A stretch of DNA of 64,000 bases. It comes from Methylopila sp. M107. Lineage in GTDB: Bacteria; Pseudomonadota; Alphaproteobacteria; Rhizobiales; Methylopilaceae. Positions within the stretch are counted from its first letter, which is position 1, and every line of letters starts with the position of its first letter. The notes beneath the pieces are model-generated. The model had not been told where the DNA came from, made no database searches, and saw nothing but the letters and a program-made list of their open reading frames with translations. Location of the stretch: NCBI RefSeq assembly GCF_000384475.1, contig NZ_ARWB01000001.1, positions 3,537,039-3,601,038 of the forward strand. The letters run 5' to 3'. The position numbers and the translations under genes were made by a program. This document shows positions 1 through 64,000 of the stretch, piece by piece.

Positions 1-1565
1 GCTGAGTTGCGGTCGATCTCGGTGCGGCCGAGGCAGGGCAGGAGATAGGCGACCTCGCCGACCGCCATGTGGCCGAGGTTCGGCTTGGTGGCGATCTGGA
101 CGGTGAGCCGGCAATGGCGGAGCGCGTCGGTGACGACTTCGGTGTCGGGCGTCGCGCGCGCGAAGTTTCCGCCGAGGCCGATGAAGGCCTTCGAGCGGCC
201 CTCGACCATGGCGTGGATCGCGTGCAGCACGTTGTGGCCGGGCTTGCGCGGGCTCGAGATCGCGAATTCGCGGTCGAGATTGTCGAGCAGCCAGGCCGGC
301 GGGTTCTCGTTGATGCCGACCGTGCGGTCGCCCTGCACGTTGGAATGGCCGCGCACCGGGCAGAGCCCCGCGCCCTCGCGGCCGATATGGCCCCGCAGCA
401 GAAGCAGGTTCGAGATCTCGCGCACGGTCGCGACGGAATGCCGGTGCTGGGTGACGCCCATCGCCCAGCAGGCGATGACGTTCTTGGCCCCGAGATAGAC
501 CTCCGCCAGCGTCTCGATGTCGGCGCGATCAAGACCGGACTGGTCCTCGATCTGCGCCCAGGAGGTCGCCTCGACCTCCGCGCGCCAGGCGTCGAGGCCG
601 TTGGTGTGCTGGGCGATGAAATCCTCGTCGAGGATCGAGCCTTCGCCGAAGGCGCGCGCCTGCGCGTCGCGGGCGAACACGACCTTCGCCATGCCGCGGA
701 TCGCCGCCATGTCGCCGCCGAGCTTCGGCTGAAAATAGTGGCTCGCGATCGGCGACGACGAGCCGCGCAGCATCTCGATCTTGTCCTGGGGGTCGGCGAA
801 GCGTTCGAGCCCGCGCTCGCGCACCGGGTTCAGCACCGCGACGCGCGCGCCGCGGAGCGACGCCTTGCGGAGGTCGCCCAGCATGCGCGGATGATTGGTC
901 GCCGGGTTCTGGCCGATCACGAAGATCGCGTCGGCGTGGTGGAAATCCTCCAGCAGCACGGTGCCCTTGCCGATGCCGATCGACTGGATGAGCCCGACGC
1001 CGGAGGCCTCGTGGCACATGTTGGAGCAGTCGGGGAAATTGTTGGTGCCGTAGGCGCGGGCGAACAGCTGGTAGAGGAACGCGGCCTCGTTCGAGGCGCG
1101 GCCCGAGGTGTAGAACTCGGCCTCGTCGGGCGAGTTCAGCGCGCGAAGCTCCTGGCCGATCTCGGCGAAGGCGCGCTCCCAGCTGACCGCCACATAGGTG
1201 TCGGTGACGGCGTCGTAGCGCATCGGCTCGGTGAGACGGCCGACATTCTCGAGCGCATAGTCGGTCCAGCCGCGCAGCTCGCTCACCGTATGGGTCGCGA
1301 AGAAGCCCGGCGTCGCGCGCCGCTCGGTCGCCTCCCAGGCGACGGCCTTCACGCCGTTCTCGCAGAATTCGAACGAAGAGCCGTGCTCGGGGTCGCCCCA
1401 GGCGCAGCCGGGACAGTCGAACCCGTCCGGCTGGTTGGCCGACAGCATGGCCTTGGCGCCCGCGATGGCGGAGCCGCTCGCGAGCAGGTGTTTTCCGCAA
1501 CTGCGAAGAGCGCCCCAGCCGCCGGCGGCCTTCGAGCGCTTCAATTGGGGAATGGCTTCGGTCAT
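1..1565 (-). CDS. FdhF/YdeP-family molybdopterin oxidoreductase (3'-truncated by window edge)
   Basis: The reading frame is open from an ATG at 1565 to the left edge, so about 521 codons are seen and the C-terminus is missing. The N-terminus starts MTEAIPQLKRSKAAGGWGAL and has the cysteine motif DCPGCAWGDPEHGSSFEFCE (about residues 50-69), typical of the YdeP branch of formate-dehydrogenase-like enzymes. Further on are GQNPATNHPRML, a RADIETLAEVY segment and RGHIGREGAGLCPVRGHSNV, which belong to the bis-MGD cofactor-binding region. The family carries molybdopterin and an Fe-S cluster and is cytoplasmic; the substrate of most members, including YdeP, is not settled. It is divergent from yebC. 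No clear Shine-Dalgarno precedes the ATG, so the start is less certain than the family. Confidence 0.88.
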   Translation of the reverse strand, partial: MTEAIPQLKRSKAAGGWGALRSCGKHLLASGSAIAGAKAMLSANQPDGFDCPGCAWGDPEHGSSFEFCENGVKAVAWEATERRATPGFFATHTVSELRGWTDYALENVGRLTEPMRYDAVTDTYVAVSWERAFAEIGQELRALNSPDEAEFYTSGRASNEAAFLYQLFARAYGTNNFPDCSNMCHEASGVGLIQSIGIGKGTVLLEDFHHADAIFVIGQNPATNHPRMLGDLRKASLRGARVAVLNPVRERGLERFADPQDKIEMLRGSSSPIASHYFQPKLGGDMAAIRGMAKVVFARDAQARAFGEGSILDEDFIAQHTNGLDAWRAEVEATSWAQIEDQSGLDRADIETLAEVYLGAKNVIACWAMGVTQHRHSVATVREISNLLLLRGHIGREGAGLCPVRGHSNVQGDRTVGINENPPAWLLDNLDREFAISSPRKPGHNVLHAIHAMVEGRSKAFIGLGGNFARATPDTEVVTDALRHCRLTVQIATKPNLGHMAVGEVAYLLPCLGRTEIDRNS

Positions 1566-2023
1566 AGGCAAAAACGATCAAGCTTGTGTCCGTCCGCCGA
1601 TCGTGCGGACACGCGGAAGCTACTGAGGCGTTGCTCAATGTTCAATGAACGCAGGGTCATGCGCGAGGTCGATTGGTTGATTGGAATTCCCGATCCAGCC
1701 GACCGCATCGGCGTTAGAAAAATGTCAGATCGATCAGTCGATCCTATCACTTTCTTGGCGTGGCGTCGCCCGTCGGCGCCCGTCGGCGGGGTTCCGGAAT
1801 GCTTTGGATTGATCGTGAATGTTGCAAAGCAGCATGCCACCTCCGCGTCTGGAGCATGGCCGGGTGGGCGGGATGGCGCGCCGTCGTGTGTTCAGCGCCG
1901 TCAGACGGCGGCTTTTCATCGCGCGCGTCGGATTCTATAAGGCCGGCGTTCCATCTTTCCGGACGCTTGGCGCGCTCGTTTCCGCGGCGCCTGGCGAGGC
2001 GTCCGGCGCATCCGGAGCCTGAC
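1566..2023. other. intergenic region between divergent oxidoreductase and yebC
   Basis: I see no convincing gene in these 458 bases. Open frames on both strands run through it but have no family features. It contains a short inverted repeat GATCGA-TCAG-TCGATC (1728-1743) and the promoter space for two divergent genes. The sequence GGAG at 2014-2017 is the ribosome binding site for yebC. Confidence 0.5.
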
Positions 2024-2770
2024 GTGGCCGGCCATTCGCAATTCAAGAACATCATGCACCGCAAGGGCCGCCAGGACGCTGTCCGGGCGAAGCTCTTCTC
2101 CAAGCTCGCGCGCGAGATCACGGTGGCTGCGAAAGCGGGCCTGCCCGATCCCGACATGAACGCCCGGCTTCGCCTCGCGGTGCAGGCCGCCAAGGCCCAG
2201 TCGATGCCGAAGGACAACATCCAGCGCGCCATCAGCAAGGCGTCCGGGGCCGACGGCGAATCTTATGAAGAGGTCCGCTACGAGGGCTATGGCCCCGGCG
2301 GCGTCGCCATCATCGTCGAGGCGCTGACCGACAACCGCAACCGCACGGCGTCCGCAGTGCGCTCCTACTTCACCAAGTCCGGCGGGGCGCTCGGCGAAAC
2401 CGGTTCGGTCGCCTTCATGTTCAACCGGGTCGGCGAGATCGTCTATCCGGCGAAGGCCGGCACGGCCGACGCGGTGCTCGAAGCCGCGATCGAGGCCGGC
2501 GCAGAAGACGTGCAGTCCGACGAGGACGGCCACGTCATCACCTGCGCGTTCGAGGACCTGAACGAGGTCTCGAAGGCGCTGGAATCCGCGCTCGGCGAGG
2601 CGGAGAGCACGAAGTTCGTCTGGCGCCCGACCACGACCACCGCGCTCGACGAGGACAAGGCGGCTTCCCTGATGAAGCTGCTCGACGCCATGGACGAGGA
2701 CGACGACGTCCAGAACGTCCACGGCAATTACGAGATCTCGGAAGAGGTCATGGCGAAGCTGGAGGGGTGA
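2024..2770 (+). CDS. yebC: YebC/PmpR-family protein
   Basis: This 248-residue protein begins with the family hallmark [16 protein letters not shown] and has the central block [19 protein letters not shown] and the late block VWRPTT. Length matches the family (about 240-250). YebC proteins are cytoplasmic; members act as transcription regulators, and recent work links them to translation of proline-rich stretches. The frame is open upstream to 1760, but the GTG at 2024 is chosen because conservation begins there and GGAG lies six bases before it. In Alphaproteobacteria yebC usually sits directly before ruvC. Here the two are separated by 4.7 kb of other genes. Confidence 0.96.
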
Positions 2771-2777
2771 GCGACTG

Positions 2778-3101
2778 CTAATCGGCAGTGCTGAAAAACA
2801 GCGTCATACCGATCAGCAACACGATCCAGAAGACCAGGCCAAAATAAGCGGCGATGTCGACGCTTAGCCTGACGCCGCCGTTCGCTTCGCGCGCGACGCC
2901 CCAGAAACTCTAACATGAAAGCGGCTGTCGGATCGTATCGACCGACACGTAGCCGAGCGACACGACGGGAGCGACGATCCGTGTCGTCCAATAGCAGAAT
3001 GTTTGGACGACCGCTTCCAACACCAGCCGCACGACAACACTCGCCAGGAAAACGATCGCTCCAACTGCAAGCTTGAACGCGGCTTCGGCGACGGTTTCCA
3101 T
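2778..3101 (-). pseudogene. small membrane protein interrupted by an in-frame TAG
   Basis: A minus-strand frame starts METVAEAAFKLAVGAIVFLA (ATG at 3101), encodes a hydrophobic segment, and meets a TAG at 2910-2912 after ...DTIRQPLSC. Without any frame change the same frame goes on as SFWGVAREANGGVRLSVDIA and then a strongly hydrophobic run YFGLVFWIVLLIGMTLFF, ending at TAG 2778-2780. The two halves look like one protein of about 107 residues with membrane segments at both ends. Most likely it is a pseudogene by a single nonsense change; a sequencing error is possible. The family is not recognised. It is convergent with yebC, seven bases from its stop. GGGAAGA lies directly before the ATG. 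Confidence 0.55.
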
Positions 3102-3235
3102 TCTTCCCACCCATTGGCGACGCCGAAGAAATGGTGATCGCCTCTGGCGGGCACAATCCAAAGCTGTGGCGATGGTGAATCATCGTTTCGTTTGGCTTGC
3201 CCAGACTCAGCGATCCTGAACTGACGGAAATCTTC

Positions 3236-4486
3236 ATGACCGCCTGCGGCCTCGACTTCGGCACCTCCAACACCACGCTCGGCGTCGCCGACGCCGGCGC
3301 GCCGCTGCTCGCGCCGCTCGAAGGCGACGAGCGCACGATCCCGAGCGCGATCTTCTTCTCGCCCGCGGGCGACGCGAAGGTCGGGCGGGCGGCGATGTCG
3401 GCCTATTTCGACGGCGAGGCCGGGCGGCTGATGCGCAGCCTCAAGTCGGTGCTCGGCACCTCGCTGATCGACGAGGCGACGCAGCTCGGCCGCTCTCGGG
3501 TGAAATTCCGCGAGGTCATCGCGCGCTACCTCGCCATCGTGAAGCGCCGCGCGGAAGCCGCGACCGGCCGGACGCTGGACGCCGTTGTCCACGGTCGCCC
3601 GGTGCATTTCGTCGACGGCGACCCGGAGGGCGACGCCCGCGCGGAGGAAACGCTGCGCGAGATCGCGCTGTCGCTCGGTTTCAAAGAGGTCTCGTTCCAG
3701 TTCGAGCCGGTCGCGGCGGCGCTGGATTACGAGCGCGGCGTTTCGGGCGAGGAGCTGGCGCTGATCGCCGACATCGGCGGCGGCACGTCGGACTTTTCCG
3801 TCGTGCGCCTCGGCCCCGACCGCCACGGCCGCGACGACCGGCAGAGCGACATTCTGGCCAATGACGGCGTGCGCGTCGGCGGCGTCGATTTCGACCGGCG
3901 CCTCAGCCTCGGCACCGTCATGCCGTTGCTCGGCCTCGGCTCGCCGATGAAGCGGCGCGAGCTCGAAGCGCCGTCCGTGTATTTCCACGAACTGTCGACG
4001 TGGTCGACCATCAACAAGCTCTATGACGGCCGCACGCTGCGGCAGGTTCGGGAGGTGCGGCGCGAGTCGGCGCGGCCCGACCTGATCGACCGGCTGATCC
4101 GGGTGATCGACGACGAGCGCGGCCACGGTCTCGCGGCCGAGGTCGAGGCCGCCAAGATCCGGCTGTCGGACGAGGCGGAGACGACGCTCGCGCTGCCGGC
4201 CGTGGAGCCCGGCCTCGCCGCAGAGGTCCGACGCGAGGCGTTCGAACAGCACACGGCGCAGCTGGCGCAAAAGATCTCGGCGCAGACGCGCCGCTGCCTC
4301 GCGGAGGCGGGCGTTTTGGCGGATAAAATCGACGCGGTGTTCCTCACCGGCGGCTCGACCCGGATCGGCCATGTGCGGGGCGCGATCCTCGAGGTCGCGC
4401 CGTCCGCGCGCGTGATCGAGGGCGACATCTTTGGCGCGGTCGGCGCAGGGCTGACGATCGAAGCGGCGCGGCGCTACGGGTCTTGA
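3236..4486 (+). CDS. Hsp70-family protein, YegD-like
   Basis: The 416-residue protein has the actin-like ATPase motifs of Hsp70: phosphate 1 loop GLDFGTSNTTLG at residues 4-15, phosphate 2 loop IADIGGGTSDFSV, and the adenosine motif FLTGGSTRIGHV near the end. It stops after the nucleotide-binding domain, with no canonical substrate-binding domain or C-terminal lid. It is therefore like E. coli YegD (about 450 residues) rather than DnaK. The frame is open from 3197, but the ATG at 3236 is preferred because the phosphate loop begins three residues later and GGAA lies seven bases before it. A chaperone-like role is inferred only from the fold. It converges on the TauE gene with seven bases between stops. 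Confidence 0.88.
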   Translation: MTACGLDFGTSNTTLGVADAGAPLLAPLEGDERTIPSAIFFSPAGDAKVGRAAMSAYFDGEAGRLMRSLKSVLGTSLIDEATQLGRSRVKFREVIARYLAIVKRRAEAATGRTLDAVVHGRPVHFVDGDPEGDARAEETLREIALSLGFKEVSFQFEPVAAALDYERGVSGEELALIADIGGGTSDFSVVRLGPDRHGRDDRQSDILANDGVRVGGVDFDRRLSLGTVMPLLGLGSPMKRRELEAPSVYFHELSTWSTINKLYDGRTLRQVREVRRESARPDLIDRLIRVIDDERGHGLAAEVEAAKIRLSDEAETTLALPAVEPGLAAEVRREAFEQHTAQLAQKISAQTRRCLAEAGVLADKIDAVFLTGGSTRIGHVRGAILEVAPSARVIEGDIFGAVGAGLTIEAARRYGS

Positions 4487-4493
4487 GCCGCCG

Positions 4494-5240
4494 CTATCGC
4501 CACAGCGCGTCGAGCAGCGGCGCGCTTGCGAGGCCAGAGACGGCGACGACCGCGTAGGCCGCCCTTCGATAGCTCCGCTCGCTCGCGCCCGCGAACCAGC
4601 GCGAGCCGAGCAGGATGCCGAGCCCGTAAAGCGGGCCGAGCCAGAGCGAGAGCCGGCCGACGTCGGCCGTCAGAAGCCCCGCCCGCCAGAACGACAGCGC
4701 CGATGCGACGCTGACGAGCGCGAAGAACACGATGAGGTTCGCGCGGATCGTTCCGCGCTCGCCCGGTCCGCCGAGCCAGAACGCCGCGACCGGGGCGCCG
4801 GAGAGCTGCGCCGCGCCGCCGAGCACGCCCGAGACGGCGCCGACCGCGACGGTCGCGGCGAGCGGCGGGCGCGCTGCGTAGCGCAGGCCGCTGACCAGCA
4901 GCGCGAGGATCGCGACGACCGCCGCGGAGATCGCCCAGCGCAGCAGGATCGGGTCGCTCGCCGTCAGCGCCCAGACGCCGACCGGCGTGAACAGCCCGGC
5001 CGCGATCGCCATCGGCGCGATCTCGCCCCAGGCGCAGCGTCCGGCGGAGCGGATCGTGAGCGGCAGCGTCAGCAGAGCGTCGATGATCAGCCATGTCGGC
5101 GCCGCCCGCGCCGGATCGTAGAGCGCCGCGATCAGCGGCACGAAGATCAGCGCGCCGCCGAAGCCCGAAAAGCCGCGCACGAACCCCGCGAGGAACGACA
5201 CGGCGAGCGCTGCGATAAGGATGGGATCGGATGCTGTCAC
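4494..5240 (-). CDS. TauE/SafE-family (TSUP) membrane permease
   Basis: The 248-residue protein is almost entirely hydrophobic, with about eight predicted membrane segments. The N-terminal half-motif FLAGFVRGFSGFGGALIFVP and the repeat-like AVSGVLGGAAQLSGAPVAAF in the second half are the two inverted pore motifs of the TSUP family. Members export sulfite, sulfoacetate or similar small organosulfur anions across the inner membrane. The substrate here cannot be told. It stands alone, transcribed away from the GbsR operon terminator. Confidence 0.88.
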   Translation of the reverse strand: MTASDPILIAALAVSFLAGFVRGFSGFGGALIFVPLIAALYDPARAAPTWLIIDALLTLPLTIRSAGRCAWGEIAPMAIAAGLFTPVGVWALTASDPILLRWAISAAVVAILALLVSGLRYAARPPLAATVAVGAVSGVLGGAAQLSGAPVAAFWLGGPGERGTIRANLIVFFALVSVASALSFWRAGLLTADVGRLSLWLGPLYGLGILLGSRWFAGASERSYRRAAYAVVAVSGLASAPLLDALWR

Positions 5241-5288
5241 GCGCGCCCGCTAGCACGGCGTGAAACCCGGGGCGACCGGAAAACGGAA

Positions 5289-5312
5289 AGTCCCGGCCCA
5301 AGGGCCGGGACT
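5289..5312 (-). terminator. rho-independent terminator of the gbsR-like operon
   Basis: AGTCCCGGCCC (5289-5299) pairs perfectly with GGGCCGGGACT (5302-5312). On the minus strand, after the stop at 5327, the hairpin is followed by TTTCCGTTTTCC, so it suits the operon read leftwards. Confidence 0.7.
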
Positions 5313-5326
5313 GAGGCGTTAAGGGG

Positions 5327-5743
5327 TCACGCCGCTGGGGCGGGCCTCGCAGGAGGCGCCGGGGGCGTCGTGACCTGCCGGCGCTGGTTCTGGAAGAAGG
5401 CGTCGAGCTTTTTGCCCAGCGTCGCGATCATCGACATGTTGAAGAAATGCGTCGCGCCGAGCACCAGCATCACGAGGCCGATCTTGAACGACAGCGCCTC
5501 CAGCACGCCGTCGATCGAGTAGGGCTTCTCGCCATAGCTCATGGCGAGCATCGCGTAGCCGAGGTTCACGAGGTAGAAGCCGACGACCAGCAGGTGGTTG
5601 ATCGAATCCGCCAGCCGCTCGTTGCCGCGCAGGAACTCGACCAGGAACACGCGGCCGCGCGTCGACAGCGTGTGCGCGACCCAGATGGTGAGCCCCGCGC
5701 TGATCGCGATATAGGCGAGGTAGTTGACGGTCGCGAAGGTCAT
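5327..5743 (-). CDS. conserved small integral membrane protein paired with GbsR regulator
   Basis: The 138-residue protein starts MTFATVNYLAYIAISAGLTI and has three clear hydrophobic segments (near residues 5-22, 46-68 and 85-108), then a short helix with Lys/Gln and a Pro/Ala tail. The ATG at 5743 shares its A with the TGA of the upstream regulator gene, and AGGAG lies seven bases before it, so the pair is translationally coupled. An earlier GTG at 5746 is possible but worse placed. No family function is known to me. Its fixed place behind a GbsR-type regulator suggests a stress-linked membrane role, which is inference. Confidence 0.85.
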   Translation of the reverse strand: MTFATVNYLAYIAISAGLTIWVAHTLSTRGRVFLVEFLRGNERLADSINHLLVVGFYLVNLGYAMLAMSYGEKPYSIDGVLEALSFKIGLVMLVLGATHFFNMSMIATLGKKLDAFFQNQRRQVTTPPAPPARPAPAA

Positions 5744-6327
5744 CACTTTTCTCCTGTGCGGTTGGTCGGTTCGGGGCGGTCTTTGGGCTCGCCGCGGTCC
5801 TTGGGTTCAGATCCCGGGATGAAGCGGGCGATCTTCGCGCCCATGCGCAAGATCCCGCGCAGCGTGCCGAGCGGCAGGCGGCGGACCTCGCGGTACCAGC
5901 CGTCGAGCTCCTGGCCGAAGTCGGACAGCGCCGTGATGCGGCGGCGGGTGACGTCGGGGGTCTCGGCGTCGTCCTTGGCGTCCTCGGCCATGGCGCGAAG
6001 CGCGTCGAGCGTCGGTTGGATCTCGCGCTGGCGGCGGGCTTCCGCGACCTGCAGCGCCATCTCCCACGGCTCGCCGATGGTCTCGAAGTAATCGCGCCGC
6101 TCGCCGACCCGGTGGCTGAGCTTTACCAGGCCGAGGCTCTGCAGCTCCTTCAGGCTGCCCGAGACGTTCGAGCGCGAGATCGACAGTTTCTCGGTCAGCT
6201 CGTCCGCGTCGACCGCGCGGCCGACGATGAACAGGTAGCCGTGGATCTGCGCGACCGAGCGGTTCACCCCCCAGCGCGACCCCATCTCGCCCCAATGCAG
6301 GACGAAGCGTTCCATCAACGGTGTCAT
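5743..6327 (-). CDS. GbsR/MarR-type winged-helix transcription regulator
   Basis: This 194-residue protein has the GbsR-family start MERFVLHWGEMGSRWGVNRS, the winged-helix segment AVDADELTEKLSISRSNVSG with recognition helix SLKELQSLGLV, and the wing VKLSHRVGERRDYFET. A charged, Pro-rich tail ends the protein. GbsR relatives repress glycine-betaine/choline genes in Bacillus; the ligand here is unknown. The start codon lies on the outer edge of a perfect 25-bp inverted repeat (6325-6378), a likely autoregulatory operator. It forms an operon with the membrane protein that follows. Confidence 0.9.
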   Translation of the reverse strand: MTPLMERFVLHWGEMGSRWGVNRSVAQIHGYLFIVGRAVDADELTEKLSISRSNVSGSLKELQSLGLVKLSHRVGERRDYFETIGEPWEMALQVAEARRQREIQPTLDALRAMAEDAKDDAETPDVTRRRITALSDFGQELDGWYREVRRLPLGTLRGILRMGAKIARFIPGSEPKDRGEPKDRPEPTNRTGEK

Positions 6328-6378
6328 CTGTAATTTCCGTAATTTCAGTCAACACTGAAATTACGGAAATTACAGATG
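6325..6378. promoter_or_regulatory. perfect 25-bp inverted repeat over the gbsR-like start codon, probable operator
   Basis: The left arm 6325-6349 and right arm 6354-6378 are exact inverted copies with spacer CAAC. Each arm contains two copies of GTAATTTC with a nine-base period, so four half-sites in all. The outermost CAT of the left arm is the reverse complement of the regulator's ATG. On the minus strand TTGACT spans the spacer. Either the regulator binds here as paired dimers, or the hairpin forms in the mRNA and hides the start. Confidence 0.7.
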
Positions 6379-6457
6379 GTGTCAAGACGGATTCTGCGAA
6401 GCGCGGACTGCAGGCTGAAGGTCCGACGTTGGACGCTGATGTCGCGACGTTTCACCT

Positions 6458-6553
6458 GTCATGCCCGGCCGGCAGGCCGGGTATCCACGACTTTCTGAGA
6501 GCGTCGAACGGCTTACGCCGAGCCGTGGATACCCGCGAAGACGCGGGCATGAC
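6458..6553. repeat. REP-like palindromic repeat, copy a
   Basis: The element is bounded by GTCATGCCCG at 6458 and CGGGCATGAC ending at 6553, with internal TATCCACGACTTTCTGAGA and a partner segment CCGTGGATACCCGCGAAGAC. The same architecture and much of the sequence recur at 60661-60752. Such GTCATGCCCG...CGGGCATGAC palindromes are abundant intergenic repeats in Rhizobiales. Confidence 0.8.
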
Positions 6554-6605
6554 GCGCAATGGTTCCCGTGCAAATGCGGGCGGCGTCGCGTTCTCGGAAA
6601 ATATT

Positions 6606-7110
6606 CCTTGACATGCCGTTCTTCCTATGTTCTTTTTTGATCACCTCTTCCCGTCGGGAAGGCGTGATCGGTACCGGCCGGCCATGCGGGACGAGGGCGG
6701 CGCCAGCGGTTGGAAGCACCGGAGCTTCGGCCGCGGGACGTCGGACTGCGGCGTCGGGCGCGATGCGCGGTCTCGACCGCTTCGCCTTCGGGCCTTGCGG
6801 ATGAGATCACGGGATCGCCCGGCGTGAAACTGGCCGCCCGCCCTGTGAAGACGGGGCCGCCCTTCAGTGGGCCGTAACGCGACGGGAGGCGAAACTGCCG
6901 GGCCGACGTCCCGAAAGGATGTCTGGACCCGCCAAGTCGCCGCAATGGGACCGGAACCCGGGTTAGTCCCCGGACCGACGGTTCGCCCGACGTCGGAGCG
7001 CGGCTTCTGCAGCCGATGCGAAACGCCGCGCGCGGGGCGCCGGGCGACCGGTTATCCGAAAACTACGGAATGAGCGGTGGCCTGGCGTTCCGCGCCTTCC
7101 TGCTTCTCGC
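6606..7110 (+). repeat. dispersed element copy A, candidate structured RNA
   Basis: This stretch has no credible gene but is homologous along its length to 63506-63949. Shared blocks include CCTTGACAT at the start, GAGGGCGGCGCC, GGGACGTCG, a 29-nt identical core at 6852-6880, CGCCCGACGTCGGAGCGCGG and GGGGCGCCGGGCGACCGGTT, then CCTGGCG at the end. Copy A is about 47 nt longer between the last core blocks. Helices: CTTCCC/GGGAAG near 6645-6660; a 3' domain with CGCCCG (6984-6989) paired to CGGGCG (7041-7046) and GCGCGG (6998-7003) paired to CCGCGC (7026-7031). The second copy keeps each pairing with changed bases. Strand is assigned from the conserved TTGACA at the left end only. Function is unknown. 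Confidence 0.6.
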
Positions 7111-7181
7111 ATGCGCTGTCTGACATCGCTGGCATGACGACGACGGCGAAACCGCCCCGGCGAACAAAGAGGCGCGCCCTC

Positions 7182-7373
7182 GATCCTCCTCCGCGAAGCG
7201 GGGGAGGGGGACCATGCGTCAGCATGGTGGAGGGGGCGGCCTCGCGCCGCCGTTTCGTCTACAAGCGCTATTCCCGCGCGGCGAGGGCTCAGACCGTCGC
7301 GCCCTACGCCCGCCCCCTCCATCGCGCGTTCCGCGCGGTCCCCCTCCCCCATGCTGACGCATGGAGGAGGATC
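7182..7373. repeat. R2-family palindromic intergenic repeat, copy a
   Basis: Left half GATCCTCCTCC...GGTGGAGGGGGC and right half GCCCCCTCCATCG...GGAGGAGGATC are inverted versions of one unit, with internal ACCATGCGTCAGCATGGT-like palindromes. The related unit, with the halves in the opposite order, is at 63137-63289. Confidence 0.75.
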
Positions 7374-7450
7374 AAAAGGTTGGGGGGAGGGTTAGAGCGC
7401 GTAAATCCGTTCCGCTTGTGTTCCATTAACGAACCACGGCTAAATCCAAG

Positions 7451-7972
7451 ATGATGAGCGCGCTTCCGATTCGCATTCTTGGCGTCGATCCGGGCCTCCG
7501 CCGCACCGGCTGGGGCGTGATCGTCTCGGAAGGCTCGCGGCTGTCCTTCGTCGCCTGCGGCGTGGTGCAGCCCGACGAGACGCTGCCGCTCTCGGCGCGG
7601 CTCGCGGCGCTCCATGCGGGACTTAGCGCCGTGATCGAGGCGCACGGCCCCCATGAGGCGGCCGTGGAAGAGACCTTCGTCAACATGAACCCGGCCTCGA
7701 CGCTGAAGCTCGGGCAGGCGAGGGGGGTGGCGATGCTGGTCCCGGCGCTCGCCGGGCTCGACGTCGCCGAATACGCCGCGAACCTCGTGAAGAAGACCGT
7801 GGTGGGGGCGGGCCACGCCGAAAAGCGCCAGATCCAGGCGATGATCGCCGTGCTGCTGCCGAAGGCGCTTGTCAAAAGCCCGGACGCGGCGGATGCGCTC
7901 GCCGTCGCGATCTGCCACGCCCAGCACCGCGGGGCGCGCGCGCGGCTTGCGAACCTGAAGGTTTTGGCGTGA
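7451..7972 (+). CDS. ruvC: Holliday junction endonuclease RuvC
   Basis: The 173-residue protein cuts four-way DNA junctions made by recombination, together with the RuvAB motor. The RNase-H-like catalytic acids are visible: D13 in [14 protein letters not shown]73 in AVEETFVN, and D145/D148 in [14 protein letters not shown]. Length fits the family (about 165-175). Two ATGs are adjacent at 7451 and 7454 and either may be used. It is the first gene of ruvC-ruvA-(insertion)-ruvB. A palindromic R1 repeat separates it from ruvA. Confidence 0.97.
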
Positions 7973-8022
7973 TGGGCAAACTCGAGACCGTGCTTGATTG
8001 TACGCCGCAATCGCCTTGGCTC

Positions 8023-8046
8023 TCCTGTCCCCTTGCAGGAGAGGAG
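8023..8046. repeat. short GC-rich hairpin after ruvC
   Basis: CTCTCCTG and CAGGAGAG flank TCCCCTTG just behind ruvC. It is a short relative of the CTCTCCCC-type palindromes of the window and has no T tract, so it is a weak terminator candidate. Confidence 0.45.
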
Positions 8047-8073
8047 CCATCGCAATTGAAGTCGGGAGCCGTC

Positions 8074-8233
8074 CTTCACCTCTCCCCGGTGGGGAGAGGT
8101 CGGCGCGAAGCGCCGGGCGAGGGGGCGCCGTGCTATCCGGAGAAGCTTGATCCCCCTCACCCGCTTCGGCTTCGCCTCGCGACCCCCGATCCAGTCGGGG
8201 GCAGGCTCTCTCCCCACCGGGGAGAGGTGAAGG
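8074..8233. repeat. R1-family palindromic intergenic repeat, copy a
   Basis: The element is bounded by CCTTCACCTCTCCCC (8074-8088) and its exact inverse GGGGAGAGGTGAAGG (8219-8233). Internal blocks are GGGCGAGGGGGC, GATCCCCCTCACCCGCTTCG and a GACCCCCGATCCAGTCGGGGGC hairpin. Other copies are at 27147, 29174 and 37272. Its right end places GGGGAGAGGTGAAGG 28 bases before the ruvA start. Confidence 0.85.
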
Positions 8234-8261
8234 GAGCGTTGCGCGTCTTTGGGGACCATCG

Positions 8262-8885
8262 ATGATCGGAAAGCTCACCGGCACGGTCGACAGCGTCGGG
8301 CTCGACTGGGCGATCATCGACGTCGGCGGCGTCGGCTATGTGGTCTACTGCTCGGGGCGCACGCTCGGCCGGCTGCCCAAGGCCGGCGAGGTCGCGCGGC
8401 TCTCGATCGAGACGCATGTCCGCGAGGACCGCATCCAGCTGTTCGGCTTCATGGCGGACCTCGAGCGCGAGTGGTTCCGGCTGCTCAACACGGTGCAGGG
8501 GGTCGGGACCAAGGTCGCGCTCGCCGTGCTGTCGACGCTCGACGCCTCGGACCTCGCGACCGCGATCGCGCTGCAGGACAAGACGGCGATCGCCCGCGCG
8601 CCGGGCGTCGGGCCGAAGGTCGCGGCGCGGATCGCGGCGGAGCTGAAGGACAAGGCGCCGCTGTTCGCCGACGTCGATCCGGGGCTGGCGCGGGTCGCGG
8701 GCGAGATCGCGGAGCCGAAGGGCGCGGCGACGCCGGTGCGCGACGCGGTCTCGGCGCTGGTCAATCTCGGCTACGCCGGCCCCCAAGCCAGCGCCGCGAT
8801 CGCGGCCGCGAAACAGGCGCTGGGCGACGAGGCGACCACCGAAAAGCTGATCCGCGCCGGGTTGAAAGAGCTTGCGAAGGGCTGA
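8262..8885 (+). CDS. ruvA: Holliday junction branch migration protein RuvA
   Basis: The 207-residue protein binds four-way junctions as a tetramer and loads RuvB. The N-terminal OB-fold domain starts [20 protein letters not shown] and includes the [12 protein letters not shown] block. Two helix-hairpin-helix motifs follow ([18 protein letters not shown] near residues 75-90 and [19 protein letters not shown] near 110-128). The C-terminal RuvB-contact domain covers the last 50 residues ([20 protein letters not shown]). Downstream, ruvB is displaced by a gene on the other strand. Confidence 0.97.
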
Positions 8886-8886
8886 G

Positions 8887-9933
8887 CTAGCCCGCCGGGC
8901 GGTCGCGGCCGAGCAGGCGTCGCCAGCCATGCGCCGGCGACTTCGCCAAGGCGAGCGTTTCCTGCGCGAGGTCCTCGACCTCGCGCAGCTCCTCCGCCGG
9001 CGCGGCGTTGAGGTCGAACACGTTCTGCGGACGCCGCGTCGTCGGCGCGGCCTCGGCCCAGCTCGTCGCCCAGAGCGTGCGGGCGAGCGTCTCGTTGCCC
9101 TCCGCGAACGCGGCCTCGATGCGCTCGGTCGTGGTCTCGCCCGGTCCGAAGAACGGCGCCTCGCCCCAGTTCCGCGCCTCGGTCGCGAGTTCGAACCGCC
9201 GGTGCAGCGACGGGTCGAAATCCGGATCGACGCCGCGCTCCTTGAGGCCGCGGGAGACGAGGACCGCGGCCGCGAGCGCCTTCGGTCCCGGCGTCGCGTT
9301 GCGATAGGGCGCGTCGTCGAACCCGCTGGCGTCGATGTCCGGACAGCCGATCTCGCGGCAGAAGTCGGTCAGCAGTCCGCGCGAGCCGACGCGGTGCAGC
9401 GGCTTGATCGAGACGTCGAGGTCGGGATCGGTCGCGAGAAGCCTCAGCCGTCGCCAGTAGGAATAGCGCGCCTTGTCGAGCGCGCCGATCAGCCAGTTGT
9501 CGAAGCCGTACGGGGTGCGGAACTTCTTGGCCTGCTGCGCATAGGCGGCGTTGAGGAAACCGACGCTGTCGCGCACATAGCCGATCGGTTTCAGCTTTAC
9601 GCCGCGGGTCCGGAAGAAGCTTTTTGCGAAGCCCAGCTGGGTTTCGTCTCCGAGATGGTTGAACAGCCCCTCGCGCGAGATGCAGACGTGGTCGGCGGTG
9701 CGGGCGAGGTGCCTGTCGAGCCACCGCCAGGGCGCGGATCTCGGACGCCGCGCGTTCGTCTCGCGCGAAAGCGCGCCGGAAAGCGCGAGCTGACCCTTGA
9801 CGAGATCGTCCTCCCCGAAGTCGGGCACGTCGACGCCGCGTTCGAGCAGAGCGCCTCGGAACTCCGCCAGAAACCCCTGGATCGAGGTGCTGCCCGTCTT
9901 GGGCGCTCCGATGTGGAGATAGCAGGTACGCAT
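8887..9933 (-). CDS. sulfotransferase-like protein inserted between ruvA and ruvB
   Basis: The 348-residue protein starts [31 protein letters not shown] is the P-loop-like 5'-phosphosulfate-binding motif of PAPS-dependent sulfotransferases. A second element near residue 145 ([19 protein letters not shown]) resembles the RDP-type 3'-phosphate motif. The acceptor is unknown; bacterial relatives often modify envelope or polysaccharide components. It lies opposite to ruvA and ruvB, one base from the ruvA stop, so it breaks the usual ruvCAB operon. The window also encodes CysQ, which hydrolyses the PAP by-product of such enzymes. Confidence 0.75.
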
Positions 9934-10028
9934 CGACGCTTTACGAACTCTCCCGCGGCGGCCGTCAGGTTTGCAGCGCGGTTCCGATACCGTATCACAA
10001 GCCCCCGCGCACCCTGATCGATGAACGA

Positions 10029-11072
10029 TTGACCCGCGACAGCCCCGTCCGAGACGCAGAGAGCCGCAGCGAGGACGACGCCCTCGAAGCGTCGATCCGG
10101 CCGAAGACGCTCGCCGACTTCACCGGCCAGCGCCAGGCGCGCGAGAACCTGCGCGTCTTCATCGACGCCGCGAAGGCGCGCGGCGAGGCGCTCGACCACG
10201 TGCTGCTCGCAGGCCCCCCGGGCCTCGGCAAGACGACGCTGGCGCAGATCGTCGCACGCGAGCTCGGCGTCGGGTTCCGGGCGACGTCCGGCCCCGTCAT
10301 CGCCAAAGCCGGCGACCTCGCGGCGCTGCTGACCAATCTCGAGGAGCGCGACGTGCTCTTCATCGACGAGATCCACCGCCTGAACCCGGCCGTGGAGGAA
10401 ATCCTCTATCCGGCCATGGAGGACTTTCAGCTCGACCTGATCATCGGCGAGGGGCCCGCCGCGCGCTCGGTCCGGATCGACCTGTCGAAGTTCACGCTGA
10501 TCGGGGCGACCACCCGCGCCGGTCTGCTGACGACGCCGCTGCGCGACCGGTTCGGCATTCCGGTCCGGCTCAATTTCTACGATGTCGACGAGCTCGAGCT
10601 GATCGTGGCGCGCGGCGCACGGGTGCTCGGCCTGCCGATGGCGCGGGACGCAGCCCGCGAGATCGCGCGGCGGGCGCGCGGCACGCCGCGCATCGCGGGA
10701 CGGCTGCTCAGGCGCGTGCGCGATTTCGCCCACGCGTCCGGCGACGCGGAAGTGTCGCGCGCGGCCGCCGACCGGGCGCTGCGCCTGCTCGACGTCGACG
10801 ATCTCGGGCTCGACGCGATGGACCGTCGGTACCTCAACGCGATCGCCGAGAATTACGGCGGCGGACCGGTCGGGGTCGAGACCATGGCGGCTGCGCTGTC
10901 GGAGCCGCGCGACGCGATCGAGGAGATCATCGAGCCCTACCTGCTGCAGCAGGGCTTTCTACAGCGCACCCCGCGCGGACGCGTGCTGACCGCGAACGCC
11001 TATCGCCACCTCGGGCTTGCGGCGCCCGCCGCCGCGGGCCAGATTCCGCTCTTCGACGCAGACGAGGACTGA
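10029..11072 (+). CDS. ruvB: Holliday junction DNA helicase RuvB
   Basis: This 347-residue AAA+ protein drives branch migration as a hexameric ring with RuvA. Visible motifs are Walker [11 protein letters not shown] (61-70), Walker [12 protein letters not shown], sensor 1 LIGATTRAG, the arginine finger segment PLRDRFG, and the C-terminal winged helix ending [13 protein letters not shown] at 10029 is the start: no ATG or GTG occurs in frame before the conserved [11 protein letters not shown] block, and the ATG at 10021 is out of frame and stops at once. Confidence 0.96.
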
Positions 11073-11074
11073 AT

Positions 11075-11515
11075 TTGGTCGCCAGCGTGCTCGACGGCCT
11101 CGGGGGCCGAATGGACGGCGTGCGCCACGTGCTCACGCTCCGGATCTACTACGAGGACACGGATTTTTCCGGCTTCGTCTACCATGCGAGCTATCTGCGC
11201 TTCATGGAGCGGGCGCGCACCGAGATCCTGCGCGCGATCGATTTCGACCACGGACGTCTTTGGGACGAGAAGCGCGAGGGCTTCGTGGTCCGTCGCATGG
11301 AGATCGACTGGCTGCGGCCGGCGCTGATGGACGACGTCATCGCGGTTTCGACCACGGCCGAGGACGTCAAGGCCGCGACGCTGGTGCTGCGCCAGGTGGT
11401 GACGCGCGGCGAGGAGGTGCTGGTCTCCGCGCTCTGCAAGGTCGCTTACCTGCGCGACGGCCGCCCGGCGCGGATGCCGGAGCGGATGCGCGAGCAGATG
11501 CGGCGGACGGAGTAG
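11075..11515 (+). CDS. ybgC: acyl-CoA thioesterase YbgC
   Basis: This 146-residue hotdog-fold thioesterase has the family signature YYEDTDFSGFVYHASYLRFM, whose Asp is catalytic. It precedes tol-pal genes in most Proteobacteria and hydrolyses short or medium acyl-CoA or acyl-ACP near the inner membrane. The TTG start at 11075 has GAGG seven bases before it and follows ruvB by two bases; ATG at 11111 is an alternative giving a 134-residue protein. The two divergent protease genes that follow separate it from tolQ by 2 kb, which is unusual. Confidence 0.93.
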   Translation: MVASVLDGLGGRMDGVRHVLTLRIYYEDTDFSGFVYHASYLRFMERARTEILRAIDFDHGRLWDEKREGFVVRRMEIDWLRPALMDDVIAVSTTAEDVKAATLVLRQVVTRGEEVLVSALCKVAYLRDGRPARMPERMREQMRRTE

Positions 11516-11550
11516 CGTTTCTCAAATCAGGCGCGACGTCGGAGAATCCT

Positions 11551-11568
11551 TCTCCCGCTTGCGGGAGA
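11551..11568. terminator. hairpin between convergent ybgC and protease gene
   Basis: CTCCCGC (11552-11558) and GCGGGAG (11561-11567) form a tight stem between two converging genes. There is no long T tract; it also resembles the R1-type repeats. Confidence 0.4.
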
Positions 11569-11597
11569 GGGGGGACGAAGCCGTTGCGATTCTCGCT

Positions 11598-12383
11598 TCA
11601 GCCGCCCCGCCGGGCGCGCGAGACCATGTTGCGGAACGAGCGCGACTCCGGGTCGATCACGGCCATGAACACGGTCGAGTTGCAGAGGTTCTTGCGGCGG
11701 ACGATCGCGATCACGATGCCCCACAGGCCGCCCGACGAGACCACCGGGCCGCCGCTGTCGCCGCGGCAGACCGAGCCGCCCGCGGCCCCGAGCGCGACCG
11801 CGGTCGGGCCCTTGGTGACGATCTCGGCGGAAACGCGGGCGACCCGCAGCTGCCCGCTCGAACCCTCGTCGGCGGGGACGCGGAGCCCGGCGCCGAGCAG
11901 GATCGAGCGCGCCTTCGCGGCCTCGACGGAGTTGCGCGCGAGCGCGATCGGTTCCCGGTCGGCCGGCGCGGGGCTTGCGAGCTTCAGCACTGCGAGATCG
12001 GCGCCGAGCAGTTCGGGGCGCGGATTCTCGACCGAGGCGCGGCCCGCATAATCGGGATGCAGCGCGCCGGCCGCGACAGCGACGGTGCGCGAGACGCGGT
12101 TCGACTTGTCGTAGAACTGGGCGACCACAAGGCTCGGACCCGCGAGGTCCGACAGGCAGTGCCCGGCCGTCAGCACGAGCTGGCGCTCGATCAGCACGCC
12201 GGTGCAGTTGCCGACCTGGGCGCGGTTGCGGCCCGAGGGGGTGAGGGCGGTGATGAAGACGGTGGCGCGGGTCATCCGGTCGCCGGTGCGCGCCGGCGCG
12301 CCGCCGCTCAGCGCCGCCGCCGGCGAAGCCAGCGTCGCAGTCAGGCAGAAGCCGGCGATGAGCCGCCACACGGTCGATGCCAT
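11598..12383 (-). CDS. secreted trypsin-like serine protease (first of a pair)
   Basis: The 261-residue protein has a signal peptide MASTVWRLIAGFCLTATLAS cut near AAALS. The catalytic triad of the S1 family is visible: His in VLTAGHCLS, Asp in LLGADLAVLKL, Ser in CRGDSGGPVVS. Cysteines at NCTGVL and AGHC fit the usual disulfide. There is no PDZ domain, so it is not DegP-like. The ATG at 12383 is chosen for the signal peptide, although the frame is open 57 bases further. It faces ybgC and is followed upstream by a paralog on the same strand. Confidence 0.88.
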   Translation of the reverse strand: MASTVWRLIAGFCLTATLASPAAALSGGAPARTGDRMTRATVFITALTPSGRNRAQVGNCTGVLIERQLVLTAGHCLSDLAGPSLVVAQFYDKSNRVSRTVAVAAGALHPDYAGRASVENPRPELLGADLAVLKLASPAPADREPIALARNSVEAAKARSILLGAGLRVPADEGSSGQLRVARVSAEIVTKGPTAVALGAAGGSVCRGDSGGPVVSSGGLWGIVIAIVRRKNLCNSTVFMAVIDPESRSFRNMVSRARRGG

Positions 12384-12539
12384 TCGCTCGTCTCTCACAT
12401 GGGCCGAGCGGCGCGACGCAAGGCTGAGGATTCCCGACACGGGACTCGCACAATGGCATGCCGAGTGCGAACCGAAAGTTCACGTTTGAGCGGAAGGGAC
12501 TTCGGCGCGGCGCTGTGTCCATACGGCGACAACCTGCGC

Positions 12540-13310
12540 TCACTTCGCGCCGATACCGCCTCGCATCGCACGGAATCCTGCGGAGTCCGGATCGACGGGG
12601 GCGATCGCGACCCGTCCGCCGCAGCCGCCTTTCGGGCGAAGCACGGCGGCGACCACGCCCCACACGGCTCCGTTCGCCGTGGCCGGTCCGCCGGAATCGC
12701 CGCCGCAGACGGTGGCGCTCGCCGTCGCGAACACGACGCGCGCGCCGTCGCCCGTCGAGGCCCGGGCGGCCGAGAGCCGCGCCCGCTTGAGCGCGCCGGA
12801 CCGCCCGCCGGCCCGATCGGCTCCGGTTCCGGCGATCGAGCCGTCCGGCGAGGCGAAGGCGGCGAAGCCGATCGGGGCCGCGCCCGCGACGGGCGCCTTC
12901 AGCCTGATGAGCGCGAGGTCGGCGGCGATCTCGCGCTGGCGGGTCTCCGGATCGCCGGGCCTGTCGCGCCAGCCGACAACATGCCCCGGATGCCGCGCGA
13001 AGGCCGCGACGGGCAGGGGCTGCGGCAGCGGCTTGCCGTCCCGATAGGCGAAGACCGCGACATGCGCAGGCGTCGCCGCGATGTCGAGGCAATGGCCGGC
13101 TGTCAGCACGATATCGGGCGCGATCAGCGCGCCGCTGCACTCCGAGACGCGCGCCTTGCCGTCGCCGGTCGGCTGGACCGCCTGGACGCTGACGGTCGCC
13201 GCGCCTTCGTCGGCGCGGGCCGCGGGCGCCTGGAGACCGATCAGCGCGAAGACGCCGAGACAGGCCCCGAGCCGCGATCGACTGTCGCGGGGCCGCAACA
13301 GTGAGCGCAT
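12540..13310 (-). CDS. secreted trypsin-like serine protease (second of a pair)
   Basis: The 256-residue protein starts MRSLLRPRDSRSRLGACLGV and has a signal peptide ending near APAARAD. The triad is His in VLTAGHCLD, Asp in AADLALIRLK, Ser in CGGDSGGPATA. It matches its neighbour in architecture but is diverged, so the duplication is old. The frame continues upstream across the tolQ promoter region, but only the ATG at 13310 gives a signal peptide. Substrate is unknown. It is divergent from tolQ. Confidence 0.86.
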   Translation of the reverse strand: MRSLLRPRDSRSRLGACLGVFALIGLQAPAARADEGAATVSVQAVQPTGDGKARVSECSGALIAPDIVLTAGHCLDIAATPAHVAVFAYRDGKPLPQPLPVAAFARHPGHVVGWRDRPGDPETRQREIAADLALIRLKAPVAGAAPIGFAAFASPDGSIAGTGADRAGGRSGALKRARLSAARASTGDGARVVFATASATVCGGDSGGPATANGAVWGVVAAVLRPKGGCGGRVAIAPVDPDSAGFRAMRGGIGAK

Positions 13311-13515
13311 GAGTAACGCTCTCTTAACCTTGACGAGCCATGAACGAGGGGAGCCAGAGGGTCGGGGTCGCAGTTTCAACACACTCAGGCGCCAAAGGCG
13401 CGCCTGCTCCGAGCCTGAAGGTCCAACAAAGCGCGGCGCCGGCGATGTGTCGGCAGCAGCCCGCAGGTGCGCGACGGCGCGGGATGGTCCCGCGAAGACT
13501 GGAGACGAGTTTAAG

Positions 13516-14193
13516 ATGCCCTCGCCCGACATGTCACTGTGGGGCCTGTTTCTGCAGGCGTCTTTCATCGTCAAGCTCGTCATGATCGGCCTGCTTGCGG
13601 CGTCGGTCTGGTGCTGGGCGATCATCATCGACAAGTACCTGCTGTTCACGCGCACCAAGCGCAACATGGACAAGTTCGAGAAGATCTTCTGGTCCGGCCA
13701 GAGCCTCGAGGAACTCTACCGCTCGCTGCTGAACCGTCCGAACTCCTCGATGGCGGCCCTGTTCGTGGCCGCGATGCGGGAATGGAAGCGCTCCTATGAG
13801 AGCGGCTCGCGCTCGGTCGCGGGGCTGCAGCAGCGCATCGACAAGGTTCTCGACGTCACCATCGCGCGGGAAGTCGAGCGGCTCGAATCCAAGCTGCTGG
13901 TGCTGGCGACCGTCGGCTCTGCCGGTCCGTTCATCGGCCTGTTCGGCACAGTGGTCGGCATCATGACCTCGTTCCAGTCGATCGCGGCGTCGAAAAACAC
14001 CTCGCTCGCGGTCGTGGCGCCCGGCATCGCGGAAGCGCTGCTCGCGACCGCCATCGGCCTGCTGGCCGCCATTCCGGCCGTCATCTTCTACAACAAGTTC
14101 TCCAATCAGGTGACCCGCCAGGCGAGCCGCATGGAGGGCTTCGCCGACGAGTTCTCCGCCATCCTGTCCCGCCAGATCGACGAGCGGGGCTGA
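13516..14193 (+). CDS. tolQ: Tol-Pal system protein TolQ
   Basis: The 225-residue inner-membrane protein, with TolR, forms the proton-driven stator that energises TolA for outer-membrane constriction. It has the expected N-terminal membrane segment (IVKLVMIGLLAASVWCWAII) and two later segments (VGSAGPFIGLFGTVVGIMT and EALLATAIGLLAAIPAVIFY) with the family Gly/Pro pattern. The ATG at 13516 has GGAGACGAG 10-15 bases upstream. It is followed by tolR after three bases. Confidence 0.96.
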   Translation: MPSPDMSLWGLFLQASFIVKLVMIGLLAASVWCWAIIIDKYLLFTRTKRNMDKFEKIFWSGQSLEELYRSLLNRPNSSMAALFVAAMREWKRSYESGSRSVAGLQQRIDKVLDVTIAREVERLESKLLVLATVGSAGPFIGLFGTVVGIMTSFQSIAASKNTSLAVVAPGIAEALLATAIGLLAAIPAVIFYNKFSNQVTRQASRMEGFADEFSAILSRQIDERG

Positions 14194-14196
14194 CCC

Positions 14197-14646
14197 ATGG
14201 GCATGAGCGGAGGTTCGGGCGCTCCGGGCGCCCACGGCGCGAGGCGCCGACGCCGCACGGCGGTGATGGCCGAGATCAACATGACGCCGATGGTGGACGT
14301 CATGCTCGTGCTGCTGATCATCTTCATGGTCTCGGCGCCGCTGCTCACCGTCGGCGTGCCGATCGACCTGCCGCAGACCTCCGCCAATCCTCTCAATGAG
14401 GAGAAGGAGCCGCTGACAATCACGGTGAAGCTGAGCGGCGAGGTTTTTCTTTCCGAGACGCCGGTGACCGTCGACGAACTCCCGGCGCGCCTCAATGCCA
14501 TCACGAATTCCGGCTACGACGAGCGCATCTACGTGCGGGGCGATCGGAACGTGAACTACGGAACCGTCATGAAGGTGATGGGCACGCTGAACGCGGCGGG
14601 CTTCAAGCGCGTTGCGCTCGTCACCGAGCTGGAGCAGGGGAGCTGA
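14197..14646 (+). CDS. tolR: Tol-Pal system protein TolR
   Basis: The 149-residue protein has one membrane segment with the conserved proton-carrying Asp in EINMTPMVDVMLVLLIIFM, followed by a periplasmic ExbD-like domain ending RVALVTELEQGS. It works with TolQ. The N-terminus has an additional Gly/Arg-rich stretch (about 20 residues) before the membrane segment, as is common in Alphaproteobacteria. Confidence 0.96.
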   Translation: MGMSGGSGAPGAHGARRRRRTAVMAEINMTPMVDVMLVLLIIFMVSAPLLTVGVPIDLPQTSANPLNEEKEPLTITVKLSGEVFLSETPVTVDELPARLNAITNSGYDERIYVRGDRNVNYGTVMKVMGTLNAAGFKRVALVTELEQGS

Positions 14647-14650
14647 CGCG

Positions 14651-16054
14651 ATGAAGGATCGCGCCGGGCTCCTCCTGTCGTCGACCTTCCACGCCGCGAT
14701 TCTGGCCTATGCGTTCATTGGCCTTGGATCGGCGAAGCCGTTCGAGGTCTCGCCGGAGTCGCTGCCCGTCGAGATCCTGAGCCCGGAGCAGTTCGAGGCC
14801 ATGACCAAGGGCTCGAAGACCTCGAAGAAGGTCGACGCGCCGCAGCAGAAGACCGAGCAGCTGGCCGCGGAAGATTCCGACCCGGTCGAAGACGACGCGC
14901 CGATCGCCAAGGAAGACGTGAAGGCCCCGCCGCCTCCGCCGCCGCCCGCCGCCACGGCTGAGGCGCTGCCGAAGCCTGAGCCCAAGCAGGACGCCGCGAA
15001 GGCCGAGGCCGAAAAGGCCGCGAAGGCAGAAGCCGAGAAGGCCGCGAAGGCGGAGGCCGCGAAGGTCGCCAAGGCCGAGGCCGCGAAAGCTGAAGCCGAG
15101 AAGGCCGAAAAGGCGGAAGCCGCCAAGGCCGCGAAGGCGGAGGCGGCCAAGGCTGAAGCCGCGAAAGCTGAAGCCGCGAAGGTCGCGCAGGAGCGGGCGG
15201 AGAAGATCGCCGAGGCCGCCGACGCGGAGCGTCGCGCCAAGGCCGCGGAAGAGGAAAAGGTCGCCAAGGCCGAAGCCGCCGCCAAGGCGGCGAAGGAGAA
15301 GGCCGAGGCGGACAAGGCCGCCAAGGAGAAGGCCGAGAAGATCGCCAAGGCTGAGGCCGACAAGGCCGCGAAGGAAAAGGCCGAGGCCGAGAAGGCCGCC
15401 AAGCTCGCTCAGGAGAAGGCGGACAAGGAGAAACTCGAGAAGATCGCCAAGGCGGAAGCCGAGAAGGCCGCGAAGGCGGAAGCCGACAAGCTCGCCAAGG
15501 CCGAAGCCGCCGCCAAGGCCGCCAAGGACAAGGCCGACGCCGAAAAGGCCGCCAAGGCGGCCGAACGCAAGTTCGACCCGTCCAAGATCGCGAGCCTGCT
15601 CGGCGACAGGGCCTCGTCCAGCGACAGCGCCTTGAAGGACGTCCGCGATCCGGGCCGCAAGGCCGCCTCCGGCCGTCAGCTCGCGCCCGAGACGACCGCC
15701 GGCACCAGCCGCGGCACGGCGACGAAGCTGTCGCTGTCGGATCAGGGCAAGATCAAGGGCGCGATCATCGAACAGATGAAGCAGTGCTGGAATCCGCCGA
15801 TCGGCGCGTCGCAGGACGGCGCGCTCGTGGTCAGCGTCAAGTTCACGCTGAACGCCGACGGCACGCTGTCCGGCGGCCCGACCGTCACCAATTCGTCCTC
15901 CAACCCGGCCTTCCGCGCCGCCGCCGACGCCGCCATGCGCGCTGTTCGCCGGTGCACGATGGAGACCGCTCCGCTGAAGCTGCCGGCCGACGCCTACGAG
16001 TTCTGGCGCGCCGTCAACATCAACTTCGACCCCAAGGACATGATGGGCGGATGA
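14651..16054 (+). CDS. tolA: Tol-Pal system protein TolA
   Basis: The 467-residue protein has an N-terminal membrane anchor ([20 protein letters not shown]), then a Pro run at about residues 96-103, a very long Ala/Lys/Glu helical domain (about residues 110-315) of [14 protein letters not shown]-type repeats spanning the periplasm, and a C-terminal TonB-like domain ([18 protein letters not shown] onward). This matches TolA domains I-III. The ATG at 14651 lies four bases after the tolR stop; the frame is open 39 bases upstream but overlaps tolR. The repeats make the region compositionally extreme on DNA level. Confidence 0.95.
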
Positions 16055-16154
16055 CCGCGCTGTCCTTGGCATCGCCCGATCGGGGCGTGACTCGGCCGCT
16101 CAAGCGCCGAACGCCCGACGACTGTCCGCCCCGCGACGAAACTGGAAGAGCCTG

Positions 16155-17486
16155 ATGCCTTTTCTCGCCTCCCGCCTCTTCAGAACGGCGTTCTGGATCT
16201 CCGCCATGGGCGCGGTCATCGCCGCCTTCGCGCTGGTCGCGGCGCCCGCGCGCGCGGAGGTGTCGGTCGACATCAACGCCGGCAACGTCCAGCCGCTGCC
16301 GATCGCGATCCCGGATTTCCTGGCGAATGGCGGCGACCCGCAACTCGCGCGCGACATCGCCGGCGTGATCTCGGCCGACCTCAAGCGCTCGGGCCTGTTC
16401 GCCCCGATCGACAAGAAGGCGTTCATCGAGAGGATTTCGAGCTTCGAGGCCGCGCCGCGCTTCGGCGACTGGCGCATCATCAACGCGCAGGCTCTCGTCA
16501 CCGGCCAGGTGGTGCGGGGCGGCGACGGGCGGATGTCGACCCAGTTCCGCCTGTGGGACGTGTTCGGCGGCAACCAGCTCGAAGGCCAGCAGTTCGTCAC
16601 CGACAAGAATTGGCGGCGCGTCGCCCACCTGATCGCCGACATGATCTATGAGCGGCTGACGGGCGAGAAGGGCTATTTCGACACCCGCGTGGTCTACGTC
16701 TCCGAGACGGGCGCGAAGGACAAGCGCGTCAAACGCCTCGCCATCATGGACCAGGACGGCTTCAACAACCGCTTCATCACCTCCGGCTCCGAACTCGTGC
16801 TGACGCCGCGCTTCAGCCCGACCAGCCAGGAGATCACCTACATGTCGTTCGGCAACGAGGACCCGCGGGTCTACCTGCTGAACATCGAGACCGGCCAGCG
16901 CGAGGCGGTCGGCAACTTTCCGGGCATGACGTTCTCGCCGCGCTTCTCGCCGGACGGCCAGAAGGTCGCGATGAGCCTCGAACAGGGCGGCAACTCCTCG
17001 ATCTACTCGCTGGACCTGCGCTCGCGCGCGACCACCAAGCTCACCGATTCGGGCGCGATCGACACCGCGCCGTCCTATTCGCCGGACGGCGGACGGATCG
17101 TGTTCGAGAGCGACCGCGGCGGCAACCAGCAGATCTATGTGATGGGCGCGGGCGGCGGCGGGGCGCAGCGCATCTCGTTCGGCGCCGGGCGCTACTCGAC
17201 GCCGGTCTGGAGTCCGCGCGGGGACCTGATCGCCTTCACCAAGCAGTCCGCGGGCAAGTTCGCGATCGGCGTGATGAAGCCGGACGGCACCGGCGAGCGC
17301 ATCCTCACGGAAGGCTTCCACAACGAGGGCCCGACCTGGGCGCCGAACGGCCGCGTGCTGATGTTCTTCCGCGACACCGGCGGCGGCCCGAAAATCTATT
17401 CGATCGACATCACCGGCCGCAACGAGCAGATCGTCCCGACGCAAGGCTTCGCGTCCGACCCGGCCTGGTCGCCGCCGCTGAACTGA
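16155..17486 (+). CDS. tolB: Tol-Pal system beta-propeller protein TolB
   Basis: The 443-residue periplasmic protein has a signal peptide (ending near [10 protein letters not shown]), an N-terminal alpha/beta domain ([20 protein letters not shown]) and a six-bladed propeller with repeated FSPDG/YSPDG blocks ([43 protein letters not shown]). It binds Pal and TolA. About 100 bases separate it from tolA. Confidence 0.97.
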
Positions 17487-17822
17487 TCTTCTCTCTCCCG
17501 ACCTCGAGCCGGGAGGCGGGAAAACGCTGCGCCTGCACGTTCGTGGAGACCTCCGGACATCGTTCGGGGGTCTTCGCGCGTCCAGGTCCCGGCTCTTCGG
17601 CCGGCGCGAAGAAGGCGCCTGTGTCCTTCAGGACTCACTCCGCGCCCAATCCGTCCGCGCCCCATCGGGGCCACCGTCGCGCCGCTTTCGACGGTCGTTC
17701 TCGAGCCGTCGGCGCTCGACCGGGTCGGGCGCGTAAACGGTTGCTTAATCCTAACGGAACCTTCGGTTAAGGGGGACGATGCTATGCATTGCGCAACGCA
17801 GAGCCACAAGGAGTCATCGGGT
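17487..17822. other. intergenic region tolB-pal with candidate CtrA box
   Basis: These 336 bases contain no gene. A CTCCCG/CGGGAG hairpin near 17496-17516 follows tolB. Near the right end TAAA (17734-17737) and TTAA (17745-17748) are separated by seven bases, close to the CtrA consensus TTAA-N7-TTAA, and AAGGAG about ten bases before 17823 is the pal ribosome binding site. The region suggests that pal can be transcribed apart from tolQRAB. Confidence 0.45.
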
Positions 17823-18362
17823 ATGTTGCGTACCATGCGTATCGGCCGCAGCGCCAAAATCGCCGTCGCGCTGTGCGCGGCGCTCACGCTCGGCGCTTGC
17901 GCCAAGAAGTCCGGCGACGGCCTCGACGGAGCGGGCGGCCGCGGAGCAGGCGGCTACGGCCGTGACGGCGCCGGCGGCCGCGGCGGCGCGCCCGGCAGCC
18001 AGCAGGACTTCGTGGTCAATGTCGGCGACCGCGTCTTCTTCGAGACCGACTCGACCGAACTGACCGGAACCGCCCGCTCGACCCTCGACAAGCAGGCGCA
18101 GTGGCTGTCGCGCTACCCGCGCTACATGATCACCGTCGAAGGCCACGCCGACGAGCGCGGCACCCGCGAGTACAACTTCGCCCTCGGCGCCCGCCGCGGC
18201 CAGGTCGCGCGCGACTATCTGTCGGCGCAGGGCGTCTCGCCGAGCCGCATGCGCACCATCTCGTACGGCAAGGAACGTCCGGTCGCGGTCTGCGACGACA
18301 TCTCGTGCTGGTCGCAGAACCGCCGCGCCGTCACCGTGCTGAAGGGCGGCGCCGGCTCGTGA
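17823..18362 (+). CDS. pal: peptidoglycan-associated lipoprotein Pal
   Basis: The 179-residue protein has a lipoprotein signal with lipobox LTLGAC (Cys near residue 25), a Gly-rich linker GGRGAGGYGRDGAGGRGG and an OmpA-type peptidoglycan-binding domain with TVEGHADERGTREYNFALGA and the binding Arg in QNRRAVTVLK. It anchors the outer membrane to the wall and is the partner of TolB. The ATG at 17823 is chosen for its AAGGAG; an in-frame ATG at 17835 would also give a signal peptide. Confidence 0.96.
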   Translation: MLRTMRIGRSAKIAVALCAALTLGACAKKSGDGLDGAGGRGAGGYGRDGAGGRGGAPGSQQDFVVNVGDRVFFETDSTELTGTARSTLDKQAQWLSRYPRYMITVEGHADERGTREYNFALGARRGQVARDYLSAQGVSPSRMRTISYGKERPVAVCDDISCWSQNRRAVTVLKGGAGS

Positions 18363-18377
18363 ACTGACTTCGGTCCC

Positions 18378-18408
18378 GGCGGCGTTCCGTCATCTGGCGG
18401 ACGCCGCC
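18378..18408 (+). terminator. hairpin after pal
   Basis: GGCGGCGT (18378-18385) pairs with ACGCCGCC (18401-18408), extended by CCG/CGG inside. No T tract follows, so it may only attenuate or stabilise transcripts between pal and cpoB. Confidence 0.4.
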
Positions 18409-18485
18409 GCGATTGGCCCTAATTCGGCCGAACACGCCGCTTATGTAGCGGATCATCGACGTCTCGGTCCGGAACGTTTCGCCCC

Positions 18486-19535
18486 ATGCTCAAATCCGTC
18501 CGTCCTGTCCAGCTCCGGCGCCTCGCGTTCGGGGCTTTCGTCATCTGCGTTTCGCCCACCGCGGCGTTCGCCGAGACGGAGAGCGACCGCGCGCCGAACT
18601 GGCTGGAGAAGCGCGTCGACGGCCTCGAGAAGAGCCTGAGCTTCTTCGGCCGCGAGCAGGCGCCGGCGGCGCCGCGCGAGATCCAGACCGCGCAGTCTTC
18701 GATGGGCGACATCGCGGTCCGGCTCGACCGGCTCGAAAACCAGATGCGCCAGCTCAACGGCCGTCTCGACGAGATCCAGTTCCAGGGCCGGAAGAATGAG
18801 GAAGCGCTGAAGCGCTTCCAGGGCGACGTCGACTTCCGCTTCCAGGACATCGAGAGCAAGGGCGGCGGGTCCGGCGGCGGCTCGGGCGCTTCTGCGCCGA
18901 AGCCGCAGAAGCGCGGCGATAGCGGCGACATGGGCGGCGGATCGACGTCGAGCGTCGCGTCGCGCGACGGCGGTCCCGGCGCGCCGCCCTCGCAGCTCGG
19001 CCGCGGCGGCGACGACGGCATCGGCGGGCTGATCGGCGGCGAAGATGGCGGCCCGAACGCGCCGATGAGCATCCGGCCGCCCGGCGCCGGCTCGCGCGCG
19101 TCGGCTCCCAGCGGCGACCGCGTGGCGTCGCGCGGCGACGATTCCGGCGTCATCGCCGGCGGCGGCGGCTCGCGCGACCAGTTCGATCTCGGCGTCGGTT
19201 TCGTCCAGCGCCGCGACTATGGTCAGGCCGAGCAGACCTTCCGCGCCTTCCTGCGGGAATATCCGAAGGACGCCAAGGCCCCGGAGGCGCGCTACTGGCT
19301 CGGCGAGAGCCAGTACCAGCGCAAGAACTACACCGACGCGGTCGCGACCTTCCTCGAGATCTACAAGGACGCGCCGCAGTCCGCGAAGGCGCCCGAAAGC
19401 ATGCTGAAGCTCGGCATGTCGCTGAACGGCATGGGCCAGAAGGACCAGGCCTGCGCGACGCTCGACGCCGCCGGCAAGAAGTACGCCCGCATCAAGGCGC
19501 AGTCGGACCGCGAGTTCAAACGCCTCGCCTGCTGA
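18486..19535 (+). CDS. cpoB: Tol-Pal associated periplasmic protein CpoB (YbgF)
   Basis: The 349-residue protein has a signal peptide ending TAAFAETES, an N-terminal coiled coil (about residues 35-110, with MGDIAVRLDRLENQMRQLNG), a linker of about 110 residues rich in Gly, Ser and Pro, and a C-terminal TPR domain (QFDLGVGFVQRRDYGQAEQT to the end). E. coli CpoB (263 residues) has the same order with a short linker and coordinates peptidoglycan synthesis with Tol. Context at the end of tol-pal confirms it. Confidence 0.93.
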   Translation: MLKSVRPVQLRRLAFGAFVICVSPTAAFAETESDRAPNWLEKRVDGLEKSLSFFGREQAPAAPREIQTAQSSMGDIAVRLDRLENQMRQLNGRLDEIQFQGRKNEEALKRFQGDVDFRFQDIESKGGGSGGGSGASAPKPQKRGDSGDMGGGSTSSVASRDGGPGAPPSQLGRGGDDGIGGLIGGEDGGPNAPMSIRPPGAGSRASAPSGDRVASRGDDSGVIAGGGGSRDQFDLGVGFVQRRDYGQAEQTFRAFLREYPKDAKAPEARYWLGESQYQRKNYTDAVATFLEIYKDAPQSAKAPESMLKLGMSLNGMGQKDQACATLDAAGKKYARIKAQSDREFKRLAC

Positions 19536-19542
19536 GCCCGAG

Positions 19543-20601
19543 ATGACGACAGCGCCGAAGGATTCGGCCGAAGGGCAGGCCGAACCGGACGAGGCGCTTC
19601 CCGAGCCGGTGAGCGGAGCGCAGTCCGCGGCCCTGTTCGAGGCGTTTTTCGCGCCGCGCCGGCATGTGCTGCTCGCCGTGTCGGGCGGCGCGGATTCGAC
19701 CGCGCTGCTGGTGCTGGCCGCCGAATGGGCCGACAAGCGCGCCCGGCCGAAGCTCTCTGTCGCCACCGTCGACCACGCGCTGCGCCCGGAAGCCGCTGAG
19801 GAGATCGAGGCCGTGGCGCGGATCGCCGAGGCGTTCGACCTGCCGCATGCGCGGCTGCCGGCGCCCGTCGAGGTCAGGACCAAGATCGAATCGACCGCGC
19901 GGACGCTGCGCTACGAGGCGCTGGTCGGCCACGCCAAGGCGATCGGCGCGGACGCGCTCGCGACCGCGCACACGCTCGACGACCAGGCCGAGACCGTCCT
20001 GATGCGGATCGCGGCCGGCAGCGGACCGGTCGGGCTGTCGGCGATGCGGCCCGTGATCGATCGAGACGGCGTGGCGCACGTCCGGCCGTTCCTCACGATC
20101 GCGAAGTCGAACCTCGTCGCGAGCCTCGAGCAGCGGGTGATGCGCTGGGCCGACGACGCCATGAACGCCGATCCCGCCTTCGCCCGCGCGCGGCTCCGGG
20201 CCGGCCGCGAGGCGTTGACCCGCGAGGGGCTGACTCCCGAGCGGCTGGCGACGCTCGCGTTCCGCATGGCGCGCGTCAACGAGGCCGTCGACGCTTCCGT
20301 CGACGCCGCCGAGGCCGCCTTCGTCTCGCCGAAGAGCCGCGGACAGGTGATCGCGCCCGGCGCGGCGCGGCTGCCGGACGAGGTCAAGCTCAGGCTGCTC
20401 GGGCGGGTGGCGCATGCCGTCGGGGGAGGGCGCGTCCATCTCGAACGGCTCGAACGTCTCGCGGACCGGATCGTGACCGAGCCGTCCGGCGCGGCGACCC
20501 TCGCGGGCGCACGCCTCGAATGGCGCGACGACGGGCGGATCGTCGTCCGTCGCGCCCCGCCGCGGCGGCGCGATGGCGCGGACGGCCCCGCGGGTCTATG
20601 A
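19543..20601 (+). CDS. tilS: tRNA(Ile)-lysidine synthase TilS
   Basis: The 352-residue protein is an N-type ATP pyrophosphatase with PP-loop VSGGADSTAL (about 46-55). It makes lysidine at position 34 of tRNA-Ile(CAU), changing it from AUG to AUA decoding. Other family blocks are TVDHALRPEAAEEIE, ATAHTLDDQAETVLMRIAAG and GLSAMRP. It lacks the large C-terminal domains of the E. coli enzyme, as many alphaproteobacterial versions do. In Rhizobiales it regularly follows cpoB. Its substrate tRNA is encoded at 25297-25372. Confidence 0.95.
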   Translation: MTTAPKDSAEGQAEPDEALPEPVSGAQSAALFEAFFAPRRHVLLAVSGGADSTALLVLAAEWADKRARPKLSVATVDHALRPEAAEEIEAVARIAEAFDLPHARLPAPVEVRTKIESTARTLRYEALVGHAKAIGADALATAHTLDDQAETVLMRIAAGSGPVGLSAMRPVIDRDGVAHVRPFLTIAKSNLVASLEQRVMRWADDAMNADPAFARARLRAGREALTREGLTPERLATLAFRMARVNEAVDASVDAAEAAFVSPKSRGQVIAPGAARLPDEVKLRLLGRVAHAVGGGRVHLERLERLADRIVTEPSGAATLAGARLEWRDDGRIVVRRAPPRRRDGADGPAGL

Positions 20602-20648
20602 AGGCCGCGATGTCTCGTGCGCCTCGTTCGCCCGTCCCGGAGACCCCG

Positions 20649-21137
20649 ATGCCGAAGCTCCGTCTTCTCGCCGCGCTCCCCTTCCTTCTCGTCGCTTCGG
20701 GCGCCGTGGCGCACGACTACAAGGCCGGCGACCTCGCCATCGAGCATCCGTGGTCGCGCGCCACGACGCCGGGCGCGAAGGTCGGCGGCGGCTTCCTCAC
20801 CGTGACGAACGGCGGATCGGCGCCCGACAGGCTGCTCGCGGTCTCGGCTGCGTTCGCGGCCAAGGTCGAGATCCACGAGAGCCTCGAGCAGGACGGCGTC
20901 GCCAAGATGCGGGAGATCGAGGGCGGCGTGGAGATCAAGCCCGGCGAGACGGTGGCGTTCGCGCCGGGCGGCAAGCACTTGATGTTCCTCGGGCTGACTC
21001 AGCCGCTCGCCAAGGGCGAGAAGGTCAAGGGCGAGCTCACCTTCGAGAAGGCCGGCAAGGTCGATGTCGAGTTCGTCGTCGAAGCCGTCGGCGCGAGGCC
21101 CGACCCGAAGGCGAGCCACGACGCGCACGGCATGTGA
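20649..21137 (+). CDS. periplasmic copper chaperone PCu(A)C family
   Basis: The 162-residue protein has a signal peptide (MPKLRLLAALPFLLVASGAV, cut before HDYKAGD) and the PCu(A)C fold. The copper ligands of the H(M)X10MX21HXM motif are recognisable: VEIHESLEQDGVAKM, and GKHLMFLGLTQPL. Such proteins deliver Cu(I) to the CuA site of cytochrome oxidase. The ATG at 20649 has GGAG six bases before it; earlier in-frame starts overlap tilS. A short His/Met tail (SHDAHGM) may add a metal site. Confidence 0.92.
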   Translation: MPKLRLLAALPFLLVASGAVAHDYKAGDLAIEHPWSRATTPGAKVGGGFLTVTNGGSAPDRLLAVSAAFAAKVEIHESLEQDGVAKMREIEGGVEIKPGETVAFAPGGKHLMFLGLTQPLAKGEKVKGELTFEKAGKVDVEFVVEAVGARPDPKASHDAHGM

Positions 21138-21235
21138 GGCGTCGTCCGGCCAGGCCTGAACGGCGCCATCGGCGCGTCTGGAACCCGGTTCAGGGCCGGG
21201 ACAATCGGATCGTCAGCCGGTAAGACATCGCGCGC

Positions 21236-23059
21236 ATGACCGGATCGCAAAACGCCTTGCCGCCCGAACTCGAGGCCGAGAAGTACCGCGTCCTCAAGAC
21301 CGCCTTCGGCTTCGACGCCTTCCGTCCGGGCCAGGAGACGGTGATCGACGCCGTGCTGGCGGGCCGGGACGTGCTGGCCGTCATGCCGACCGGGGCCGGC
21401 AAGTCGCTGTGTTATCAGGCGCCGGCGCTCGTTCTCGGCGGGCTGACGCTGGTCGTGTCGCCGCTGATCGCGCTGATGGACGACCAGGTCGCGGGGCTGC
21501 GCCTCGACGGCGTCGTGGCCGAGGCGATCCATTCCGGCCGGTCGCGGGACCAGAACGTCGCGTCCTGGCGGCGGGTGGCGTCGGGCGAGGCCAGGCTGCT
21601 GTACCTCGCGCCCGAGCGGCTGATGACGGAGCGCATGCTTGCGGCGCTCGGGCGACTGCCCGTCTCGTTGATCGCGATCGACGAGGCGCATTGCATCTCG
21701 CAATGGGGCCACTCCTTCCGCGCGGAATATCTTGCGCTCGGAAAGGCGCGCACGGCGCTGCCGAAGGCTCGCATGATCGCGCTCACCGCGACCGCCGACC
21801 AGTCGACCCGCGACGACATCGTCGCAAAGCTGTTCGACGGCCGCGCCGACGCCTTCGTGGCCGGCTTCGACCGCCCGAACATCTCGCTCTCCGTGCAGGA
21901 GAAGCGCGACGCAGGGGCCGCGATCGAGCGTTACGTCGCGGCCCGCCCCGCCGCCAGCGGCATCGTCTACCGCCTCTCGCGCAAGAAGGTCGACGACACC
22001 GCGGCGCGCCTGCAGGGCGCGGGCGTCAAGGCGCTCGCCTATCACGCCGGCATGGACGCCAGCGCCCGCGCCGCGGCGCAGGAGGCCTTTCTGGCCGAGA
22101 GCGGCGTGGTGATGGTCGCGACCGTCGCGTTCGGCATGGGGATCGACAAGTCGGACGTGCGCTATGTCGTGCATGGCGACGCGCCCGGGAGCCTCGAGGC
22201 CTATTACCAGGAGATCGGCCGCGCCGGCCGCGACGGCGCGCCGGCCGAGGCGCTGATGTTCTATGGACTGGAGGACATCCGCACCCGCCGCCGCTTCATC
22301 GACGAGCAGGACAGCGCGCCCGAGCGCAAGCGCGTCGAGAGCCGCCGCCTCGACGCGCTGGTCGGCTTCTGCGAGACGATCTCCTGCCGCCGGCAGGCGC
22401 TGCTCGCCTATTTCGGCGAGCGGACGCAGCCCTGCGGAAACTGCGACGTCTGCCTCGATCCGCCCGAAGTGGTCGACGCGACCGCGGAGGCGCGTCTGCT
22501 GCTCTCTCTGGTGCGGGCCACCGGCGAGCGCTTCGGCGCGGCCCATGTGGTGGCGCTCGCGGTCGGTCATGAGAGCGAGGCCGTCACGGCGCGCGGCCAC
22601 GACAGGCTCGACGGGTTCGGCAAGGGCGCGGACCGCCCCGCCGCCGAATGGCGCGCGCTGCTTCGCCAGCTGGTCGCCGCCCACGCGCTCGAGGTCGAGA
22701 CCGGCGCCTATGGCGGCCTGGTCCTGACCGACAAGGGGCGTCTGATCCTCGACGGCGAAGAACGCGTCACCGCCGCGAAACCCCGGCCGCGCAAGCGCGA
22801 GAAGCGGCGCGCCGCGACGGACGCCGCGATCGCGGCCGGCGTCGACGAGGCCCTGCTGGCCCGCCTGAAGGCGCTTCGCCGGGAACTCGCGATCGCGCGG
22901 GCGGCGCCGGCCTATGTGATCTTCTCAGACGCGACCCTGATCGAGATGGCCGCGCGGCGGCCGCGGACGCTTCGGGATCTCGGCGAGGTCAAGGGCGTCG
23001 GCGCGGCCAAGCTCGACGCCTTCGGGGAGGCGTTTTTGGAGGTGCTGGCGAGCGCCTAA
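21236..23059 (+). CDS. recQ: ATP-dependent DNA helicase RecQ
   Basis: This 607-residue superfamily 2 helicase has Walker A MPTGAGKSLCYQAP (about 49-62), DEAH box AIDEAHCISQWGH, motif VI GRAGRDGAPAEALMFYG, the RecQ-Ct zinc cysteines in ISCRRQALLAYFGER and PCGNCDVC, and a C-terminal HRDC-like domain (LRRELAIARAAPAYVIFSDA to RDLGEVKGVGAAKLDAFG). It repairs stalled forks and processes recombination intermediates. It stands alone behind the copper chaperone gene. Confidence 0.97.
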   Translation: MTGSQNALPPELEAEKYRVLKTAFGFDAFRPGQETVIDAVLAGRDVLAVMPTGAGKSLCYQAPALVLGGLTLVVSPLIALMDDQVAGLRLDGVVAEAIHSGRSRDQNVASWRRVASGEARLLYLAPERLMTERMLAALGRLPVSLIAIDEAHCISQWGHSFRAEYLALGKARTALPKARMIALTATADQSTRDDIVAKLFDGRADAFVAGFDRPNISLSVQEKRDAGAAIERYVAARPAASGIVYRLSRKKVDDTAARLQGAGVKALAYHAGMDASARAAAQEAFLAESGVVMVATVAFGMGIDKSDVRYVVHGDAPGSLEAYYQEIGRAGRDGAPAEALMFYGLEDIRTRRRFIDEQDSAPERKRVESRRLDALVGFCETISCRRQALLAYFGERTQPCGNCDVCLDPPEVVDATAEARLLLSLVRATGERFGAAHVVALAVGHESEAVTARGHDRLDGFGKGADRPAAEWRALLRQLVAAHALEVETGAYGGLVLTDKGRLILDGEERVTAAKPRPRKREKRRAATDAAIAAGVDEALLARLKALRRELAIARAAPAYVIFSDATLIEMAARRPRTLRDLGEVKGVGAAKLDAFGEAFLEVLASA

Positions 23060-23292
23060 ATGGGCACGACGTTCAGGCGCCGAAGCTGGCGCCAAACGGG
23101 TCCCGGCGCCGCCGGCGATCCGTGAGCGGTTGCGGCGCGGGCTCCGCTGCGTACGGTCTCGCGCAGTCGCGCAGCTCGAAGTTGGACGACGCCCCCGACG
23201 CGTCGCCGCCCGCCATGACGCGTGAGCGGCCGACGTCGCCGGCTTGATGCGCTTCGCCTCGACGAGGTATCCGAGCCTTATCCTCGGCAAGT

Positions 23293-24114
23293 TCAGCAAT
23301 GAACCGAGAATTGGAAATTCGAATCAATTGGTACTTGAGTCGTCCCATTCGATCGCCACAGTCGAACAAATACGAATTGCATGTCGCTGATATATGCGTT
23401 TGCATAAATGTGATCTGTGCTGTCGGTGTAACCTGGGGTCGGTGTTGCGACAGGAGCGCAATAGGTTATGTCTCGGTCAATCGTCAATTTGTAAAGGCCA
23501 GTTCCAGTTCTTTCCGAAGCCAGAATGGAAGAGGTTTCTTTACTAATTGACCCGTTAAAAATGATCGTCGCAGAGATCTGACGTGTAAAGTATCCGGTGA
23601 TGTCGCCGACGACCCTGGCCGCCCCGCTTCCGACCCGAACCGTCATGTTGCCGTCGCCGAGCGCCACTGTCGCGCCGCCGGTCGCGTTCGAGCCGGGTAG
23701 ATAGTTCAGGACGCTCGTGGACGGCGTGGGCGCGCCAAACGCATAGGCCCTGAAGTATCCCGCCGATGACGGGGACACGGCGGAAAAATTCACCACGACC
23801 GCCTTTGCGTGCGTCGGAATTCCGCAACCGGCCGCCGGACCGCCCTGGGCGGTGAAGGCGGCTGCGTTGCTGCCCGCCACCGTAAAGTTTCGGGTCTGTC
23901 CGGCGCGGACGGGGGCGGCCGTGTTGAACGCGCGGCATGGCGCGATCGGCGTGAAAAGCATGATTTCTTCGGCGGAATCCCTCGGGCCCACCAAATCAGC
24001 CGACGCCGCCTTTGAAGACGGGGGAGCGCTGACCGTAGGCTCCGCGCGCGCCGAAGGCGCGGCCACGAAACCCAGCGCGACGGCGGCGCCCAGCACGGAA
24101 TTGCGTATCAGCAT
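23293..24114 (-). CDS. secreted four-cysteine protein, paralog 1
   Basis: The 273-residue protein has a signal peptide MLIRNSVLGAAVALGFVAAP ending near SARAE, then a domain with TPIAPCRAFNTA, GGPAAGCGIPTHAKAVVVNF, SAGYFRAYAFGAP and VVGDITGYFTR. This pattern is like the repeated 'P.R.LDTR ... GYF' extracellular domain found in many secreted bacterial proteins. The mature part has exactly four cysteines, the last being the final residue (FSVHC). Function is unknown. It is a tandem paralog of the gene at 24329, and a third copy lies at 54428. The last 200 bases are poorer in GC than neighbours. Confidence 0.8.
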   Translation of the reverse strand: MLIRNSVLGAAVALGFVAAPSARAEPTVSAPPSSKAASADLVGPRDSAEEIMLFTPIAPCRAFNTAAPVRAGQTRNFTVAGSNAAAFTAQGGPAAGCGIPTHAKAVVVNFSAVSPSSAGYFRAYAFGAPTPSTSVLNYLPGSNATGGATVALGDGNMTVRVGSGAARVVGDITGYFTRQISATIIFNGSISKETSSILASERTGTGLYKLTIDRDITYCAPVATPTPGYTDSTDHIYANAYISDMQFVFVRLWRSNGTTQVPIDSNFQFSVHC

Positions 24115-24190
24115 TCTGGAGTCTCCCTGACGAGAGGCAGATCCTCGCCCATCCGACAACTCGCGCATTCAGGGCGACCGCCCAACTTGG

Positions 24191-24208
24191 GGTTGTATCA
24201 TATCGTCG
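24191..24208 (-). promoter_or_regulatory. conserved promoter-like block upstream of paralog 1
   Basis: An 18-base block, GGTTGTATCATATCGTCG on the plus strand, is identical to 25156-25173 and lies 77 bases before the start, against 78 for the other paralog. Read on the minus strand it contains TATGAT, a -10-like hexamer. Confidence 0.5.
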
Positions 24209-24328
24209 TCCCGCCCGCCGCTTGAAACTTTGGATTCTCCGGTCCCGCGCCCGGTCTCGGCGTCGCGCGAGCCTTCCGCTTCCACCCAAGTTGACGACCC
24301 GACAATCCGGTTGCGGCCAGCGACGCAG

Positions 24329-25078
24329 TCAGCAATGAACCGAAATGTAAAATGGAGAAGCATATGCAGATTCGGTTGATCCGTTCAGTTGCCACAGCTG
24401 AATTGATATATATTTGACGTTGTTGGTATTGGCGTTCGCATAAACATACGCTGTGTTTCCTGTGTAACCCGGGGCTGGTGTTACGATCGGAGCGCAATAC
24501 CGTACATCCCGGTCGACCTCCAATCTGTAGTTATTCACGCCGGATTTTACCGAACCCACGATAGAACCATTCCCGTGAAGAATAGTCCCGTCCGCCGCTA
24601 TCAGCCCAGTGATCCGCTTCGTATAATATCCGGTGACGTCGCCGACGACCTTGGTCGCGCCGCTGCCGGCCAGAACTGTTATGAGTCCGTTGAGCGCCAC
24701 TGTCGCGCCGCCAGTCGTGTTCACGCCGGCTTGATAGTTCAGGACGGTCGTGGGCGGGATGGGCGCGCCATACGGATAGGCCCTGAAATGCCCCGCCGCC
24801 GCCGGAGACACGGCGGAAAAGTTCACCGCGACCGCCTTTGCGTACTCAGGAATTCCACAACCGGCCGCCGGACCGCCCTGGCGGGTGAACGTGGCCGCGT
24901 GGTCGCCCGTTACGATAAAATCTCGGGAATGGCCCGCGTGGAGGTAGCCGGCCGTGTTGAACGCGCGGCATGGCGCGATCGGCGTGAAATGCAGGACCTC
25001 TTCCTCCGCGCGCGCCTTGGGCGCGACCACGAAAGCCAGCGCGACGGCGGCGCAGAGCATGAAACTGCGTATCCGCAT
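24329..25078 (-). CDS. secreted four-cysteine protein, paralog 2
   Basis: The 249-residue protein starts MRIRSFMLCAAVALAFVVAP with a signal peptide ending KARAEEE. It shares with paralog 1 the blocks FTPIAPCRAFNTAG, RQGGPAAGCGIPEYAKAVAV, TTGGATVALNG and VVGDVTGYYTKR, and again ends in Cys (YISVHC) after ...DVRYCAPIVTPAPGYTG. The mature protein has four cysteines at equivalent places. GGGGAG lies eight bases before the ATG. The coding and upstream regions are both duplicated, so the pair arose by tandem duplication of a unit of roughly 0.9 kb. Role is unknown; a cell-surface or extracellular function is inferred. Confidence 0.8.
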   Translation of the reverse strand: MRIRSFMLCAAVALAFVVAPKARAEEEVLHFTPIAPCRAFNTAGYLHAGHSRDFIVTGDHAATFTRQGGPAAGCGIPEYAKAVAVNFSAVSPAAAGHFRAYPYGAPIPPTTVLNYQAGVNTTGGATVALNGLITVLAGSGATKVVGDVTGYYTKRITGLIAADGTILHGNGSIVGSVKSGVNNYRLEVDRDVRYCAPIVTPAPGYTGNTAYVYANANTNNVKYISIQLWQLNGSTESAYASPFYISVHC

Positions 25079-25155
25079 TTTGGATTCTCCCCTGACGAGA
25101 GGCGGACCCTCGCCCGTCCGGCGGCCCGCGCATCCGGAACGGCCGCCTAGCTCAG

Positions 25156-25173
25156 GGTTGTATCATATCGTCG
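25156..25173 (-). promoter_or_regulatory. conserved promoter-like block upstream of paralog 2
   Basis: This is the same 18-base block as at 24191-24208, at nearly the same distance from its gene. The bases around it have diverged more, which suggests selection on this piece. Confidence 0.5.
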
Positions 25174-25296
25174 GCCTGCCCACTGCGCGAGATTCTGGAA
25201 ATCGCCGGCCCGGCGCGCTGTCTCGGCGTCGCGGCAGCGTTCCGCCTCCGGCTTCGGGAAACCGTGGCGAAACCTAAAAATCTCTTCGAAAAATAA

Positions 25297-25372
25297 TGGT
25301 GGGCCCGGCAGGACTCGAACCTGCAACCAGACCGTTATGAGCGGTCGGCTCTAACCATTGAGCTACAGGCCC
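25297..25372 (-). tRNA. tRNA-Ile(CAU), lysidine-modified Ile2 type
   Basis: Read on the minus strand it folds into a full cloverleaf: acceptor GGGCCTG with CGGGCCC, D arm GCTCAATGGTTAGAGC, anticodon stem GACCG/CGGTC with loop CTCATAA (anticodon CAT), and T arm CAGGTTCGAGTCCTG. The CCA end is encoded. A CAU anticodon could be initiator, elongator Met or Ile2. The D arm GTTAGAGC with CTCATAA loop and lack of three G-C pairs before the anticodon fit the Ile2 type, which TilS (encoded at 19543) converts to read AUA. Confidence 0.93.
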
Positions 25373-25525
25373 GAGCTCCGGTGGGTTTCAGGGCGAAGCC
25401 ATACGACGGGAGGGGGCGTCCTGTCATCGGCCGATCGTCGCGCCGGGCTGAAACATGCGGCGCGGGCTCCATAAAGGCGGCTGGCGGTCGGCCGCGAACG
25501 GGCGGCGCCGTTGCGGAGGAGCCGC

Positions 25526-27103
25526 ATGGGGCGTCTCGGCGCTGCTTTCCTGACCATTTTTGCGCTGCTCGCGGGCGGCGTCGCCTGGCTCGTGGCCGCG
25601 CGCCCGGGAAGCGCGCCGGTCCCCCGCGACACGCTGGTGGTCGGGCAGCTCGCCGAACCGAAGTCGCTCGATCCCGCGACCGTCACGGGCGCGAACGACT
25701 TCCGCATCCTGTCGAACATGTTCGAGGGGCTGGTGCGGTTCCGCAAGGGTTCGCTCGCGATCGAGGGCGCGCTCGCCGAGCGCTGGGAGATCCTCGACGG
25801 CGGCAGGACCTATCTGTTCCGCCTGCGCGACGGCGTGCGCTTCCATGACGGGACGCCGTTCGACGCCGATGCGGTCAAGTTCAACCTCGAGCGCATGATC
25901 GATCCGAAGCACCCGGCGGCGGGGACCGGGCCGTTCCCGCTCGCCTTCTTCTTCGCCGCGATCGCGACCGTCGAGGCGGTCGACCCGCGGACCGTGCGCG
26001 TGCGGCTCAAGGCGCCATACGCGCCGCTGCTCGCGAACCTCGCTTATCCGCCGGGCTACATGGTCTCGCCCGCCGCCGTGACGAAACTCGGCAAGGAGTT
26101 CGGGCGCGCGCCGGTCGGCACGGGTCCGTTCCGCTTCGAGCGCTGGGAAAGCGAGCGGCAGGTCAGGCTCGTCGCGAATGATGGATTTCGCGAGGGGGCG
26201 CCGAGGCTGAAGGCGCTCGTGTTCCGGCCGATCGCCGACGCCAACGCCCGCGCGAGCGAGATGCTGGCCGGCGGGCTCGACGTCATGGTCGAGCTCGCGC
26301 CCGACAGCGTGGCGGCGTTCCGCGACGAGAGGCGGTTTCGGCTGCACGAGGCCGGCGGGCCGCATCTCTGGTTCCTGATCCTCAACACGCGCGACGGGCC
26401 AATGAAGGACGTCCGCGTTCGGCGGGCCGTGAATCTCGCGATCGACAAGCGCGCGCTCGTCGAACACGTGCTGCAGGGCACGGCGACCGTGCCGGCCGGG
26501 CCGATCTCCGACGCCTTCGGACCGGCGAGCGATCCGGATGTCCGGCCTTATCCTCACGATCCGGAAAAGGCCCGCGCGCTGATCCGCGAGGCGGGCGCCG
26601 AGGGCGCTGCGCTGAAGCTGCTGGCGGCGGACGGCGGCTCCGGGATGCTGGAGCCGATCGCGATGGCGACCGCGATCCAGTCCGACCTCGCCAGGGTCGG
26701 GCTCAAGGTCGAGATCGAGGCATTCGAGTGGAACGCCTATCTGGCGCGGGTGAACAGCGGGTTGAACGACGCCGCCATGGCCGAGATGGCCTGGATGACC
26801 AACGACCCCGACACGCTGCCCTCGCTGACGCTGAAGGGGTCTGCGACGCCCGACAAGGGCGGGTTTAACGCCGGCTACTACCGCAACGAAGAGCTCGACC
26901 GGCTGCTCGACGAGGCCCGCGTCGCGCAGGACTTCGTAGCGCGGGCCGCGCTCTACCGCCGGGTCGACCGCATCGTCCACGACGACGCGCCCTGGGCCTT
27001 CGTCGCGAGCTGGAAGCAGACCGCCGTCACGACGCGCCGCGTGACGGGTTTCGCGCTGCAGCCGTCCTTCCTGCTCAACCTGCGAGAGGTGGGGAAGCAA
27101 TGA
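25526..27103 (+). CDS. peptide/nickel-type ABC transporter substrate-binding protein
   Basis: The 525-residue protein belongs to the SBP family 5 (DppA/OppA type). It has an N-terminal hydrophobic anchor (FLTIFALLAGGVAWLV) without a lipobox, then family blocks LAEPKSLDPATVTG, LAERWEILDGGRTYLFRLRD, GVRFHDGTPFDADAVKFNLE, GTGPFRFERW and the DVRVRRAVNLAIDKRALVEH hinge block. It binds oligopeptides or similar ligands in the periplasm. The ATG at 25526 has GGAGGAG just upstream. It is the first gene of an importer cluster (two permeases, two ATPases). Confidence 0.92.
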   Translation: MGRLGAAFLTIFALLAGGVAWLVAARPGSAPVPRDTLVVGQLAEPKSLDPATVTGANDFRILSNMFEGLVRFRKGSLAIEGALAERWEILDGGRTYLFRLRDGVRFHDGTPFDADAVKFNLERMIDPKHPAAGTGPFPLAFFFAAIATVEAVDPRTVRVRLKAPYAPLLANLAYPPGYMVSPAAVTKLGKEFGRAPVGTGPFRFERWESERQVRLVANDGFREGAPRLKALVFRPIADANARASEMLAGGLDVMVELAPDSVAAFRDERRFRLHEAGGPHLWFLILNTRDGPMKDVRVRRAVNLAIDKRALVEHVLQGTATVPAGPISDAFGPASDPDVRPYPHDPEKARALIREAGAEGAALKLLAADGGSGMLEPIAMATAIQSDLARVGLKVEIEAFEWNAYLARVNSGLNDAAMAEMAWMTNDPDTLPSLTLKGSATPDKGGFNAGYYRNEELDRLLDEARVAQDFVARAALYRRVDRIVHDDAPWAFVASWKQTAVTTRRVTGFALQPSFLLNLREVGKQ

Positions 27104-27146
27104 GCGCCGCCAAGCCCAGTCGCGATGGTTCGGCGGGCGCAGCCCG

Positions 27147-27301
27147 CACCTCTCCCCGGTGGGGAGAGGTCGGCCCGAAGGGCCGGGTGAGGGGGCGTCG
27201 CCATTTCCGGATAAACCTGATCCCCCTCACCCGCTCGGCTGCGCCTCGCGACCCCGGATCAAGTCCGGGGCAGGCTCTCTCCCCACAGGGGAGAGGTGAA
27301 G
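27147..27301. repeat. R1-family palindromic repeat, copy b
   Basis: It starts CACCTCTCCCCGGTGGGGAG and ends GGGGAGAGGTGAAG, with the GTGAGGGGG / CCCCCTCAC pair and a CCCCGGATCAAGTCCGGGG hairpin inside. It separates the binding-protein gene from the first permease, and its last bases AGAGGTGAAG lie about eleven bases before the permease GTG. Confidence 0.85.
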
Positions 27302-27311
27302 ACGTGCGATC

Positions 27312-28259
27312 GTGACCGCCTTTGCGCTCAGGCGGCTCGCATTGGCCGTTCCCGTGCTGCTCGGGGTGTCGGCGCTCGTGTTCCTGGTGATCTCGCTGAT
27401 CCCCGGCGATCCGGCGCTTGCGATCCTCGGGACCTTCGCGACGCCCGAGTCGGTCGCGAAGCTCAACGCCGACCTCGGGCTCGACAGGCCGCTGCCGGTC
27501 CGGTTCCTGATCTGGCTGAAGGGCGTGCTGACGGGCGACCTCGGGCGCTCCTACGCCCTCGACCGGCCGGTCGCCGAGGTCGTGCTGGAACGGCTCGGGC
27601 CCACCCTGATCCTCGCCTCCGCCGCTTTGGCCTTGAGCGTCTTCTTCGGCCTCGCGGCCGGCGTCGTCTCGGCGGTCCGGCAGAATTCCGCCGTCGACGG
27701 CGCGATCCGGCTCGCGCTGCTGGTCGGGATTTCGACGCCGTCCTTCTTCCTCGGCATCATGCTGATCGACTGGCTCTCGGTCCGCTCCAGCCTGTTCCCG
27801 ACCGGGGGCATGACGTCGCTGTTCGGCGACGGCGGCGTCCTCGACTTGCTGCATCACCTCGTGCTGCCGGCCGTCACCCTCGCGGTGGTCGCGACCGCGA
27901 TCGTCGGGCGCCTGACGCGCGCCGCGATGCTGGAGGCGCTGCGGCAGGATTTCGTGCGCACGGCGCGCGCGGCCGGCGTCGGCGAGGACCGGGTGATCGG
28001 CGTCCATGCGCTCAAATCCGCCGCTGTCGCGGTCGTTCCCGTGATCGGCCTGCAGGCCGGCTATGTGCTCGGCGGGGCGGTCTATGTCGAGACGGTGTTC
28101 CAGTGGCCGGGCGTCGGGCGCATGCTCGTCGAGGCGATCGGCCGGCGCGACGTCCTGCTGGCGCAGGGCGGGGTGCTCGCGATCGCGACGCTCTACGTCC
28201 TGGTCAACGTCGCGACCGACCTCGCGCAGGCGGCGCTCGATCCGAGAATCCGGCGATGA
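27312..28259 (+). CDS. ABC transporter permease, DppB type
   Basis: The 315-residue protein is a DppB/OppB-type inner-membrane permease with six membrane segments, N-terminal MTAFALRRLALAVPVLLGVS, the conserved IPGDPALAILG block, and the EAA-loop ARAAGVGEDRVIGVHALKSA near residue 220. It starts with GTG at 27312. Its only ribosome-binding-like sequence, AGAGGTGAAG, comes from the end of repeat R1b. The stop overlaps the next permease's ATG by four bases, so the two are coupled. Confidence 0.92.
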   Translation: MTAFALRRLALAVPVLLGVSALVFLVISLIPGDPALAILGTFATPESVAKLNADLGLDRPLPVRFLIWLKGVLTGDLGRSYALDRPVAEVVLERLGPTLILASAALALSVFFGLAAGVVSAVRQNSAVDGAIRLALLVGISTPSFFLGIMLIDWLSVRSSLFPTGGMTSLFGDGGVLDLLHHLVLPAVTLAVVATAIVGRLTRAAMLEALRQDFVRTARAAGVGEDRVIGVHALKSAAVAVVPVIGLQAGYVLGGAVYVETVFQWPGVGRMLVEAIGRRDVLLAQGGVLAIATLYVLVNVATDLAQAALDPRIRR

Positions 28260-30325
28260 CGGCCGCAGCGACGGCGGTCCCCGCAAGGCGTCCCGGCGCG
28301 GCGTCGCGGCTGACGCGGCAGCCGCTGGCGGCGGCGGGCGGCCTGATCGTCATCGCTTTCGTGGCCGTCGCGCTGCTGGCGCCGGTCCTGCCGCTGCCGG
28401 ATCAGGATCTAGGCGAGGCCGTGAACCGTCTCAAGGCCCCGCTCTCGGGCTTTGGCCTGCTGGGCACGGACCAGCACGGCCGCGACGTGCTTGCGCGGCT
28501 CGCCTTCGGCCTGCGGGTCAGCCTTGGGGTCGGGGCCGCCGCCACGCTCGCGGCCGCGGTCGTCGGTTCCGCGATCGGCCTCGTCGCCGCCTTCTACGGC
28601 CGGCTCGCCGACAGCCTCCTGATGCGCGCGGTCGACGTGCTGATGGCGTTTCCCTACCTGCTGCTGGCGCTCGCCATCGTCGCGGCGCTCGGCCCCGGCC
28701 TGACGAACGCGGCGTTCGCGATCGCGGTCGCCAACGTGCCGTTCTTCGCCCGCGCGGTGCGCGGAGCTGCGCTCGGCGTCGTCGGCCGCGACTTCGTCGA
28801 CGCCGCGCGGATGGCGGGGCTGTCGGACGCGCGGATTCTTCTCACCGAGGTGCTGCCCAACGTCGCGCCGCTGATCGTGGTGACGGCCGCGACCACCATC
28901 GGCTGGATGATCCTGGAGACCGCGGGCCTCTCCTTCCTCGGGCTCGGCGCGCAGCCGCCGCAGTCCGACCTCGGCTCGATGCTCGCCGACGGCCGCAAGG
29001 CGCTCGCCGTCGCGCCGCATGTCGCGGCGGTCGCCGGCGCCGCGATCTTCGTGCTTGCGGTCGGCCTCAACCTGCTAGGCGACGGCGTGCGCGACCTGCT
29101 CGACCCGCGCATGGAGGCTGGCCAAGGCGGCGCGCCCGCGAAGGCGACGCGGGTGGAGCTGGGCGGGGCGCTTCCTTCACCTCTCCCCGGTGGGGAGAGA
29201 GCCTGCCCCGGACTTGATCCGGGGTCGCGAGGCGAAGCCGAAGCGGGTGAGGGGGGGCAGGGCTTTCCGGAAAGGGCGAGACCCCCTCACCCGTCGCTTC
29301 GCGCCGACCTCTCCCCACCGGGGAGAGGTGAAGACTCGCGCTCTGTTATGTGCGCGCTCCTGTCCGTGCAGAACCTCACCGTCTCCTTCGACGCCGCTTC
29401 CGGCCGTCACGCCGCCGTCCGCGACGTCAGCTTCTCGCTCCCGCGCGGAGGCTCGCTCGGGATCGTGGGCGAGTCCGGGTCCGGAAAATCCGTCACCGCG
29501 CTGTCGCTCGCGCGGCTCGCGGCCTCGCCTCCGGGCGTGATCACGGCCGGAGACGTCGCGCTCGACGGCGAGGACGTGCTGTCGGCGCCGTTCGGGCGGC
29601 TGAGACAGATCCGCGGCGCGCGCGTCGCCTATGTGTTCCAGGACCCCTCCACCACGCTCGATCCGCTCATGCCGGTCGGCCGCCAGATCGCGGAAGCCGC
29701 CGCGGCGCACGGCGCGGCCGGCGCCGGGGCGCGCGCGAAAAAGCTGGCGGAGGAGGTCGGGCTGCCCGACCCCGACCGGGTGCTTGCGGCCTATCCGCAC
29801 CAGCTGTCCGGCGGGCAGCGGCAGCGGATCGGGATCGCGATCGCGCTCGCGCAGGATCCCGACGTGCTCGTCGCCGACGAGCCGACCACGGCGCTCGACG
29901 CCACCACGCAGGCGAAGGTGCTGAAGCTGTTCTGCGAGCTTCGCGCCAGGCGCGGCGCGGCGCTGATCTTCGTCAGCCACGATCTCGCGGTGGTCGAGAC
30001 GCTCTGTGAGCGCGTCGCGGTGTTTTACGCCGGCGAGATTGTCGAGGAGGGTCCGACCGCGGAGGTGCTGGCCGCGCCGCGCCACCCCTACACGGCGCGG
30101 CTGATCGCCTGCGCCCCAAAGCTCGGCGAGCCCGACAGGGCGCTCGAACCGATCGAGGGCGGCCCGCCGCCGATCGACGACCGCCCGGAAGGGTGCGCCT
30201 TCGCGCCCCGCTGCCGGCTGGCGATCGAGGCCTGCCGGGCCGGGCCGATCGCGCTCGCGGCGGAAGGCGAGGGCAGGGCGGCGCGCTGCATCAGGACCCA
30301 GGAGGTCGCGCTTGGCCGCGCCTGA
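28256..30325 (+). CDS. ABC permease (DppC type) read through in frame into ABC ATPase (DppD type)
   Basis: From ATG 28256 the frame stays open for 689 codons. Residues 1-290 are a DppC-type permease: TDQHGRDVLARLAFGLRVSL, EAA loop ARMAGLSDARILLTEVLPNV, ending GLNLLGDGVRDLLDPRM. Where a stop is expected, repeat R1c is present and supplies about 55 codons of low-complexity linker. From ATG 29348 (codon 365) a complete 325-residue DppD-type ATPase follows: Walker A GESGSGKSVTALS, signature LSGGQRQRIGIA, Walker B VLVADEPTTALD, and the C-terminal oligopeptide-type block CAFAPRCRLAIEACR. Either a fused protein is made, or the ATPase is also started at 29348. Annotators will probably call two genes here. 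Confidence 0.85.
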   Translation: MTAAATAVPARRPGAASRLTRQPLAAAGGLIVIAFVAVALLAPVLPLPDQDLGEAVNRLKAPLSGFGLLGTDQHGRDVLARLAFGLRVSLGVGAAATLAAAVVGSAIGLVAAFYGRLADSLLMRAVDVLMAFPYLLLALAIVAALGPGLTNAAFAIAVANVPFFARAVRGAALGVVGRDFVDAARMAGLSDARILLTEVLPNVAPLIVVTAATTIGWMILETAGLSFLGLGAQPPQSDLGSMLADGRKALAVAPHVAAVAGAAIFVLAVGLNLLGDGVRDLLDPRMEAGQGGAPAKATRVELGGALPSPLPGGERACPGLDPGSRGEAEAGEGGQGFPERARPPHPSLRADLSPPGRGEDSRSVMCALLSVQNLTVSFDAASGRHAAVRDVSFSLPRGGSLGIVGESGSGKSVTALSLARLAASPPGVITAGDVALDGEDVLSAPFGRLRQIRGARVAYVFQDPSTTLDPLMPVGRQIAEAAAAHGAAGAGARAKKLAEEVGLPDPDRVLAAYPHQLSGGQRQRIGIAIALAQDPDVLVADEPTTALDATTQAKVLKLFCELRARRGAALIFVSHDLAVVETLCERVAVFYAGEIVEEGPTAEVLAAPRHPYTARLIACAPKLGEPDRALEPIEGGPPPIDDRPEGCAFAPRCRLAIEACRAGPIALAAEGEGRAARCIRTQEVALGRA
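29174..29333. repeat. R1-family palindromic repeat, copy c, inside a reading frame
   Basis: CCTTCACCTCTCCCCGGTGG at the left and GGGGAGAGGTGAAG at the right bound the element; compared with copies a and b the internal halves are in reverse order. It has no stop in the frame of the permease. Its right end stands 14 bases before the ATPase ATG at 29348. Confidence 0.85.
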
Positions 30326-31103
30326 GTTCGTCCTCGAGGCGCGCGGCCTCACCCGGCGGTTCGGCGGCGGCGGAATGTTCGCCGCAAAGGCTCCGCTCGT
30401 CGCGGTCGACGACGTCTCGCTTGGGCTGCGGCCGGGCGAGACGCTTGGGATCGTGGGCGAATCCGGGTCCGGAAAGTCGACGCTCGCGCGCATGATGGTC
30501 GGCTTGCTGCTCCCGAGCGAAGGCGCGGTCGCGCTCGACGGCGAGGTCGTCGACGTGGCGTCGCGGGCGGGGCGCGGCGCGTTGCGCGCCCGCGCGCAGT
30601 TCGTGTTCCAGGACGCCGCGAGCGCCTTCAATCCGCGCCGCGCGATCGGCGACAGCGTGGCGGCCCCGCTCGTCGGCCTGCTGCGGCTTGGCCGCGAGGA
30701 GCGGCGGACGCGGGTGCGCGCGCTGCTGGAGCAGGTCGGGCTTCGCGCCGACCATGCTGGCCGTTTTCCGCACGAGCTGTCGGGCGGCCAGCTTCAGCGC
30801 GCAGGCGTCGCGCGGGCGCTCGCCGCGGAGCCCGCCGTCATGGTGCTGGACGAGCCGGTCTCGGCGCTCGACGTGTCGGTGCAGGCGCAGATCCTCGCTC
30901 TGCTGCGGCGGCTCCGGGCCGAACGCGGCATGGCCATGGCCTTCGTCAGCCACGACCTCGCAGTCGTCGAAAGCCTGTGCGATCGGGTCGCGGTCATGCG
31001 GCGCGGCAGGATCGTGGAGCAGGGCGCGGCGCGGGACGTGCTGTCGCGTCCCGGCCACGCCTACACGCGCTCATTGGTCGACGCCGCGCGGATTCCGGCT
31101 TGA
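30312..31103 (+). CDS. ABC transporter ATP-binding protein, DppF type
   Basis: The 263-residue ATPase has Walker A GESGSGKSTLARM, signature LSGGQLQRAGVARAL, Walker B VMVLDEPVSALD and H-loop AFVSHDLAVVESLCD. The TTG at 30312 is taken as start: AGGAGG lies six bases before it, and it overlaps the previous gene's end by 14 bases, which implies coupled translation. It completes the importer with the ATPase encoded just upstream. The protein is shorter than DppF (about 330 residues) because the C-terminal oligopeptide motif is missing. Confidence 0.92.
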   Translation: MAAPEFVLEARGLTRRFGGGGMFAAKAPLVAVDDVSLGLRPGETLGIVGESGSGKSTLARMMVGLLLPSEGAVALDGEVVDVASRAGRGALRARAQFVFQDAASAFNPRRAIGDSVAAPLVGLLRLGREERRTRVRALLEQVGLRADHAGRFPHELSGGQLQRAGVARALAAEPAVMVLDEPVSALDVSVQAQILALLRRLRAERGMAMAFVSHDLAVVESLCDRVAVMRRGRIVEQGAARDVLSRPGHAYTRSLVDAARIPA

Positions 31104-31173
31104 CGCTGCGCTTCGTCGCCCGATGTGCGCATCCCCGCGCCACTTTTTCGGCGCCGATCGGGAGGGGACGGCC

Positions 31174-31938
31174 ATGACCGCCGACACGGACAAGATCGAC
31201 AGGGTCGCGCGGCTCCTGTCCGAGGCGCGTCAGCCGGGCGAGGCGCTCGCCTATCCGCCCGCCGACCTCGCGCCCGCCGACGCCGCGGAGGCCTGGGCGA
31301 TCCACCAGGCAAGCGTCGCGGGCCTCGGCCCCGTCATCGGCTGGAAGGTGGGCGCGGCGACCCCGGAGGCCGACATCATCTTAGGGGAGATCACCGCCTC
31401 GACGCTGTTCCGCAGCCCCGCGACGCTGCCTGCCTCCGTGCTGCGCCTCTGGGCCGTCGAGGCCGAGATCGCGGTGACGTTCGATCGCGACCTCGCGGAG
31501 GAGGGCCCGGTCGACGCCGAGGAGATCCTGGCCGCGATCGGCAGCTGGCATGCGGCGATCGAGGTGCTGGACACCGCCTTCGCCGACTGGAAGGCCGCGC
31601 CCGCGCTCTGGAAGGTCGCGGACCGGCAGAGCCACGGCGCGCTGATCCTTGGCGCGGGGTCGCCGCAGCGGCCGATCGGACCGCTCGACAAATTGCCTGT
31701 CCGGCTGCTGGTCGACGGCGCCGTGGCGTTCGCGCATGAGGGCGGCAATACGGGCGGCGATCCGACGCGCCTGCTGGTCGCGCTCGCCGAAAAGCTGTCG
31801 ACGAGCGGCCGGCCGATCCGGGCCGGCGACGTCGTGACGACCGGGTCGACCACGCCGTTCCTGCAGGCGAAAGCGGGTCAGCGCGTCCGGGTGGAGTTCG
31901 ACGGGCTCGACCCGGCCGAACTGGTGGTCGGCGGCTGA
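31174..31938 (+). CDS. 2-keto-4-pentenoate hydratase-like protein (FAH superfamily)
   Basis: The 254-residue protein matches the MhpD/hydratase group of the fumarylacetoacetate hydrolase superfamily: GPVIGWKVGAATPEA near residue 50, a metal-binding Glu pattern in LWAVEAEIAVTFDRDL, and VVTTGSTTPFLQAKAGQRVR near the C-terminus. These enzymes hydrate 2-oxo-4-enoates in aromatic degradation, but no degradation genes are nearby, so the substrate is open. GGGAGGGG precedes the ATG. Its 3' end overlaps the converging hydrolase gene by 61 bases. Confidence 0.87.
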   Translation: MTADTDKIDRVARLLSEARQPGEALAYPPADLAPADAAEAWAIHQASVAGLGPVIGWKVGAATPEADIILGEITASTLFRSPATLPASVLRLWAVEAEIAVTFDRDLAEEGPVDAEEILAAIGSWHAAIEVLDTAFADWKAAPALWKVADRQSHGALILGAGSPQRPIGPLDKLPVRLLVDGAVAFAHEGGNTGGDPTRLLVALAEKLSTSGRPIRAGDVVTTGSTTPFLQAKAGQRVRVEFDGLDPAELVVGG

Positions 31939-33236
31939 GCGGCGGCTTGACCTTGTCGCGCGGACGCCCGTCGCCGCTGGATCTGCGGGTCGAACGAGTT
32001 GGCGGCGTCGCCGAAGCCGCCGCCGATCGCGTCGAGCTGGTCGCCGAAGCTGCGCCGTGTCTGCGGATCCATGATCGCGATCGGCGCGGAGATGATCGCG
32101 CCGGCCGCGGCCCCTGCGCCCGACGCGACGCCGCCCGCGAGCTGGCCGACGCGCTGGCCGAGGCTGAGCTGGTCGTCCGAGATCTTCTGGCCCTCGATGA
32201 TCCGGCCGCCGATCGCCTGCACGACCGCTTCGCTGGTGTAGCGGCCGTGGCGGAGCTGGTCCTCGCTCTGGATGTCGGTCAGGTCGAAGGCGTCGATGCC
32301 GCCGGCCTTGAACTCGCTGGCGTAGGGCTCGGCCTTCGGGTCGACCGCGCCGAGCCGCGGGACCTTGCCGGCGATCCGGCTCGAGACCAGCAGCGCGCGG
32401 TCGTCCGTCGAGGTGAAGATCGTGAAATGCGGCCGCTCGTTCGGCGGGCCCATCTCGCCCAGCTGCTGGCGGAACACGTCGACGTCGACGTCCGGCGCGG
32501 CGAGGATCACGTTGCGGATCTTCGGCGCGATCCGGCCCGAGCGGATCGACATCTGGCGCAGCGCCTCGAGGGTCAGGAACGAGCCCATGGAGTGCGCCAG
32601 CACCGAGACGTCGTCGACGGAGGGCTCCTTCGCGAGCGCCTGCAGCGTCTGCTCCAGCGCGTCGCGCGAATAGACCGTGCTCTCGCGGTCGTAATTGTAG
32701 GCGAGCACGCTGGCGCGCGACGGCCAGGTGAACAGGATCGGCACCGCCGGCGCGCCGCTGTCGTGGTAGATCTGCGCGAAGCGGTAGACCGCGTCCTCGT
32801 AAGTGTTGTTGAAGCCGTGCACGAACAGCAGCACGTGGCGCTTGCCGCGCGACTGCGAGCGGAACCAGGTGCGCGCCTGGTCGACCGTCAGTTCGTTGGT
32901 CGAGATCGTCGCGAAGTCCGTCGAGGGATTCGGGGGCAGCTTCTTCGGCCACTGCACGTCGCCGACCTTGCGGTTCTGCGCAGGCGGGATCGAGATCTTG
33001 ATGTCGGTGAGCGAGATCTTCGAGTCGCGTTCGCCGGAGAACAGCAGGCCGGGCGTCGCGGTCGGCTTGCGCGTCGTGACCGCCAGCAGGTCGACGCGGC
33101 TTGTTCCCGCCGCGGTCGTCGGCGTCGGCGTCAGCACGCCGACCGGGCGTCCGCCGCAGGCGGCGAGCGCAAGGCAGACCACAAGCGCCCCGATACGCGA
33201 GGGCGCGAAACCCCGAACCATGTCCAACAGGCTCAT
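31878..33236 (-). CDS. lipoprotein alpha/beta hydrolase, DUF900 family
   Basis: The 452-residue protein has a lipoprotein signal with lipobox LALAAC (about residues 22-27). The hydrolase core has the oxyanion motif LLFVHGFNNTYEDAVYRFAQ, the nucleophile elbow VLAHSMGSFL (Ser in HSMGS), the acid in AAPDVDVDVF and a late His in LRHGRYTSEA. A C-terminal Ala/Gly-rich stretch (GGVASGAGAAAGAIISAP) and a Gln/Arg/Ser tail follow. It probably sits at the outer or inner membrane facing the periplasm; the substrate is unknown. ATG 33236 is chosen for its GGGGAGG; ATG 33221 would also work. Confidence 0.85.
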   Translation of the reverse strand: MSLLDMVRGFAPSRIGALVVCLALAACGGRPVGVLTPTPTTAAGTSRVDLLAVTTRKPTATPGLLFSGERDSKISLTDIKISIPPAQNRKVGDVQWPKKLPPNPSTDFATISTNELTVDQARTWFRSQSRGKRHVLLFVHGFNNTYEDAVYRFAQIYHDSGAPAVPILFTWPSRASVLAYNYDRESTVYSRDALEQTLQALAKEPSVDDVSVLAHSMGSFLTLEALRQMSIRSGRIAPKIRNVILAAPDVDVDVFRQQLGEMGPPNERPHFTIFTSTDDRALLVSSRIAGKVPRLGAVDPKAEPYASEFKAGGIDAFDLTDIQSEDQLRHGRYTSEAVVQAIGGRIIEGQKISDDQLSLGQRVGQLAGGVASGAGAAAGAIISAPIAIMDPQTRRSFGDQLDAIGGGFGDAANSFDPQIQRRRASARQGQAAAQPPTTSSAGSSPSNSTRTR

Positions 33237-33534
33237 CGCCTCCCCGAACGCGGACGCCGTCGCGCCAGCCCCGTTTCCATAGACCGGAACGCCGCGGAGG
33301 TCGACGCCGCTGGAGGCGCCCTGAAACCTCCAAGTCATTTCGCTGCAGTGCAGCGATGAGTGCGGAAATTGCTCAATAAGTCACAAACATCTCGGGCGTT
33401 CCGTTCATCTGCCAGTCAAGTAGCATGCTGTACGCTGTGTTGACTGATTGAGTTTCGCCGATAGGTAACATCCAGGCTTGAGACGAGATCGTGGCCTTGA
33501 CCACGAAAAAGTCTGAAAAAAGACAAGGTAGACC

Positions 33535-35646
33535 ATGCGAAAGACAAGATTTTTCCTTCTCGCGGGCGTTGTTTTGCCGGCCTTCGCGCTGGCGGCCCCG
33601 AGCTTCGCCGAAGTCGCGCGCCAGCCGGCCGACGCCCCGATCGTCCTCGCCCAGCGCGCCGATGACGGCGACGGCGGCGGTCGTGGCGGCGGCGGCGGCG
33701 AAGGCAAACGCGAGCGCCAGGAGCAGAAGCAGGAGCGCCGCGAGCAGCGTCAGGAGCGTTCCGAACGCCCCGACCGGGCCGAGCGTCCGGACCGCGCCGA
33801 GCGGCAGGAGCGTCCGGAGCGACAGGAACGGCCGGCCCGCTCGGAACGCCCCGACCGCGCCGAGCGCCCGGAGCGGACGGAACGACCCGAAAGGACGGAG
33901 CGTCCGGACCGGGCCGAGCGTCCCGACCGCGCCGAACGGCCGGATCGCCCCGATCGCGCGGAACGCCCCGATCGTCCGGAGCGCACCGAACGGCCGGGCC
34001 GTGCGGGCGGCGAGGGCGCGCTCGGCGGCCAGAATGTGTCCCCGAACGATCGCGCCAAGCCGGACAAGCCCGAAAAGGCCGATCGGCCTGATCGCGGCGA
34101 CGCCGGACAGCGCGACAAGCCGGAAGGCGGTCGGGATCGCGACGACAAGGCCAAGCCCGATCGCGCGGGAGGCGACAAGCGCGACGGCGGAGACAACTCT
34201 TTCCGCGACCTGATGGACAAAGCGCGCGACGACAAGCGCGACGGCGCGGCGACCGGCCGTGGCGACGATCCGCAGCGCGACAAGGCGGAGCGCGACCGCG
34301 ACGACAAGCGCGGCGGCGACGGCTCGCTGCGCGACAAGATCGACCGCGATCGCGACGGCGGCAAGCGCGATGGAATCGACCCGGGCCGGACCGGCGACAC
34401 GCCGCGCGACAGGACCGACCGCGACGACAAGCGCGGCGGCGATGGTTCGCTGCGCGACCGGATCGACCGTGATCGTGACGGCGGCGGACGGCGCGACGCC
34501 GACGATCCGAACCGTCGCGGCGACGGCGACAGGACGCGGGACGGCGGCCCCAACGACCGCCGTGACGACCGTGATCGCCGCGGCGACGGCGACCGGCGCG
34601 ACGAGCGTCCGGACGGAGCCCGGCAGGGTCGCCAGCAGGAGCAGATCGAGCGCCTGCGGGACAAGAACCGCGACCTGCAGGAGCGCATCCGCGAGAACCG
34701 TCGCGACGCCCGCGACGACAGGGATCGCGGGGGCGGCCTCGGCGTCGACATCCGCCTCGACGGACTGAAGGGCCAGCGCCGCGAGCGGCGTGACGGCGAC
34801 CGGGTCTTCATCACGGAGCCGGGCGGCCGCACGATCATCCGCGACGGCGGCCGGACCATCATCCGCCGCGACGAGTCGGCCCGCTTCCGCATCGACGCCC
34901 GCGATGTCCGCGAGGAACGCCGCGGCGGCGAAATCCGCACGGTCGTCACCCGGCCGGACGGATCGCGCGTCATCACCGTGACGGACGAGGACGGCCGCCT
35001 GATCAAGCGCATCCGTGAGGACCGCGGCGAGGAGTATGTCCTGATCGACAACACCCCGCGCGGCGGCGGCGGATATCGGGGCGGCGGCGGCTACTTCGTC
35101 GACCTCGACGTGCCCCCGCCGCAGGTCTCGATCCCGCGCGAGCGCTACATCGTGGACGCCGACAGCGCCTCCGAGGACGACATCTACCAGGCCTTCGAGG
35201 CCGAACCGGTGGAGCGTCCGAAGCGCAGCTACTCGCTCGACGAGATCCGTCAGAGCGCGCCGCTGCGCCAGTATGTGCGCTCGGTCGATCTCGACGCCAT
35301 CACCTTCGACACCGGCTCGTGGGAGGTGCGCGACGACCAGATCGCCAAGCTCGAGAATGTCGGCAAGGCGATCGAGAAGGCGATCAAGAACAACCCGCGC
35401 ACGGTGTTTATGATCGAGGGCCACACCGATGCGGTCGGCTCCGACGAAGACAACCTGTCGCTGTCGGATCGTCGCGCCGAGGCGGTCGCCGAGGTCATCA
35501 CCAAGTACTTCGAGGTGCCGGCCGAGAACCTGACGACGCAGGGCTATGGCGAGCAGCACCTGAAGGAGCAGACCGACGGTCCTTCGGAGCGCAATCGCCG
35601 GGTGACGCTGCGAAACATCACCTCGCTGCTGTCGACCCAGAAGTAA
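33535..35646 (+). CDS. OmpA-domain protein with very long Arg/Asp/Glu-rich low-complexity region
   Basis: The 703-residue protein has a signal peptide ending APSFAEVAR, a Gly-run near residue 50, then about 110 residues of near-perfect ERPDRA/ERPERT hexapeptide-like repeats (about 60-160), followed by about 230 residues rich in D, R, K and G (RDDKRGGDGSLRDRIDRDRD-type blocks). After a beta-rich middle (GGRTIIRDGGRTIIRRDES) comes an OmpA C-terminal domain: FDTGSWEVRDDQIAKLENVG and MIEGHTDAVGSDEDNLSLSD, with the peptidoglycan-binding Asp and Arg (SERNRRVTL). It should be anchored at the outer membrane or wall, with a highly charged disordered arm. Rhizobiales carry related proteins. A strong terminator follows. 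Confidence 0.88.
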   Translation: MRKTRFFLLAGVVLPAFALAAPSFAEVARQPADAPIVLAQRADDGDGGGRGGGGGEGKRERQEQKQERREQRQERSERPDRAERPDRAERQERPERQERPARSERPDRAERPERTERPERTERPDRAERPDRAERPDRPDRAERPDRPERTERPGRAGGEGALGGQNVSPNDRAKPDKPEKADRPDRGDAGQRDKPEGGRDRDDKAKPDRAGGDKRDGGDNSFRDLMDKARDDKRDGAATGRGDDPQRDKAERDRDDKRGGDGSLRDKIDRDRDGGKRDGIDPGRTGDTPRDRTDRDDKRGGDGSLRDRIDRDRDGGGRRDADDPNRRGDGDRTRDGGPNDRRDDRDRRGDGDRRDERPDGARQGRQQEQIERLRDKNRDLQERIRENRRDARDDRDRGGGLGVDIRLDGLKGQRRERRDGDRVFITEPGGRTIIRDGGRTIIRRDESARFRIDARDVREERRGGEIRTVVTRPDGSRVITVTDEDGRLIKRIREDRGEEYVLIDNTPRGGGGYRGGGGYFVDLDVPPPQVSIPRERYIVDADSASEDDIYQAFEAEPVERPKRSYSLDEIRQSAPLRQYVRSVDLDAITFDTGSWEVRDDQIAKLENVGKAIEKAIKNNPRTVFMIEGHTDAVGSDEDNLSLSDRRAEAVAEVITKYFEVPAENLTTQGYGEQHLKEQTDGPSERNRRVTLRNITSLLSTQK

Positions 35647-35674
35647 GCTGCACGCCGCTCAGGCGGCGAAGCTG

Positions 35675-35707
35675 AAGGGCGCGCGGAGTTCGTCTCCGCG
35701 CGCCCTT
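35675..35707 (+). terminator. rho-independent terminator after the OmpA-domain gene
   Basis: AAGGGCGCGCGGAG (35675-35688) and CTCCGCGCGCCCTT (35694-35707) form a 14-bp perfect stem with a five-base loop, followed by TGCCGTTTCGG. Confidence 0.8.
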
Positions 35708-35816
35708 TGCCGTTTCGGCATCACGAAATCGTGCGCGAGCCGCTGCCTAGATTTCGCCCTAAACCTGAACGGTAGGGCAATGTTGCACGAAGCGTCACAG
35801 TGAAAGGGCAGTTGCG

Positions 35817-37193
35817 ATGTCGACCAGTGAATCAGCCGCAGGCGAACCCAAACTCGAAAGATCCGTCACACTCTGGCAGATCACGCTCTACGGTCTCGGC
35901 TCGATGCTGGGCGCCGGCATCTACGGCCTGATCGGCCAGGCGGCCGGCCAGCTCGGCTCGGCGGTCTGGATGGCCTTCATCGTCTCGATGATCGCCGCGA
36001 TGCTCACCGGCCTCTCCTACGCCAACATCGTCTCGCGCTATCCGCGGGCCGGCGGCGCCGCCTACGTCACCCAGCGCGCCTACATGATCCCGCTGCTGTC
36101 CTACGTGGTCGGCCTGACGGTGGTCTGCTCGGGCCTCACCTCGATCGCGACCCAGTCGAACGTCGTGGCGGAGAGCATCATCAAGCTGTTCAGCCTGACG
36201 ATCCCGGTCTGGGTGCTCGCGATCGGCTTCCTGATGTTCATCGGCGCGATCCTGTTGCGCGGCATCAAGGAATGCATGTGGTTCAACGCGCTCTGCACGA
36301 TCATCGAGGCGTCGGGCCTGCTGATCGTCATCGTGTCGGGCTTCTCCTACTGGGGTTCGCAGAACCTGTTCGAGTTCCCGGCCGAAGCGAGCCACAACGG
36401 CGAGCTCGGCACGATCGCGATCCTTGTGATGCAGGGCGCGGTGCTGACCTTCTTCTCCTTCATCGGCTTCGAGGACATGCTGAACGTCGCCGAGGAGGTG
36501 AAGGACCCGAAGCGCAACATGCCGCTCGCCATCATCCTCGCGATGGTCGCCGCCACCGTGATCTACATGGCGGTCGCGATCACGGCGGTCTCGGTCATGC
36601 ACTATTCCGAGCTGCCCAAGGCGCTCGCGCTGGTCGCCGTCGTGCAGAAGGCGTGGCCCTGGTTCCCGACCGTCATCCTGTCGGTGATCACGATCTTCGC
36701 GGTGTCGAACACGGCGCTGGTCAACTGGGTGATGGGCTCGCGGCTGCTCTACGGCATGTCGCGCCAGGGCCTGATGCCGGAAGCGCTCGGCAAGGTGAAC
36801 GCCAAGACCAAGACCCCGCATGTCGCGATCTTCACGATCTTCGCGATCGTCGTGGTGCTGGCGCTGATCGGCGACATCAAGGCGCTGGCCTCCTCCACCG
36901 TGCTGCTGCTGCTCACCGTGTTCACGGTGGTGAACCTCGCGCTCGTCGTGCTGAAGAACCGCGAGGAGACGCCGGAAGGCACCTTCGAGGTGCCGGTGAT
37001 CATTCCGATCCTCGGCGCGCTGGTGTGCTCGGCGCTGATCGTGGTGCGGTTGTTCCAGGGCGGCGACTTCACGGCGCCCGCGATCGCGATCGGCCTGATC
37101 GCGCTCATCACGGTCCTGTACTTCGTGACGGGCGCCGGCCGCGACCAGGCCCGGCTGCAGCGCTTCATCGAGCAGGAGGAGGCCGCGACCTGA
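35817..37193 (+). CDS. APC-family amino acid permease
   Basis: The 458-residue protein has about twelve membrane segments and the APC signature near its start: LWQITLYGLGSMLGAGIYGL, with the Gly-rich unwound helix GAGIYGLIG. Further blocks are FFSFIGFEDMLNVAEEVKDP (the family's conserved FxGFEdxxnvaEEvk motif) and GSRLLYGMSRQGLMPEAL. It imports or exchanges amino acids across the inner membrane; the substrate cannot be told. It stands alone between two terminator hairpins. Confidence 0.93.
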   Translation: MSTSESAAGEPKLERSVTLWQITLYGLGSMLGAGIYGLIGQAAGQLGSAVWMAFIVSMIAAMLTGLSYANIVSRYPRAGGAAYVTQRAYMIPLLSYVVGLTVVCSGLTSIATQSNVVAESIIKLFSLTIPVWVLAIGFLMFIGAILLRGIKECMWFNALCTIIEASGLLIVIVSGFSYWGSQNLFEFPAEASHNGELGTIAILVMQGAVLTFFSFIGFEDMLNVAEEVKDPKRNMPLAIILAMVAATVIYMAVAITAVSVMHYSELPKALALVAVVQKAWPWFPTVILSVITIFAVSNTALVNWVMGSRLLYGMSRQGLMPEALGKVNAKTKTPHVAIFTIFAIVVVLALIGDIKALASSTVLLLLTVFTVVNLALVVLKNREETPEGTFEVPVIIPILGALVCSALIVVRLFQGGDFTAPAIAIGLIALITVLYFVTGAGRDQARLQRFIEQEEAAT

Positions 37194-37200
37194 CGCGGCC

Positions 37201-37236
37201 TCGTGGAGCCGTTGGCTGCGGCCGGCGGCTCCACGA
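37201..37236 (+). terminator. hairpin terminator after the APC permease
   Basis: TCGTGGAGCCG (37201-37211) and CGGCTCCACGA (37226-37236) form an 11-bp stem just behind the stop at 37193. Only a short A-rich tail follows. Confidence 0.6.
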
Positions 37237-37271
37237 AATAGAAGCTGACTGCTAAACCTTGAAGCCGCCCG

Positions 37272-37394
37272 TCCCCTCACCCGGATGACCTTCAGTCATC
37301 CGACCTCTCCCCACTGGGGAGAGGTGCAGGCGGCGGCGCTTCTTCACCTATCCCGGCGGGGAGAGGTCGACCCAAAGGGTCGGGTGAGGGGGTC
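37272..37394. repeat. R1-family palindromic repeat, copy d (degenerate)
   Basis: CCCCTCACCCGGATGACCTT and the CCTCTCCCCACTGGGGAGAGG hairpin at the left, and GGCGGGGAGAGGTCGACCC with GGGTGAGGGGG at the right, are R1 units in a shortened arrangement between the APC gene and the coiled-coil gene. Confidence 0.75.
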
Positions 37395-37509
37395 CCGTTA
37401 TCCGACAATGGCTCAAGCGAACCGAAGCTGAGCCGGACGCTCGTAAGACATGCTCGGGCATGACGGTCGAGATGGCCTCGCCCGAGCCTACGGCGTCGGC
37501 GCCCTGACC

Positions 37510-38376
37510 TCAGGCTCCGGCGCGTGCGACCTGCGGCATGCGGGGACGCTCGGTGGCCGGTTCCGCCTTGGGCTTGGCGGCGGGTTCGGCCTGACCAGCG
37601 GCCTCGACGATCGCGTCGGCGACCTCGTCGAGGCGGCGGCGCAGTTCGGAGAGTTCGGCGGCGTCGGAGGGCGTCGCGGCCGGCTTCGGCGCAATGGCCT
37701 CGGCCGGGGGAAAGGCGAGCGCGAAATCGGCTTTCGGCATGTGCGCCGGCGCGATCCCGGTCTTCGCGGCAGTCGCGGGCAAGGTCGCTGCGCGCTGTTC
37801 GGAGGCGGAAGCGTCCGTGGGCGGGTTCAGCCTCGCGCGGAGCGAATGGACCTCGGCGTCCCGCGCCGAGATCTCGATCCGCGCCTTTTCGACCGCAGAG
37901 CGTGAGGCGGAGGCCTCCTGCCGCGCGGCTTGCAGCTCCCGCTGGGCGTCGGCCGCGGCGGCGCGCGCCTCCTGCAGGGCCTCGTAGGCGGCGGCCGCTT
38001 CCTTGCCGGTCCTGTCGAGTTCGCCACGCACGCGCGCGCCCTCGGATTCGAGCGCCGCGACATTGGCGCGGAGGTCTGAGATGTCCGCCAGATGGCCGAG
38101 TTCGGTGGCGCGCGCGCGGGCCGACTCGACCCGGTCCCGCGTCGCCTCGCCGATCGCGCTCTCGGCCTTTCGCTCGACGATCCGCATCGCCATCGCCTGT
38201 TCGGCGCGCAGGCGGTCCTGGCCAGCGATGATCTCGGAGGCCGAAACCGGGAGCCGGTTCGCCAGCTGACGGGTGGTGAGCCTGACGGCGCGCCGCCAAA
38301 AGATCGGCAGGAACAACAGGCCGATCAGCGTCGCGAGGAGGGCGCCGAGAGAGGCATAGAGGATCGGCTCGACCAT
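37510..38376 (-). CDS. membrane-anchored coiled-coil protein of unknown function
   Basis: The 288-residue protein starts MVEPILYASLGALLATLIGL, one clear N-terminal membrane segment, then ARRAVRLTT-like basic residues and a long predicted coiled coil (about residues 55-180, rich in Ala, Glu, Arg and Gln, e.g. ARAAAADAQRELQAARQEAS). A Pro/Ala-rich C-terminus follows, with a short second helix SELRRRLDEVADAIVEAAGQ. Similar proteins are common in Rhizobiales, but I know no function. It may organise something at the inner membrane; this is inference from shape only. Confidence 0.78.
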   Translation of the reverse strand: MVEPILYASLGALLATLIGLLFLPIFWRRAVRLTTRQLANRLPVSASEIIAGQDRLRAEQAMAMRIVERKAESAIGEATRDRVESARARATELGHLADISDLRANVAALESEGARVRGELDRTGKEAAAAYEALQEARAAAADAQRELQAARQEASASRSAVEKARIEISARDAEVHSLRARLNPPTDASASEQRAATLPATAAKTGIAPAHMPKADFALAFPPAEAIAPKPAATPSDAAELSELRRRLDEVADAIVEAAGQAEPAAKPKAEPATERPRMPQVARAGA

Positions 38377-38538
38377 TCAGCCTCGTTCGGCGCGGCTGAC
38401 GCGCGGCGTTCGCTGACCGCGGCTGTCGCGGACCCCTGGATTCGAAGCCGGAAGATGCCACACCGCGCCCGCCGCGCCAAGGACGGCGAAGGCGCAAGCG
38501 CCCCGCAGGGCGCTATCGCGCGGTTGCGCGCGAAACGC

Positions 38539-39162
38539 TCAGAACGGGTTCCAGGTCGAGCGTTCTGTGAACTTCAGATAGCCGACATTGACCCCGAGAC
38601 GGGCGCCCAGACCGGTGCGGATCGGCACCAGAACGGTGTCGTAGCCCTTCAGCGCGGTCATCGAGAAGCCGCCGACGAGATAGGCCGAACCGTTGATGCC
38701 GGCGAAGCGGTGGTAGATGTCCTCGCTCGAGCGAAGGTTGTAGACGAGGATCATGGTGCGGTTGCCGTCGCCGCCCCAGTCGAAGCCGAGCGATGGGCCC
38801 TGCCAGAAGATGTGGCGGTCGGCCTGGCTCGATCCGCGCGTGAAGAGCTTGCCCTCGCCGTAGCGCAGGCCGCCCACGAAGGCGCCGGAGCCTTCCTCGC
38901 CGAGGATATAGCCGTCCGGCTCGCCCCAGGTGTCGACCGCCTTCTCGACGACGCCCGCGAGCCCGCGGGTGGTCGAGCCGAAGAAGCGATGGCCCTTGTC
39001 GAGAATGTCGTTGGACGAGTAGGTCCGCCGCGGCGAGCGGGCGTCGTCATTCGAATAGTTCACCTGGCTCGCGCGCGGTCCGGCGTACTGGGCCGAGGCG
39101 GCGACGGGGGCGAGGAGGGCGGCGCCGAGCGCGAAGCCGGCGACGAGCGACAGGTGCTTCAT
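38539..39162 (-). CDS. eipA: envelope integrity protein EipA (DUF1134)
   Basis: The 207-residue protein has a signal peptide (MKHLSLVAGFALGAALLAPV, cut after AASAQ) and the DUF1134 domain: YSSNDILDKGHRFFGSTTRG, SLGFDWGGDGNRTMILVYNL and GINGSAYLVGGFSMTALKGY. Brucella EipA is a periplasmic small beta-barrel needed for envelope integrity and is under CtrA control. Divergent from the YHS-domain gene. Confidence 0.92.
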   Translation of the reverse strand: MKHLSLVAGFALGAALLAPVAASAQYAGPRASQVNYSNDDARSPRRTYSSNDILDKGHRFFGSTTRGLAGVVEKAVDTWGEPDGYILGEEGSGAFVGGLRYGEGKLFTRGSSQADRHIFWQGPSLGFDWGGDGNRTMILVYNLRSSEDIYHRFAGINGSAYLVGGFSMTALKGYDTVLVPIRTGLGARLGVNVGYLKFTERSTWNPF

Positions 39163-39326
39163 CGCATGCGTCCTTTCGTGGCGAGGCGCGGGGGGCCGCG
39201 CACGGAATCAGCCATTGCGGACAATTTGAGCGATCGGGTTTACTCAAAGGTGAACGCCGCCGGGTTATGTGAAAAGCCGACAGGGGAACGAGCCGCCAGA
39301 CAAGCGCGGCCGGGGCTTCGGCGGGT

Positions 39327-39785
39327 ATGACGGTCAGATCTTTCCTTGCGGCTTTGACGCTCGCGGCCGGCCTCGCGCCGACGCTCTGCCTCGCGACGCC
39401 GGGGCTGAACGAGCGCATCGTCGCGGACCCCTCGACCGGCATTGCGCTCTACGGCTTCGATCCGGTCGCCTATTTCGTCGACGGGCGACCCGTACCCGGC
39501 CGCCGCGACATCGAAGCGGAGTGGAACGGCGCGGCCTGGCGGTTTTCCAGCGAGGCGAACCGCGCCGCGTTCCTGTCGGCCCCGGAGGTCTACGCGCCGC
39601 GCTTCGGCGGCTACGACCCGGCGGGCGTCTCGTCTGGCGTCGCGGTGGCGGGCCACCCGCTGCTGTTCACGGTTCTGGGCGACCGGCTCTACCTGTTCCG
39701 CACCGCCGCCGACCGCGACGGCTTCGAGGGCGCCGCCAAGGCCGCGGCCGCCTGGCCGAAGGTTCTGGCCGGACTGACCGACTGA
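39327..39785 (+). CDS. secreted YHS-domain protein
   Basis: The 152-residue protein has a signal peptide (FLAALTLAAGLAPTLCLAT) followed by a YHS-type domain: IALYGFDPVAYFVDGRPVPG, WRFSSEANRAAFLSAPEVYA and PRFGGYDPAGVSSGVAVAG. YHS domains often bind metals, and periplasmic versions are linked to metal handling, but the role is not settled. The usual Cys of YHS is replaced, so binding may differ. Confidence 0.87.
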   Translation: MTVRSFLAALTLAAGLAPTLCLATPGLNERIVADPSTGIALYGFDPVAYFVDGRPVPGRRDIEAEWNGAAWRFSSEANRAAFLSAPEVYAPRFGGYDPAGVSSGVAVAGHPLLFTVLGDRLYLFRTAADRDGFEGAAKAAAAWPKVLAGLTD

Positions 39786-40089
39786 GCGCTCGGGCGATCG
39801 AGCGAGGCGACCGTCGTTCCGCGTGGCGTTTCGCCGATCGCACGCTGAACATCGCCTCTGCGCCCGAAGGCTGCAGGATCGATCTGAACTTCGCCTCGCC
39901 CGAGCTTCTCGACGCATTGTTCCGTTCGGTCGCCGCCTCTCCGGACCGCGCGACAAGCTGGTTCGCCGCCGTGATATGGGTGCGCGCCTCACCACAGTTT
40001 GGACGCATGTGAGGACAGTCGATCCATGTGAGGCCCGCCTGGCGCTTCCACGCAAATATTGTCGAATGATCAAAGCTCGTTGGTCTTGA
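39786..40089. other. intergenic boundary before the degraded RHS island
   Basis: I see no supported gene. An open plus-strand frame ending at 40012 has uncertain coding character, and a minus-strand one overlaps it. The GC content drops towards 40070, and ATGTGAGG occurs twice (near 40008 and 40027) just before the RHS fragment, which could mark an insertion or deletion point. Confidence 0.4.
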
Positions 40090-42849
40090 TCGCGATGCGC
40101 ATCAGGATGCGAGTTCGATGGGCTCGGCTGGTCGTACAAGGCGCGCAAGGAAGGAGTGACCGAGGCCGGCGTCGCGACCGAGATCGTCATCGACACCGTC
40201 CACGACGCGCGCGGCCGCAAGACGGAGGTGACGGCGCCCTACTATCTCGGCGCGACGGTCTACAAGACCAAGACCGCCTATGACGCGGCCGACCGCGTCG
40301 TCTCCGTCACCGAACCGGACGGCGCCGTCACCACGACGACCTATGCGGCCGCGCCCGCAGGGTACTTCTCGCAAGTCATCACCAAGGCGCCGCTCGCCCG
40401 CGAGACCCGCGTCCTGAACGACGCGCACGGCAATGTCCGCCGCACGGCGCGCATGCTCGGGGCGACGGAGATCAAGACGGAGGTCGAGTTCGACGCGCTC
40501 GACCGCGTGACGGAAATTACCGATCCGGGCGGCTCGGTCTGGACCAACACCTACGACATGCTCGGGCGCAGGACCCAGGCCAAGGATCCGGATCTCGGAA
40601 CCTGGACCTACGCCTACAACGCAGCCGGTCGTCTCGTCGCCCAGACGGACGCCCTCGGCGCGACGACGGACCTGACCTATGCGCGGTTCGGCCGCGTGAC
40701 CCGGAAGGTCGTCACGCCTTCGGGCCAGCCCGGGCGATCGACCTATTCGTTCTATGGCGAAGCCGTCACGGGCGGCTTCAACAAGGGCAAGCTGACGCGG
40801 CAGTACACCGCCGATGCGCGCGTCTGCTTCGACTACAACGCCGTTGGCGACAAGATCCGAGAGCGCTGGACGTTCCCGGGCGTGTCGGCCGCCTGCCCGT
40901 CCGTCATCGACGAAGACGAGCTCGTCACCGAGATCTACTACGACAAGGGCGGCCGCGTCGTCGGCAAGAAGTACCCCAGCGGCGAGGTCTCGGGGTCGTC
41001 GGACCCGGAGAAGACCGGCGACGCCGGGGCCTGGCGCTACGACTTGGCCGGGCGCCTGCTGTCGATCCCGAAGCTGATCGACGCCTTCGCCTACAACGCC
41101 AGCGGACAGGTCACCAAGGCGACCTACGAGAACGGGGTGATCACCGCCAACGCGTTCTCGCCGCAGCGCAACTGGCTCACGACCTACGAGACCAAGGTCG
41201 GCGCCACGGTCCTGCTCAAGGGCGTCTACACCCGCGACGCTGCGGGCCGCATCACGGGCGTCACCACCTCAGGCACGACCAAGGACAGCTGGGCCTATGG
41301 CTACGACGCGCTCGACCGGCTGATCTCGGCCAACAACGCCAACGACAACACGCTCGATCAGACGTTCGCCTATCTTGCGAACGGCAACTTCAGCTCGATG
41401 ACGACCAACGGCGTCGCGTCGGCTTACGTCTATCCGGCCGCGACGGCTCCGCGTCCGCATGCGCCGACTTCGGTCGGCGGGCAGGCGCTGACTTACGACG
41501 CCAACGGCAACATGAAGAGCGGTCGCGGCCGAACCTTCACCTGGGACGGCGAGAACAGGCCCTCGTCGATCCAGATGGGAACCGCGGCGCCGGTCACCTT
41601 CGTCTACGGTCCCGAAGGCGGACGGGTGAAGAAGCTCGCGCCGACGCCGGCGAGCCAGAACTGCCCGGCGACCGCGAGGATCGAGACCCTCACGATCGGC
41701 GACGTGCAGCGCGTCATCAAGCCGGTCTGCGCCGGCGGCGTGAAGACCGGCGAGACAGCGGAATGGACCAACAACGTCCATGCCGACGCCAAGACGGTGA
41801 AGAGCGGGACGGACGCGGCGAAGCCGATGTTCCTGCATCGCGACCACCTGAGCACCGTGCGTCTCGTGACGCGCGACGCCGGCGCGGTCGAGGAGCGCTC
41901 GAGCTTCAAGCCCTATGGCGACCGCGCTCGTACGCCGGGAACAGGCGCGACCACGGTCGAGACCAAGGGCTTCATCGGCGAGCGCGACGATCCGGAGACC
42001 GGCCTCGTCTACCTCAACGCCCGCTACTACGACCCCGCGATCGGTCGCTTCGTCTCGCCCGACACCTACGATCCGCTCGGAGAAGGCGTCGGCACCAACC
42101 GGTACGCCTACGCCGACAACGATCCAATCAACAAGTCAGACCCGAACGGGCATATCTTTCAACTACTGGCAGCACTGGCGGCTGCGGTCCCGGTGGCTGG
42201 GAGCGCGGCGCCACCGATAATGACTGTTGGCTTGACGGCTGCGGCGGAGACTGGCGTAACCGTAACGATCACAGAAGGGATACGAACCGCAGCTGTAACT
42301 GGCGCCGGAGGGGGAAGTGGACTCTGGTATGGATCTGGGGTGGCGACGGGGGTTAAGGCGGCAGCGACTGCTGGTGTCACGACTGGCGTCGTAGCGGGGA
42401 CTAGTAGTGGAGTGGCGGCTAGCGTTTCTGGCTCCTTCCAAGTCGCTCAAAGTACGATTCTGACCCCAAGAATCTCCCCATCTCCTGGGCTGCTGCCACG
42501 GGTTGGAGTGCCGCCCTCAACCTTGGGAGCAAGAATGCCATGGCTACCGAGGGGAATGACCAACAAACAGTTCGGGGAACAAATAATGAATTGGGGTAAG
42601 GGTTCAGAATCAGGAAAGTGGCTGCAGCGTTTACAGAATGATCCAGGCTTCGCAAAGCAAATTGCCGAATCCGCAAAGAATAATGGCGTAACGAAAGAGG
42701 CGATTGGCAGAACGAGCGACATGTATAAAGAAAATTTTGGACGAAATCCTCAACAACAATTTAAGAATAGAGGTGACGGATTGGATATCATAAAAAATCT
42801 ATATTCGGAGGGTGGAACTTATTTTTGCCCGGATGGTCTCTGTAGTTAG
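40090..42849 (+). CDS. RHS-repeat protein, 5'-truncated, with variable C-terminal toxin-like tip
   Basis: The frame is open from 40090 and RHS homology (EFDGLGWSYKARKEG) begins before the first good start, GTG 40156, so the N-terminal part of the gene is missing. From 40156 there are 897 codons of RHS/YD repeats (e.g. YDAADRVVSVTEPDGAVTTT, YDMLGRRTQAKDPDLGTWTY) and the core end YLNARYYDPAIGRFVSPDTY ... NRYAYADNDPINKSDPNGH. Beyond DPNGH the sequence is unrelated: a Val/Ala/Gly/Thr-rich hydrophobic stretch, then MTNKQFGEQIMNWGKGSESG to the end ...YFCPDGLCS, with GC falling to 19 of 60 bases at 42721-42780. This is the layout of a polymorphic toxin tip. I cannot assign an activity to the tip. 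Secretion parts are lost, so it may be an orphan. Confidence 0.82.
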   Translation, partial: SRCASGCEFDGLGWSYKARKEGVTEAGVATEIVIDTVHDARGRKTEVTAPYYLGATVYKTKTAYDAADRVVSVTEPDGAVTTTTYAAAPAGYFSQVITKAPLARETRVLNDAHGNVRRTARMLGATEIKTEVEFDALDRVTEITDPGGSVWTNTYDMLGRRTQAKDPDLGTWTYAYNAAGRLVAQTDALGATTDLTYARFGRVTRKVVTPSGQPGRSTYSFYGEAVTGGFNKGKLTRQYTADARVCFDYNAVGDKIRERWTFPGVSAACPSVIDEDELVTEIYYDKGGRVVGKKYPSGEVSGSSDPEKTGDAGAWRYDLAGRLLSIPKLIDAFAYNASGQVTKATYENGVITANAFSPQRNWLTTYETKVGATVLLKGVYTRDAAGRITGVTTSGTTKDSWAYGYDALDRLISANNANDNTLDQTFAYLANGNFSSMTTNGVASAYVYPAATAPRPHAPTSVGGQALTYDANGNMKSGRGRTFTWDGENRPSSIQMGTAAPVTFVYGPEGGRVKKLAPTPASQNCPATARIETLTIGDVQRVIKPVCAGGVKTGETAEWTNNVHADAKTVKSGTDAAKPMFLHRDHLSTVRLVTRDAGAVEERSSFKPYGDRARTPGTGATTVETKGFIGERDDPETGLVYLNARYYDPAIGRFVSPDTYDPLGEGVGTNRYAYADNDPINKSDPNGHIFQLLAALAAAVPVAGSAAPPIMTVGLTAAAETGVTVTITEGIRTAAVTGAGGGSGLWYGSGVATGVKAAATAGVTTGVVAGTSSGVAASVSGSFQVAQSTILTPRISPSPGLLPRVGVPPSTLGARMPWLPRGMTNKQFGEQIMNWGKGSESGKWLQRLQNDPGFAKQIAESAKNNGVTKEAIGRTSDMYKENFGRNPQQQFKNRGDGLDIIKNLYSEGGTYFCPDGLCS

Positions 42850-42867
42850 ATAGATAAGGGTCGTTTC

Positions 42868-43101
42868 ATGCCTAAGTTCCGCGTCATCAACGATTCTGAG
42901 AATCAGACCGAACTGGAAGTCGAACCATGTGCTTTTTCTGAAGTATTGCTACCGAAAGACGAGGTAATAATTGATTATGTCGAGCCGGCAGAGTTCGATT
43001 TCTATATCGGCAATAAAGGTGTATTGATAGATATTGTTAGTGAGAAGATAATTTTTACAACAAAGGAGGGGTCAAGTGAGTTCAGAATTCCTTTGAAATG
43101 A
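42868..43101 (+). CDS. putative immunity protein for the RHS tip
   Basis: The 77-residue acidic protein (MPKFRVINDSENQTELEVEP, then VLLPKDEVIIDYVEPAEFDF) begins 19 bases after the RHS stop and has the same low GC as the toxin tip. Its family is unknown to me. Position, size and composition are those of an immunity gene for a C-terminal toxin domain. There is no signal peptide, so it would act in the cytoplasm. Confidence 0.6.
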   Translation: MPKFRVINDSENQTELEVEPCAFSEVLLPKDEVIIDYVEPAEFDFYIGNKGVLIDIVSEKIIFTTKEGSSEFRIPLK

Positions 43102-43427
43102 TCCGTAGAATGCGACTCGCTCGGTGAACTTCGGTGCGGGGCATCGTTGCTGAAGCCCCATCAAAACGGATAATCGTGTCTCGGTTTGGCCAGACCCATC
43201 GAGTGGTCTTGGTGCAATGCCAGCGGCAACATGCAAGGAGGCCGCGGCCGCACCTTCGTGTGGGACGGCGAGAACCGACCCTCCTCGATAAAACCTCAGT
43301 GGAAGGCGGCTGAGAGATGGCCGCTACCTGAGAGGGCGAGCTTTCTTGAGGTATGGCTTTCGGCCATGTGAGGGATTTTTGATTGTAAGAAGTTGCGTTA
43401 CTGAAACTGCTTCGGTTCCTTCAATAG
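43102..43427 (+). pseudogene. RHS core remnant downstream of the toxin-immunity pair
   Basis: At 43210-43290 the frame reads NASGNMQGGRGRTFVWDGEN, matching the intact NANGNMKSGRGRTFTWDGEN of the upstream gene (about 41498-41560) with clear base-level similarity. It stops within 30 codons. This is the usual trace of tip displacement or recombination at RHS loci. The rest of the interval has no gene. Confidence 0.7.
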
Positions 43428-44570
43428 ATGGATGCGGTCAGGTTAGACGAAATGCTTGATCGCCTGATACGCGAACTCAGTATTGGTCAAACAATCACTA
43501 ATCAAGCGCTCGAGCGGGGGCGACGAGCGGCCGAGCAAAGTGGCTCCCGCATAGACCAGGCGCTGAACCGTCTGGGTTTGATTCCGGACGACGCGCTCGT
43601 CGCCGCGTGGAGTTCGGTCGCGAGCCTGCCAATTGCTATGATCTCGGATTTCCCACCCTTGAACCCGGCTGCCGGGACCCTGCATCCAAGCTTTCTCCGG
43701 CACTCCCGCTGCGCTCCTCTAGCCATCGATGGCGGAACCCTCGTCCTCGCCGTCGAAGACCCTCTCGACCACTTCACCCCCGCAGCCGTCGCCTTGCGCA
43801 CCGGTCTCAGCGTCGAGCTTCGCCTCGCCCGTTCCGGCGACATCGACGCCTGGCTCAAATCGCTTCCCGACGACAACCATCCTGCGGATGAGGCGCAGCA
43901 CCTCGTTGACGAATCTCTGACCCTTGACGTCGAGCGTCTGAAGGATCGGGCGAGCGACGCGCCGGTGGTGCGGCTGGTGAACGCGATCATCGACCGGGCG
44001 ATCGAGAGCAAGGCGTCGGACATTCACCTTACGTCGCAACGTTCCGGCTCGCGGCTGCGCTACCGCATCGACGGCATCTTGCGGGACGCCGAGCCGCCGG
44101 GGGCGGGCTTGCACGCCTCGGTGATCTCGCGGATCAAGATCATGGCGGGGCTCGACATCGCCGAGCGGCGGCTTCCGCAGGACGGGCGCATCCGCGCGAC
44201 CTTTCGGGGGCAGGAGATCGACCTTCGCGTCTCCACCATGCCGCACGCCCATGGCGAGGGCGCGGTGCTGCGCGTGCTGGACCGCTCGGCGGTCGAGCTG
44301 CGCTTCGAATCCCTTGGCCTGTCGGAGACCACGGTCGCGGCGCTGCGGCGGGCGCTGTCCGCCCCGCACGGCATGATCCTCGTCACCGGCCCGACCGGCT
44401 CGGGCAAGTCCACCACGCTCTACGCCGCGCTGAAGGAGATTTCGGGGCCGGACCGCAACGTCGTGACTGTGGAAGACCCGATCGAACATCACCTTGCGGG
44501 GGTCAATCAGATCCAGGTCGCGCTCAATGTGGGCCCGATTGCGCGCAGGCGTCGCCTTCGGCCGCAATGA
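43428..44570 (+). pseudogene. GspE/PilB-type secretion ATPase, C-terminally truncated
   Basis: The 380-residue product has the N-terminal GspE domain (about 1-150) and the first part of the ATPase: VNAIIDRAIESKASDIHLTS, SRIKIMAGLDIAERRLPQDG, Walker A VTGPTGSGKSTTLYAA (about 319-334) and the Asp box VTVEDPIEHHLAGVNQIQV. It then runs into RRRRLRPQ and stops, so Walker B (GEIRD) and the zinc CxxC domain are missing. Neither other frame resumes the homology before cysQ. A normal GspE has 500-570 residues. ATP hydrolysis is unlikely. No other type II secretion genes are nearby. Confidence 0.85.
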
Positions 44571-44598
44571 CGACCATGCCGGAACGCCTATCCAGCTG

Positions 44599-45408
44599 TC
44601 AGTCCCGTCCGCCCCACGCCACGAACGGGCCGTTCCGGAAGCCGGCCTCCGCCTTGCCGTAGAGGAAGGCGGAGCCGTCGGGCTTCAGCACCGCGCCGCC
44701 GGCGGCCGACAGCACCGCGTGTCCCGCCGCCGTGTCCCATTCCATGGTGGGGCCGAAGCGCGGATAGACGTCGGCCTCGCCCTCGGCCACCAGGCAGAAC
44801 TTGAGCGACGAACCCGCGGAGCGGCGGCTCGCGATGCTGAGCGTCGACAGGAACTCTTCCGTGGTCGGATCGGAATGGCTGCGGCTTGCGACCGCGCAGA
44901 GCGCCGCGGCGCCGGCCGGCCGCACCGCGATCGAGCGGTAGGCGTCGGCGGCCGGGATCTCGCGGTTGCCGGCGCGCGCGGTCTTGGCGCCGAGCGCGCT
45001 TGACCCGATCCACATCGCGCCGAGCGCGGGCGCGAACACGCAGCCGAGGATCGGCTTGCCGTCGTCGATCAGGCCGACATTGACCGTGAACTCGCCGTTC
45101 TTCGCCAGAAACTCGCGCGTGCCGTCGAGCGGGTCGACCAGCAGGAAGGTCTTCGGCGCGTCCTTGCGCACGCCCTCGCGCGAGGCTTCCTCCTCCGCGA
45201 TCACCGGCACGCCCGGCAGCAGCTTTTCGAGGCCCGACAGCAGGATCACCTCGGCGCGCTCGTCGGCGGCGGTGACGGGGCTGCGGTCGTCCTTGGCGCG
45301 GGCCTCGATCTCCGGCCCGTCATAGACGTCGAGGATCGCGCGGCCGGCCTCGACCGACAGGCTCGCGAGCGCCTCGAGCAGGCGTCGATCGTGCGCGGCC
45401 TCGTGCAT
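44599..45408 (-). CDS. cysQ: 3'(2'),5'-bisphosphate nucleotidase CysQ
   Basis: The 269-residue protein is a lithium-sensitive inositol-monophosphatase-fold phosphatase that removes PAP made by sulfotransfer and sulfate reduction. Metal ligands are visible in IAEEEASREG, VDPLDGTREFLAKNGEF and MEWDTAAGHAVLSAAGG. The ATG at 45408 (MHEAAHDRR) is preferred over an upstream in-frame start. It converges on the truncated secretion ATPase and is divergent from chpT. Confidence 0.95.
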   Translation of the reverse strand: MHEAAHDRRLLEALASLSVEAGRAILDVYDGPEIEARAKDDRSPVTAADERAEVILLSGLEKLLPGVPVIAEEEASREGVRKDAPKTFLLVDPLDGTREFLAKNGEFTVNVGLIDDGKPILGCVFAPALGAMWIGSSALGAKTARAGNREIPAADAYRSIAVRPAGAAALCAVASRSHSDPTTEEFLSTLSIASRRSAGSSLKFCLVAEGEADVYPRFGPTMEWDTAAGHAVLSAAGGAVLKPDGSAFLYGKAEAGFRNGPFVAWGGRD

Positions 45409-45542
45409 GGTGGGCGACCTCCAACGGAATAGGACGAAGCGCGTGCCCGCCGCCTTGAGGGCGCGCACGGTTATCGTGTATCAGGCGACACCTTCGCTGC
45501 GGGCGAGACTCGCGCGGCCTTCAAGCCTTACCGGGAGCCGAG

Positions 45543-46223
45543 ATGTCAACCTCCGACGGAACCGCCGAGGACGGCGTCATCACGCTCGACGGGCTCGATC
45601 TCGCGGCGCTGGTCGCGAGCCGCGTCTGCCACGACGTCATCAGCCCGGTGGGCGCGATCGTCAACGGCCTCGAGATCCTCGAGGACGAGAAGGACGAGGG
45701 CATGCGCGGCTTCGCCTTCGACCTCATCAAGAAAAGCGCCGCGCAGGCCTCGGCTCGCCTGCAGTTCTGCCGGATCGCCTTCGGCGCGGCGGGCTCCGCG
45801 GCCGCCGTGCTCGACCTCGGCGACGCCGAACAGGTCGCGCGCGGCTTCATCGAGGACGACAAGACCAAGCTCGTCTGGGAGGCGCAGCGCCAGCTGCTGC
45901 CGAAGAACGTGGTGAAGCTGCTGCTCAACCTCGTGCTGGTCGCCACCACCACGGTGCCGCGCGGCGGCCAGATCAAGGTCACCTCGACCGGCGAGGGCGA
46001 CGCGACCGAGTTCGTGCTGGTCGCGAACGGGACCAGCGCCCGCGTGCCCGCGAACGTCGTCGAGCTGATTTCGGGACGGGCCCCGGAGAACCGCGTCGAC
46101 GCCCATGTGATCCAGCCGTTCTACGCCGGCCTCGTCGCGCGGGCGGCCGGCATGACGGTCACGATCGAGGCCGAGATCGAGGGCCAGCAGATCGTCACGA
46201 AGGCGAAGCCCGCTTCGGCCTGA
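45543..46223 (+). CDS. chpT: histidine phosphotransferase ChpT
   Basis: The 226-residue protein carries the ChpT signature LVASRVCHDVISPVGAIVNG with the phospho-accepting His at residue 30, followed by a degenerate Bergerat-type domain (PKNVVKLLLNLVLVATTTVP). In Alphaproteobacteria it takes phosphate from CckA and gives it to CtrA and CpdR. CtrA is encoded 5.3 kb downstream, on the other strand. It is followed by cheA after about 90 bases. Confidence 0.95.
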   Translation: MSTSDGTAEDGVITLDGLDLAALVASRVCHDVISPVGAIVNGLEILEDEKDEGMRGFAFDLIKKSAAQASARLQFCRIAFGAAGSAAAVLDLGDAEQVARGFIEDDKTKLVWEAQRQLLPKNVVKLLLNLVLVATTTVPRGGQIKVTSTGEGDATEFVLVANGTSARVPANVVELISGRAPENRVDAHVIQPFYAGLVARAAGMTVTIEAEIEGQQIVTKAKPASA

Positions 46224-46316
46224 CGCGGCGTCGCAGGCTCAACAGAAAGTTATGGTTTTCGAGCGACTCTCTGCCGCGCCGGCGTTTCGACCGCCGACGC
46301 GCCCGGAGAGCGTGTT

Positions 46317-48998
46317 TTGGACGACCTGCTTCGAGATTTCCTGACCGAGACCGGCGAGAACCTTGATCTCGTCGACGTCGAACTCGTGCGCTTCGAGCAC
46401 GAACCCGAGAACGCCAAGATTCTCGGCAACATTTTCAGGCTCGTCCATACGGTGAAGGGGGCCTGCGGGTTCCTCGGGCTGCCGCGGCTCGAGGCGCTCG
46501 CCCATGCGGCCGAGACGCTGATGGGCCGCTTCCGCTCCGGCGCGGTCGCGACGCCCGAGGCCGTCACGCTGATTCTCTCGGCGATCGACCGCATCAAGGA
46601 GATCATGGCCGAGATCGAGCGCACGGGCGCCGAGCCCGCCGGCGCCGACGTCGATCTCGTGGCCGAACTCGAGCGCACCGCGGCCGCTGCTTCCGCGCCG
46701 CCCGCTCCGCCGGCCGCCAAGACGCCCGAGCAGGCGACCGAAGCCGCGCTCGGCCGGCCGCTGCTGCCGGGCGAGATCTCGCTCGACGAACTGGAGCGCA
46801 TCTTCCAGGAGGCGCCGGGACCGGACGAGGCCGACGCGCCCGAACCCGCCGCGCCGGTTCCGGCCCCCGCGCTCGCCGCGCAGCCGGTCGCGGCGGACGC
46901 CGTGCAAGCGCGCGCCGGCGCCGAGGAGCCGCGCGATCAGGCGGTCGCGAATCAGTCGATCCGCGTCGGCGTCGACACGCTCGACCGGCTGATGACCATG
47001 GTCTCCGAGCTGGTGCTGACCCGCAACCAGCTGACCGACACGGTGCGCCGGACCGGCGACGAGACCTTCGCGCTCCCGCTGCAGCGGCTGACCCACGTCA
47101 CGGCCGAGCTGCAGGAGGGCGTCATGAAGGCGCGCATGCAGCCGATCAGCGCCGCGTGGCGCGCCTTCCCGCGGCTGGTGCGCGACCTCGCCTCCGACCT
47201 CGGCAAGAAGATCGAGCTGGTGATGGAGGGCGGCGAGGCCGAACTCGACCGCCAGGTGCTCGACCTCATCAAGGATCCGCTGACCCACATGGTCCGCAAC
47301 TGCGCGGACCACGGGCTGGAGACGCCGGCCGAGCGCGCCGCGAAGGGCAAGCCCGACTTCGGCACCATCAGGCTGAGCGCCTGCCACCAGGGCGGATACG
47401 TCATCGTCGAGATTTCCGACGACGGCCGCGGCCTCGATCCCGAAAAGATCCGCCGCAAGGCCGTCGCGAACGGGCTCGCGGCGCAGGCCGAGGTCGAGCG
47501 GCTGACGGACGCGCAAGCCTATCGCTTCATCTTCTCGCCCGGCTTCTCGACCGCCGACAGGATCACCAACGTCTCCGGCCGCGGCGTCGGCCTCGACGTC
47601 GTGCGCGCCAATGTCGAGCTGATCGGCGGCTCGATCGACCTCAAGTCCGCGCACGGCGTCGGCACCACCTTCGTCATCCGCATCCCGCTCACGCTCGCGA
47701 TCATCCCGGCGCTGACGGTCGTGGTCGGCGGCAGCGCCTACGCCATCCCGCAGCTCGCGGTCCTCGAACTGGCGCGCGCGGGCGACCGCGGCGAGCACCG
47801 CATCGAGCGCGTCGGCGACACGAGGCTGCTGCGGCTCCGCGACGAACTGCTGCCGCTGGTCGGGCTGAAGGGCCTGCTCGGCGGCGAAACCGAAGACGTC
47901 GACTTCGGCGACGACGCGCTGGTCGTGATCGTCCAGTCGTCCGACGAGGCCTTCGGCATCGTGGTCGACGAGGTGCTCCACACCGAGGAGATCGTGGTCA
48001 AGCCGATGGCGTCGAGGCTGAAGCACATCGCGCTGTTCGCCGGCACCACCATCCTGGGCGACGGTTCGGTCGTGCTGATCCTCGACCCGAACGGCCTCGC
48101 GCAGTCGGTCAGCGCCGCAGGCCGCGACGCCCGCGTCGTGGCGGCGGCCGAACAAGGCGACGGCCGACCGCTCGCCTCGACCTCGATCGTCCCGATGCTG
48201 CTGTTCCGCGCCGGCGCCGGCGCGCCGAAGGCCGCGCCCCTGGCGCTGCTGACGCGTCTCGAAATGATCGACAGCAGCCGGATCGAACACGCCGACGGGC
48301 GCCTCGTCGTCCAGTATCGCGGCGCGCTGATGCCGCTCATCAAGGCGAGCGACGATCTGGAGCTCAGCCAGACCGGCGAACAGCCGCTGCTCGTCTTCAG
48401 CGACGACGGGCGCTGGGTCGGGCTGATCGTCGACGAGATCCTCGACATCGTCGAGGAGCGCATCGAGATCGGGCTCGGCTCGTCGTCGGTCGGAACGCAG
48501 GGTGCGGCCGTGATCTCCGGCCGCGCCACCGAGATCCTCGACGTCGGCCACTATCTGACGCTCGCCTTCGACGACTGGCTGTCGCGCAAGGACCGGATGG
48601 TGGAGCGGACCTCGACCACGACGATCCTGCTGGTCGACGACAGCGCCTTCTTCCGCAACATGCTGACCCCGGCGCTGACGGCTGCGGGCTACCTCGTCAC
48701 CCCGGTTGACGGGGGCGCCGCGGCGCTCGCGCTGGTGCGCGCCGGCGAGCGGTTCGACATCATCATCTCGGACCTCGAAATGCCCGGCATGGACGGCTTC
48801 GCGCTCGCCAAGGCGCTGCGCGGCGAGCCGGCCGCCGCAACGCTCCCGATCCTCGCTCTGTCGTCGCTGACCGCCCCCGAGGTGGTCGACCGCGCGCATC
48901 AGAGCGGGTTCAGCGACTACGTCGCGAAGTTCGACCGGCCGAGGCTCGTCGCCGCGCTCAAGACCCTCGGCGCCAGCGTCCAGAGGAGGGCCGCATGA
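46317..48998 (+). CDS. cheA: chemotaxis histidine kinase CheA with C-terminal receiver domain
   Basis: The 893-residue protein has an Hpt domain with phospho-His 44 (FRLVHTVKGACGF), a Pro/Ala linker (about 110-220), the dimerisation and kinase region (SIRVGVDTLDRLMTMVSELV; N box DPLTHMVRNCADHGLE; G1 ISDDGRGLDPEKIRRKAV; G2 GRGVGLDVVR), two CheW-like segments (ALTVVVGGSAYAIPQLAVLE and EQPLLVFSDDGRWVGLIVDE) and a receiver from about residue 770 (TILLVDDSAFFRNM, acceptor Asp in IIISDLEMPGMDGF). The receiver makes it a hybrid kinase. The start is TTG 46317 with GGAGAG about eight bases before; no ATG or GTG suits. Confidence 0.96.
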   Translation: MDDLLRDFLTETGENLDLVDVELVRFEHEPENAKILGNIFRLVHTVKGACGFLGLPRLEALAHAAETLMGRFRSGAVATPEAVTLILSAIDRIKEIMAEIERTGAEPAGADVDLVAELERTAAAASAPPAPPAAKTPEQATEAALGRPLLPGEISLDELERIFQEAPGPDEADAPEPAAPVPAPALAAQPVAADAVQARAGAEEPRDQAVANQSIRVGVDTLDRLMTMVSELVLTRNQLTDTVRRTGDETFALPLQRLTHVTAELQEGVMKARMQPISAAWRAFPRLVRDLASDLGKKIELVMEGGEAELDRQVLDLIKDPLTHMVRNCADHGLETPAERAAKGKPDFGTIRLSACHQGGYVIVEISDDGRGLDPEKIRRKAVANGLAAQAEVERLTDAQAYRFIFSPGFSTADRITNVSGRGVGLDVVRANVELIGGSIDLKSAHGVGTTFVIRIPLTLAIIPALTVVVGGSAYAIPQLAVLELARAGDRGEHRIERVGDTRLLRLRDELLPLVGLKGLLGGETEDVDFGDDALVVIVQSSDEAFGIVVDEVLHTEEIVVKPMASRLKHIALFAGTTILGDGSVVLILDPNGLAQSVSAAGRDARVVAAAEQGDGRPLASTSIVPMLLFRAGAGAPKAAPLALLTRLEMIDSSRIEHADGRLVVQYRGALMPLIKASDDLELSQTGEQPLLVFSDDGRWVGLIVDEILDIVEERIEIGLGSSSVGTQGAAVISGRATEILDVGHYLTLAFDDWLSRKDRMVERTSTTTILLVDDSAFFRNMLTPALTAAGYLVTPVDGGAAALALVRAGERFDIIISDLEMPGMDGFALAKALRGEPAAATLPILALSSLTAPEVVDRAHQSGFSDYVAKFDRPRLVAALKTLGASVQRRAA

Positions 48999-49453
48999 GC
49001 GACAGGACCGACAGCCGCCGCGGCTTCGTGACGGTCGAGATCGCCGGCCAGCTGTTCGGCATCGCGATCGAGCGCGTGCGGGAGGTGTTCCGTCCCGAGC
49101 GGATCACGCGCGTGCCGCTCGCCGGACCCGAGATCGCCGGCGTGCTCAACCTGCGCGGACGCATCGTGACCGCGATCGACATGCGGGTGCGGCTCGACCG
49201 CCCGCCCGCCGGTCCCGGAGCCGCCCTGATGGCGATCGGCGTCGACCGGTCCCAGGAGGATTTCGCCCTGCTGGTCGACCGTCCCGGCGACGTGATCGAG
49301 ATCGAGGCCGCGGCGATCGAGCGGACTCCCATGACGCTTCATCCCAACTGGCGGGCGCTCGTCGAGGGCGTTCACCGGATGGAGGACAAATTGATGCTGA
49401 TCCTCGACGTCGACCGCGCCATCGGCGCGGACGAGATCGCGGACGCGGCCTGA
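48995..49453 (+). CDS. cheW: chemotaxis coupling protein CheW
   Basis: The 152-residue protein links receptors to CheA. Its blocks FVTVEIAGQLFGIAIERVRE, AGVLNLRGRIVTAIDMRVRL and the end KLMLILDVDRAI are the CheW signature. The ATG overlaps the cheA stop by four bases, so it is translationally coupled. Confidence 0.95.
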   Translation: MSDRTDSRRGFVTVEIAGQLFGIAIERVREVFRPERITRVPLAGPEIAGVLNLRGRIVTAIDMRVRLDRPPAGPGAALMAIGVDRSQEDFALLVDRPGDVIEIEAAAIERTPMTLHPNWRALVEGVHRMEDKLMLILDVDRAIGADEIADAA

Positions 49454-49499
49454 ACCCGACCAATCGCGGCCGCGCCCGGCCGCCCGGAGCGACACTGCC

Positions 49500-49865
49500 A
49501 TGAAACACTGCCTCGTCGTCGACGACTCAAGCGTCATCCGAAAGGTGGCGCGCCGCATCCTGGAAACCCAGGAGTTCAAGATCTCGGAGGCCGAGAACGG
49601 CGAGAGCGCGCTCGCGCTCTGCAAGCAGGCCATGCCGGACGGCATCCTGCTCGACTGGAACATGCCCGTGATGGACGGCTTCGACTTCCTCGCGGCGCTG
49701 CGTTCGCTGCCGGGCGGCGACGCGCCCAAGGTCGTGTTCTGCACGACCGAGAACGACGTCTCGATGATCACCCGCGCCATGCGCGCGGGCGCCGACGAAT
49801 ACGTCATGAAGCCGTTCGACAGCGAGATCATCACGTCGAAATTCGCGGAAGTGGGCCTGCTCTGA
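49500..49865 (+). CDS. cheY: single-domain response regulator CheY
   Basis: The 121-residue receiver starts MKHCLVVDDSSVIRKVARRI with acidic pair D8/D9, acceptor D52 in ILLDWNMPVMDGF, and the conserved Lys in YVMKPFDSE. It is the likely CheA target acting on the flagellar switch. It lies 46 bases behind cheW and 11 bases before cheB. Confidence 0.95.
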   Translation: MKHCLVVDDSSVIRKVARRILETQEFKISEAENGESALALCKQAMPDGILLDWNMPVMDGFDFLAALRSLPGGDAPKVVFCTTENDVSMITRAMRAGADEYVMKPFDSEIITSKFAEVGLL

Positions 49866-49876
49866 GAGGTCGGCCC

Positions 49877-50536
49877 ATGCCGATCCCAGGGTCAGTCCCG
49901 CGGTCCGCGGACGCCGAACCGTCCAACGTCCGACGCGCCGGGTTCCGGCCGCGCATGGGCGCGCTCGTCATCGGGGCCTCGACCGGCGGCCCGCAGGCGC
50001 TTCATGAAGTGCTGAAGGCGGCGAAGCCGGCGCTCGGCGCGGTTCCGACGCTGATCTGCCAGCACATGCCGGCGGGTTTCACGACCGTGCTCGCCGACCA
50101 TCTCTCGACCGGACTTGGCCTGCGGGCGCGCGAGGCCAAGGATGGCGAGCCGATCGTCGCGGGCGACGTCTATCTCGCTCCAGGCGGTCGGCACTTCACC
50201 GTGCAGCGCGTGGGCGGTCGGATCGTGGCCCGCCTCGCCGACGGGCCGCCGGTGAATTTCTGCAGGCCGTCCGTCGACCCGCTGTTCCGTTCGGCCGTCG
50301 AGGTCTATGGCGCGGGCGTCGTCGCGGTCGTCCTGACCGGCATGGGCTCGGACGGCGCGGCGGCCGTGACGGAGGTCGCCTCGGCGGGCGGGCGTGTGAT
50401 CGCACAGGACGAGGCCACCAGCGCGGTGTGGGGCATGCCGGGCGCGGCTGTCGCCACGGGCGCATGTTCGGCCGTGCTGCCGCTTTCGGGCATTGGAATT
50501 CGCATCGCGGCGTGGGCGCGGGGAGAACGGACGTGA
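49877..50536 (+). CDS. cheB: CheB methylesterase catalytic domain without receiver
   Basis: The 219-residue protein is only the CheB C-terminal domain, which removes methyl groups from receptor glutamates. The catalytic triad is visible: Ser in VIGASTGGPQAL, His in ICQHMPAGFT, Asp in LTGMGSDGAAAV. The N-terminal receiver and linker of ordinary CheB (about 350 residues) are absent; about 27 loose residues precede the catalytic core. The cheY gene stands directly upstream as its own ORF. The stop overlaps the cheR GTG by four bases. Confidence 0.93.
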   Translation: MPIPGSVPRSADAEPSNVRRAGFRPRMGALVIGASTGGPQALHEVLKAAKPALGAVPTLICQHMPAGFTTVLADHLSTGLGLRAREAKDGEPIVAGDVYLAPGGRHFTVQRVGGRIVARLADGPPVNFCRPSVDPLFRSAVEVYGAGVVAVVLTGMGSDGAAAVTEVASAGGRVIAQDEATSAVWGMPGAAVATGACSAVLPLSGIGIRIAAWARGERT

Positions 50537-51384
50537 CGCCAGCGCAGTTTTCCTTCCTCGCCGACTTCCTCAGGCAGCGCTCCGGCCTCTCGATCGGAGA
50601 GGACAAGCGCTACCTCGTCGACGCGCGGCTTTCGCCGATCGCCCGCGCGCGTGGCCGCTCGCTTCCCGATCTCATCGAGACGCTCCGGCGCGGCGACGAC
50701 CTCGCCCTGGCGGCCGCGGTGATCGAGGCGATGACGACCAACGAGACCTTCTTCTTCCGCGACGCGACGCCATTCGCGGCGCTCTCCGAGGTCATGCTGC
50801 CAAAACTGTTCGCGGCGCGCGGGCTCGAGAAACGGCTGCGGATCTGGTGCGCCGCCTGCTCGACGGGCCAGGAGCCCTATTCGATCGCGATGACGCTCGA
50901 CCAGCACGCCGAGGCGCTGAAGGGCTGGAGCGTCGAGATCGTCGGAACCGACATCTCCTCCGAGGTGATCGACCGGGCGCGGGCGGGGCTGTTCACGCAG
51001 TTCGAGGTCCAGCGCGGACTGCCGATCCGCCTGCTGCTCGCGAACTTCGTCCAGGAGGGCGACAAGTGGCGCATCTCGGAGGCGCTGCGGAGCCGGGTGC
51101 AGTTCCGCACCCTCAACCTGCTGCGGGATTTCTCCACGCTCGGCTCGTTTGACGTGGTCTTCTGCCGGAACGTGCTGATCTATTTCGACGCCGCGACCAA
51201 GCGGGAGGTGCTCGGGCGGATGTCGCGCCAGACCGCCTCCGACGGGTTTCTGGCGCTCGGCGCGGCCGAGAGCCTCAACGGCATGGGCCTGCCGTTCCAG
51301 CCGATCGCCGGCCGTCCGGGGATCTGCGGGCGAACCCCCGCCGCGCCCGTCATCCAGTTCCGCCGCGAGGGGGCGGTCGCCTGA
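50533..51384 (+). CDS. cheR: chemotaxis methyltransferase CheR
   Basis: The 283-residue protein methylates receptor glutamates with S-adenosylmethionine. It has the N-terminal all-helical domain (FSFLADFLRQRSGLSIGEDK), SAM motif RIWCAACSTGQEPYSIAM, and FDVVFCRNVLIYFDAATKRE. GTG at 50533 overlaps the cheB TGA and has GGGAGAACGG just upstream. It is the last gene of the che operon. Confidence 0.95.
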   Translation: MTPAQFSFLADFLRQRSGLSIGEDKRYLVDARLSPIARARGRSLPDLIETLRRGDDLALAAAVIEAMTTNETFFFRDATPFAALSEVMLPKLFAARGLEKRLRIWCAACSTGQEPYSIAMTLDQHAEALKGWSVEIVGTDISSEVIDRARAGLFTQFEVQRGLPIRLLLANFVQEGDKWRISEALRSRVQFRTLNLLRDFSTLGSFDVVFCRNVLIYFDAATKREVLGRMSRQTASDGFLALGAAESLNGMGLPFQPIAGRPGICGRTPAAPVIQFRREGAVA

Positions 51385-51415
51385 GGGTTCGAACGCCTGA
51401 GGGCCTGAAACGCGA

Positions 51416-51438
51416 AAACCCGCGCAGTGCGCGGGTTT
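51416..51438. terminator. bidirectional terminator between cheR and ctrA
   Basis: AAACCCGCGC (51416-51425) pairs with GCGCGGGTTT (51429-51438) around a three-base loop. The A and T runs flank both sides, so it can stop transcripts from the converging cheR and ctrA genes. Confidence 0.85.
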
Positions 51439-51481
51439 CGGTGTCGAGATCCAGCTGGAGGTTCGGACGCGCCGCCGGAGA

Positions 51482-52180
<699 letters not shown>

Positions 52181-52537
52181 GCGAGTCTCCCATCGACGCC
52201 CGCACGTCTGCTCAGACAGACGCGGCGAACCGATCGTTTCCAGTCCGATTCAAAGCTTAACGCCAAAAGGTTAACAGATTGTGATTCGGCGTCGCAAGCT
52301 CGAAGTCGGATCGGCCCAAAAATAACATAACCAACTGATAGAGAACGCTATTTTCGAAAGTCCCAGCTTCGTCTCAGGTGTTAAGAAAGAGAGCTAACTG
52401 ATTCAATCGACTCAACGTTTCAGGGCTGGTTACGGTTTCCGGGCGGTTAAGCTTCGAGACCATAATTGGGCGTCTCGGTAAACGAAGGGTTACGCTCGGC
52501 GCGAAGATTCCAGCCATGATTCGCGAAGGGGCGAAGG
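52181..52537. promoter_or_regulatory. ctrA / fliI divergent regulatory region with seven GANTC sites
   Basis: GANTC, the CcrM methylation site, occurs at 52183, 52247, 52283, 52400, 52409, 52506 and 52518, against about one expected in 340 bases. Other elements are CTTAACGCCAAAAGGTTAAC (52256-52275, two TTAA with ten bases between) and TAAA-N7-TTAC at 52479-52493, near the fliI start and close to a CtrA box. The stretch is clearly richer in A and T than its surroundings. Confidence 0.75.
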
Positions 52538-53872
52538 ATGACCGCGATGCGCGGCCTCAGGCAGTCGGTCGAAGCGGTCGCCGACCGGGAGGTGTTCGGC
52601 CGCGTCGTCGGCGTGCGCGGCCTTCTGGTCGAGGTCGCGGGGCCCCTGAGCGCGATGGCGATCGGCGGCCGGGTCGCGATCGAGGGCGCGGACGGGCGCG
52701 AGACGCCCTGCGAGGTTCTCGGCTTCCAGGGCGAACGCGCGCTGCTCATGCCGTTCGCGCCGCTCGAAGGCGTCCGGCGCGGCTGCCGCGCGATCGTCGG
52801 CTCGGCCGAGCCGGGCGTGCGGCCCTCGCGCGCCTGGCTCGGCCGCGTCGTCGACGCGATGGGCGTCCCGATCGACGGCAAGGGGCCGCTCGATCAGGGC
52901 CCGCTGGTCTACCCGTACCGTAACTCTCCCCCGCCGGCGCATGCGCGAAAGCGCGTCGGCGGACCGCTCGATCTCGGCGTCCGCGCGATCAACACCTTCC
53001 TCACCTGCTGCCGCGGCCAGCGCATGGGCGTGTTCGCCGGCTCCGGAGTCGGCAAATCAGTTCTGCTGGCGATGCTTGCGCGCAACACCCAGTGCGACGT
53101 CGCGATCATCGGGCTCGTCGGCGAGCGCGGCCGCGAGGTGCAGGAGTTTTTGCAGGACGACCTCGGCGAGGCGGGGCTGGCGCGCTCCATCGTGGTGGTC
53201 GCGACCTCCGACGAGCCGGCTCTGAAGCGCCGCCAGGCCGCCTATCTGACCCTCGCGCTCGCCGAGTATTTTCGCGACGAGGGCGACGACGTTCTCTGCA
53301 TGATGGACTCTGTCACGCGCTTCGCGATGGCGCAGCGCGAGATCGGCCTCGCCTGCGGCGAGCCGCCGACCGCCAAGGGTTATACGCCGACGGTGTTCGC
53401 CGAACTGCCAAGACTCCTAGAGCGCGCTGGCCCCGGCACGGGGGAGGGGACCGCGACCGGCCTCTTCACCGTGCTGGTCGACGGCGACGATCACAACGAG
53501 CCGGTGGCCGACGCCGTGCGCGGCATCCTCGACGGCCACATCGTCATGGAGCGCGCGATCGCCGAGCGCGGCCGCTATCCGGCCATCAATGTGCTGAAGT
53601 CCGTTTCGCGCACCATGCCGAAGGCCGCGCCGGACTCGGAGCGTCCGCATCTGTCGCGCGCGCGCCGCATCATGGCGACCTATGGCGATATGGAGGAGCT
53701 GATCCGGCTCGGCGCCTATCGCCCCGGATCGAGCGCGGAGGTCGACGAGGCGATCGACCTGCACGAGCCGCTGGAACGCTTCCTTTCGCAAGGTAAGGAA
53801 GAAGCAACGCGTCTCGGCGACGCTTATGCCGAGTTGCGTTCAATCCTCGGCGTTCTGGAAACCGGACGCTAA
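52538..53872 (+). CDS. fliI: flagellar export ATPase FliI
   Basis: The 444-residue protein is an F1-beta-like ATPase for the flagellar type III export apparatus. Walker [19 protein letters not shown] (about 163-180), Walker [21 protein letters not shown] and the family segment [20 protein letters not shown] are clear. The ATG at 52538 is preceded by GGGGCGAAGG. It heads fliI-fliJ. Confidence 0.96.
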
Positions 53873-53896
53873 CCGGTCCCGTGGTCCTATCGCGTC

Positions 53897-54319
53897 ATGA
53901 AGTCCAGAGACACACTCATCCGTCTGAAGCGCTTCCAGGTCGACGAGAAGCGCCGTCAGGTCGTCCAGATCGAGACGATGATCGCCGAGTTCGATCGGAT
54001 GGCCTCCGATCTCGACCGGGAGATCCTCAGCGAACAGGATAAGGCGGGGATCCACGACATCGCCCACTTCGCCTATCCGACCTACGCCAAGGCGGCGATG
54101 ACCCGCCGCGACAACCTCAAGCGCTCGGCCGACGAGCTCTCCGGCCAGCTCTCCGACGCGCAGGCCGCGCTCGCGGAAGCCTTCGAGGAGCTCAAGAAGG
54201 TCGAGCTCCTGGAGGAGCGCGACGGCGCGAAGGAGAAGGTCGCCGAAACGGTGCGCGAGCAGGCCGAGATGGACCGGATCGCGCTCACCAGCCGCGCCGT
54301 CGAGATGCGGGCCTACTGA
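53897..54319 (+). CDS. fliJ: flagellar export chaperone FliJ
   Basis: The 140-residue protein is almost wholly coiled coil (LKRFQVDEKRRQVVQIETMI to EKVAETVREQAEMDRIALTS), as in FliJ, which links FliI to FlhA like a rotor stalk. Sequence alone would be weak, but position 24 bases behind fliI settles it. Confidence 0.9.
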   Translation: MKSRDTLIRLKRFQVDEKRRQVVQIETMIAEFDRMASDLDREILSEQDKAGIHDIAHFAYPTYAKAAMTRRDNLKRSADELSGQLSDAQAALAEAFEELKKVELLEERDGAKEKVAETVREQAEMDRIALTSRAVEMRAY

Positions 54320-54427
54320 CGGCGTCGGCGCGGCTCCGGATCGGCGTCGCGAATTTTACGTGTTTCTACAGATGCGCTTACACGCGCACGAGCAGATGCT
54401 CCCGTCGCCTCGTGATGGGAGTCGGCG

Positions 54428-55213
54428 ATGTCGGCGTTGCGCACGTCTTTCAGTCTGTCCTCGGCGTTTTGCCTCGCGCTGAGCTCCGCGGCGTGGAGCG
54501 CCGAGCCGAAGTCGCTCAACGCCGGCGGCTCTCACGCGGGACCCGCGGTTCCGACGGCGGCGACGCGCAAGCCCTATGACCTGATCTTCACGCCGATCGT
54601 GCCGTGCCGCGCGTTCTATTCGCCGTCCGCCGTCGCCGCGAACAGCACGGCCAACTACCAGATCACCGGTACGGGCAGCTTCGTTCCGCAGGGCGGACCT
54701 GCGGGCGGCTGCGGCGTGCCGGTCTCCGCCAAGGCCGTCGCGATCAATCTGAGCGCGGTCAGCGCAAGCTCGGCCGGCTACTTCAGGGCCAACGCCACCG
54801 GCGCGGCCACTCCGCCCACGACCGTTCTCACCTACCGCGCGGCCGTCAATGAAACCGGGGCCGCGACGGTCGCCCTTGGAACGGCCGGCGGGCTGTCGGT
54901 CTATTCCGCGGGCAAGACGAGGATCGTCGGCGACGTCACAGGCTATTACGCGCCGCAGATCCACGCCGTGCTGGCGCCCACCGGCGGCATCTACGACGGC
55001 AGCGAACGGGTGCTTTCGAGCACGAGGCTGTCGCAGGGCTCCTACCGCGTGCAGATCGACCGCGATCCGGCGGGATGCACGCCGATCCCGACGGTCAATG
55101 GAAGCGCGTATTTCGCGTCGGCCTATGTCAGCGGCGGCTACATCTACGCGAACACCTACACGCCGGGCGGCGCCGCGGCGGACGTCTACTGGGCCCTGGC
55201 CGTGTTCTGCTGA
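54428..55213 (+). CDS. secreted four-cysteine protein, paralog 3
   Basis: The 261-residue protein has a signal peptide (MSALRTSFSLSSAFCLALSS, ending AAWSAE). It shares with the tandem pair at 23293 and 24329 the blocks FTPIVPCRAFYS, GGCGVPVSAKAVAINLSAVS, SAGYFRANATGAATPPTTVL and RIVGDVTGYYAP. The mature part has four cysteines in the same order, the last residue being Cys (LAVFC). It is the most diverged copy, GC-rich throughout, and lies 30 kb away behind fliJ. GGGAG precedes the ATG. Function unknown. Confidence 0.8.
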   Translation: MSALRTSFSLSSAFCLALSSAAWSAEPKSLNAGGSHAGPAVPTAATRKPYDLIFTPIVPCRAFYSPSAVAANSTANYQITGTGSFVPQGGPAGGCGVPVSAKAVAINLSAVSASSAGYFRANATGAATPPTTVLTYRAAVNETGAATVALGTAGGLSVYSAGKTRIVGDVTGYYAPQIHAVLAPTGGIYDGSERVLSSTRLSQGSYRVQIDRDPAGCTPIPTVNGSAYFASAYVSGGYIYANTYTPGGAAADVYWALAVFC

Positions 55214-55290
55214 GTCCTCAGGTCCCGTCGCCGCCGACGTTTGACGCGAAGCGGACGCCGGAGCGATGGCGAAGCGCGCCTTAGCCTATC

Positions 55291-56355
55291 TCACCGCCGC
55301 GGCGGCGTCGGCGGGACCGGACCGCGCGGGGCGGGGATCGGCGGAACGCCTTCGGTCCGCGCCTGCGCCGCATAGGCGAGGGGGGCGGATTGCGGCTGGC
55401 CCGGCGCGATCTTGCCCTTGACGCTCGCGATCTCGTCGCGCGGCGTCGGCAGCGGAATGGCGGGGCCGGCGATCGGCGCCGGCGCGGCTGCGACCTGCGT
55501 CGTGGTCGCGCCCGAGCGCGGCGACAGCGCGCCGCGTGCCGCAATGGAGCCGGTCGAGACCGGCTCGACGCGCGGACGCGGAACTGGCGTGACGGACGCC
55601 ATCACGGGCGCGGACACCTTCGGGTCGATGACGCGCGCCGGCGGAACCGGGACGGCGGCCGCGACGGCGACGGGCGCGGGGGCCGCGCCGCGCACCGGCG
55701 GCACGGGAACGGGGCGCGCGGCCGGGACGACGGAGGCCATGACGGGCGCGGCGGCCTTCGGGTCGAGCGTGCGGATCGGCGGGACCGGGGCCGCGGCCGC
55801 GACCACCGTCGGCGCCTTGGCCGGCGCAGGGCTCGCGACCGACGCCATCTCGAAGCCGGCGGAGGGCGCCGGCGCGGCCGCCACGGCGGTCGTCGCCGGC
55901 GGCGGCGCCGAGAACTTGCCGTCGCGGCCCATGCCGATCGAGGCGAGCAGGCCCTGCCGCTTGGCGTCGTAATAATAGCCGCGCGCATAGAAGCCGACGG
56001 CCCTGCCGTGGTCGCCCCGCGCCGTCTTGTAGGCGCCGGCGAGATAACGCACGCCGAAGCGCAGATTGGTCTCGGCGTCTAGCAGTTCGCTCGGGGAGCC
56101 GCGGAAGCCCGCGCCGCGCGCGGTGGCGACGCTCATCTGCATCATGCCCCAGTAGGGGCCGTTGCGGGCCTTCGGATTGTAGCGGCTCTCGCGCATGATG
56201 ATGCGGTGGACGAGCGCCTCGGGCACGCCGTTCGCCTGCGCGTGCCGGGCAACCATCGCGGCGTATTCGGGCGGGATCGCTCCGCCGCGCTCCGCGCAGA
56301 CCGCTCCGCCCGCGCTCGCCAGGAGCAGCGCGAGTCCGATCGCCGATGCCTTCAA
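55291..56355 (-). CDS. lytic transglycosylase (SLT domain) with long Pro/Ala/Val tail
   Basis: The 354-residue protein has a signal peptide (MKASAIGLALLLASAGGAVC), then an SLT-type lysozyme fold: VHRIIMRESRYNPKARN contains the catalytic Glu (MRES), with GPYWGMMQMSVATARGAGF and LRFGVRYLAGAYKTARGD. From about residue 155 onward it is a low-complexity Pro/Ala/Val region with repeated DPKxxAPVMASV units (twice). The enzyme cuts peptidoglycan; the tail is probably disordered and may cross the wall. Family length without the tail would be about 160. Confidence 0.9.
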   Translation of the reverse strand: MKASAIGLALLLASAGGAVCAERGGAIPPEYAAMVARHAQANGVPEALVHRIIMRESRYNPKARNGPYWGMMQMSVATARGAGFRGSPSELLDAETNLRFGVRYLAGAYKTARGDHGRAVGFYARGYYYDAKRQGLLASIGMGRDGKFSAPPPATTAVAAAPAPSAGFEMASVASPAPAKAPTVVAAAAPVPPIRTLDPKAAAPVMASVVPAARPVPVPPVRGAAPAPVAVAAAVPVPPARVIDPKVSAPVMASVTPVPRPRVEPVSTGSIAARGALSPRSGATTTQVAAAPAPIAGPAIPLPTPRDEIASVKGKIAPGQPQSAPLAYAAQARTEGVPPIPAPRGPVPPTPPRR

Positions 56356-56470
56356 AGCTCAGTCCCCGCGCCGATGCGAAGCAAACTTGATCGCTTGCAA
56401 ATGAGGCCGAACCGTGACTCGGCCGCATTTGGGACATGATGCCCCGACGAGGATCGGATTCCGTCGCAGA

Positions 56471-57418
56471 TCAGCCGCGCAGCGGCGCCAGAGGCTGCGG
56501 CAGCTGGGCGCGCAGGTTCAGGATCGTCTCGCGCATCCAGCGGTGGCCGGGATCGGCGTCGTTCGAGGTGTGCCACAGCATCGAGATCGCGACGTCGGGC
56601 AGGTCGATCGGGGGCGGACTGACCGCGAGCCCCATGGACTCGCCGAAGAACAGCGCGAGCCGCGAATGCATCGTGGCGATCACCGGCGCCTCGCGCAGCA
56701 CGAAGGGCATGATGGTGAACCGCGGCGAGGTCAGCGCGATCACGCGCTTCATCCCGAGTTCGGCGAGCGCGACGTCGACCACGCCGTGCGCGCTCTCCAC
56801 AAGGCTCGTCAGCAGATGCGGCAGCCGCACATAGTCCTCGAGCGAGATCGGCGGTTCGATCCCGACGAGCTTCGCATTGAACAGGCAGAGATAGCTTTCG
56901 CGGTTCAGCATGCGGCGCTTGTGGTGGGTCTGACCCTCCTCGAACACGCCGATGCCGAGATCGACGCGACCGGCGTCGAGGTCCTGCAGAATGCGGATGC
57001 GGTCGACCGTGCGCAGCAGCAGCCTCACGCCCGGCGCGGCCTGCTGGAGATGCGCGACGAGCGCGGGCATCAGCAGGATTTCGGTCGAGTCCGGAATGCC
57101 GAGCGTGAAGACGCGGTCCGCCGTCGCGGGCTCGAAGGCGGGCGGCGGCGCGACGATCGCCTCGATCCGGGCGAGCGCCTCGCGCACCGGCGCCGCGAGC
57201 TTCGTCGCCTTCGGCGTCGGCTGCATGCCGTCGGGGCCGCGGGTCAGGATCTCGTCGCCGAACAGAGTTCTGAGCCGCGCCAGCGCATGGCTCATGGCCG
57301 ACTGGCCGATCCCGATCCGGACCGCGCTCCGCGTCACGCTTCGTTCGGTCAGCAGCGCGTCGAGCGCGACCAGGAGATTCAGGTCGAGCTTGGAGAGATT
57401 ATTGTGGTCGATATCCAT
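56471..57418 (-). CDS. LysR-family transcription regulator
   Basis: The 315-residue protein has the N-terminal winged helix (LDLNLLVALDALLTERSVTR, SAVRIGIGQSAMSHALARLR, FGDEILTRGPDG) and the effector domain from about residue 100 (VFTLGIPDSTEILLMPALVA). The start motif LSKLDLNLLVALDALL and the NodD/SyrM-like layout put it near the NodD branch. It is divergent from a small secreted protein gene 99 bases away, its likely target. Confidence 0.92.
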   Translation of the reverse strand: MDIDHNNLSKLDLNLLVALDALLTERSVTRSAVRIGIGQSAMSHALARLRTLFGDEILTRGPDGMQPTPKATKLAAPVREALARIEAIVAPPPAFEPATADRVFTLGIPDSTEILLMPALVAHLQQAAPGVRLLLRTVDRIRILQDLDAGRVDLGIGVFEEGQTHHKRRMLNRESYLCLFNAKLVGIEPPISLEDYVRLPHLLTSLVESAHGVVDVALAELGMKRVIALTSPRFTIMPFVLREAPVIATMHSRLALFFGESMGLAVSPPPIDLPDVAISMLWHTSNDADPGHRWMRETILNLRAQLPQPLAPLRG

Positions 57419-57517
57419 TATCGATTAGATCGGTTTGAATAATGACGAAAGGCTAAGCACATTCCACCTCAAGCAAGCGGCCGCACGTCCGGCCGCACAG
57501 GATTGAGGACTGGAACC

Positions 57518-57919
57518 GTGTCGAATCGCATCGTCGCATATTCCGCCGCCGCAGCGCTTGCGGCCTACGCCATGTTCGCCGGCGCCGTCGTCCAGACGTC
57601 CGGCGCTCTCGCGGCCGAGCCGGCCCCCGCCGGCCTCGCCTACGGGGCCAAGACGGTCGGCGCGCTGACCGTCGAGACCCGCGGCCTCGCCACCAATGCG
57701 GACGCCGTCCGCGCCCAGGGCGGCGCCGCGACCGCCTGGACCGTCCGCTGGACTGGCGGACCGGAAACCGAGCAGGCCGACGCCGGCTCCGTCTACGGCT
57801 CCGGCACGGTCGGCGCGCTGACCCGCGAGACCAAGGGTCTCGCGACCAGCTCCGCCGACGTCGCCCGCCAGGGCGGCGGCGTCACCGCCAGCGCGGTGCG
57901 CTGGACCGCCGGTTCGTAA
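57518..57919 (+). CDS. small secreted protein with two internal repeats
   Basis: The 133-residue protein has a signal peptide ending near GALAAEPA and two copies of a 39-residue unit (42-80 and 93-131): YGAKTVGALTVETRGLATNA and YGSGTVGALTRETKGLATSS, each ending in VRWT-G. GTG 57518 is the start, with GAGGA eight bases before; a TTG at 57503 is in frame but has none. Family not recognised. It is divergent from the LysR gene and ends in a terminator. Confidence 0.75.
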   Translation: MSNRIVAYSAAAALAAYAMFAGAVVQTSGALAAEPAPAGLAYGAKTVGALTVETRGLATNADAVRAQGGAATAWTVRWTGGPETEQADAGSVYGSGTVGALTRETKGLATSSADVARQGGGVTASAVRWTAGS

Positions 57920-57942
57920 CCGAACCGCCCAAACCGAATTGG

Positions 57943-57977
57943 CCGCCGCGTCGGGAAACCGGCGCGGCGGTTTTTTT
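57943..57977 (+). terminator. rho-independent terminator
   Basis: CCGCCGCG (57943-57950) pairs with CGCGGCGG (57963-57970), followed by seven T. It ends the small secreted protein transcript and abuts the stop of the converging YcxB-like gene. Confidence 0.9.
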
Positions 57978-58494
57978 ATGCGGATCGCCTCAGGATCGTG
58001 CGGATGTCGGCGATCTGGGCCTCGCTCAGCACCCGCTTCGGCAACAGCTGAAACGTGGCGTCCGACAGGAACATCATGAAGAGGCGGTCGTTCTCCGCCG
58101 TCCTCACATAGTCGCTCCAGGGAATGCGGTTGGTGATGCGCGGCGTGACGGCCTCATAGGCCTCCTCGCTCCATTGCACCTCGATCGGATCGGAGAGTTG
58201 CTTCTCCTGGCGAAAGCGCCGCCTCACAGCGTACGGCCCAAGGCAGAACGTGATTGCGAACGGGACGGCGAAGACCCCGACGGCCGCGAACGCCGAGAAG
58301 ACCAGGATCGCGGCCTGCGCCTCCCGCCATGGCGTGAAGGGCGCGACGATGGCGGCGAACACGGCGACGCAGAACAGCCACAGCAGCGCGAAGCGGACGA
58401 GCAGCCGCGGCGTGCGGAAGCTCGACGCGAGATGCAGCCGGTTCGCCGCTACGAAGTCCGCCTCCTGCGGGGTGAAGGTCGCCGTCCGCTGCAT
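57976..58494 (-). CDS. YcxB-like membrane protein
   Basis: The 172-residue protein has two membrane segments (LLVRFALLWLFCVAVFAAIV and ILVFSAFAAVGVFAVPFAIT) followed by a C-terminal YcxB-like domain: IEVQWSEEAYEAVTPRITNR, IPWSDYVRTAENDRLFMMFL and LLPKRVLSEAQIADIRTILR. Role is unknown in all members. The ATG at 58494 (MQRTATFTPQEADF) is preferred to an upstream start with Arg-rich non-conserved sequence. Divergent from the DUF1275 gene. Confidence 0.82.
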   Translation of the reverse strand: MQRTATFTPQEADFVAANRLHLASSFRTPRLLVRFALLWLFCVAVFAAIVAPFTPWREAQAAILVFSAFAAVGVFAVPFAITFCLGPYAVRRRFRQEKQLSDPIEVQWSEEAYEAVTPRITNRIPWSDYVRTAENDRLFMMFLSDATFQLLPKRVLSEAQIADIRTILRRSA

Positions 58495-58591
58495 CGTCGT
58501 CCCTCGCGTTACGAGGCGGGCGCGCATTTCCGGTTGCTCGCGCCGCCGCCCCGATTGACGCCGCCGTCGCCGCGTCGCCCAATCGCCGCGC

Positions 58592-59266
58592 ATGAAGACA
58601 CTGCTGCTCATCCTGCTCGCATTCAACGCCGGCTATGTCGACGCGGCCGGGTTCCTCGCGCTGCACGGCCTGTTCACGACCCATGTCACCGGCAACTTCG
58701 TGACGCTCGGCGCATCGCTCGCGCTCGGCACCACGGGCGTGCTGGCCAAGGTGCTGGCGCTGCCGCTGTTCTGCCTCGTGATCCTGCTCGCGCGTCTGGT
58801 GGGGATCTGGTTCGACCGGCTCGGCTGGCCGGCGCTCCGGATCTTCTTCGTCGCCCAGGCCGCGTTCCTGACGGGCGCGGCGTCGCTCGCGATCCGCCAC
58901 GGCGCCTTTCCGAACGGCGACGCGCCGGAGGCTCTTGCGATGGGCGGCCTGCTGGTCGCCGCCATGGCGATCCAGAACGCGGTGCATCGCGTGCGCCTCA
59001 CCGACATGCCGCCCTCGACCGTGATGACCGGCACGACCACGCAGGTGATGGTCGACCTCGCCGACCTCATGCGCGGGGTGAGCCCGGAAAAGCGCGCGGC
59101 GGCGAAGAAGCGCCTCGGGCCGATGTCGATCAGCGTCGCGGCTTTCGCGACAGGCTGCGGCGCGGGAGCGCTCGGATTCGTTTTCGGCCACGAGATCTGT
59201 TTTGCGATCCCGCCCGTCCTGGTGCTGGCGGCGATGGGGGTGGACGCTTTGCGCAGCCGCGCGTGA
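58592..59266 (+). CDS. DUF1275 (YoaK) family membrane protein
   Basis: The 224-residue protein has about six membrane segments. Family blocks are AFNAGYVDAAGFLALHGLFT, THVTGNFVTLGASLALG and PPSTVMTGTTTQVMVDLADL, the last two being DUF1275 hallmarks. Function is unknown. Confidence 0.9.
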   Translation: MKTLLLILLAFNAGYVDAAGFLALHGLFTTHVTGNFVTLGASLALGTTGVLAKVLALPLFCLVILLARLVGIWFDRLGWPALRIFFVAQAAFLTGAASLAIRHGAFPNGDAPEALAMGGLLVAAMAIQNAVHRVRLTDMPPSTVMTGTTTQVMVDLADLMRGVSPEKRAAAKKRLGPMSISVAAFATGCGAGALGFVFGHEICFAIPPVLVLAAMGVDALRSRA

Positions 59267-59281
59267 CGCCTGCGAACGAAA

Positions 59282-59309
59282 ATCGCCGCCCGGTTCCCCG
59301 AGCGGCGAT
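59282..59309 (-). terminator. hairpin between converging genes
   Basis: ATCGCCGC (59282-59289) pairs with GCGGCGAT (59302-59309). On the minus strand the stem is followed by TTTTCG, so it best serves the PhnA-like gene reading leftwards. Confidence 0.6.
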
Positions 59310-59386
59310 CAATGTGGCGCTGTCGCCCTCCGCTCAACGGGAGGGGGACAGCTGGAGGGATGGAGGCGCGGGCGCCGGGCCGGACC

Positions 59387-60454
59387 CTACTTGTGGTAAG
59401 CCAGACCCTTCCAGATCCGGCCCTCGTCGCGGTGCCGTCCGCCCCAGACCGAGCCCATGGTGGCGGCCGCCGCCGCGATGAGCGCCGATGCGGCCAGCAG
59501 GAAGGCCGTCAGGATGCTCGCGACCCGCGCCTTCTCGGCCGCCTCCGCGGCTTGCGCCTTCGCGTCGTCGAACCGCTTCTGCGCTTCGGCCTTCAGGCGC
59601 TCGACCTCGGCCTTGGCGTCGTCGACGCGCTTCTGCGCCTCGGTCCGGATACCCTGCGCCTTGTCGACGGCCTCCTTCACGCGGGCGTCGGCGTCCTGGA
59701 CGCTGAGGCCCGTCCGCGCGACGACCTGGTCCCGGAGGAACAGCCGATCGCTGTCCGGAATGTTTCCAGTGGTCACGAGGTTGGTCAGGATCGTGGCGAC
59801 CTGTTTTTGCGCCGCGGCCGGGTCCTGCGGCTGGCCCGGGGCCTGCTCGCCGCCCGCCCGGACGAGCTGGTCGACCAGATAGTCCACGGGGTTCGCCCGC
59901 AGGTTCTCCGGCAGCATGTTCTGCAGCGAAGGCGCGGCGCTCGCGGCGCCGCCGACCGCCTGTCCGACGCCGCTCGCGGCGCCTCCCGCGAGCTGGCCTG
60001 CGCCCTGCGCCACGCCGCCCGCGGCCGATCCCGCCGCCTGAACGGCGGTCTGGGCCGCGCCGCCGACCGTGCGCGCGGCGCCGCCGATGAGCGATGCCGC
60101 GAAGGTCCCGGCGACCAGCATGCCGAGGCCCCAGACGACAAGGCCGTGAAGCCCGTCCCGTGCGGTCGTCTCGTCATGCGTCGCGTCGCTGACGCCCCGC
60201 CTGAGGCGGCCCGCGACGTAGCCGCCGAGCATATACACCGCAACCAGCGAGATCGCCGCGAACAGGCCCGTCACGATCAGGCCGAACGTGCTGATCCCGC
60301 CATCCTTGCCGACCGAAATCGACCCCAATCCGAGCGCGCCCGCAAACGTCGTGAACACCAGCGACGTGCCCGCCGCGACCACTGCTCCCGCAAAGATCGC
60401 GCCCCAGTCGACATATCCGGCCTCGCCGGAGACGGACGGCCTGACGTCGGCCAT
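59387..60454 (-). CDS. PhnA-like membrane protein with Ala/Gly-rich and coiled-coil region
   Basis: The 355-residue protein starts MADVRPSVSGEAGYVDWGAI and has membrane segments near residues 18-45, 53-77 and 105-128. A long Gly/Ala-rich stretch (AAGGVAQGAGQLAGGAASGV), a soluble middle, a coiled coil (KRVDDAKAEVERLKAEAQKR) and a last membrane segment (ASILTAFLLAASALIAAAAA) follow. Rhizobiales homologues carry the name PhnA-like protein although no phosphonate role is shown. Its ATG overlaps the stop of a 24-residue membrane peptide gene. Confidence 0.78.
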   Translation of the reverse strand: MADVRPSVSGEAGYVDWGAIFAGAVVAAGTSLVFTTFAGALGLGSISVGKDGGISTFGLIVTGLFAAISLVAVYMLGGYVAGRLRRGVSDATHDETTARDGLHGLVVWGLGMLVAGTFAASLIGGAARTVGGAAQTAVQAAGSAAGGVAQGAGQLAGGAASGVGQAVGGAASAAPSLQNMLPENLRANPVDYLVDQLVRAGGEQAPGQPQDPAAAQKQVATILTNLVTTGNIPDSDRLFLRDQVVARTGLSVQDADARVKEAVDKAQGIRTEAQKRVDDAKAEVERLKAEAQKRFDDAKAQAAEAAEKARVASILTAFLLAASALIAAAAATMGSVWGGRHRDEGRIWKGLAYHK

Positions 60455-60528
60455 CAGCGCAGCCCCAACAGCGACAGAATGAAGAGGACGACGACCACCA
60501 GACCGACGAGGTATATGATTGAATTCAT
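60454..60528 (-). CDS. 24-residue hydrophobic peptide coupled to the PhnA-like gene
   Basis: ATG at 60528 opens a short frame, MNSIIYLVGLVVVVLFILSL, ending LGLR before TGA. It is one membrane helix with a basic C-terminus. CAGGAGG lies five bases before the ATG, the best ribosome binding site nearby, and the TGA shares its A with the next gene's ATG. Such coupling is strong support for translation despite the tiny size. I recall similar sequences before this gene in other Rhizobiales, unverified. It could be a small subunit of the membrane protein. Confidence 0.7.
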   Translation of the reverse strand: MNSIIYLVGLVVVVLFILSLLGLR

Positions 60529-60660
60529 TGAAGCCTCCTGAGAGCGGAGGAAACGCGCCGGATCACCTGATGGTCCCCGGAAGACCGGGTCCATTGGGCG
60601 CATGTCGGAAGACATGCTTCGGTCGGGAAGCGTCGATGGTAGGATGCGGGAAAAGGGTTC

Positions 60661-60752
60661 GTCATGCCCGGCGGAGCCGGGTATCCACGACTTTCTGAGA
60701 TCTTAAAGCTTTACGATCAAGTCGTGGATGCCCTCGAAGACGCGGGCATGAC
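60661..60752. repeat. REP-like palindromic repeat, copy b
   Basis: GTCATGCCCG (60661-60670) and CGGGCATGAC (60743-60752) bound the element, with GGGTATCCACGACTTTCTGA matching copy a at 6458-6553. It lies between the flhA stop and the small-peptide operon. An AT-rich AGATCTTAAAGCTTTACGAT replaces the GC-rich centre of copy a. Confidence 0.8.
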
Positions 60753-60789
60753 GGCGACTGGTCGTCTAAAATTGCTTGCGCTCAGCCCC

Positions 60790-62955
60790 TCACACGCTCC
60801 CGACCGTCTTCAGCCGCGCCCGTGGGTGCACCTCGTTCTGGGACATCACCACCGTCTGGTTCCTGAAGCGCTCGATGATCGAGCGCACGAAGGGGCGGGA
60901 CGCGGCCGAGGTCAGCAGCACCGGCGCCTCGCCGATCTTGGCCGCCTCCTCGAAGGCGTCGCGCACGCCCGCGATGAACTCGTGCAGTTTTGAGGGCGCC
61001 ATGGCGAGGCTGCGCTCGTCGCCCGTGCCGACGATCGCCTCGACGAAGGCCTGTTCCCACTTCGGCGAGAGAGCGATCAGCGGCACGTAGCCGCCCATCG
61101 CCTGATTGTGGGCGCAGAGCTGGCGGGCGAGCCGCGAGCGGACATGTTCGACGATCTGGCCCGGCGCGCGGGTCCAGGCGACCGCCTCGGCGATGCCTTC
61201 GAGGATCGCCCCGAGGTCGCGGATCGAGACCCGCTCGGCGAGCAGCAGCTGCAGCACGCGCTGGACCGTGGTGGTCGAGATCTGGCTCGGCACCAGGTCC
61301 TCGACCAGCTTCTGCTGCTCCTTCGGCAGCTCCTTCAGGAGCTTCGTCACCTCGGCGTAGGTGAGCAGGTCCGGCATGTTGGCCTTGACGATTTCCGACA
61401 GATGGGTCGAGAGCACGGTGGTCGCGTCGACAACCGTGTAGCCGCGCAGGTTCGCCTCCTCGCGCAAGGACGCGTCGACCCAGGTGGCGGGCAGGCCGAA
61501 GGTTGGCTCGATGGTGTGGACGCCCGGCAGCGTCACCTGCTGGCCGGTCGGGTCCATCACCATGAACTGCGCCGGATAGACGTTGCCCGTGCCGCTTTCG
61601 ACCTCCTTCACCTTCACCGAATAGCCGTTCGGCGGGAGCTGCAGATTGTCGACGAGGCGCACCTGCGGCATGAGGAACCCCATGTCGCCCGCGATCGTGC
61701 GGCGCAGCGCCTTGATCTGCTCGGTCAGCTTGTCCGTGCCGGACGTGGCGTCGACCAGCGGCAGCAGCGCGTAGCCGAGCTCGATCTTGACGTCGTCCAT
61801 CTTGAGCGCCGCCGTCACCGGCTCCTCGGCCGCGGCGGCGGTCTCTCCGATTGCGGCGGTCGCGAGCTTCGCCACGCGCTCGGCGTCGGCGATCCGGTGC
61901 TGCTTCTCCGCGCGCCAGGCGAGCCAGCCGGCGCCGCCCGCGAGCCCGAGGAACGGGATCAGCGGGATGCCCGGCAGCATGGCCATCACGGCCATGACGG
62001 CGGCCGCAAGGCCGAGCGCCTTCGGATAGCCGGAGAGCTGCTTCATCAGCGCCTTGTCGGCCGAGCCCGAGACGCCGGCCTTCGAGACCAGCAGGCCCGC
62101 GGCGGTCGAGACGATCAGCGCGGGGATCTGGCTGACGAGGCCGTCGCCGACCGAGAGCAGCGTGTAGGACTGCGCGGCCTCCGCGAAGCCGAGCCCGTTC
62201 TGGGCGATGCCGATGATCATGCCGCCCAGCACGTTGACGAACACGATCAGGAGGCCCGCCACCGCGTCGCCGCGCACGAATTTCGAGGCGCCGTCCATCG
62301 CGCCGAAGAAGGTCGATTCGTCTTCCAGTTCCTTGCGCCGCGTCTTCGCCGTCGCCTCGTCGATCAGGCCCGCCGAAAGGTCCGCGTCGATCGCCATCTG
62401 CTTGCCCGGCATCGCGTCGAGCGTGAATCTGGCCGCGACCTCCGCGATGCGGCCCGAACCCTTGGTGATGACGACGAAGTTCACGATCACCAGGATCGCG
62501 AACACGATGATGCCGATGACGAAATTGCCGCCCATGACGAAGTTGCCGAACGCCTCGATGACGTGGCCGGCGGCGTCGGTCCCCTCATGGCCATGGGCGA
62601 GGATGAGGCGCGTCGAGGCGAGGTTGAGCGAGAGCCGCAGCATGGTGGCGACCAGCAGCACGGTCGGGAACGCCGAAAACTCCAGCGGCTTTTCGATGAA
62701 CAGCGCCGTCATCAGGATCAGCACCGACAGGATGATCGAGACCGCGAGCAGCACGTCGACCAGGAAGGCCGGCAGCGGGACGATCAGCACGCAGAGAATG
62801 ACGAGGACGCCGAGCGCGAGCCCGATATTGCCGCTCAGCAGCGTATTCCAGGCCGCATGGGCCCAGCCGGGCAGGGCGACGCCGCCGGCGGAACCGCCCA
62901 GCGCCTTCGGGACTCTTGGCGCGGGACCGCCGTTCCGCACCGTCACATCAGACAT
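60790..62955 (-). CDS. flhA: flagellar export gate protein FlhA
   Basis: The 721-residue protein has an N-terminal membrane half (about 1-340; SGNIGLALGVLVILCVLIVP and the FHIPEP-like region FSAFPTVLLVATMLRLSLNL, GGNFVIGIIVFAILVIVNFV, IAEVAARFTLDAMPGKQMAI) and a cytoplasmic half with ILSTHLSEIVKANMPDLLTY. It forms the export gate ring and binds FliI-FliJ complexes. The ATG at 62955 (MSDVTVRN) is chosen; an upstream in-frame start adds eight unconserved residues. It reads away from the right end of the window. Confidence 0.97.
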   Translation of the reverse strand: MSDVTVRNGGPAPRVPKALGGSAGGVALPGWAHAAWNTLLSGNIGLALGVLVILCVLIVPLPAFLVDVLLAVSIILSVLILMTALFIEKPLEFSAFPTVLLVATMLRLSLNLASTRLILAHGHEGTDAAGHVIEAFGNFVMGGNFVIGIIVFAILVIVNFVVITKGSGRIAEVAARFTLDAMPGKQMAIDADLSAGLIDEATAKTRRKELEDESTFFGAMDGASKFVRGDAVAGLLIVFVNVLGGMIIGIAQNGLGFAEAAQSYTLLSVGDGLVSQIPALIVSTAAGLLVSKAGVSGSADKALMKQLSGYPKALGLAAAVMAVMAMLPGIPLIPFLGLAGGAGWLAWRAEKQHRIADAERVAKLATAAIGETAAAAEEPVTAALKMDDVKIELGYALLPLVDATSGTDKLTEQIKALRRTIAGDMGFLMPQVRLVDNLQLPPNGYSVKVKEVESGTGNVYPAQFMVMDPTGQQVTLPGVHTIEPTFGLPATWVDASLREEANLRGYTVVDATTVLSTHLSEIVKANMPDLLTYAEVTKLLKELPKEQQKLVEDLVPSQISTTTVQRVLQLLLAERVSIRDLGAILEGIAEAVAWTRAPGQIVEHVRSRLARQLCAHNQAMGGYVPLIALSPKWEQAFVEAIVGTGDERSLAMAPSKLHEFIAGVRDAFEEAAKIGEAPVLLTSAASRPFVRSIIERFRNQTVVMSQNEVHPRARLKTVGSV

Positions 62956-63136
62956 CGACGCACCTCTGGCGGCGCACAAGAACCCGCCCGGCAGAAATTG
63001 CCGGGCGCATGGTTAACGGGGCGTTACGGTCGGCTTCCGTTGCGTCGCAGGCGGACCGTGCGAAGCGCCGCGCGGGGGACGGAGAGGGTGGGGCGATGTG
63101 CTCTCACGGGCGGCGTCGGAAGCGGTGGCGCTCGAC
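62956..63136. other. intergenic region upstream of flhA
   Basis: No gene is seen here. A GGGCGGGTTCTTG / CAAGAACCCGCCC-like part of a hairpin lies at 62975-63005 (AACCCGCCCGGCAGAAATTGCCGGGCG), near the start of flhA, and a GC-rich stretch leads to repeat R2b. Confidence 0.4.
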
Positions 63137-63289
63137 GCCCGCCCCCTCCACCGTGCTGCGCACGGTCCCCCTCCCCCATGCCTGCGGCATGGAGGAGGAT
63201 CCGCGCACGGCCCGCGACGCTTCTTGATCCTCCCCTGCGCCCTTCGGCGCGGGGGAGGGGGACCGCCGAAGGCGGTGGAGGGGGCGGGC
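63137..63289. repeat. R2-family palindromic repeat, copy b
   Basis: GCCCGCCCCCTCCACC at the left and GGTGGAGGGGGCGGGC at the right are exact inverses; inside, CCCCCTCCCCCATG...GGAGGAGGATC and GATCCTCCCC...GGGGGAGGGGGACC repeat the unit of 7182-7373 with halves in the opposite order. Confidence 0.8.
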
Positions 63290-63316
63290 TCGCGCGAGAT
63301 TTCCATGCTGTCTTGT

Positions 63317-63461
63317 TCCCCTCCCCCATGCGGGGAGGGGCTAGGGGTGGGGGTGGTTCAGAACGGAGCTCCTGGGGCGAAGCGGCTCTACGCCGACGCG
63401 GGGCGCTTTATCCGGAGGGACCCCCCCCCCTAACCCCTCCCCGCAAGGGGGAGGGGGACAG
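63317..63461. repeat. R3 inverted repeat with poly-C tract
   Basis: GTTCCCCTCCCCCATGCGGG..GGGGCTAGGGG (63315-63345) and a run of nine C with CCTAACCCCTCCCCGCAAGG..GGGAGGGGGACAGC (63421-63462) are inverted versions of one unit, about 75 bases apart. Confidence 0.7.
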
Positions 63462-63505
63462 CAGCGTCGCGGCGGGTTTGGAAATAGCAGTACTAGGTAT
63501 TTTGT

Positions 63506-63949
63506 CCTTGACATTATTCCCATCATCCCGCACGCTCCCTTCACCTCCTCCCGCCGGGAGGCGCGTCCGGACCGGCCGTTCGCGCGGGATGTGAGGGCGG
63601 CGCCTGCGCGGCTTCAGCACCGGTCTGAAGCCTCCCGGGACGTCGATCGAAGGCTTTTCGCGGCGGAAGCCGGAAGCTTTTGGCCGATGAGGTCAAGGGC
63701 GCCCGGACAACGCCAAGGAACGACGGCCGCCCGCCCTGCACTATGACGGGGCCGCCCTTCAGTGGGCCGTAACGCGGCGGGACTGGTCCGGACCCCTTTG
63801 GGAAACCGAAGGGCCAACGGGTCGCCCGACGTCGGAGCGCGGTTCCTTCGAGCGACGCAAAATCGCCGTGCGTGGGGCGCCGGGCGACCGGTTCTCTAAG
63901 TTTTAAGATGCGGCCGCCTGGCGTCCCCGCCTCCCTGTTCATCCCTCGC
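63506..63949 (+). repeat. dispersed element copy B, candidate structured RNA
   Basis: This copy starts CCTTGACAT at 63506 and ends CCTGGCG...CTCGCG near 63949, parallel to 6606-7110. It keeps the 29-nt core (63748-63776), CGCCCGACGTCGGAGCGCGG (63823-63842) and GGGGCGCCGGGCGACCGGTT. The helices are kept: CCTCCC/GGGAGG replaces CTTCCC/GGGAAG; GGTCGCCCG (63820-63828) pairs over nine bases with CGGGCGACC (63881-63889); GCGCGG (63837-63842) pairs with CCGTGC (63866-63871) using a G-U. An extra stem CATCCCGC / GCGGGATG closes its 5' part. No protein-coding frame is shared over the full length. Confidence 0.6.
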
Positions 63950-64000
63950 GCGAAAATTCGCGGCGAGGACGATGGAGGCTGTCCGGGCGAGGGGAGCGAA

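Follow-up and report, generated by a model that had tools for sequence, protein, structure and literature searches.

The window is the whole stretch of DNA that was analysed, 64,000 nucleotides from Methylopila sp. M107. Two gene-free stretches within it, at positions 6606–7110 (copy 1) and 63506–63949 (copy 2), align from end to end in the same orientation, as a preliminary description of the window had reported. Both start with the identical sequence CCTTGACAT, at 6606 and at 63506, and the CCTGGCG pointed out near both ends sits in the 3′ arm of a terminal hairpin of each copy. The shared core described earlier is real, but its longest identical run is 32 nt (GACGGGGCCGCCCTTCAGTGGGCCGTAACGCG) and not 29 nt. 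Each copy displays the same layout: an A/T-rich upstream box, a TTGACA, a G+C-rich RNA of 400–470 nt and a 3′ hairpin of about 20 bp. The two stretches are likely to be divergent copies of one transcription unit. Their likeness is far above chance, because there are 25 copies in the genome and relatives in 13/13 genomes of the genus.

Copy 1 has a MarR-like gene (just under the Pfam cut-off) on one side and ruvC on the other, and a Pfam scan of the window shows copy 2 adjoining an FHIPEP (FlhA-type) gene. All features of the two units given here are on the + strand. The RNA body of copy 1 (subfamily A) is at 6634–7100 and that of copy 2 (subfamily B) at 63535–63936, both with predicted 5′ ends. 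Covariance models R1 and R2 match copy 1 with 85.1 bits (6642–6744) and 82.3 bits (7017–7100), and copy 2 with 86.4 bits (63541–63646) and 70.7 bits (63857–63935); both copies are among the sequences used to build these models. The folds of copies 1 and 2 are stabler than those of shuffled sequences, with MFE z-scores of −4.5 and −2.6. Palindromic intergenic repeats at 6460–6555 and 7180–7380 (TCATGCCCGGCC...; CCCCTCC...GGAGGGG) border the RNA copies, and these recur next to other RNA copies in the genome.

The upstream box of copy 1 has the form GG-N8-CC (GGAAAATATTCC, positions 6596–6607) and is followed by TTGACA at 6608–6613, a probable −35 element. In copy 2, sequence and alignment place the box (GGTATTTTGTCC) at 63496–63507 and TTGACA at 63508–63513. 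GG-N8 is found immediately 5′ of [C/T]CTTG[A/G] in 52/66 scorable copies (68 in the set). The proposal that TTGACA is a −35 element is plausible, as [C/T]CTTGAC is present at the aligned position in 61/68 copies. The box may be an UP element or an operator. The unit may be transcribed independently, with a start that would lie about 25–35 bases downstream of TTGACA. A strict sigma-70 scan did not find a full promoter, and a terminator scan with a loop limit of 8 found none at the 3′ hairpin (termed P7). These scans are empty because the −10 is poor and the P7 loop is longer than the scan allows. No good −10 is visible, and the T-run is weak in the genus.

Copy 1 has CTTCCTGCTTCTC directly 3′ of the P7 hairpin, and further on a trailer, GCTGTCTGACATCGC, at 7115–7129, which carries the motif CTG[TC][CT][TC]GA. 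The motif occurs at most 80 nt from the hairpin in 26/75 copies, rows that are not independent, where 0.02 are expected. Two further families, f32 and f61, also carry the RNA (see below). Most of the f61 and f32 copies shown have a different conserved upstream box, AAAAACTTATCCCC or AAAAACTAATCCCC with small variations, and clear T-runs follow P7 in some f32 copies (CCCTTCTTTTTTG in L189, CCCTTGCTTTTTG in L230).

A GTTC-N7-GTTC motif, which we take to resemble the alphaproteobacterial LexA (SOS) box, is found in copy 1 at 6618–6632. SOS/LexA control was considered and rejected: the motif is in the promoters of only 6/68 copies (L001, L002, L004, L005, L008 and L009, which are A and C copies), all of them in the window's genome and kin by descent. 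It is absent from the other 62 copies, 43 of which are from other genomes.

The RNA would fold into a 5′ domain (P1/P2) followed by a closing stem, P3, that joins segments 261–321 nt apart in the window copies. Variable inserts and two arms, P4 and P5, would lie inside P3; the loops of these arms (ACCGGA and GCAYTANGAC, respectively, in the genus) are conserved. The P7 hairpin would end transcription. In copy 1, P1 (6644–6653/6687–6696) encloses P2 (6662–6666/6683–6687), the whole spanning 6644–6696; this is drawn from alignment A2 and a joint fold, and a local hairpin competes with it. P3 (6697–7029) pairs GCGGCG at 6697–6702 with CGCCGC at 7024–7029; it is predicted in part, with covariation in distant relatives. 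The P4 arm, with its ACCGGA loop, is at 6703–6738, and its inner 7 pairs are all changed on both sides in A2. The P5 hairpin (6836–6857) is from alignment A4, and the terminator-like P7 of about 20 bp (7030–7095) is from alignment A3. The P5 loop is usually GCAYTANGAC in the genus and is shorter in subfamily A.

The same elements are found in copy 2. P1 (63544–63554/63584–63596) lies around P2 (63561–63565/63581–63585), together 63544–63596 (A2, joint fold), and P3 (63597–63869) pairs GCGGCG at 63597–63602 with CGCCGT at 63864–63869, as read from the sequence and from covariation among relatives. The P5 hairpin, with a GCACTATGAC loop, is at 63729–63752 (A4), and P7 is at 63870–63930 (R2 model, covariation).

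Covariation was counted in 31 of 63 copies, each less than 88% identical to the others. The 63 copies derive from 56 matches in fetched loci minus 12 shorter than 280 nt, which leaves 44, to which 24 copies of the window's own genome were added (68) and from which L006, L045, L128, L140 and L154 (truncated, split or poorly aligned) were removed. In A2 (the 5′ domain, 31 sequences), 14/27 pairs show double changes, in 77 cells against a shuffled mean of 27.5. In A3 (P7; 30 of the 31, without L126), double changes are found in 5/20 pairs and 27 cells, against 5.9 in shuffles; the pair count is reached by 4/500 shuffles and the number of pair types by 15/500. A4 (P5) has double changes in 3/6 pairs and 17 cells (3.9 shuffled); its pair count alone is not special, since 130/500 shuffles attain it. 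A8, which consists of 17 RNAs (16 from f61, 1 from the sister genus g3) out of 22 f61/g3 loci having both domains, shows double changes in 26/48 pairs, in 90 cells against 30.3. The double-change cells of A2, A3, A4 and A8 are reached by 0/500 shuffles, and slid structures score far lower; each structure was drawn from the alignment in which it was tested, and the shuffle controls ignore phylogeny.

In A8 the strands of P3 are 123–192 nt apart; double changes occur in 5/6 of its pairs, and 99% of its cells are paired. Neither P3 nor P5 is part of any model with which the A8 sequences were found. P4 and part of the 5′ domain are in model R3 and P7 is in R2; therefore their counts are biased towards the model. 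Covariation demonstrates the structure, and the claim that this is a structured RNA is strongly supported in every domain tested.

The compensatory changes reported earlier are real, but they lie mostly in stems other than those first named. The CTTCCC/GGGAAG hairpin can be read from the sequence, and the minimum-energy fold computed for copy 1 by itself retains this local 5′ hairpin and is without P3, but the genus favours pairing with a strand about 35–40 nt downstream. The local hairpin was rejected as the family structure: when the joint fold of the 5′ segment is compared with the local hairpin plus the remainder in 31 genus copies, the joint fold is 5–16 kcal/mol stabler in 28/31. The joint fold of L007, L143, L132 and L135 itself retains the local hairpin, and L161, L167 and L170 differ by less than 2 kcal/mol. 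P1 is thus ambiguous, being long-range in the genus alignment and in one f61 alignment, and local in another f61 alignment. CGCCCG/CGGGCG is a possible pairing, an inverted repeat in copy 2 (63816–63831/63878–63893), but it would compete with P7. GCGCGG/CCGCGC is paired in the family model, where it is placed inside P7 (7030–7095).

Positions 63816–63831 of copy 2 can pair with the 5′ arm of the P7 hairpin (63878–63893), which would exclude the terminator-like fold. From the sequence, this could be a switch.

A blastn search of the host genome, as suggested in the preliminary description, yields many copies. Together with the covariance models it gives 25 in total in the one contig of 4,453,493 bases, of which the window occupies 3537039–3601038. 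There are four subfamilies: A with 7 copies (including copy 1), B with 15 (including copy 2), C with 2 and D with 1. Subfamily D is divergent; it gave at first only weak blastn matches and later a full copy. Model R3 recovers 24/25 copies and misses L006, whose 5′ domain is severed by a prophage. Recent copies are about 91–98% identical, have dissimilar flanks and are dispersed in the genome. The B copies have about 200–500 bp of upstream intergenic repeats in common beyond the RNA, and therefore some copies spread as larger blocks. In copy 2 this block lies 5′ of the RNA at about 63135–63495 and is common to other B copies.

Several of these loci display further features. The shared upstream repeat block has long poly-C/poly-G runs in the B copies L038 and L040 and a TAAGGG repeat array in L041. 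In the window's own genome (G000), an IS-like insertion, about 1.04 kb long and bounded by the inverted ends GAGCGTGATC/GATCACGCTC, interrupts a B-type copy, L263 (G000:C1:2122134-2123178). An A-type copy harbours a prophage some 43.6 kb long, at about G000:C1 2532309-2575930 (L171, L267, L271). Reading by eye shows that the prophage has TGT...ACA at its ends, that the end sites are repeated and that 5 bp of the target (ATGGG) are duplicated. Those of its genes that were scanned match families of phage transposases, DNA-transposition proteins, repressors and tail proteins. We read it as Mu-like. The split A copy (about 2532308 / 2575931) resembled the halves of a phage attachment site; it is rather a transposable-prophage insertion with a 5-bp duplication, and therefore is no evidence for an attachment site. 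Carriage by viruses was likewise rejected. Two patterns searched in IMG/VR gave 0 and 1 contigs, and what the single contig (L271) shows is no viral copy of independent origin but the prophage-flanked copy also found as L006.

The RNA family is found in 13/13 genomes of the window's genus, in 2/4 of the sister genus g3 and in 0/1 of g2, i.e. in 15/18 of its own taxonomic family. A shorter form is present in two further taxonomic families, in 5/30 (f32) and 17/39 (f61) of the genomes sampled, one family being outside the order. An R1 scan of the order gives 15/397 genomes at E <= 1e-4, namely the 13 of the genus and 2 of f32. In a class sample, R2 and R3 each gave 2/385, with the window's own genome counted in each, under strict filters, which pass only about 10 candidates in each genome on to scoring. 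A DNA query in f61 detects G791 and G789 beside G405 (3/40 genomes). Two contigs of Chelatococcus sambhunathii S14 contain an exact 27-nt core. A shorter paralogue, about 270 nt long, is also present in the genus (L219–L225). The distribution outside the genus is patchy.

In f32, 7/8 R1 loci have the 3′ hairpin downstream on the same strand, and L217 has the 5′ domain only, with no R2 match. Both domains, ordered and on one strand, are present in 22/27 f61/g3 loci tested, which are 27 of 37 matches (f61 24/30, g3 3/7); the six f61 loci that were not used run into the end of a contig. L294, L296, L302, L310 and L313 have no R2 match. Contigs stop in or beside RNA copies in G006, G014, G815 and G820 (e.g. 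L153, L156, L157, L172, L227–L229, L291, L298, L309), and draft assemblies therefore probably under-count the family. L226 (G405:C1 about 2500832-2501192, f61) is a divergent homologue found only via its 3′ hairpin. As the 5′ models miss it, the distribution counts are lower bounds.

In 12/13 genus genomes (G000, G001–G007 and G009–G012; not G008), ETF-QO and/or DUF3617/FKBP are found no more than 4 kb from one of the RNA copies, and ETF-QO is on the strand of the RNA in all nine loci where it is within reach. Eleven such copies (without that of G006) were compared, 7 of them from genomes that have other full copies in the set. Five of these 7 syntenic copies are nearer to a copy elsewhere in the same genome than to any syntenic counterpart. 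The identities, same-genome against syntenic, are 96.0 vs 71.1% in G002, 91.8 vs 66.2% in G005, 92.7 vs 66.4% in G003 and 84.6 vs 76.1% in G000; G001 is marginal (68.1 vs 67.0%). G009 and G011, which are close to each other, do not follow this pattern. When the genome label is mapped on a tree of 63 copies, 20 changes are needed, compared with 37.9 for shuffled labels, an effect to which near-copies add. The short paralogues L219–L225 and the second copies of G010 and G004 were left out of both the tree and the syntenic comparison. This within-genome likeness fits either gene conversion or a master gene that has sent out copies repeatedly.

The main rival explanation is a mobile element that is non-autonomous, bounded by the upstream box and the 3′ hairpin, and spread by a transposase, reverse transcriptase or recombinase coded elsewhere; the fold would then serve mobility, and such an element could also keep its structure. 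In favour of the earlier suggestion of a mobile element are the dispersed copies of about 91–98% identity with dissimilar flanks, and copies also cluster by genome. In the f61 genome G806, L299 and L306 share 93% identity along 369 bp, and their left edge is at about AAAATAAACTTATCC. In G000 the copy 5′ of ruvC has a counterpart in G011 (L164) and none at the same place in G009. However, the comparison of G009 and G011 gives no clean empty site, and neither it nor the aligned A, B and C copies show a target duplication. A repeat search detects no inverted repeat of at least 12 nt at the unit ends of either window copy, the true ends of which are uncertain. No transposase or reverse transcriptase gene, nor any other mobility gene, was found by Pfam among 44 neighbouring ORFs (18 loci and the window), where the sole match to a transposase family is a weak one of RuvA, at sub-domain level. 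Plasmid records (2 queries) and phage records (1 query) gave no blastn match. The conserved unit corresponds to an upstream box plus an RNA plus a terminator, and its position is kept in 12/13 genus genomes. A mobile element is an unlikely explanation, if the strongest of the rivals.

A second rival, a cis-acting leader or riboswitch of the downstream gene, is very doubtful. A terminator-like hairpin closes the RNA, and a crude G+C-phase gene caller applied to 82 copies places the downstream neighbour on the strand of the RNA in 54/80, as such a leader would have it. But it is on the opposite strand in 26/80, the distances to the downstream gene cover a wide range, and the downstream genes vary (RuvC, a FAD_binding_3 protein, DUF3617, SAICAR synthetase, a protease, GNAT, ABC). 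With differing downstream genes, and only 54/80 on its strand, the RNA is therefore not the leader of one gene. The upstream neighbour is co-directional in 45/80, and no gene recurs across families among the 44 ORFs (18 loci and the window).

It is more improbable still that this is a guide RNA, of the omega-RNA or HEARO kind, that belongs to a mobile element of the TnpB/IscB type, an idea also raised earlier and for which no evidence was found. The RNA is structured, several hundred nt long and multi-copy, as such a guide would be; yet the Rfam scans show no HEARO match, the 44 flanking ORFs scanned (18 loci and the window) include no TnpB/IscB-type nuclease, and the stretch from the −10 to the first stem is identical in aligned B copies, unlike guides. 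A decayed or overlapping protein gene has next to no probability: long open frames are present and slightly exceed the shuffled mean (130.8 aa vs 124.6 aa, longer in 25/31 copies), but the excess is small, indels are multiples of three in 1224/6149 pairwise counts (not independent), which is no bias to threes, and substitutions have no consistent codon phase. No reading frame is kept, and there is no coding signal.

The family had not been recognised in the preliminary description, and Rfam scans agree with this: Rfam 15 at the gathering threshold shows only a tRNA in the whole window, and nothing in 10 loci. Permissive Rfam scans of copy 1 and of genus, f32 and f61 loci give only chance-level matches at the RNA (E 0.17 or worse), and stronger sub-threshold matches in those loci (down to 4.5e-5) lie away from it. 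No description of this RNA was found in the portions of the open-licence PMC literature covered, which include passages of PMC2864571 and PMC3927594.

A family of stand-alone, trans-acting structured ncRNA genes, absent from Rfam, is the best explanation of these results, and we consider it probable. The RNA is kept also by distant relatives and therefore probably does a real job. No protein partner was found for it, which counts against this reading. Among possible roles, a trans-acting one of the ribonucleoprotein type is judged most likely, because of the conserved loops and the closed multi-branch core. The RNA may act in trans as a protein scaffold or binding partner, with copy number setting the dose, a proposal to which we give somewhat less than an even chance.

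The copies may stem from an old gene near ETF-QO, and would have spread and been homogenised in each genome by duplication and/or gene conversion. A broader and more tentative proposal is that this is a new alphaproteobacterial ncRNA class forming a high-dose, concertedly evolving, rRNA-like gene set for a ribonucleoprotein, which persists from an ancestral locus and was re-amplified independently in several lineages, up to 25 copies per genome.

Bacteria have few large structured RNAs, and work on such RNAs has tended to bring unexpected complexes to light. The present family has a core that is compact and covaries, and a locus from which it is likely to have arisen; genomes with 1–2 copies lend themselves to knock-outs, and the 25-copy genome to questions of dosage. 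It is a test case for the spread and within-genome likeness of bacterial RNA genes beyond rRNA and tRNA.

OLE, GOLLD and ROOL are RNAs of several hundred nt with a gene of their own, an intricate conserved fold and little or no protein coding. As far as the excerpts drawn on describe them, the present RNA resembles them in length, in having its own gene, in its intricate conserved fold and in its scant coding. It differs in having no Rfam match, many chromosomal copies per genome and no known partner gene. GOLLD and ROOL occur in a phage/tRNA context; none is known for this RNA. The HEARO/omega-RNA of IscB-type elements is likewise structured, multi-copy and dispersed. The present RNA, unlike it, has no adjacent nuclease among the genes scanned and no Rfam match, and it lacks a variable end like that of a guide.

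Multi-copy rhizobial sRNA families (e.g. RFM SmelA075, PMC3927594), in the passages of that paper covered, are likewise paralogous RNA genes in Rhizobiales, but this RNA, unlike them, is about 400–470 nt and has several covarying domains. Neither Chelatococcus nor Parvibaculum occurs in the main text of PMC3927594. In evolution only, rRNA operons offer a likeness: they are multi-copy RNA genes more alike within than between genomes. rRNA is an unrelated RNA, and homogenisation of the present family is suggested by the identities within and between genomes. By kind, this RNA belongs among the large structured bacterial ncRNAs; by family, it appears to be new.
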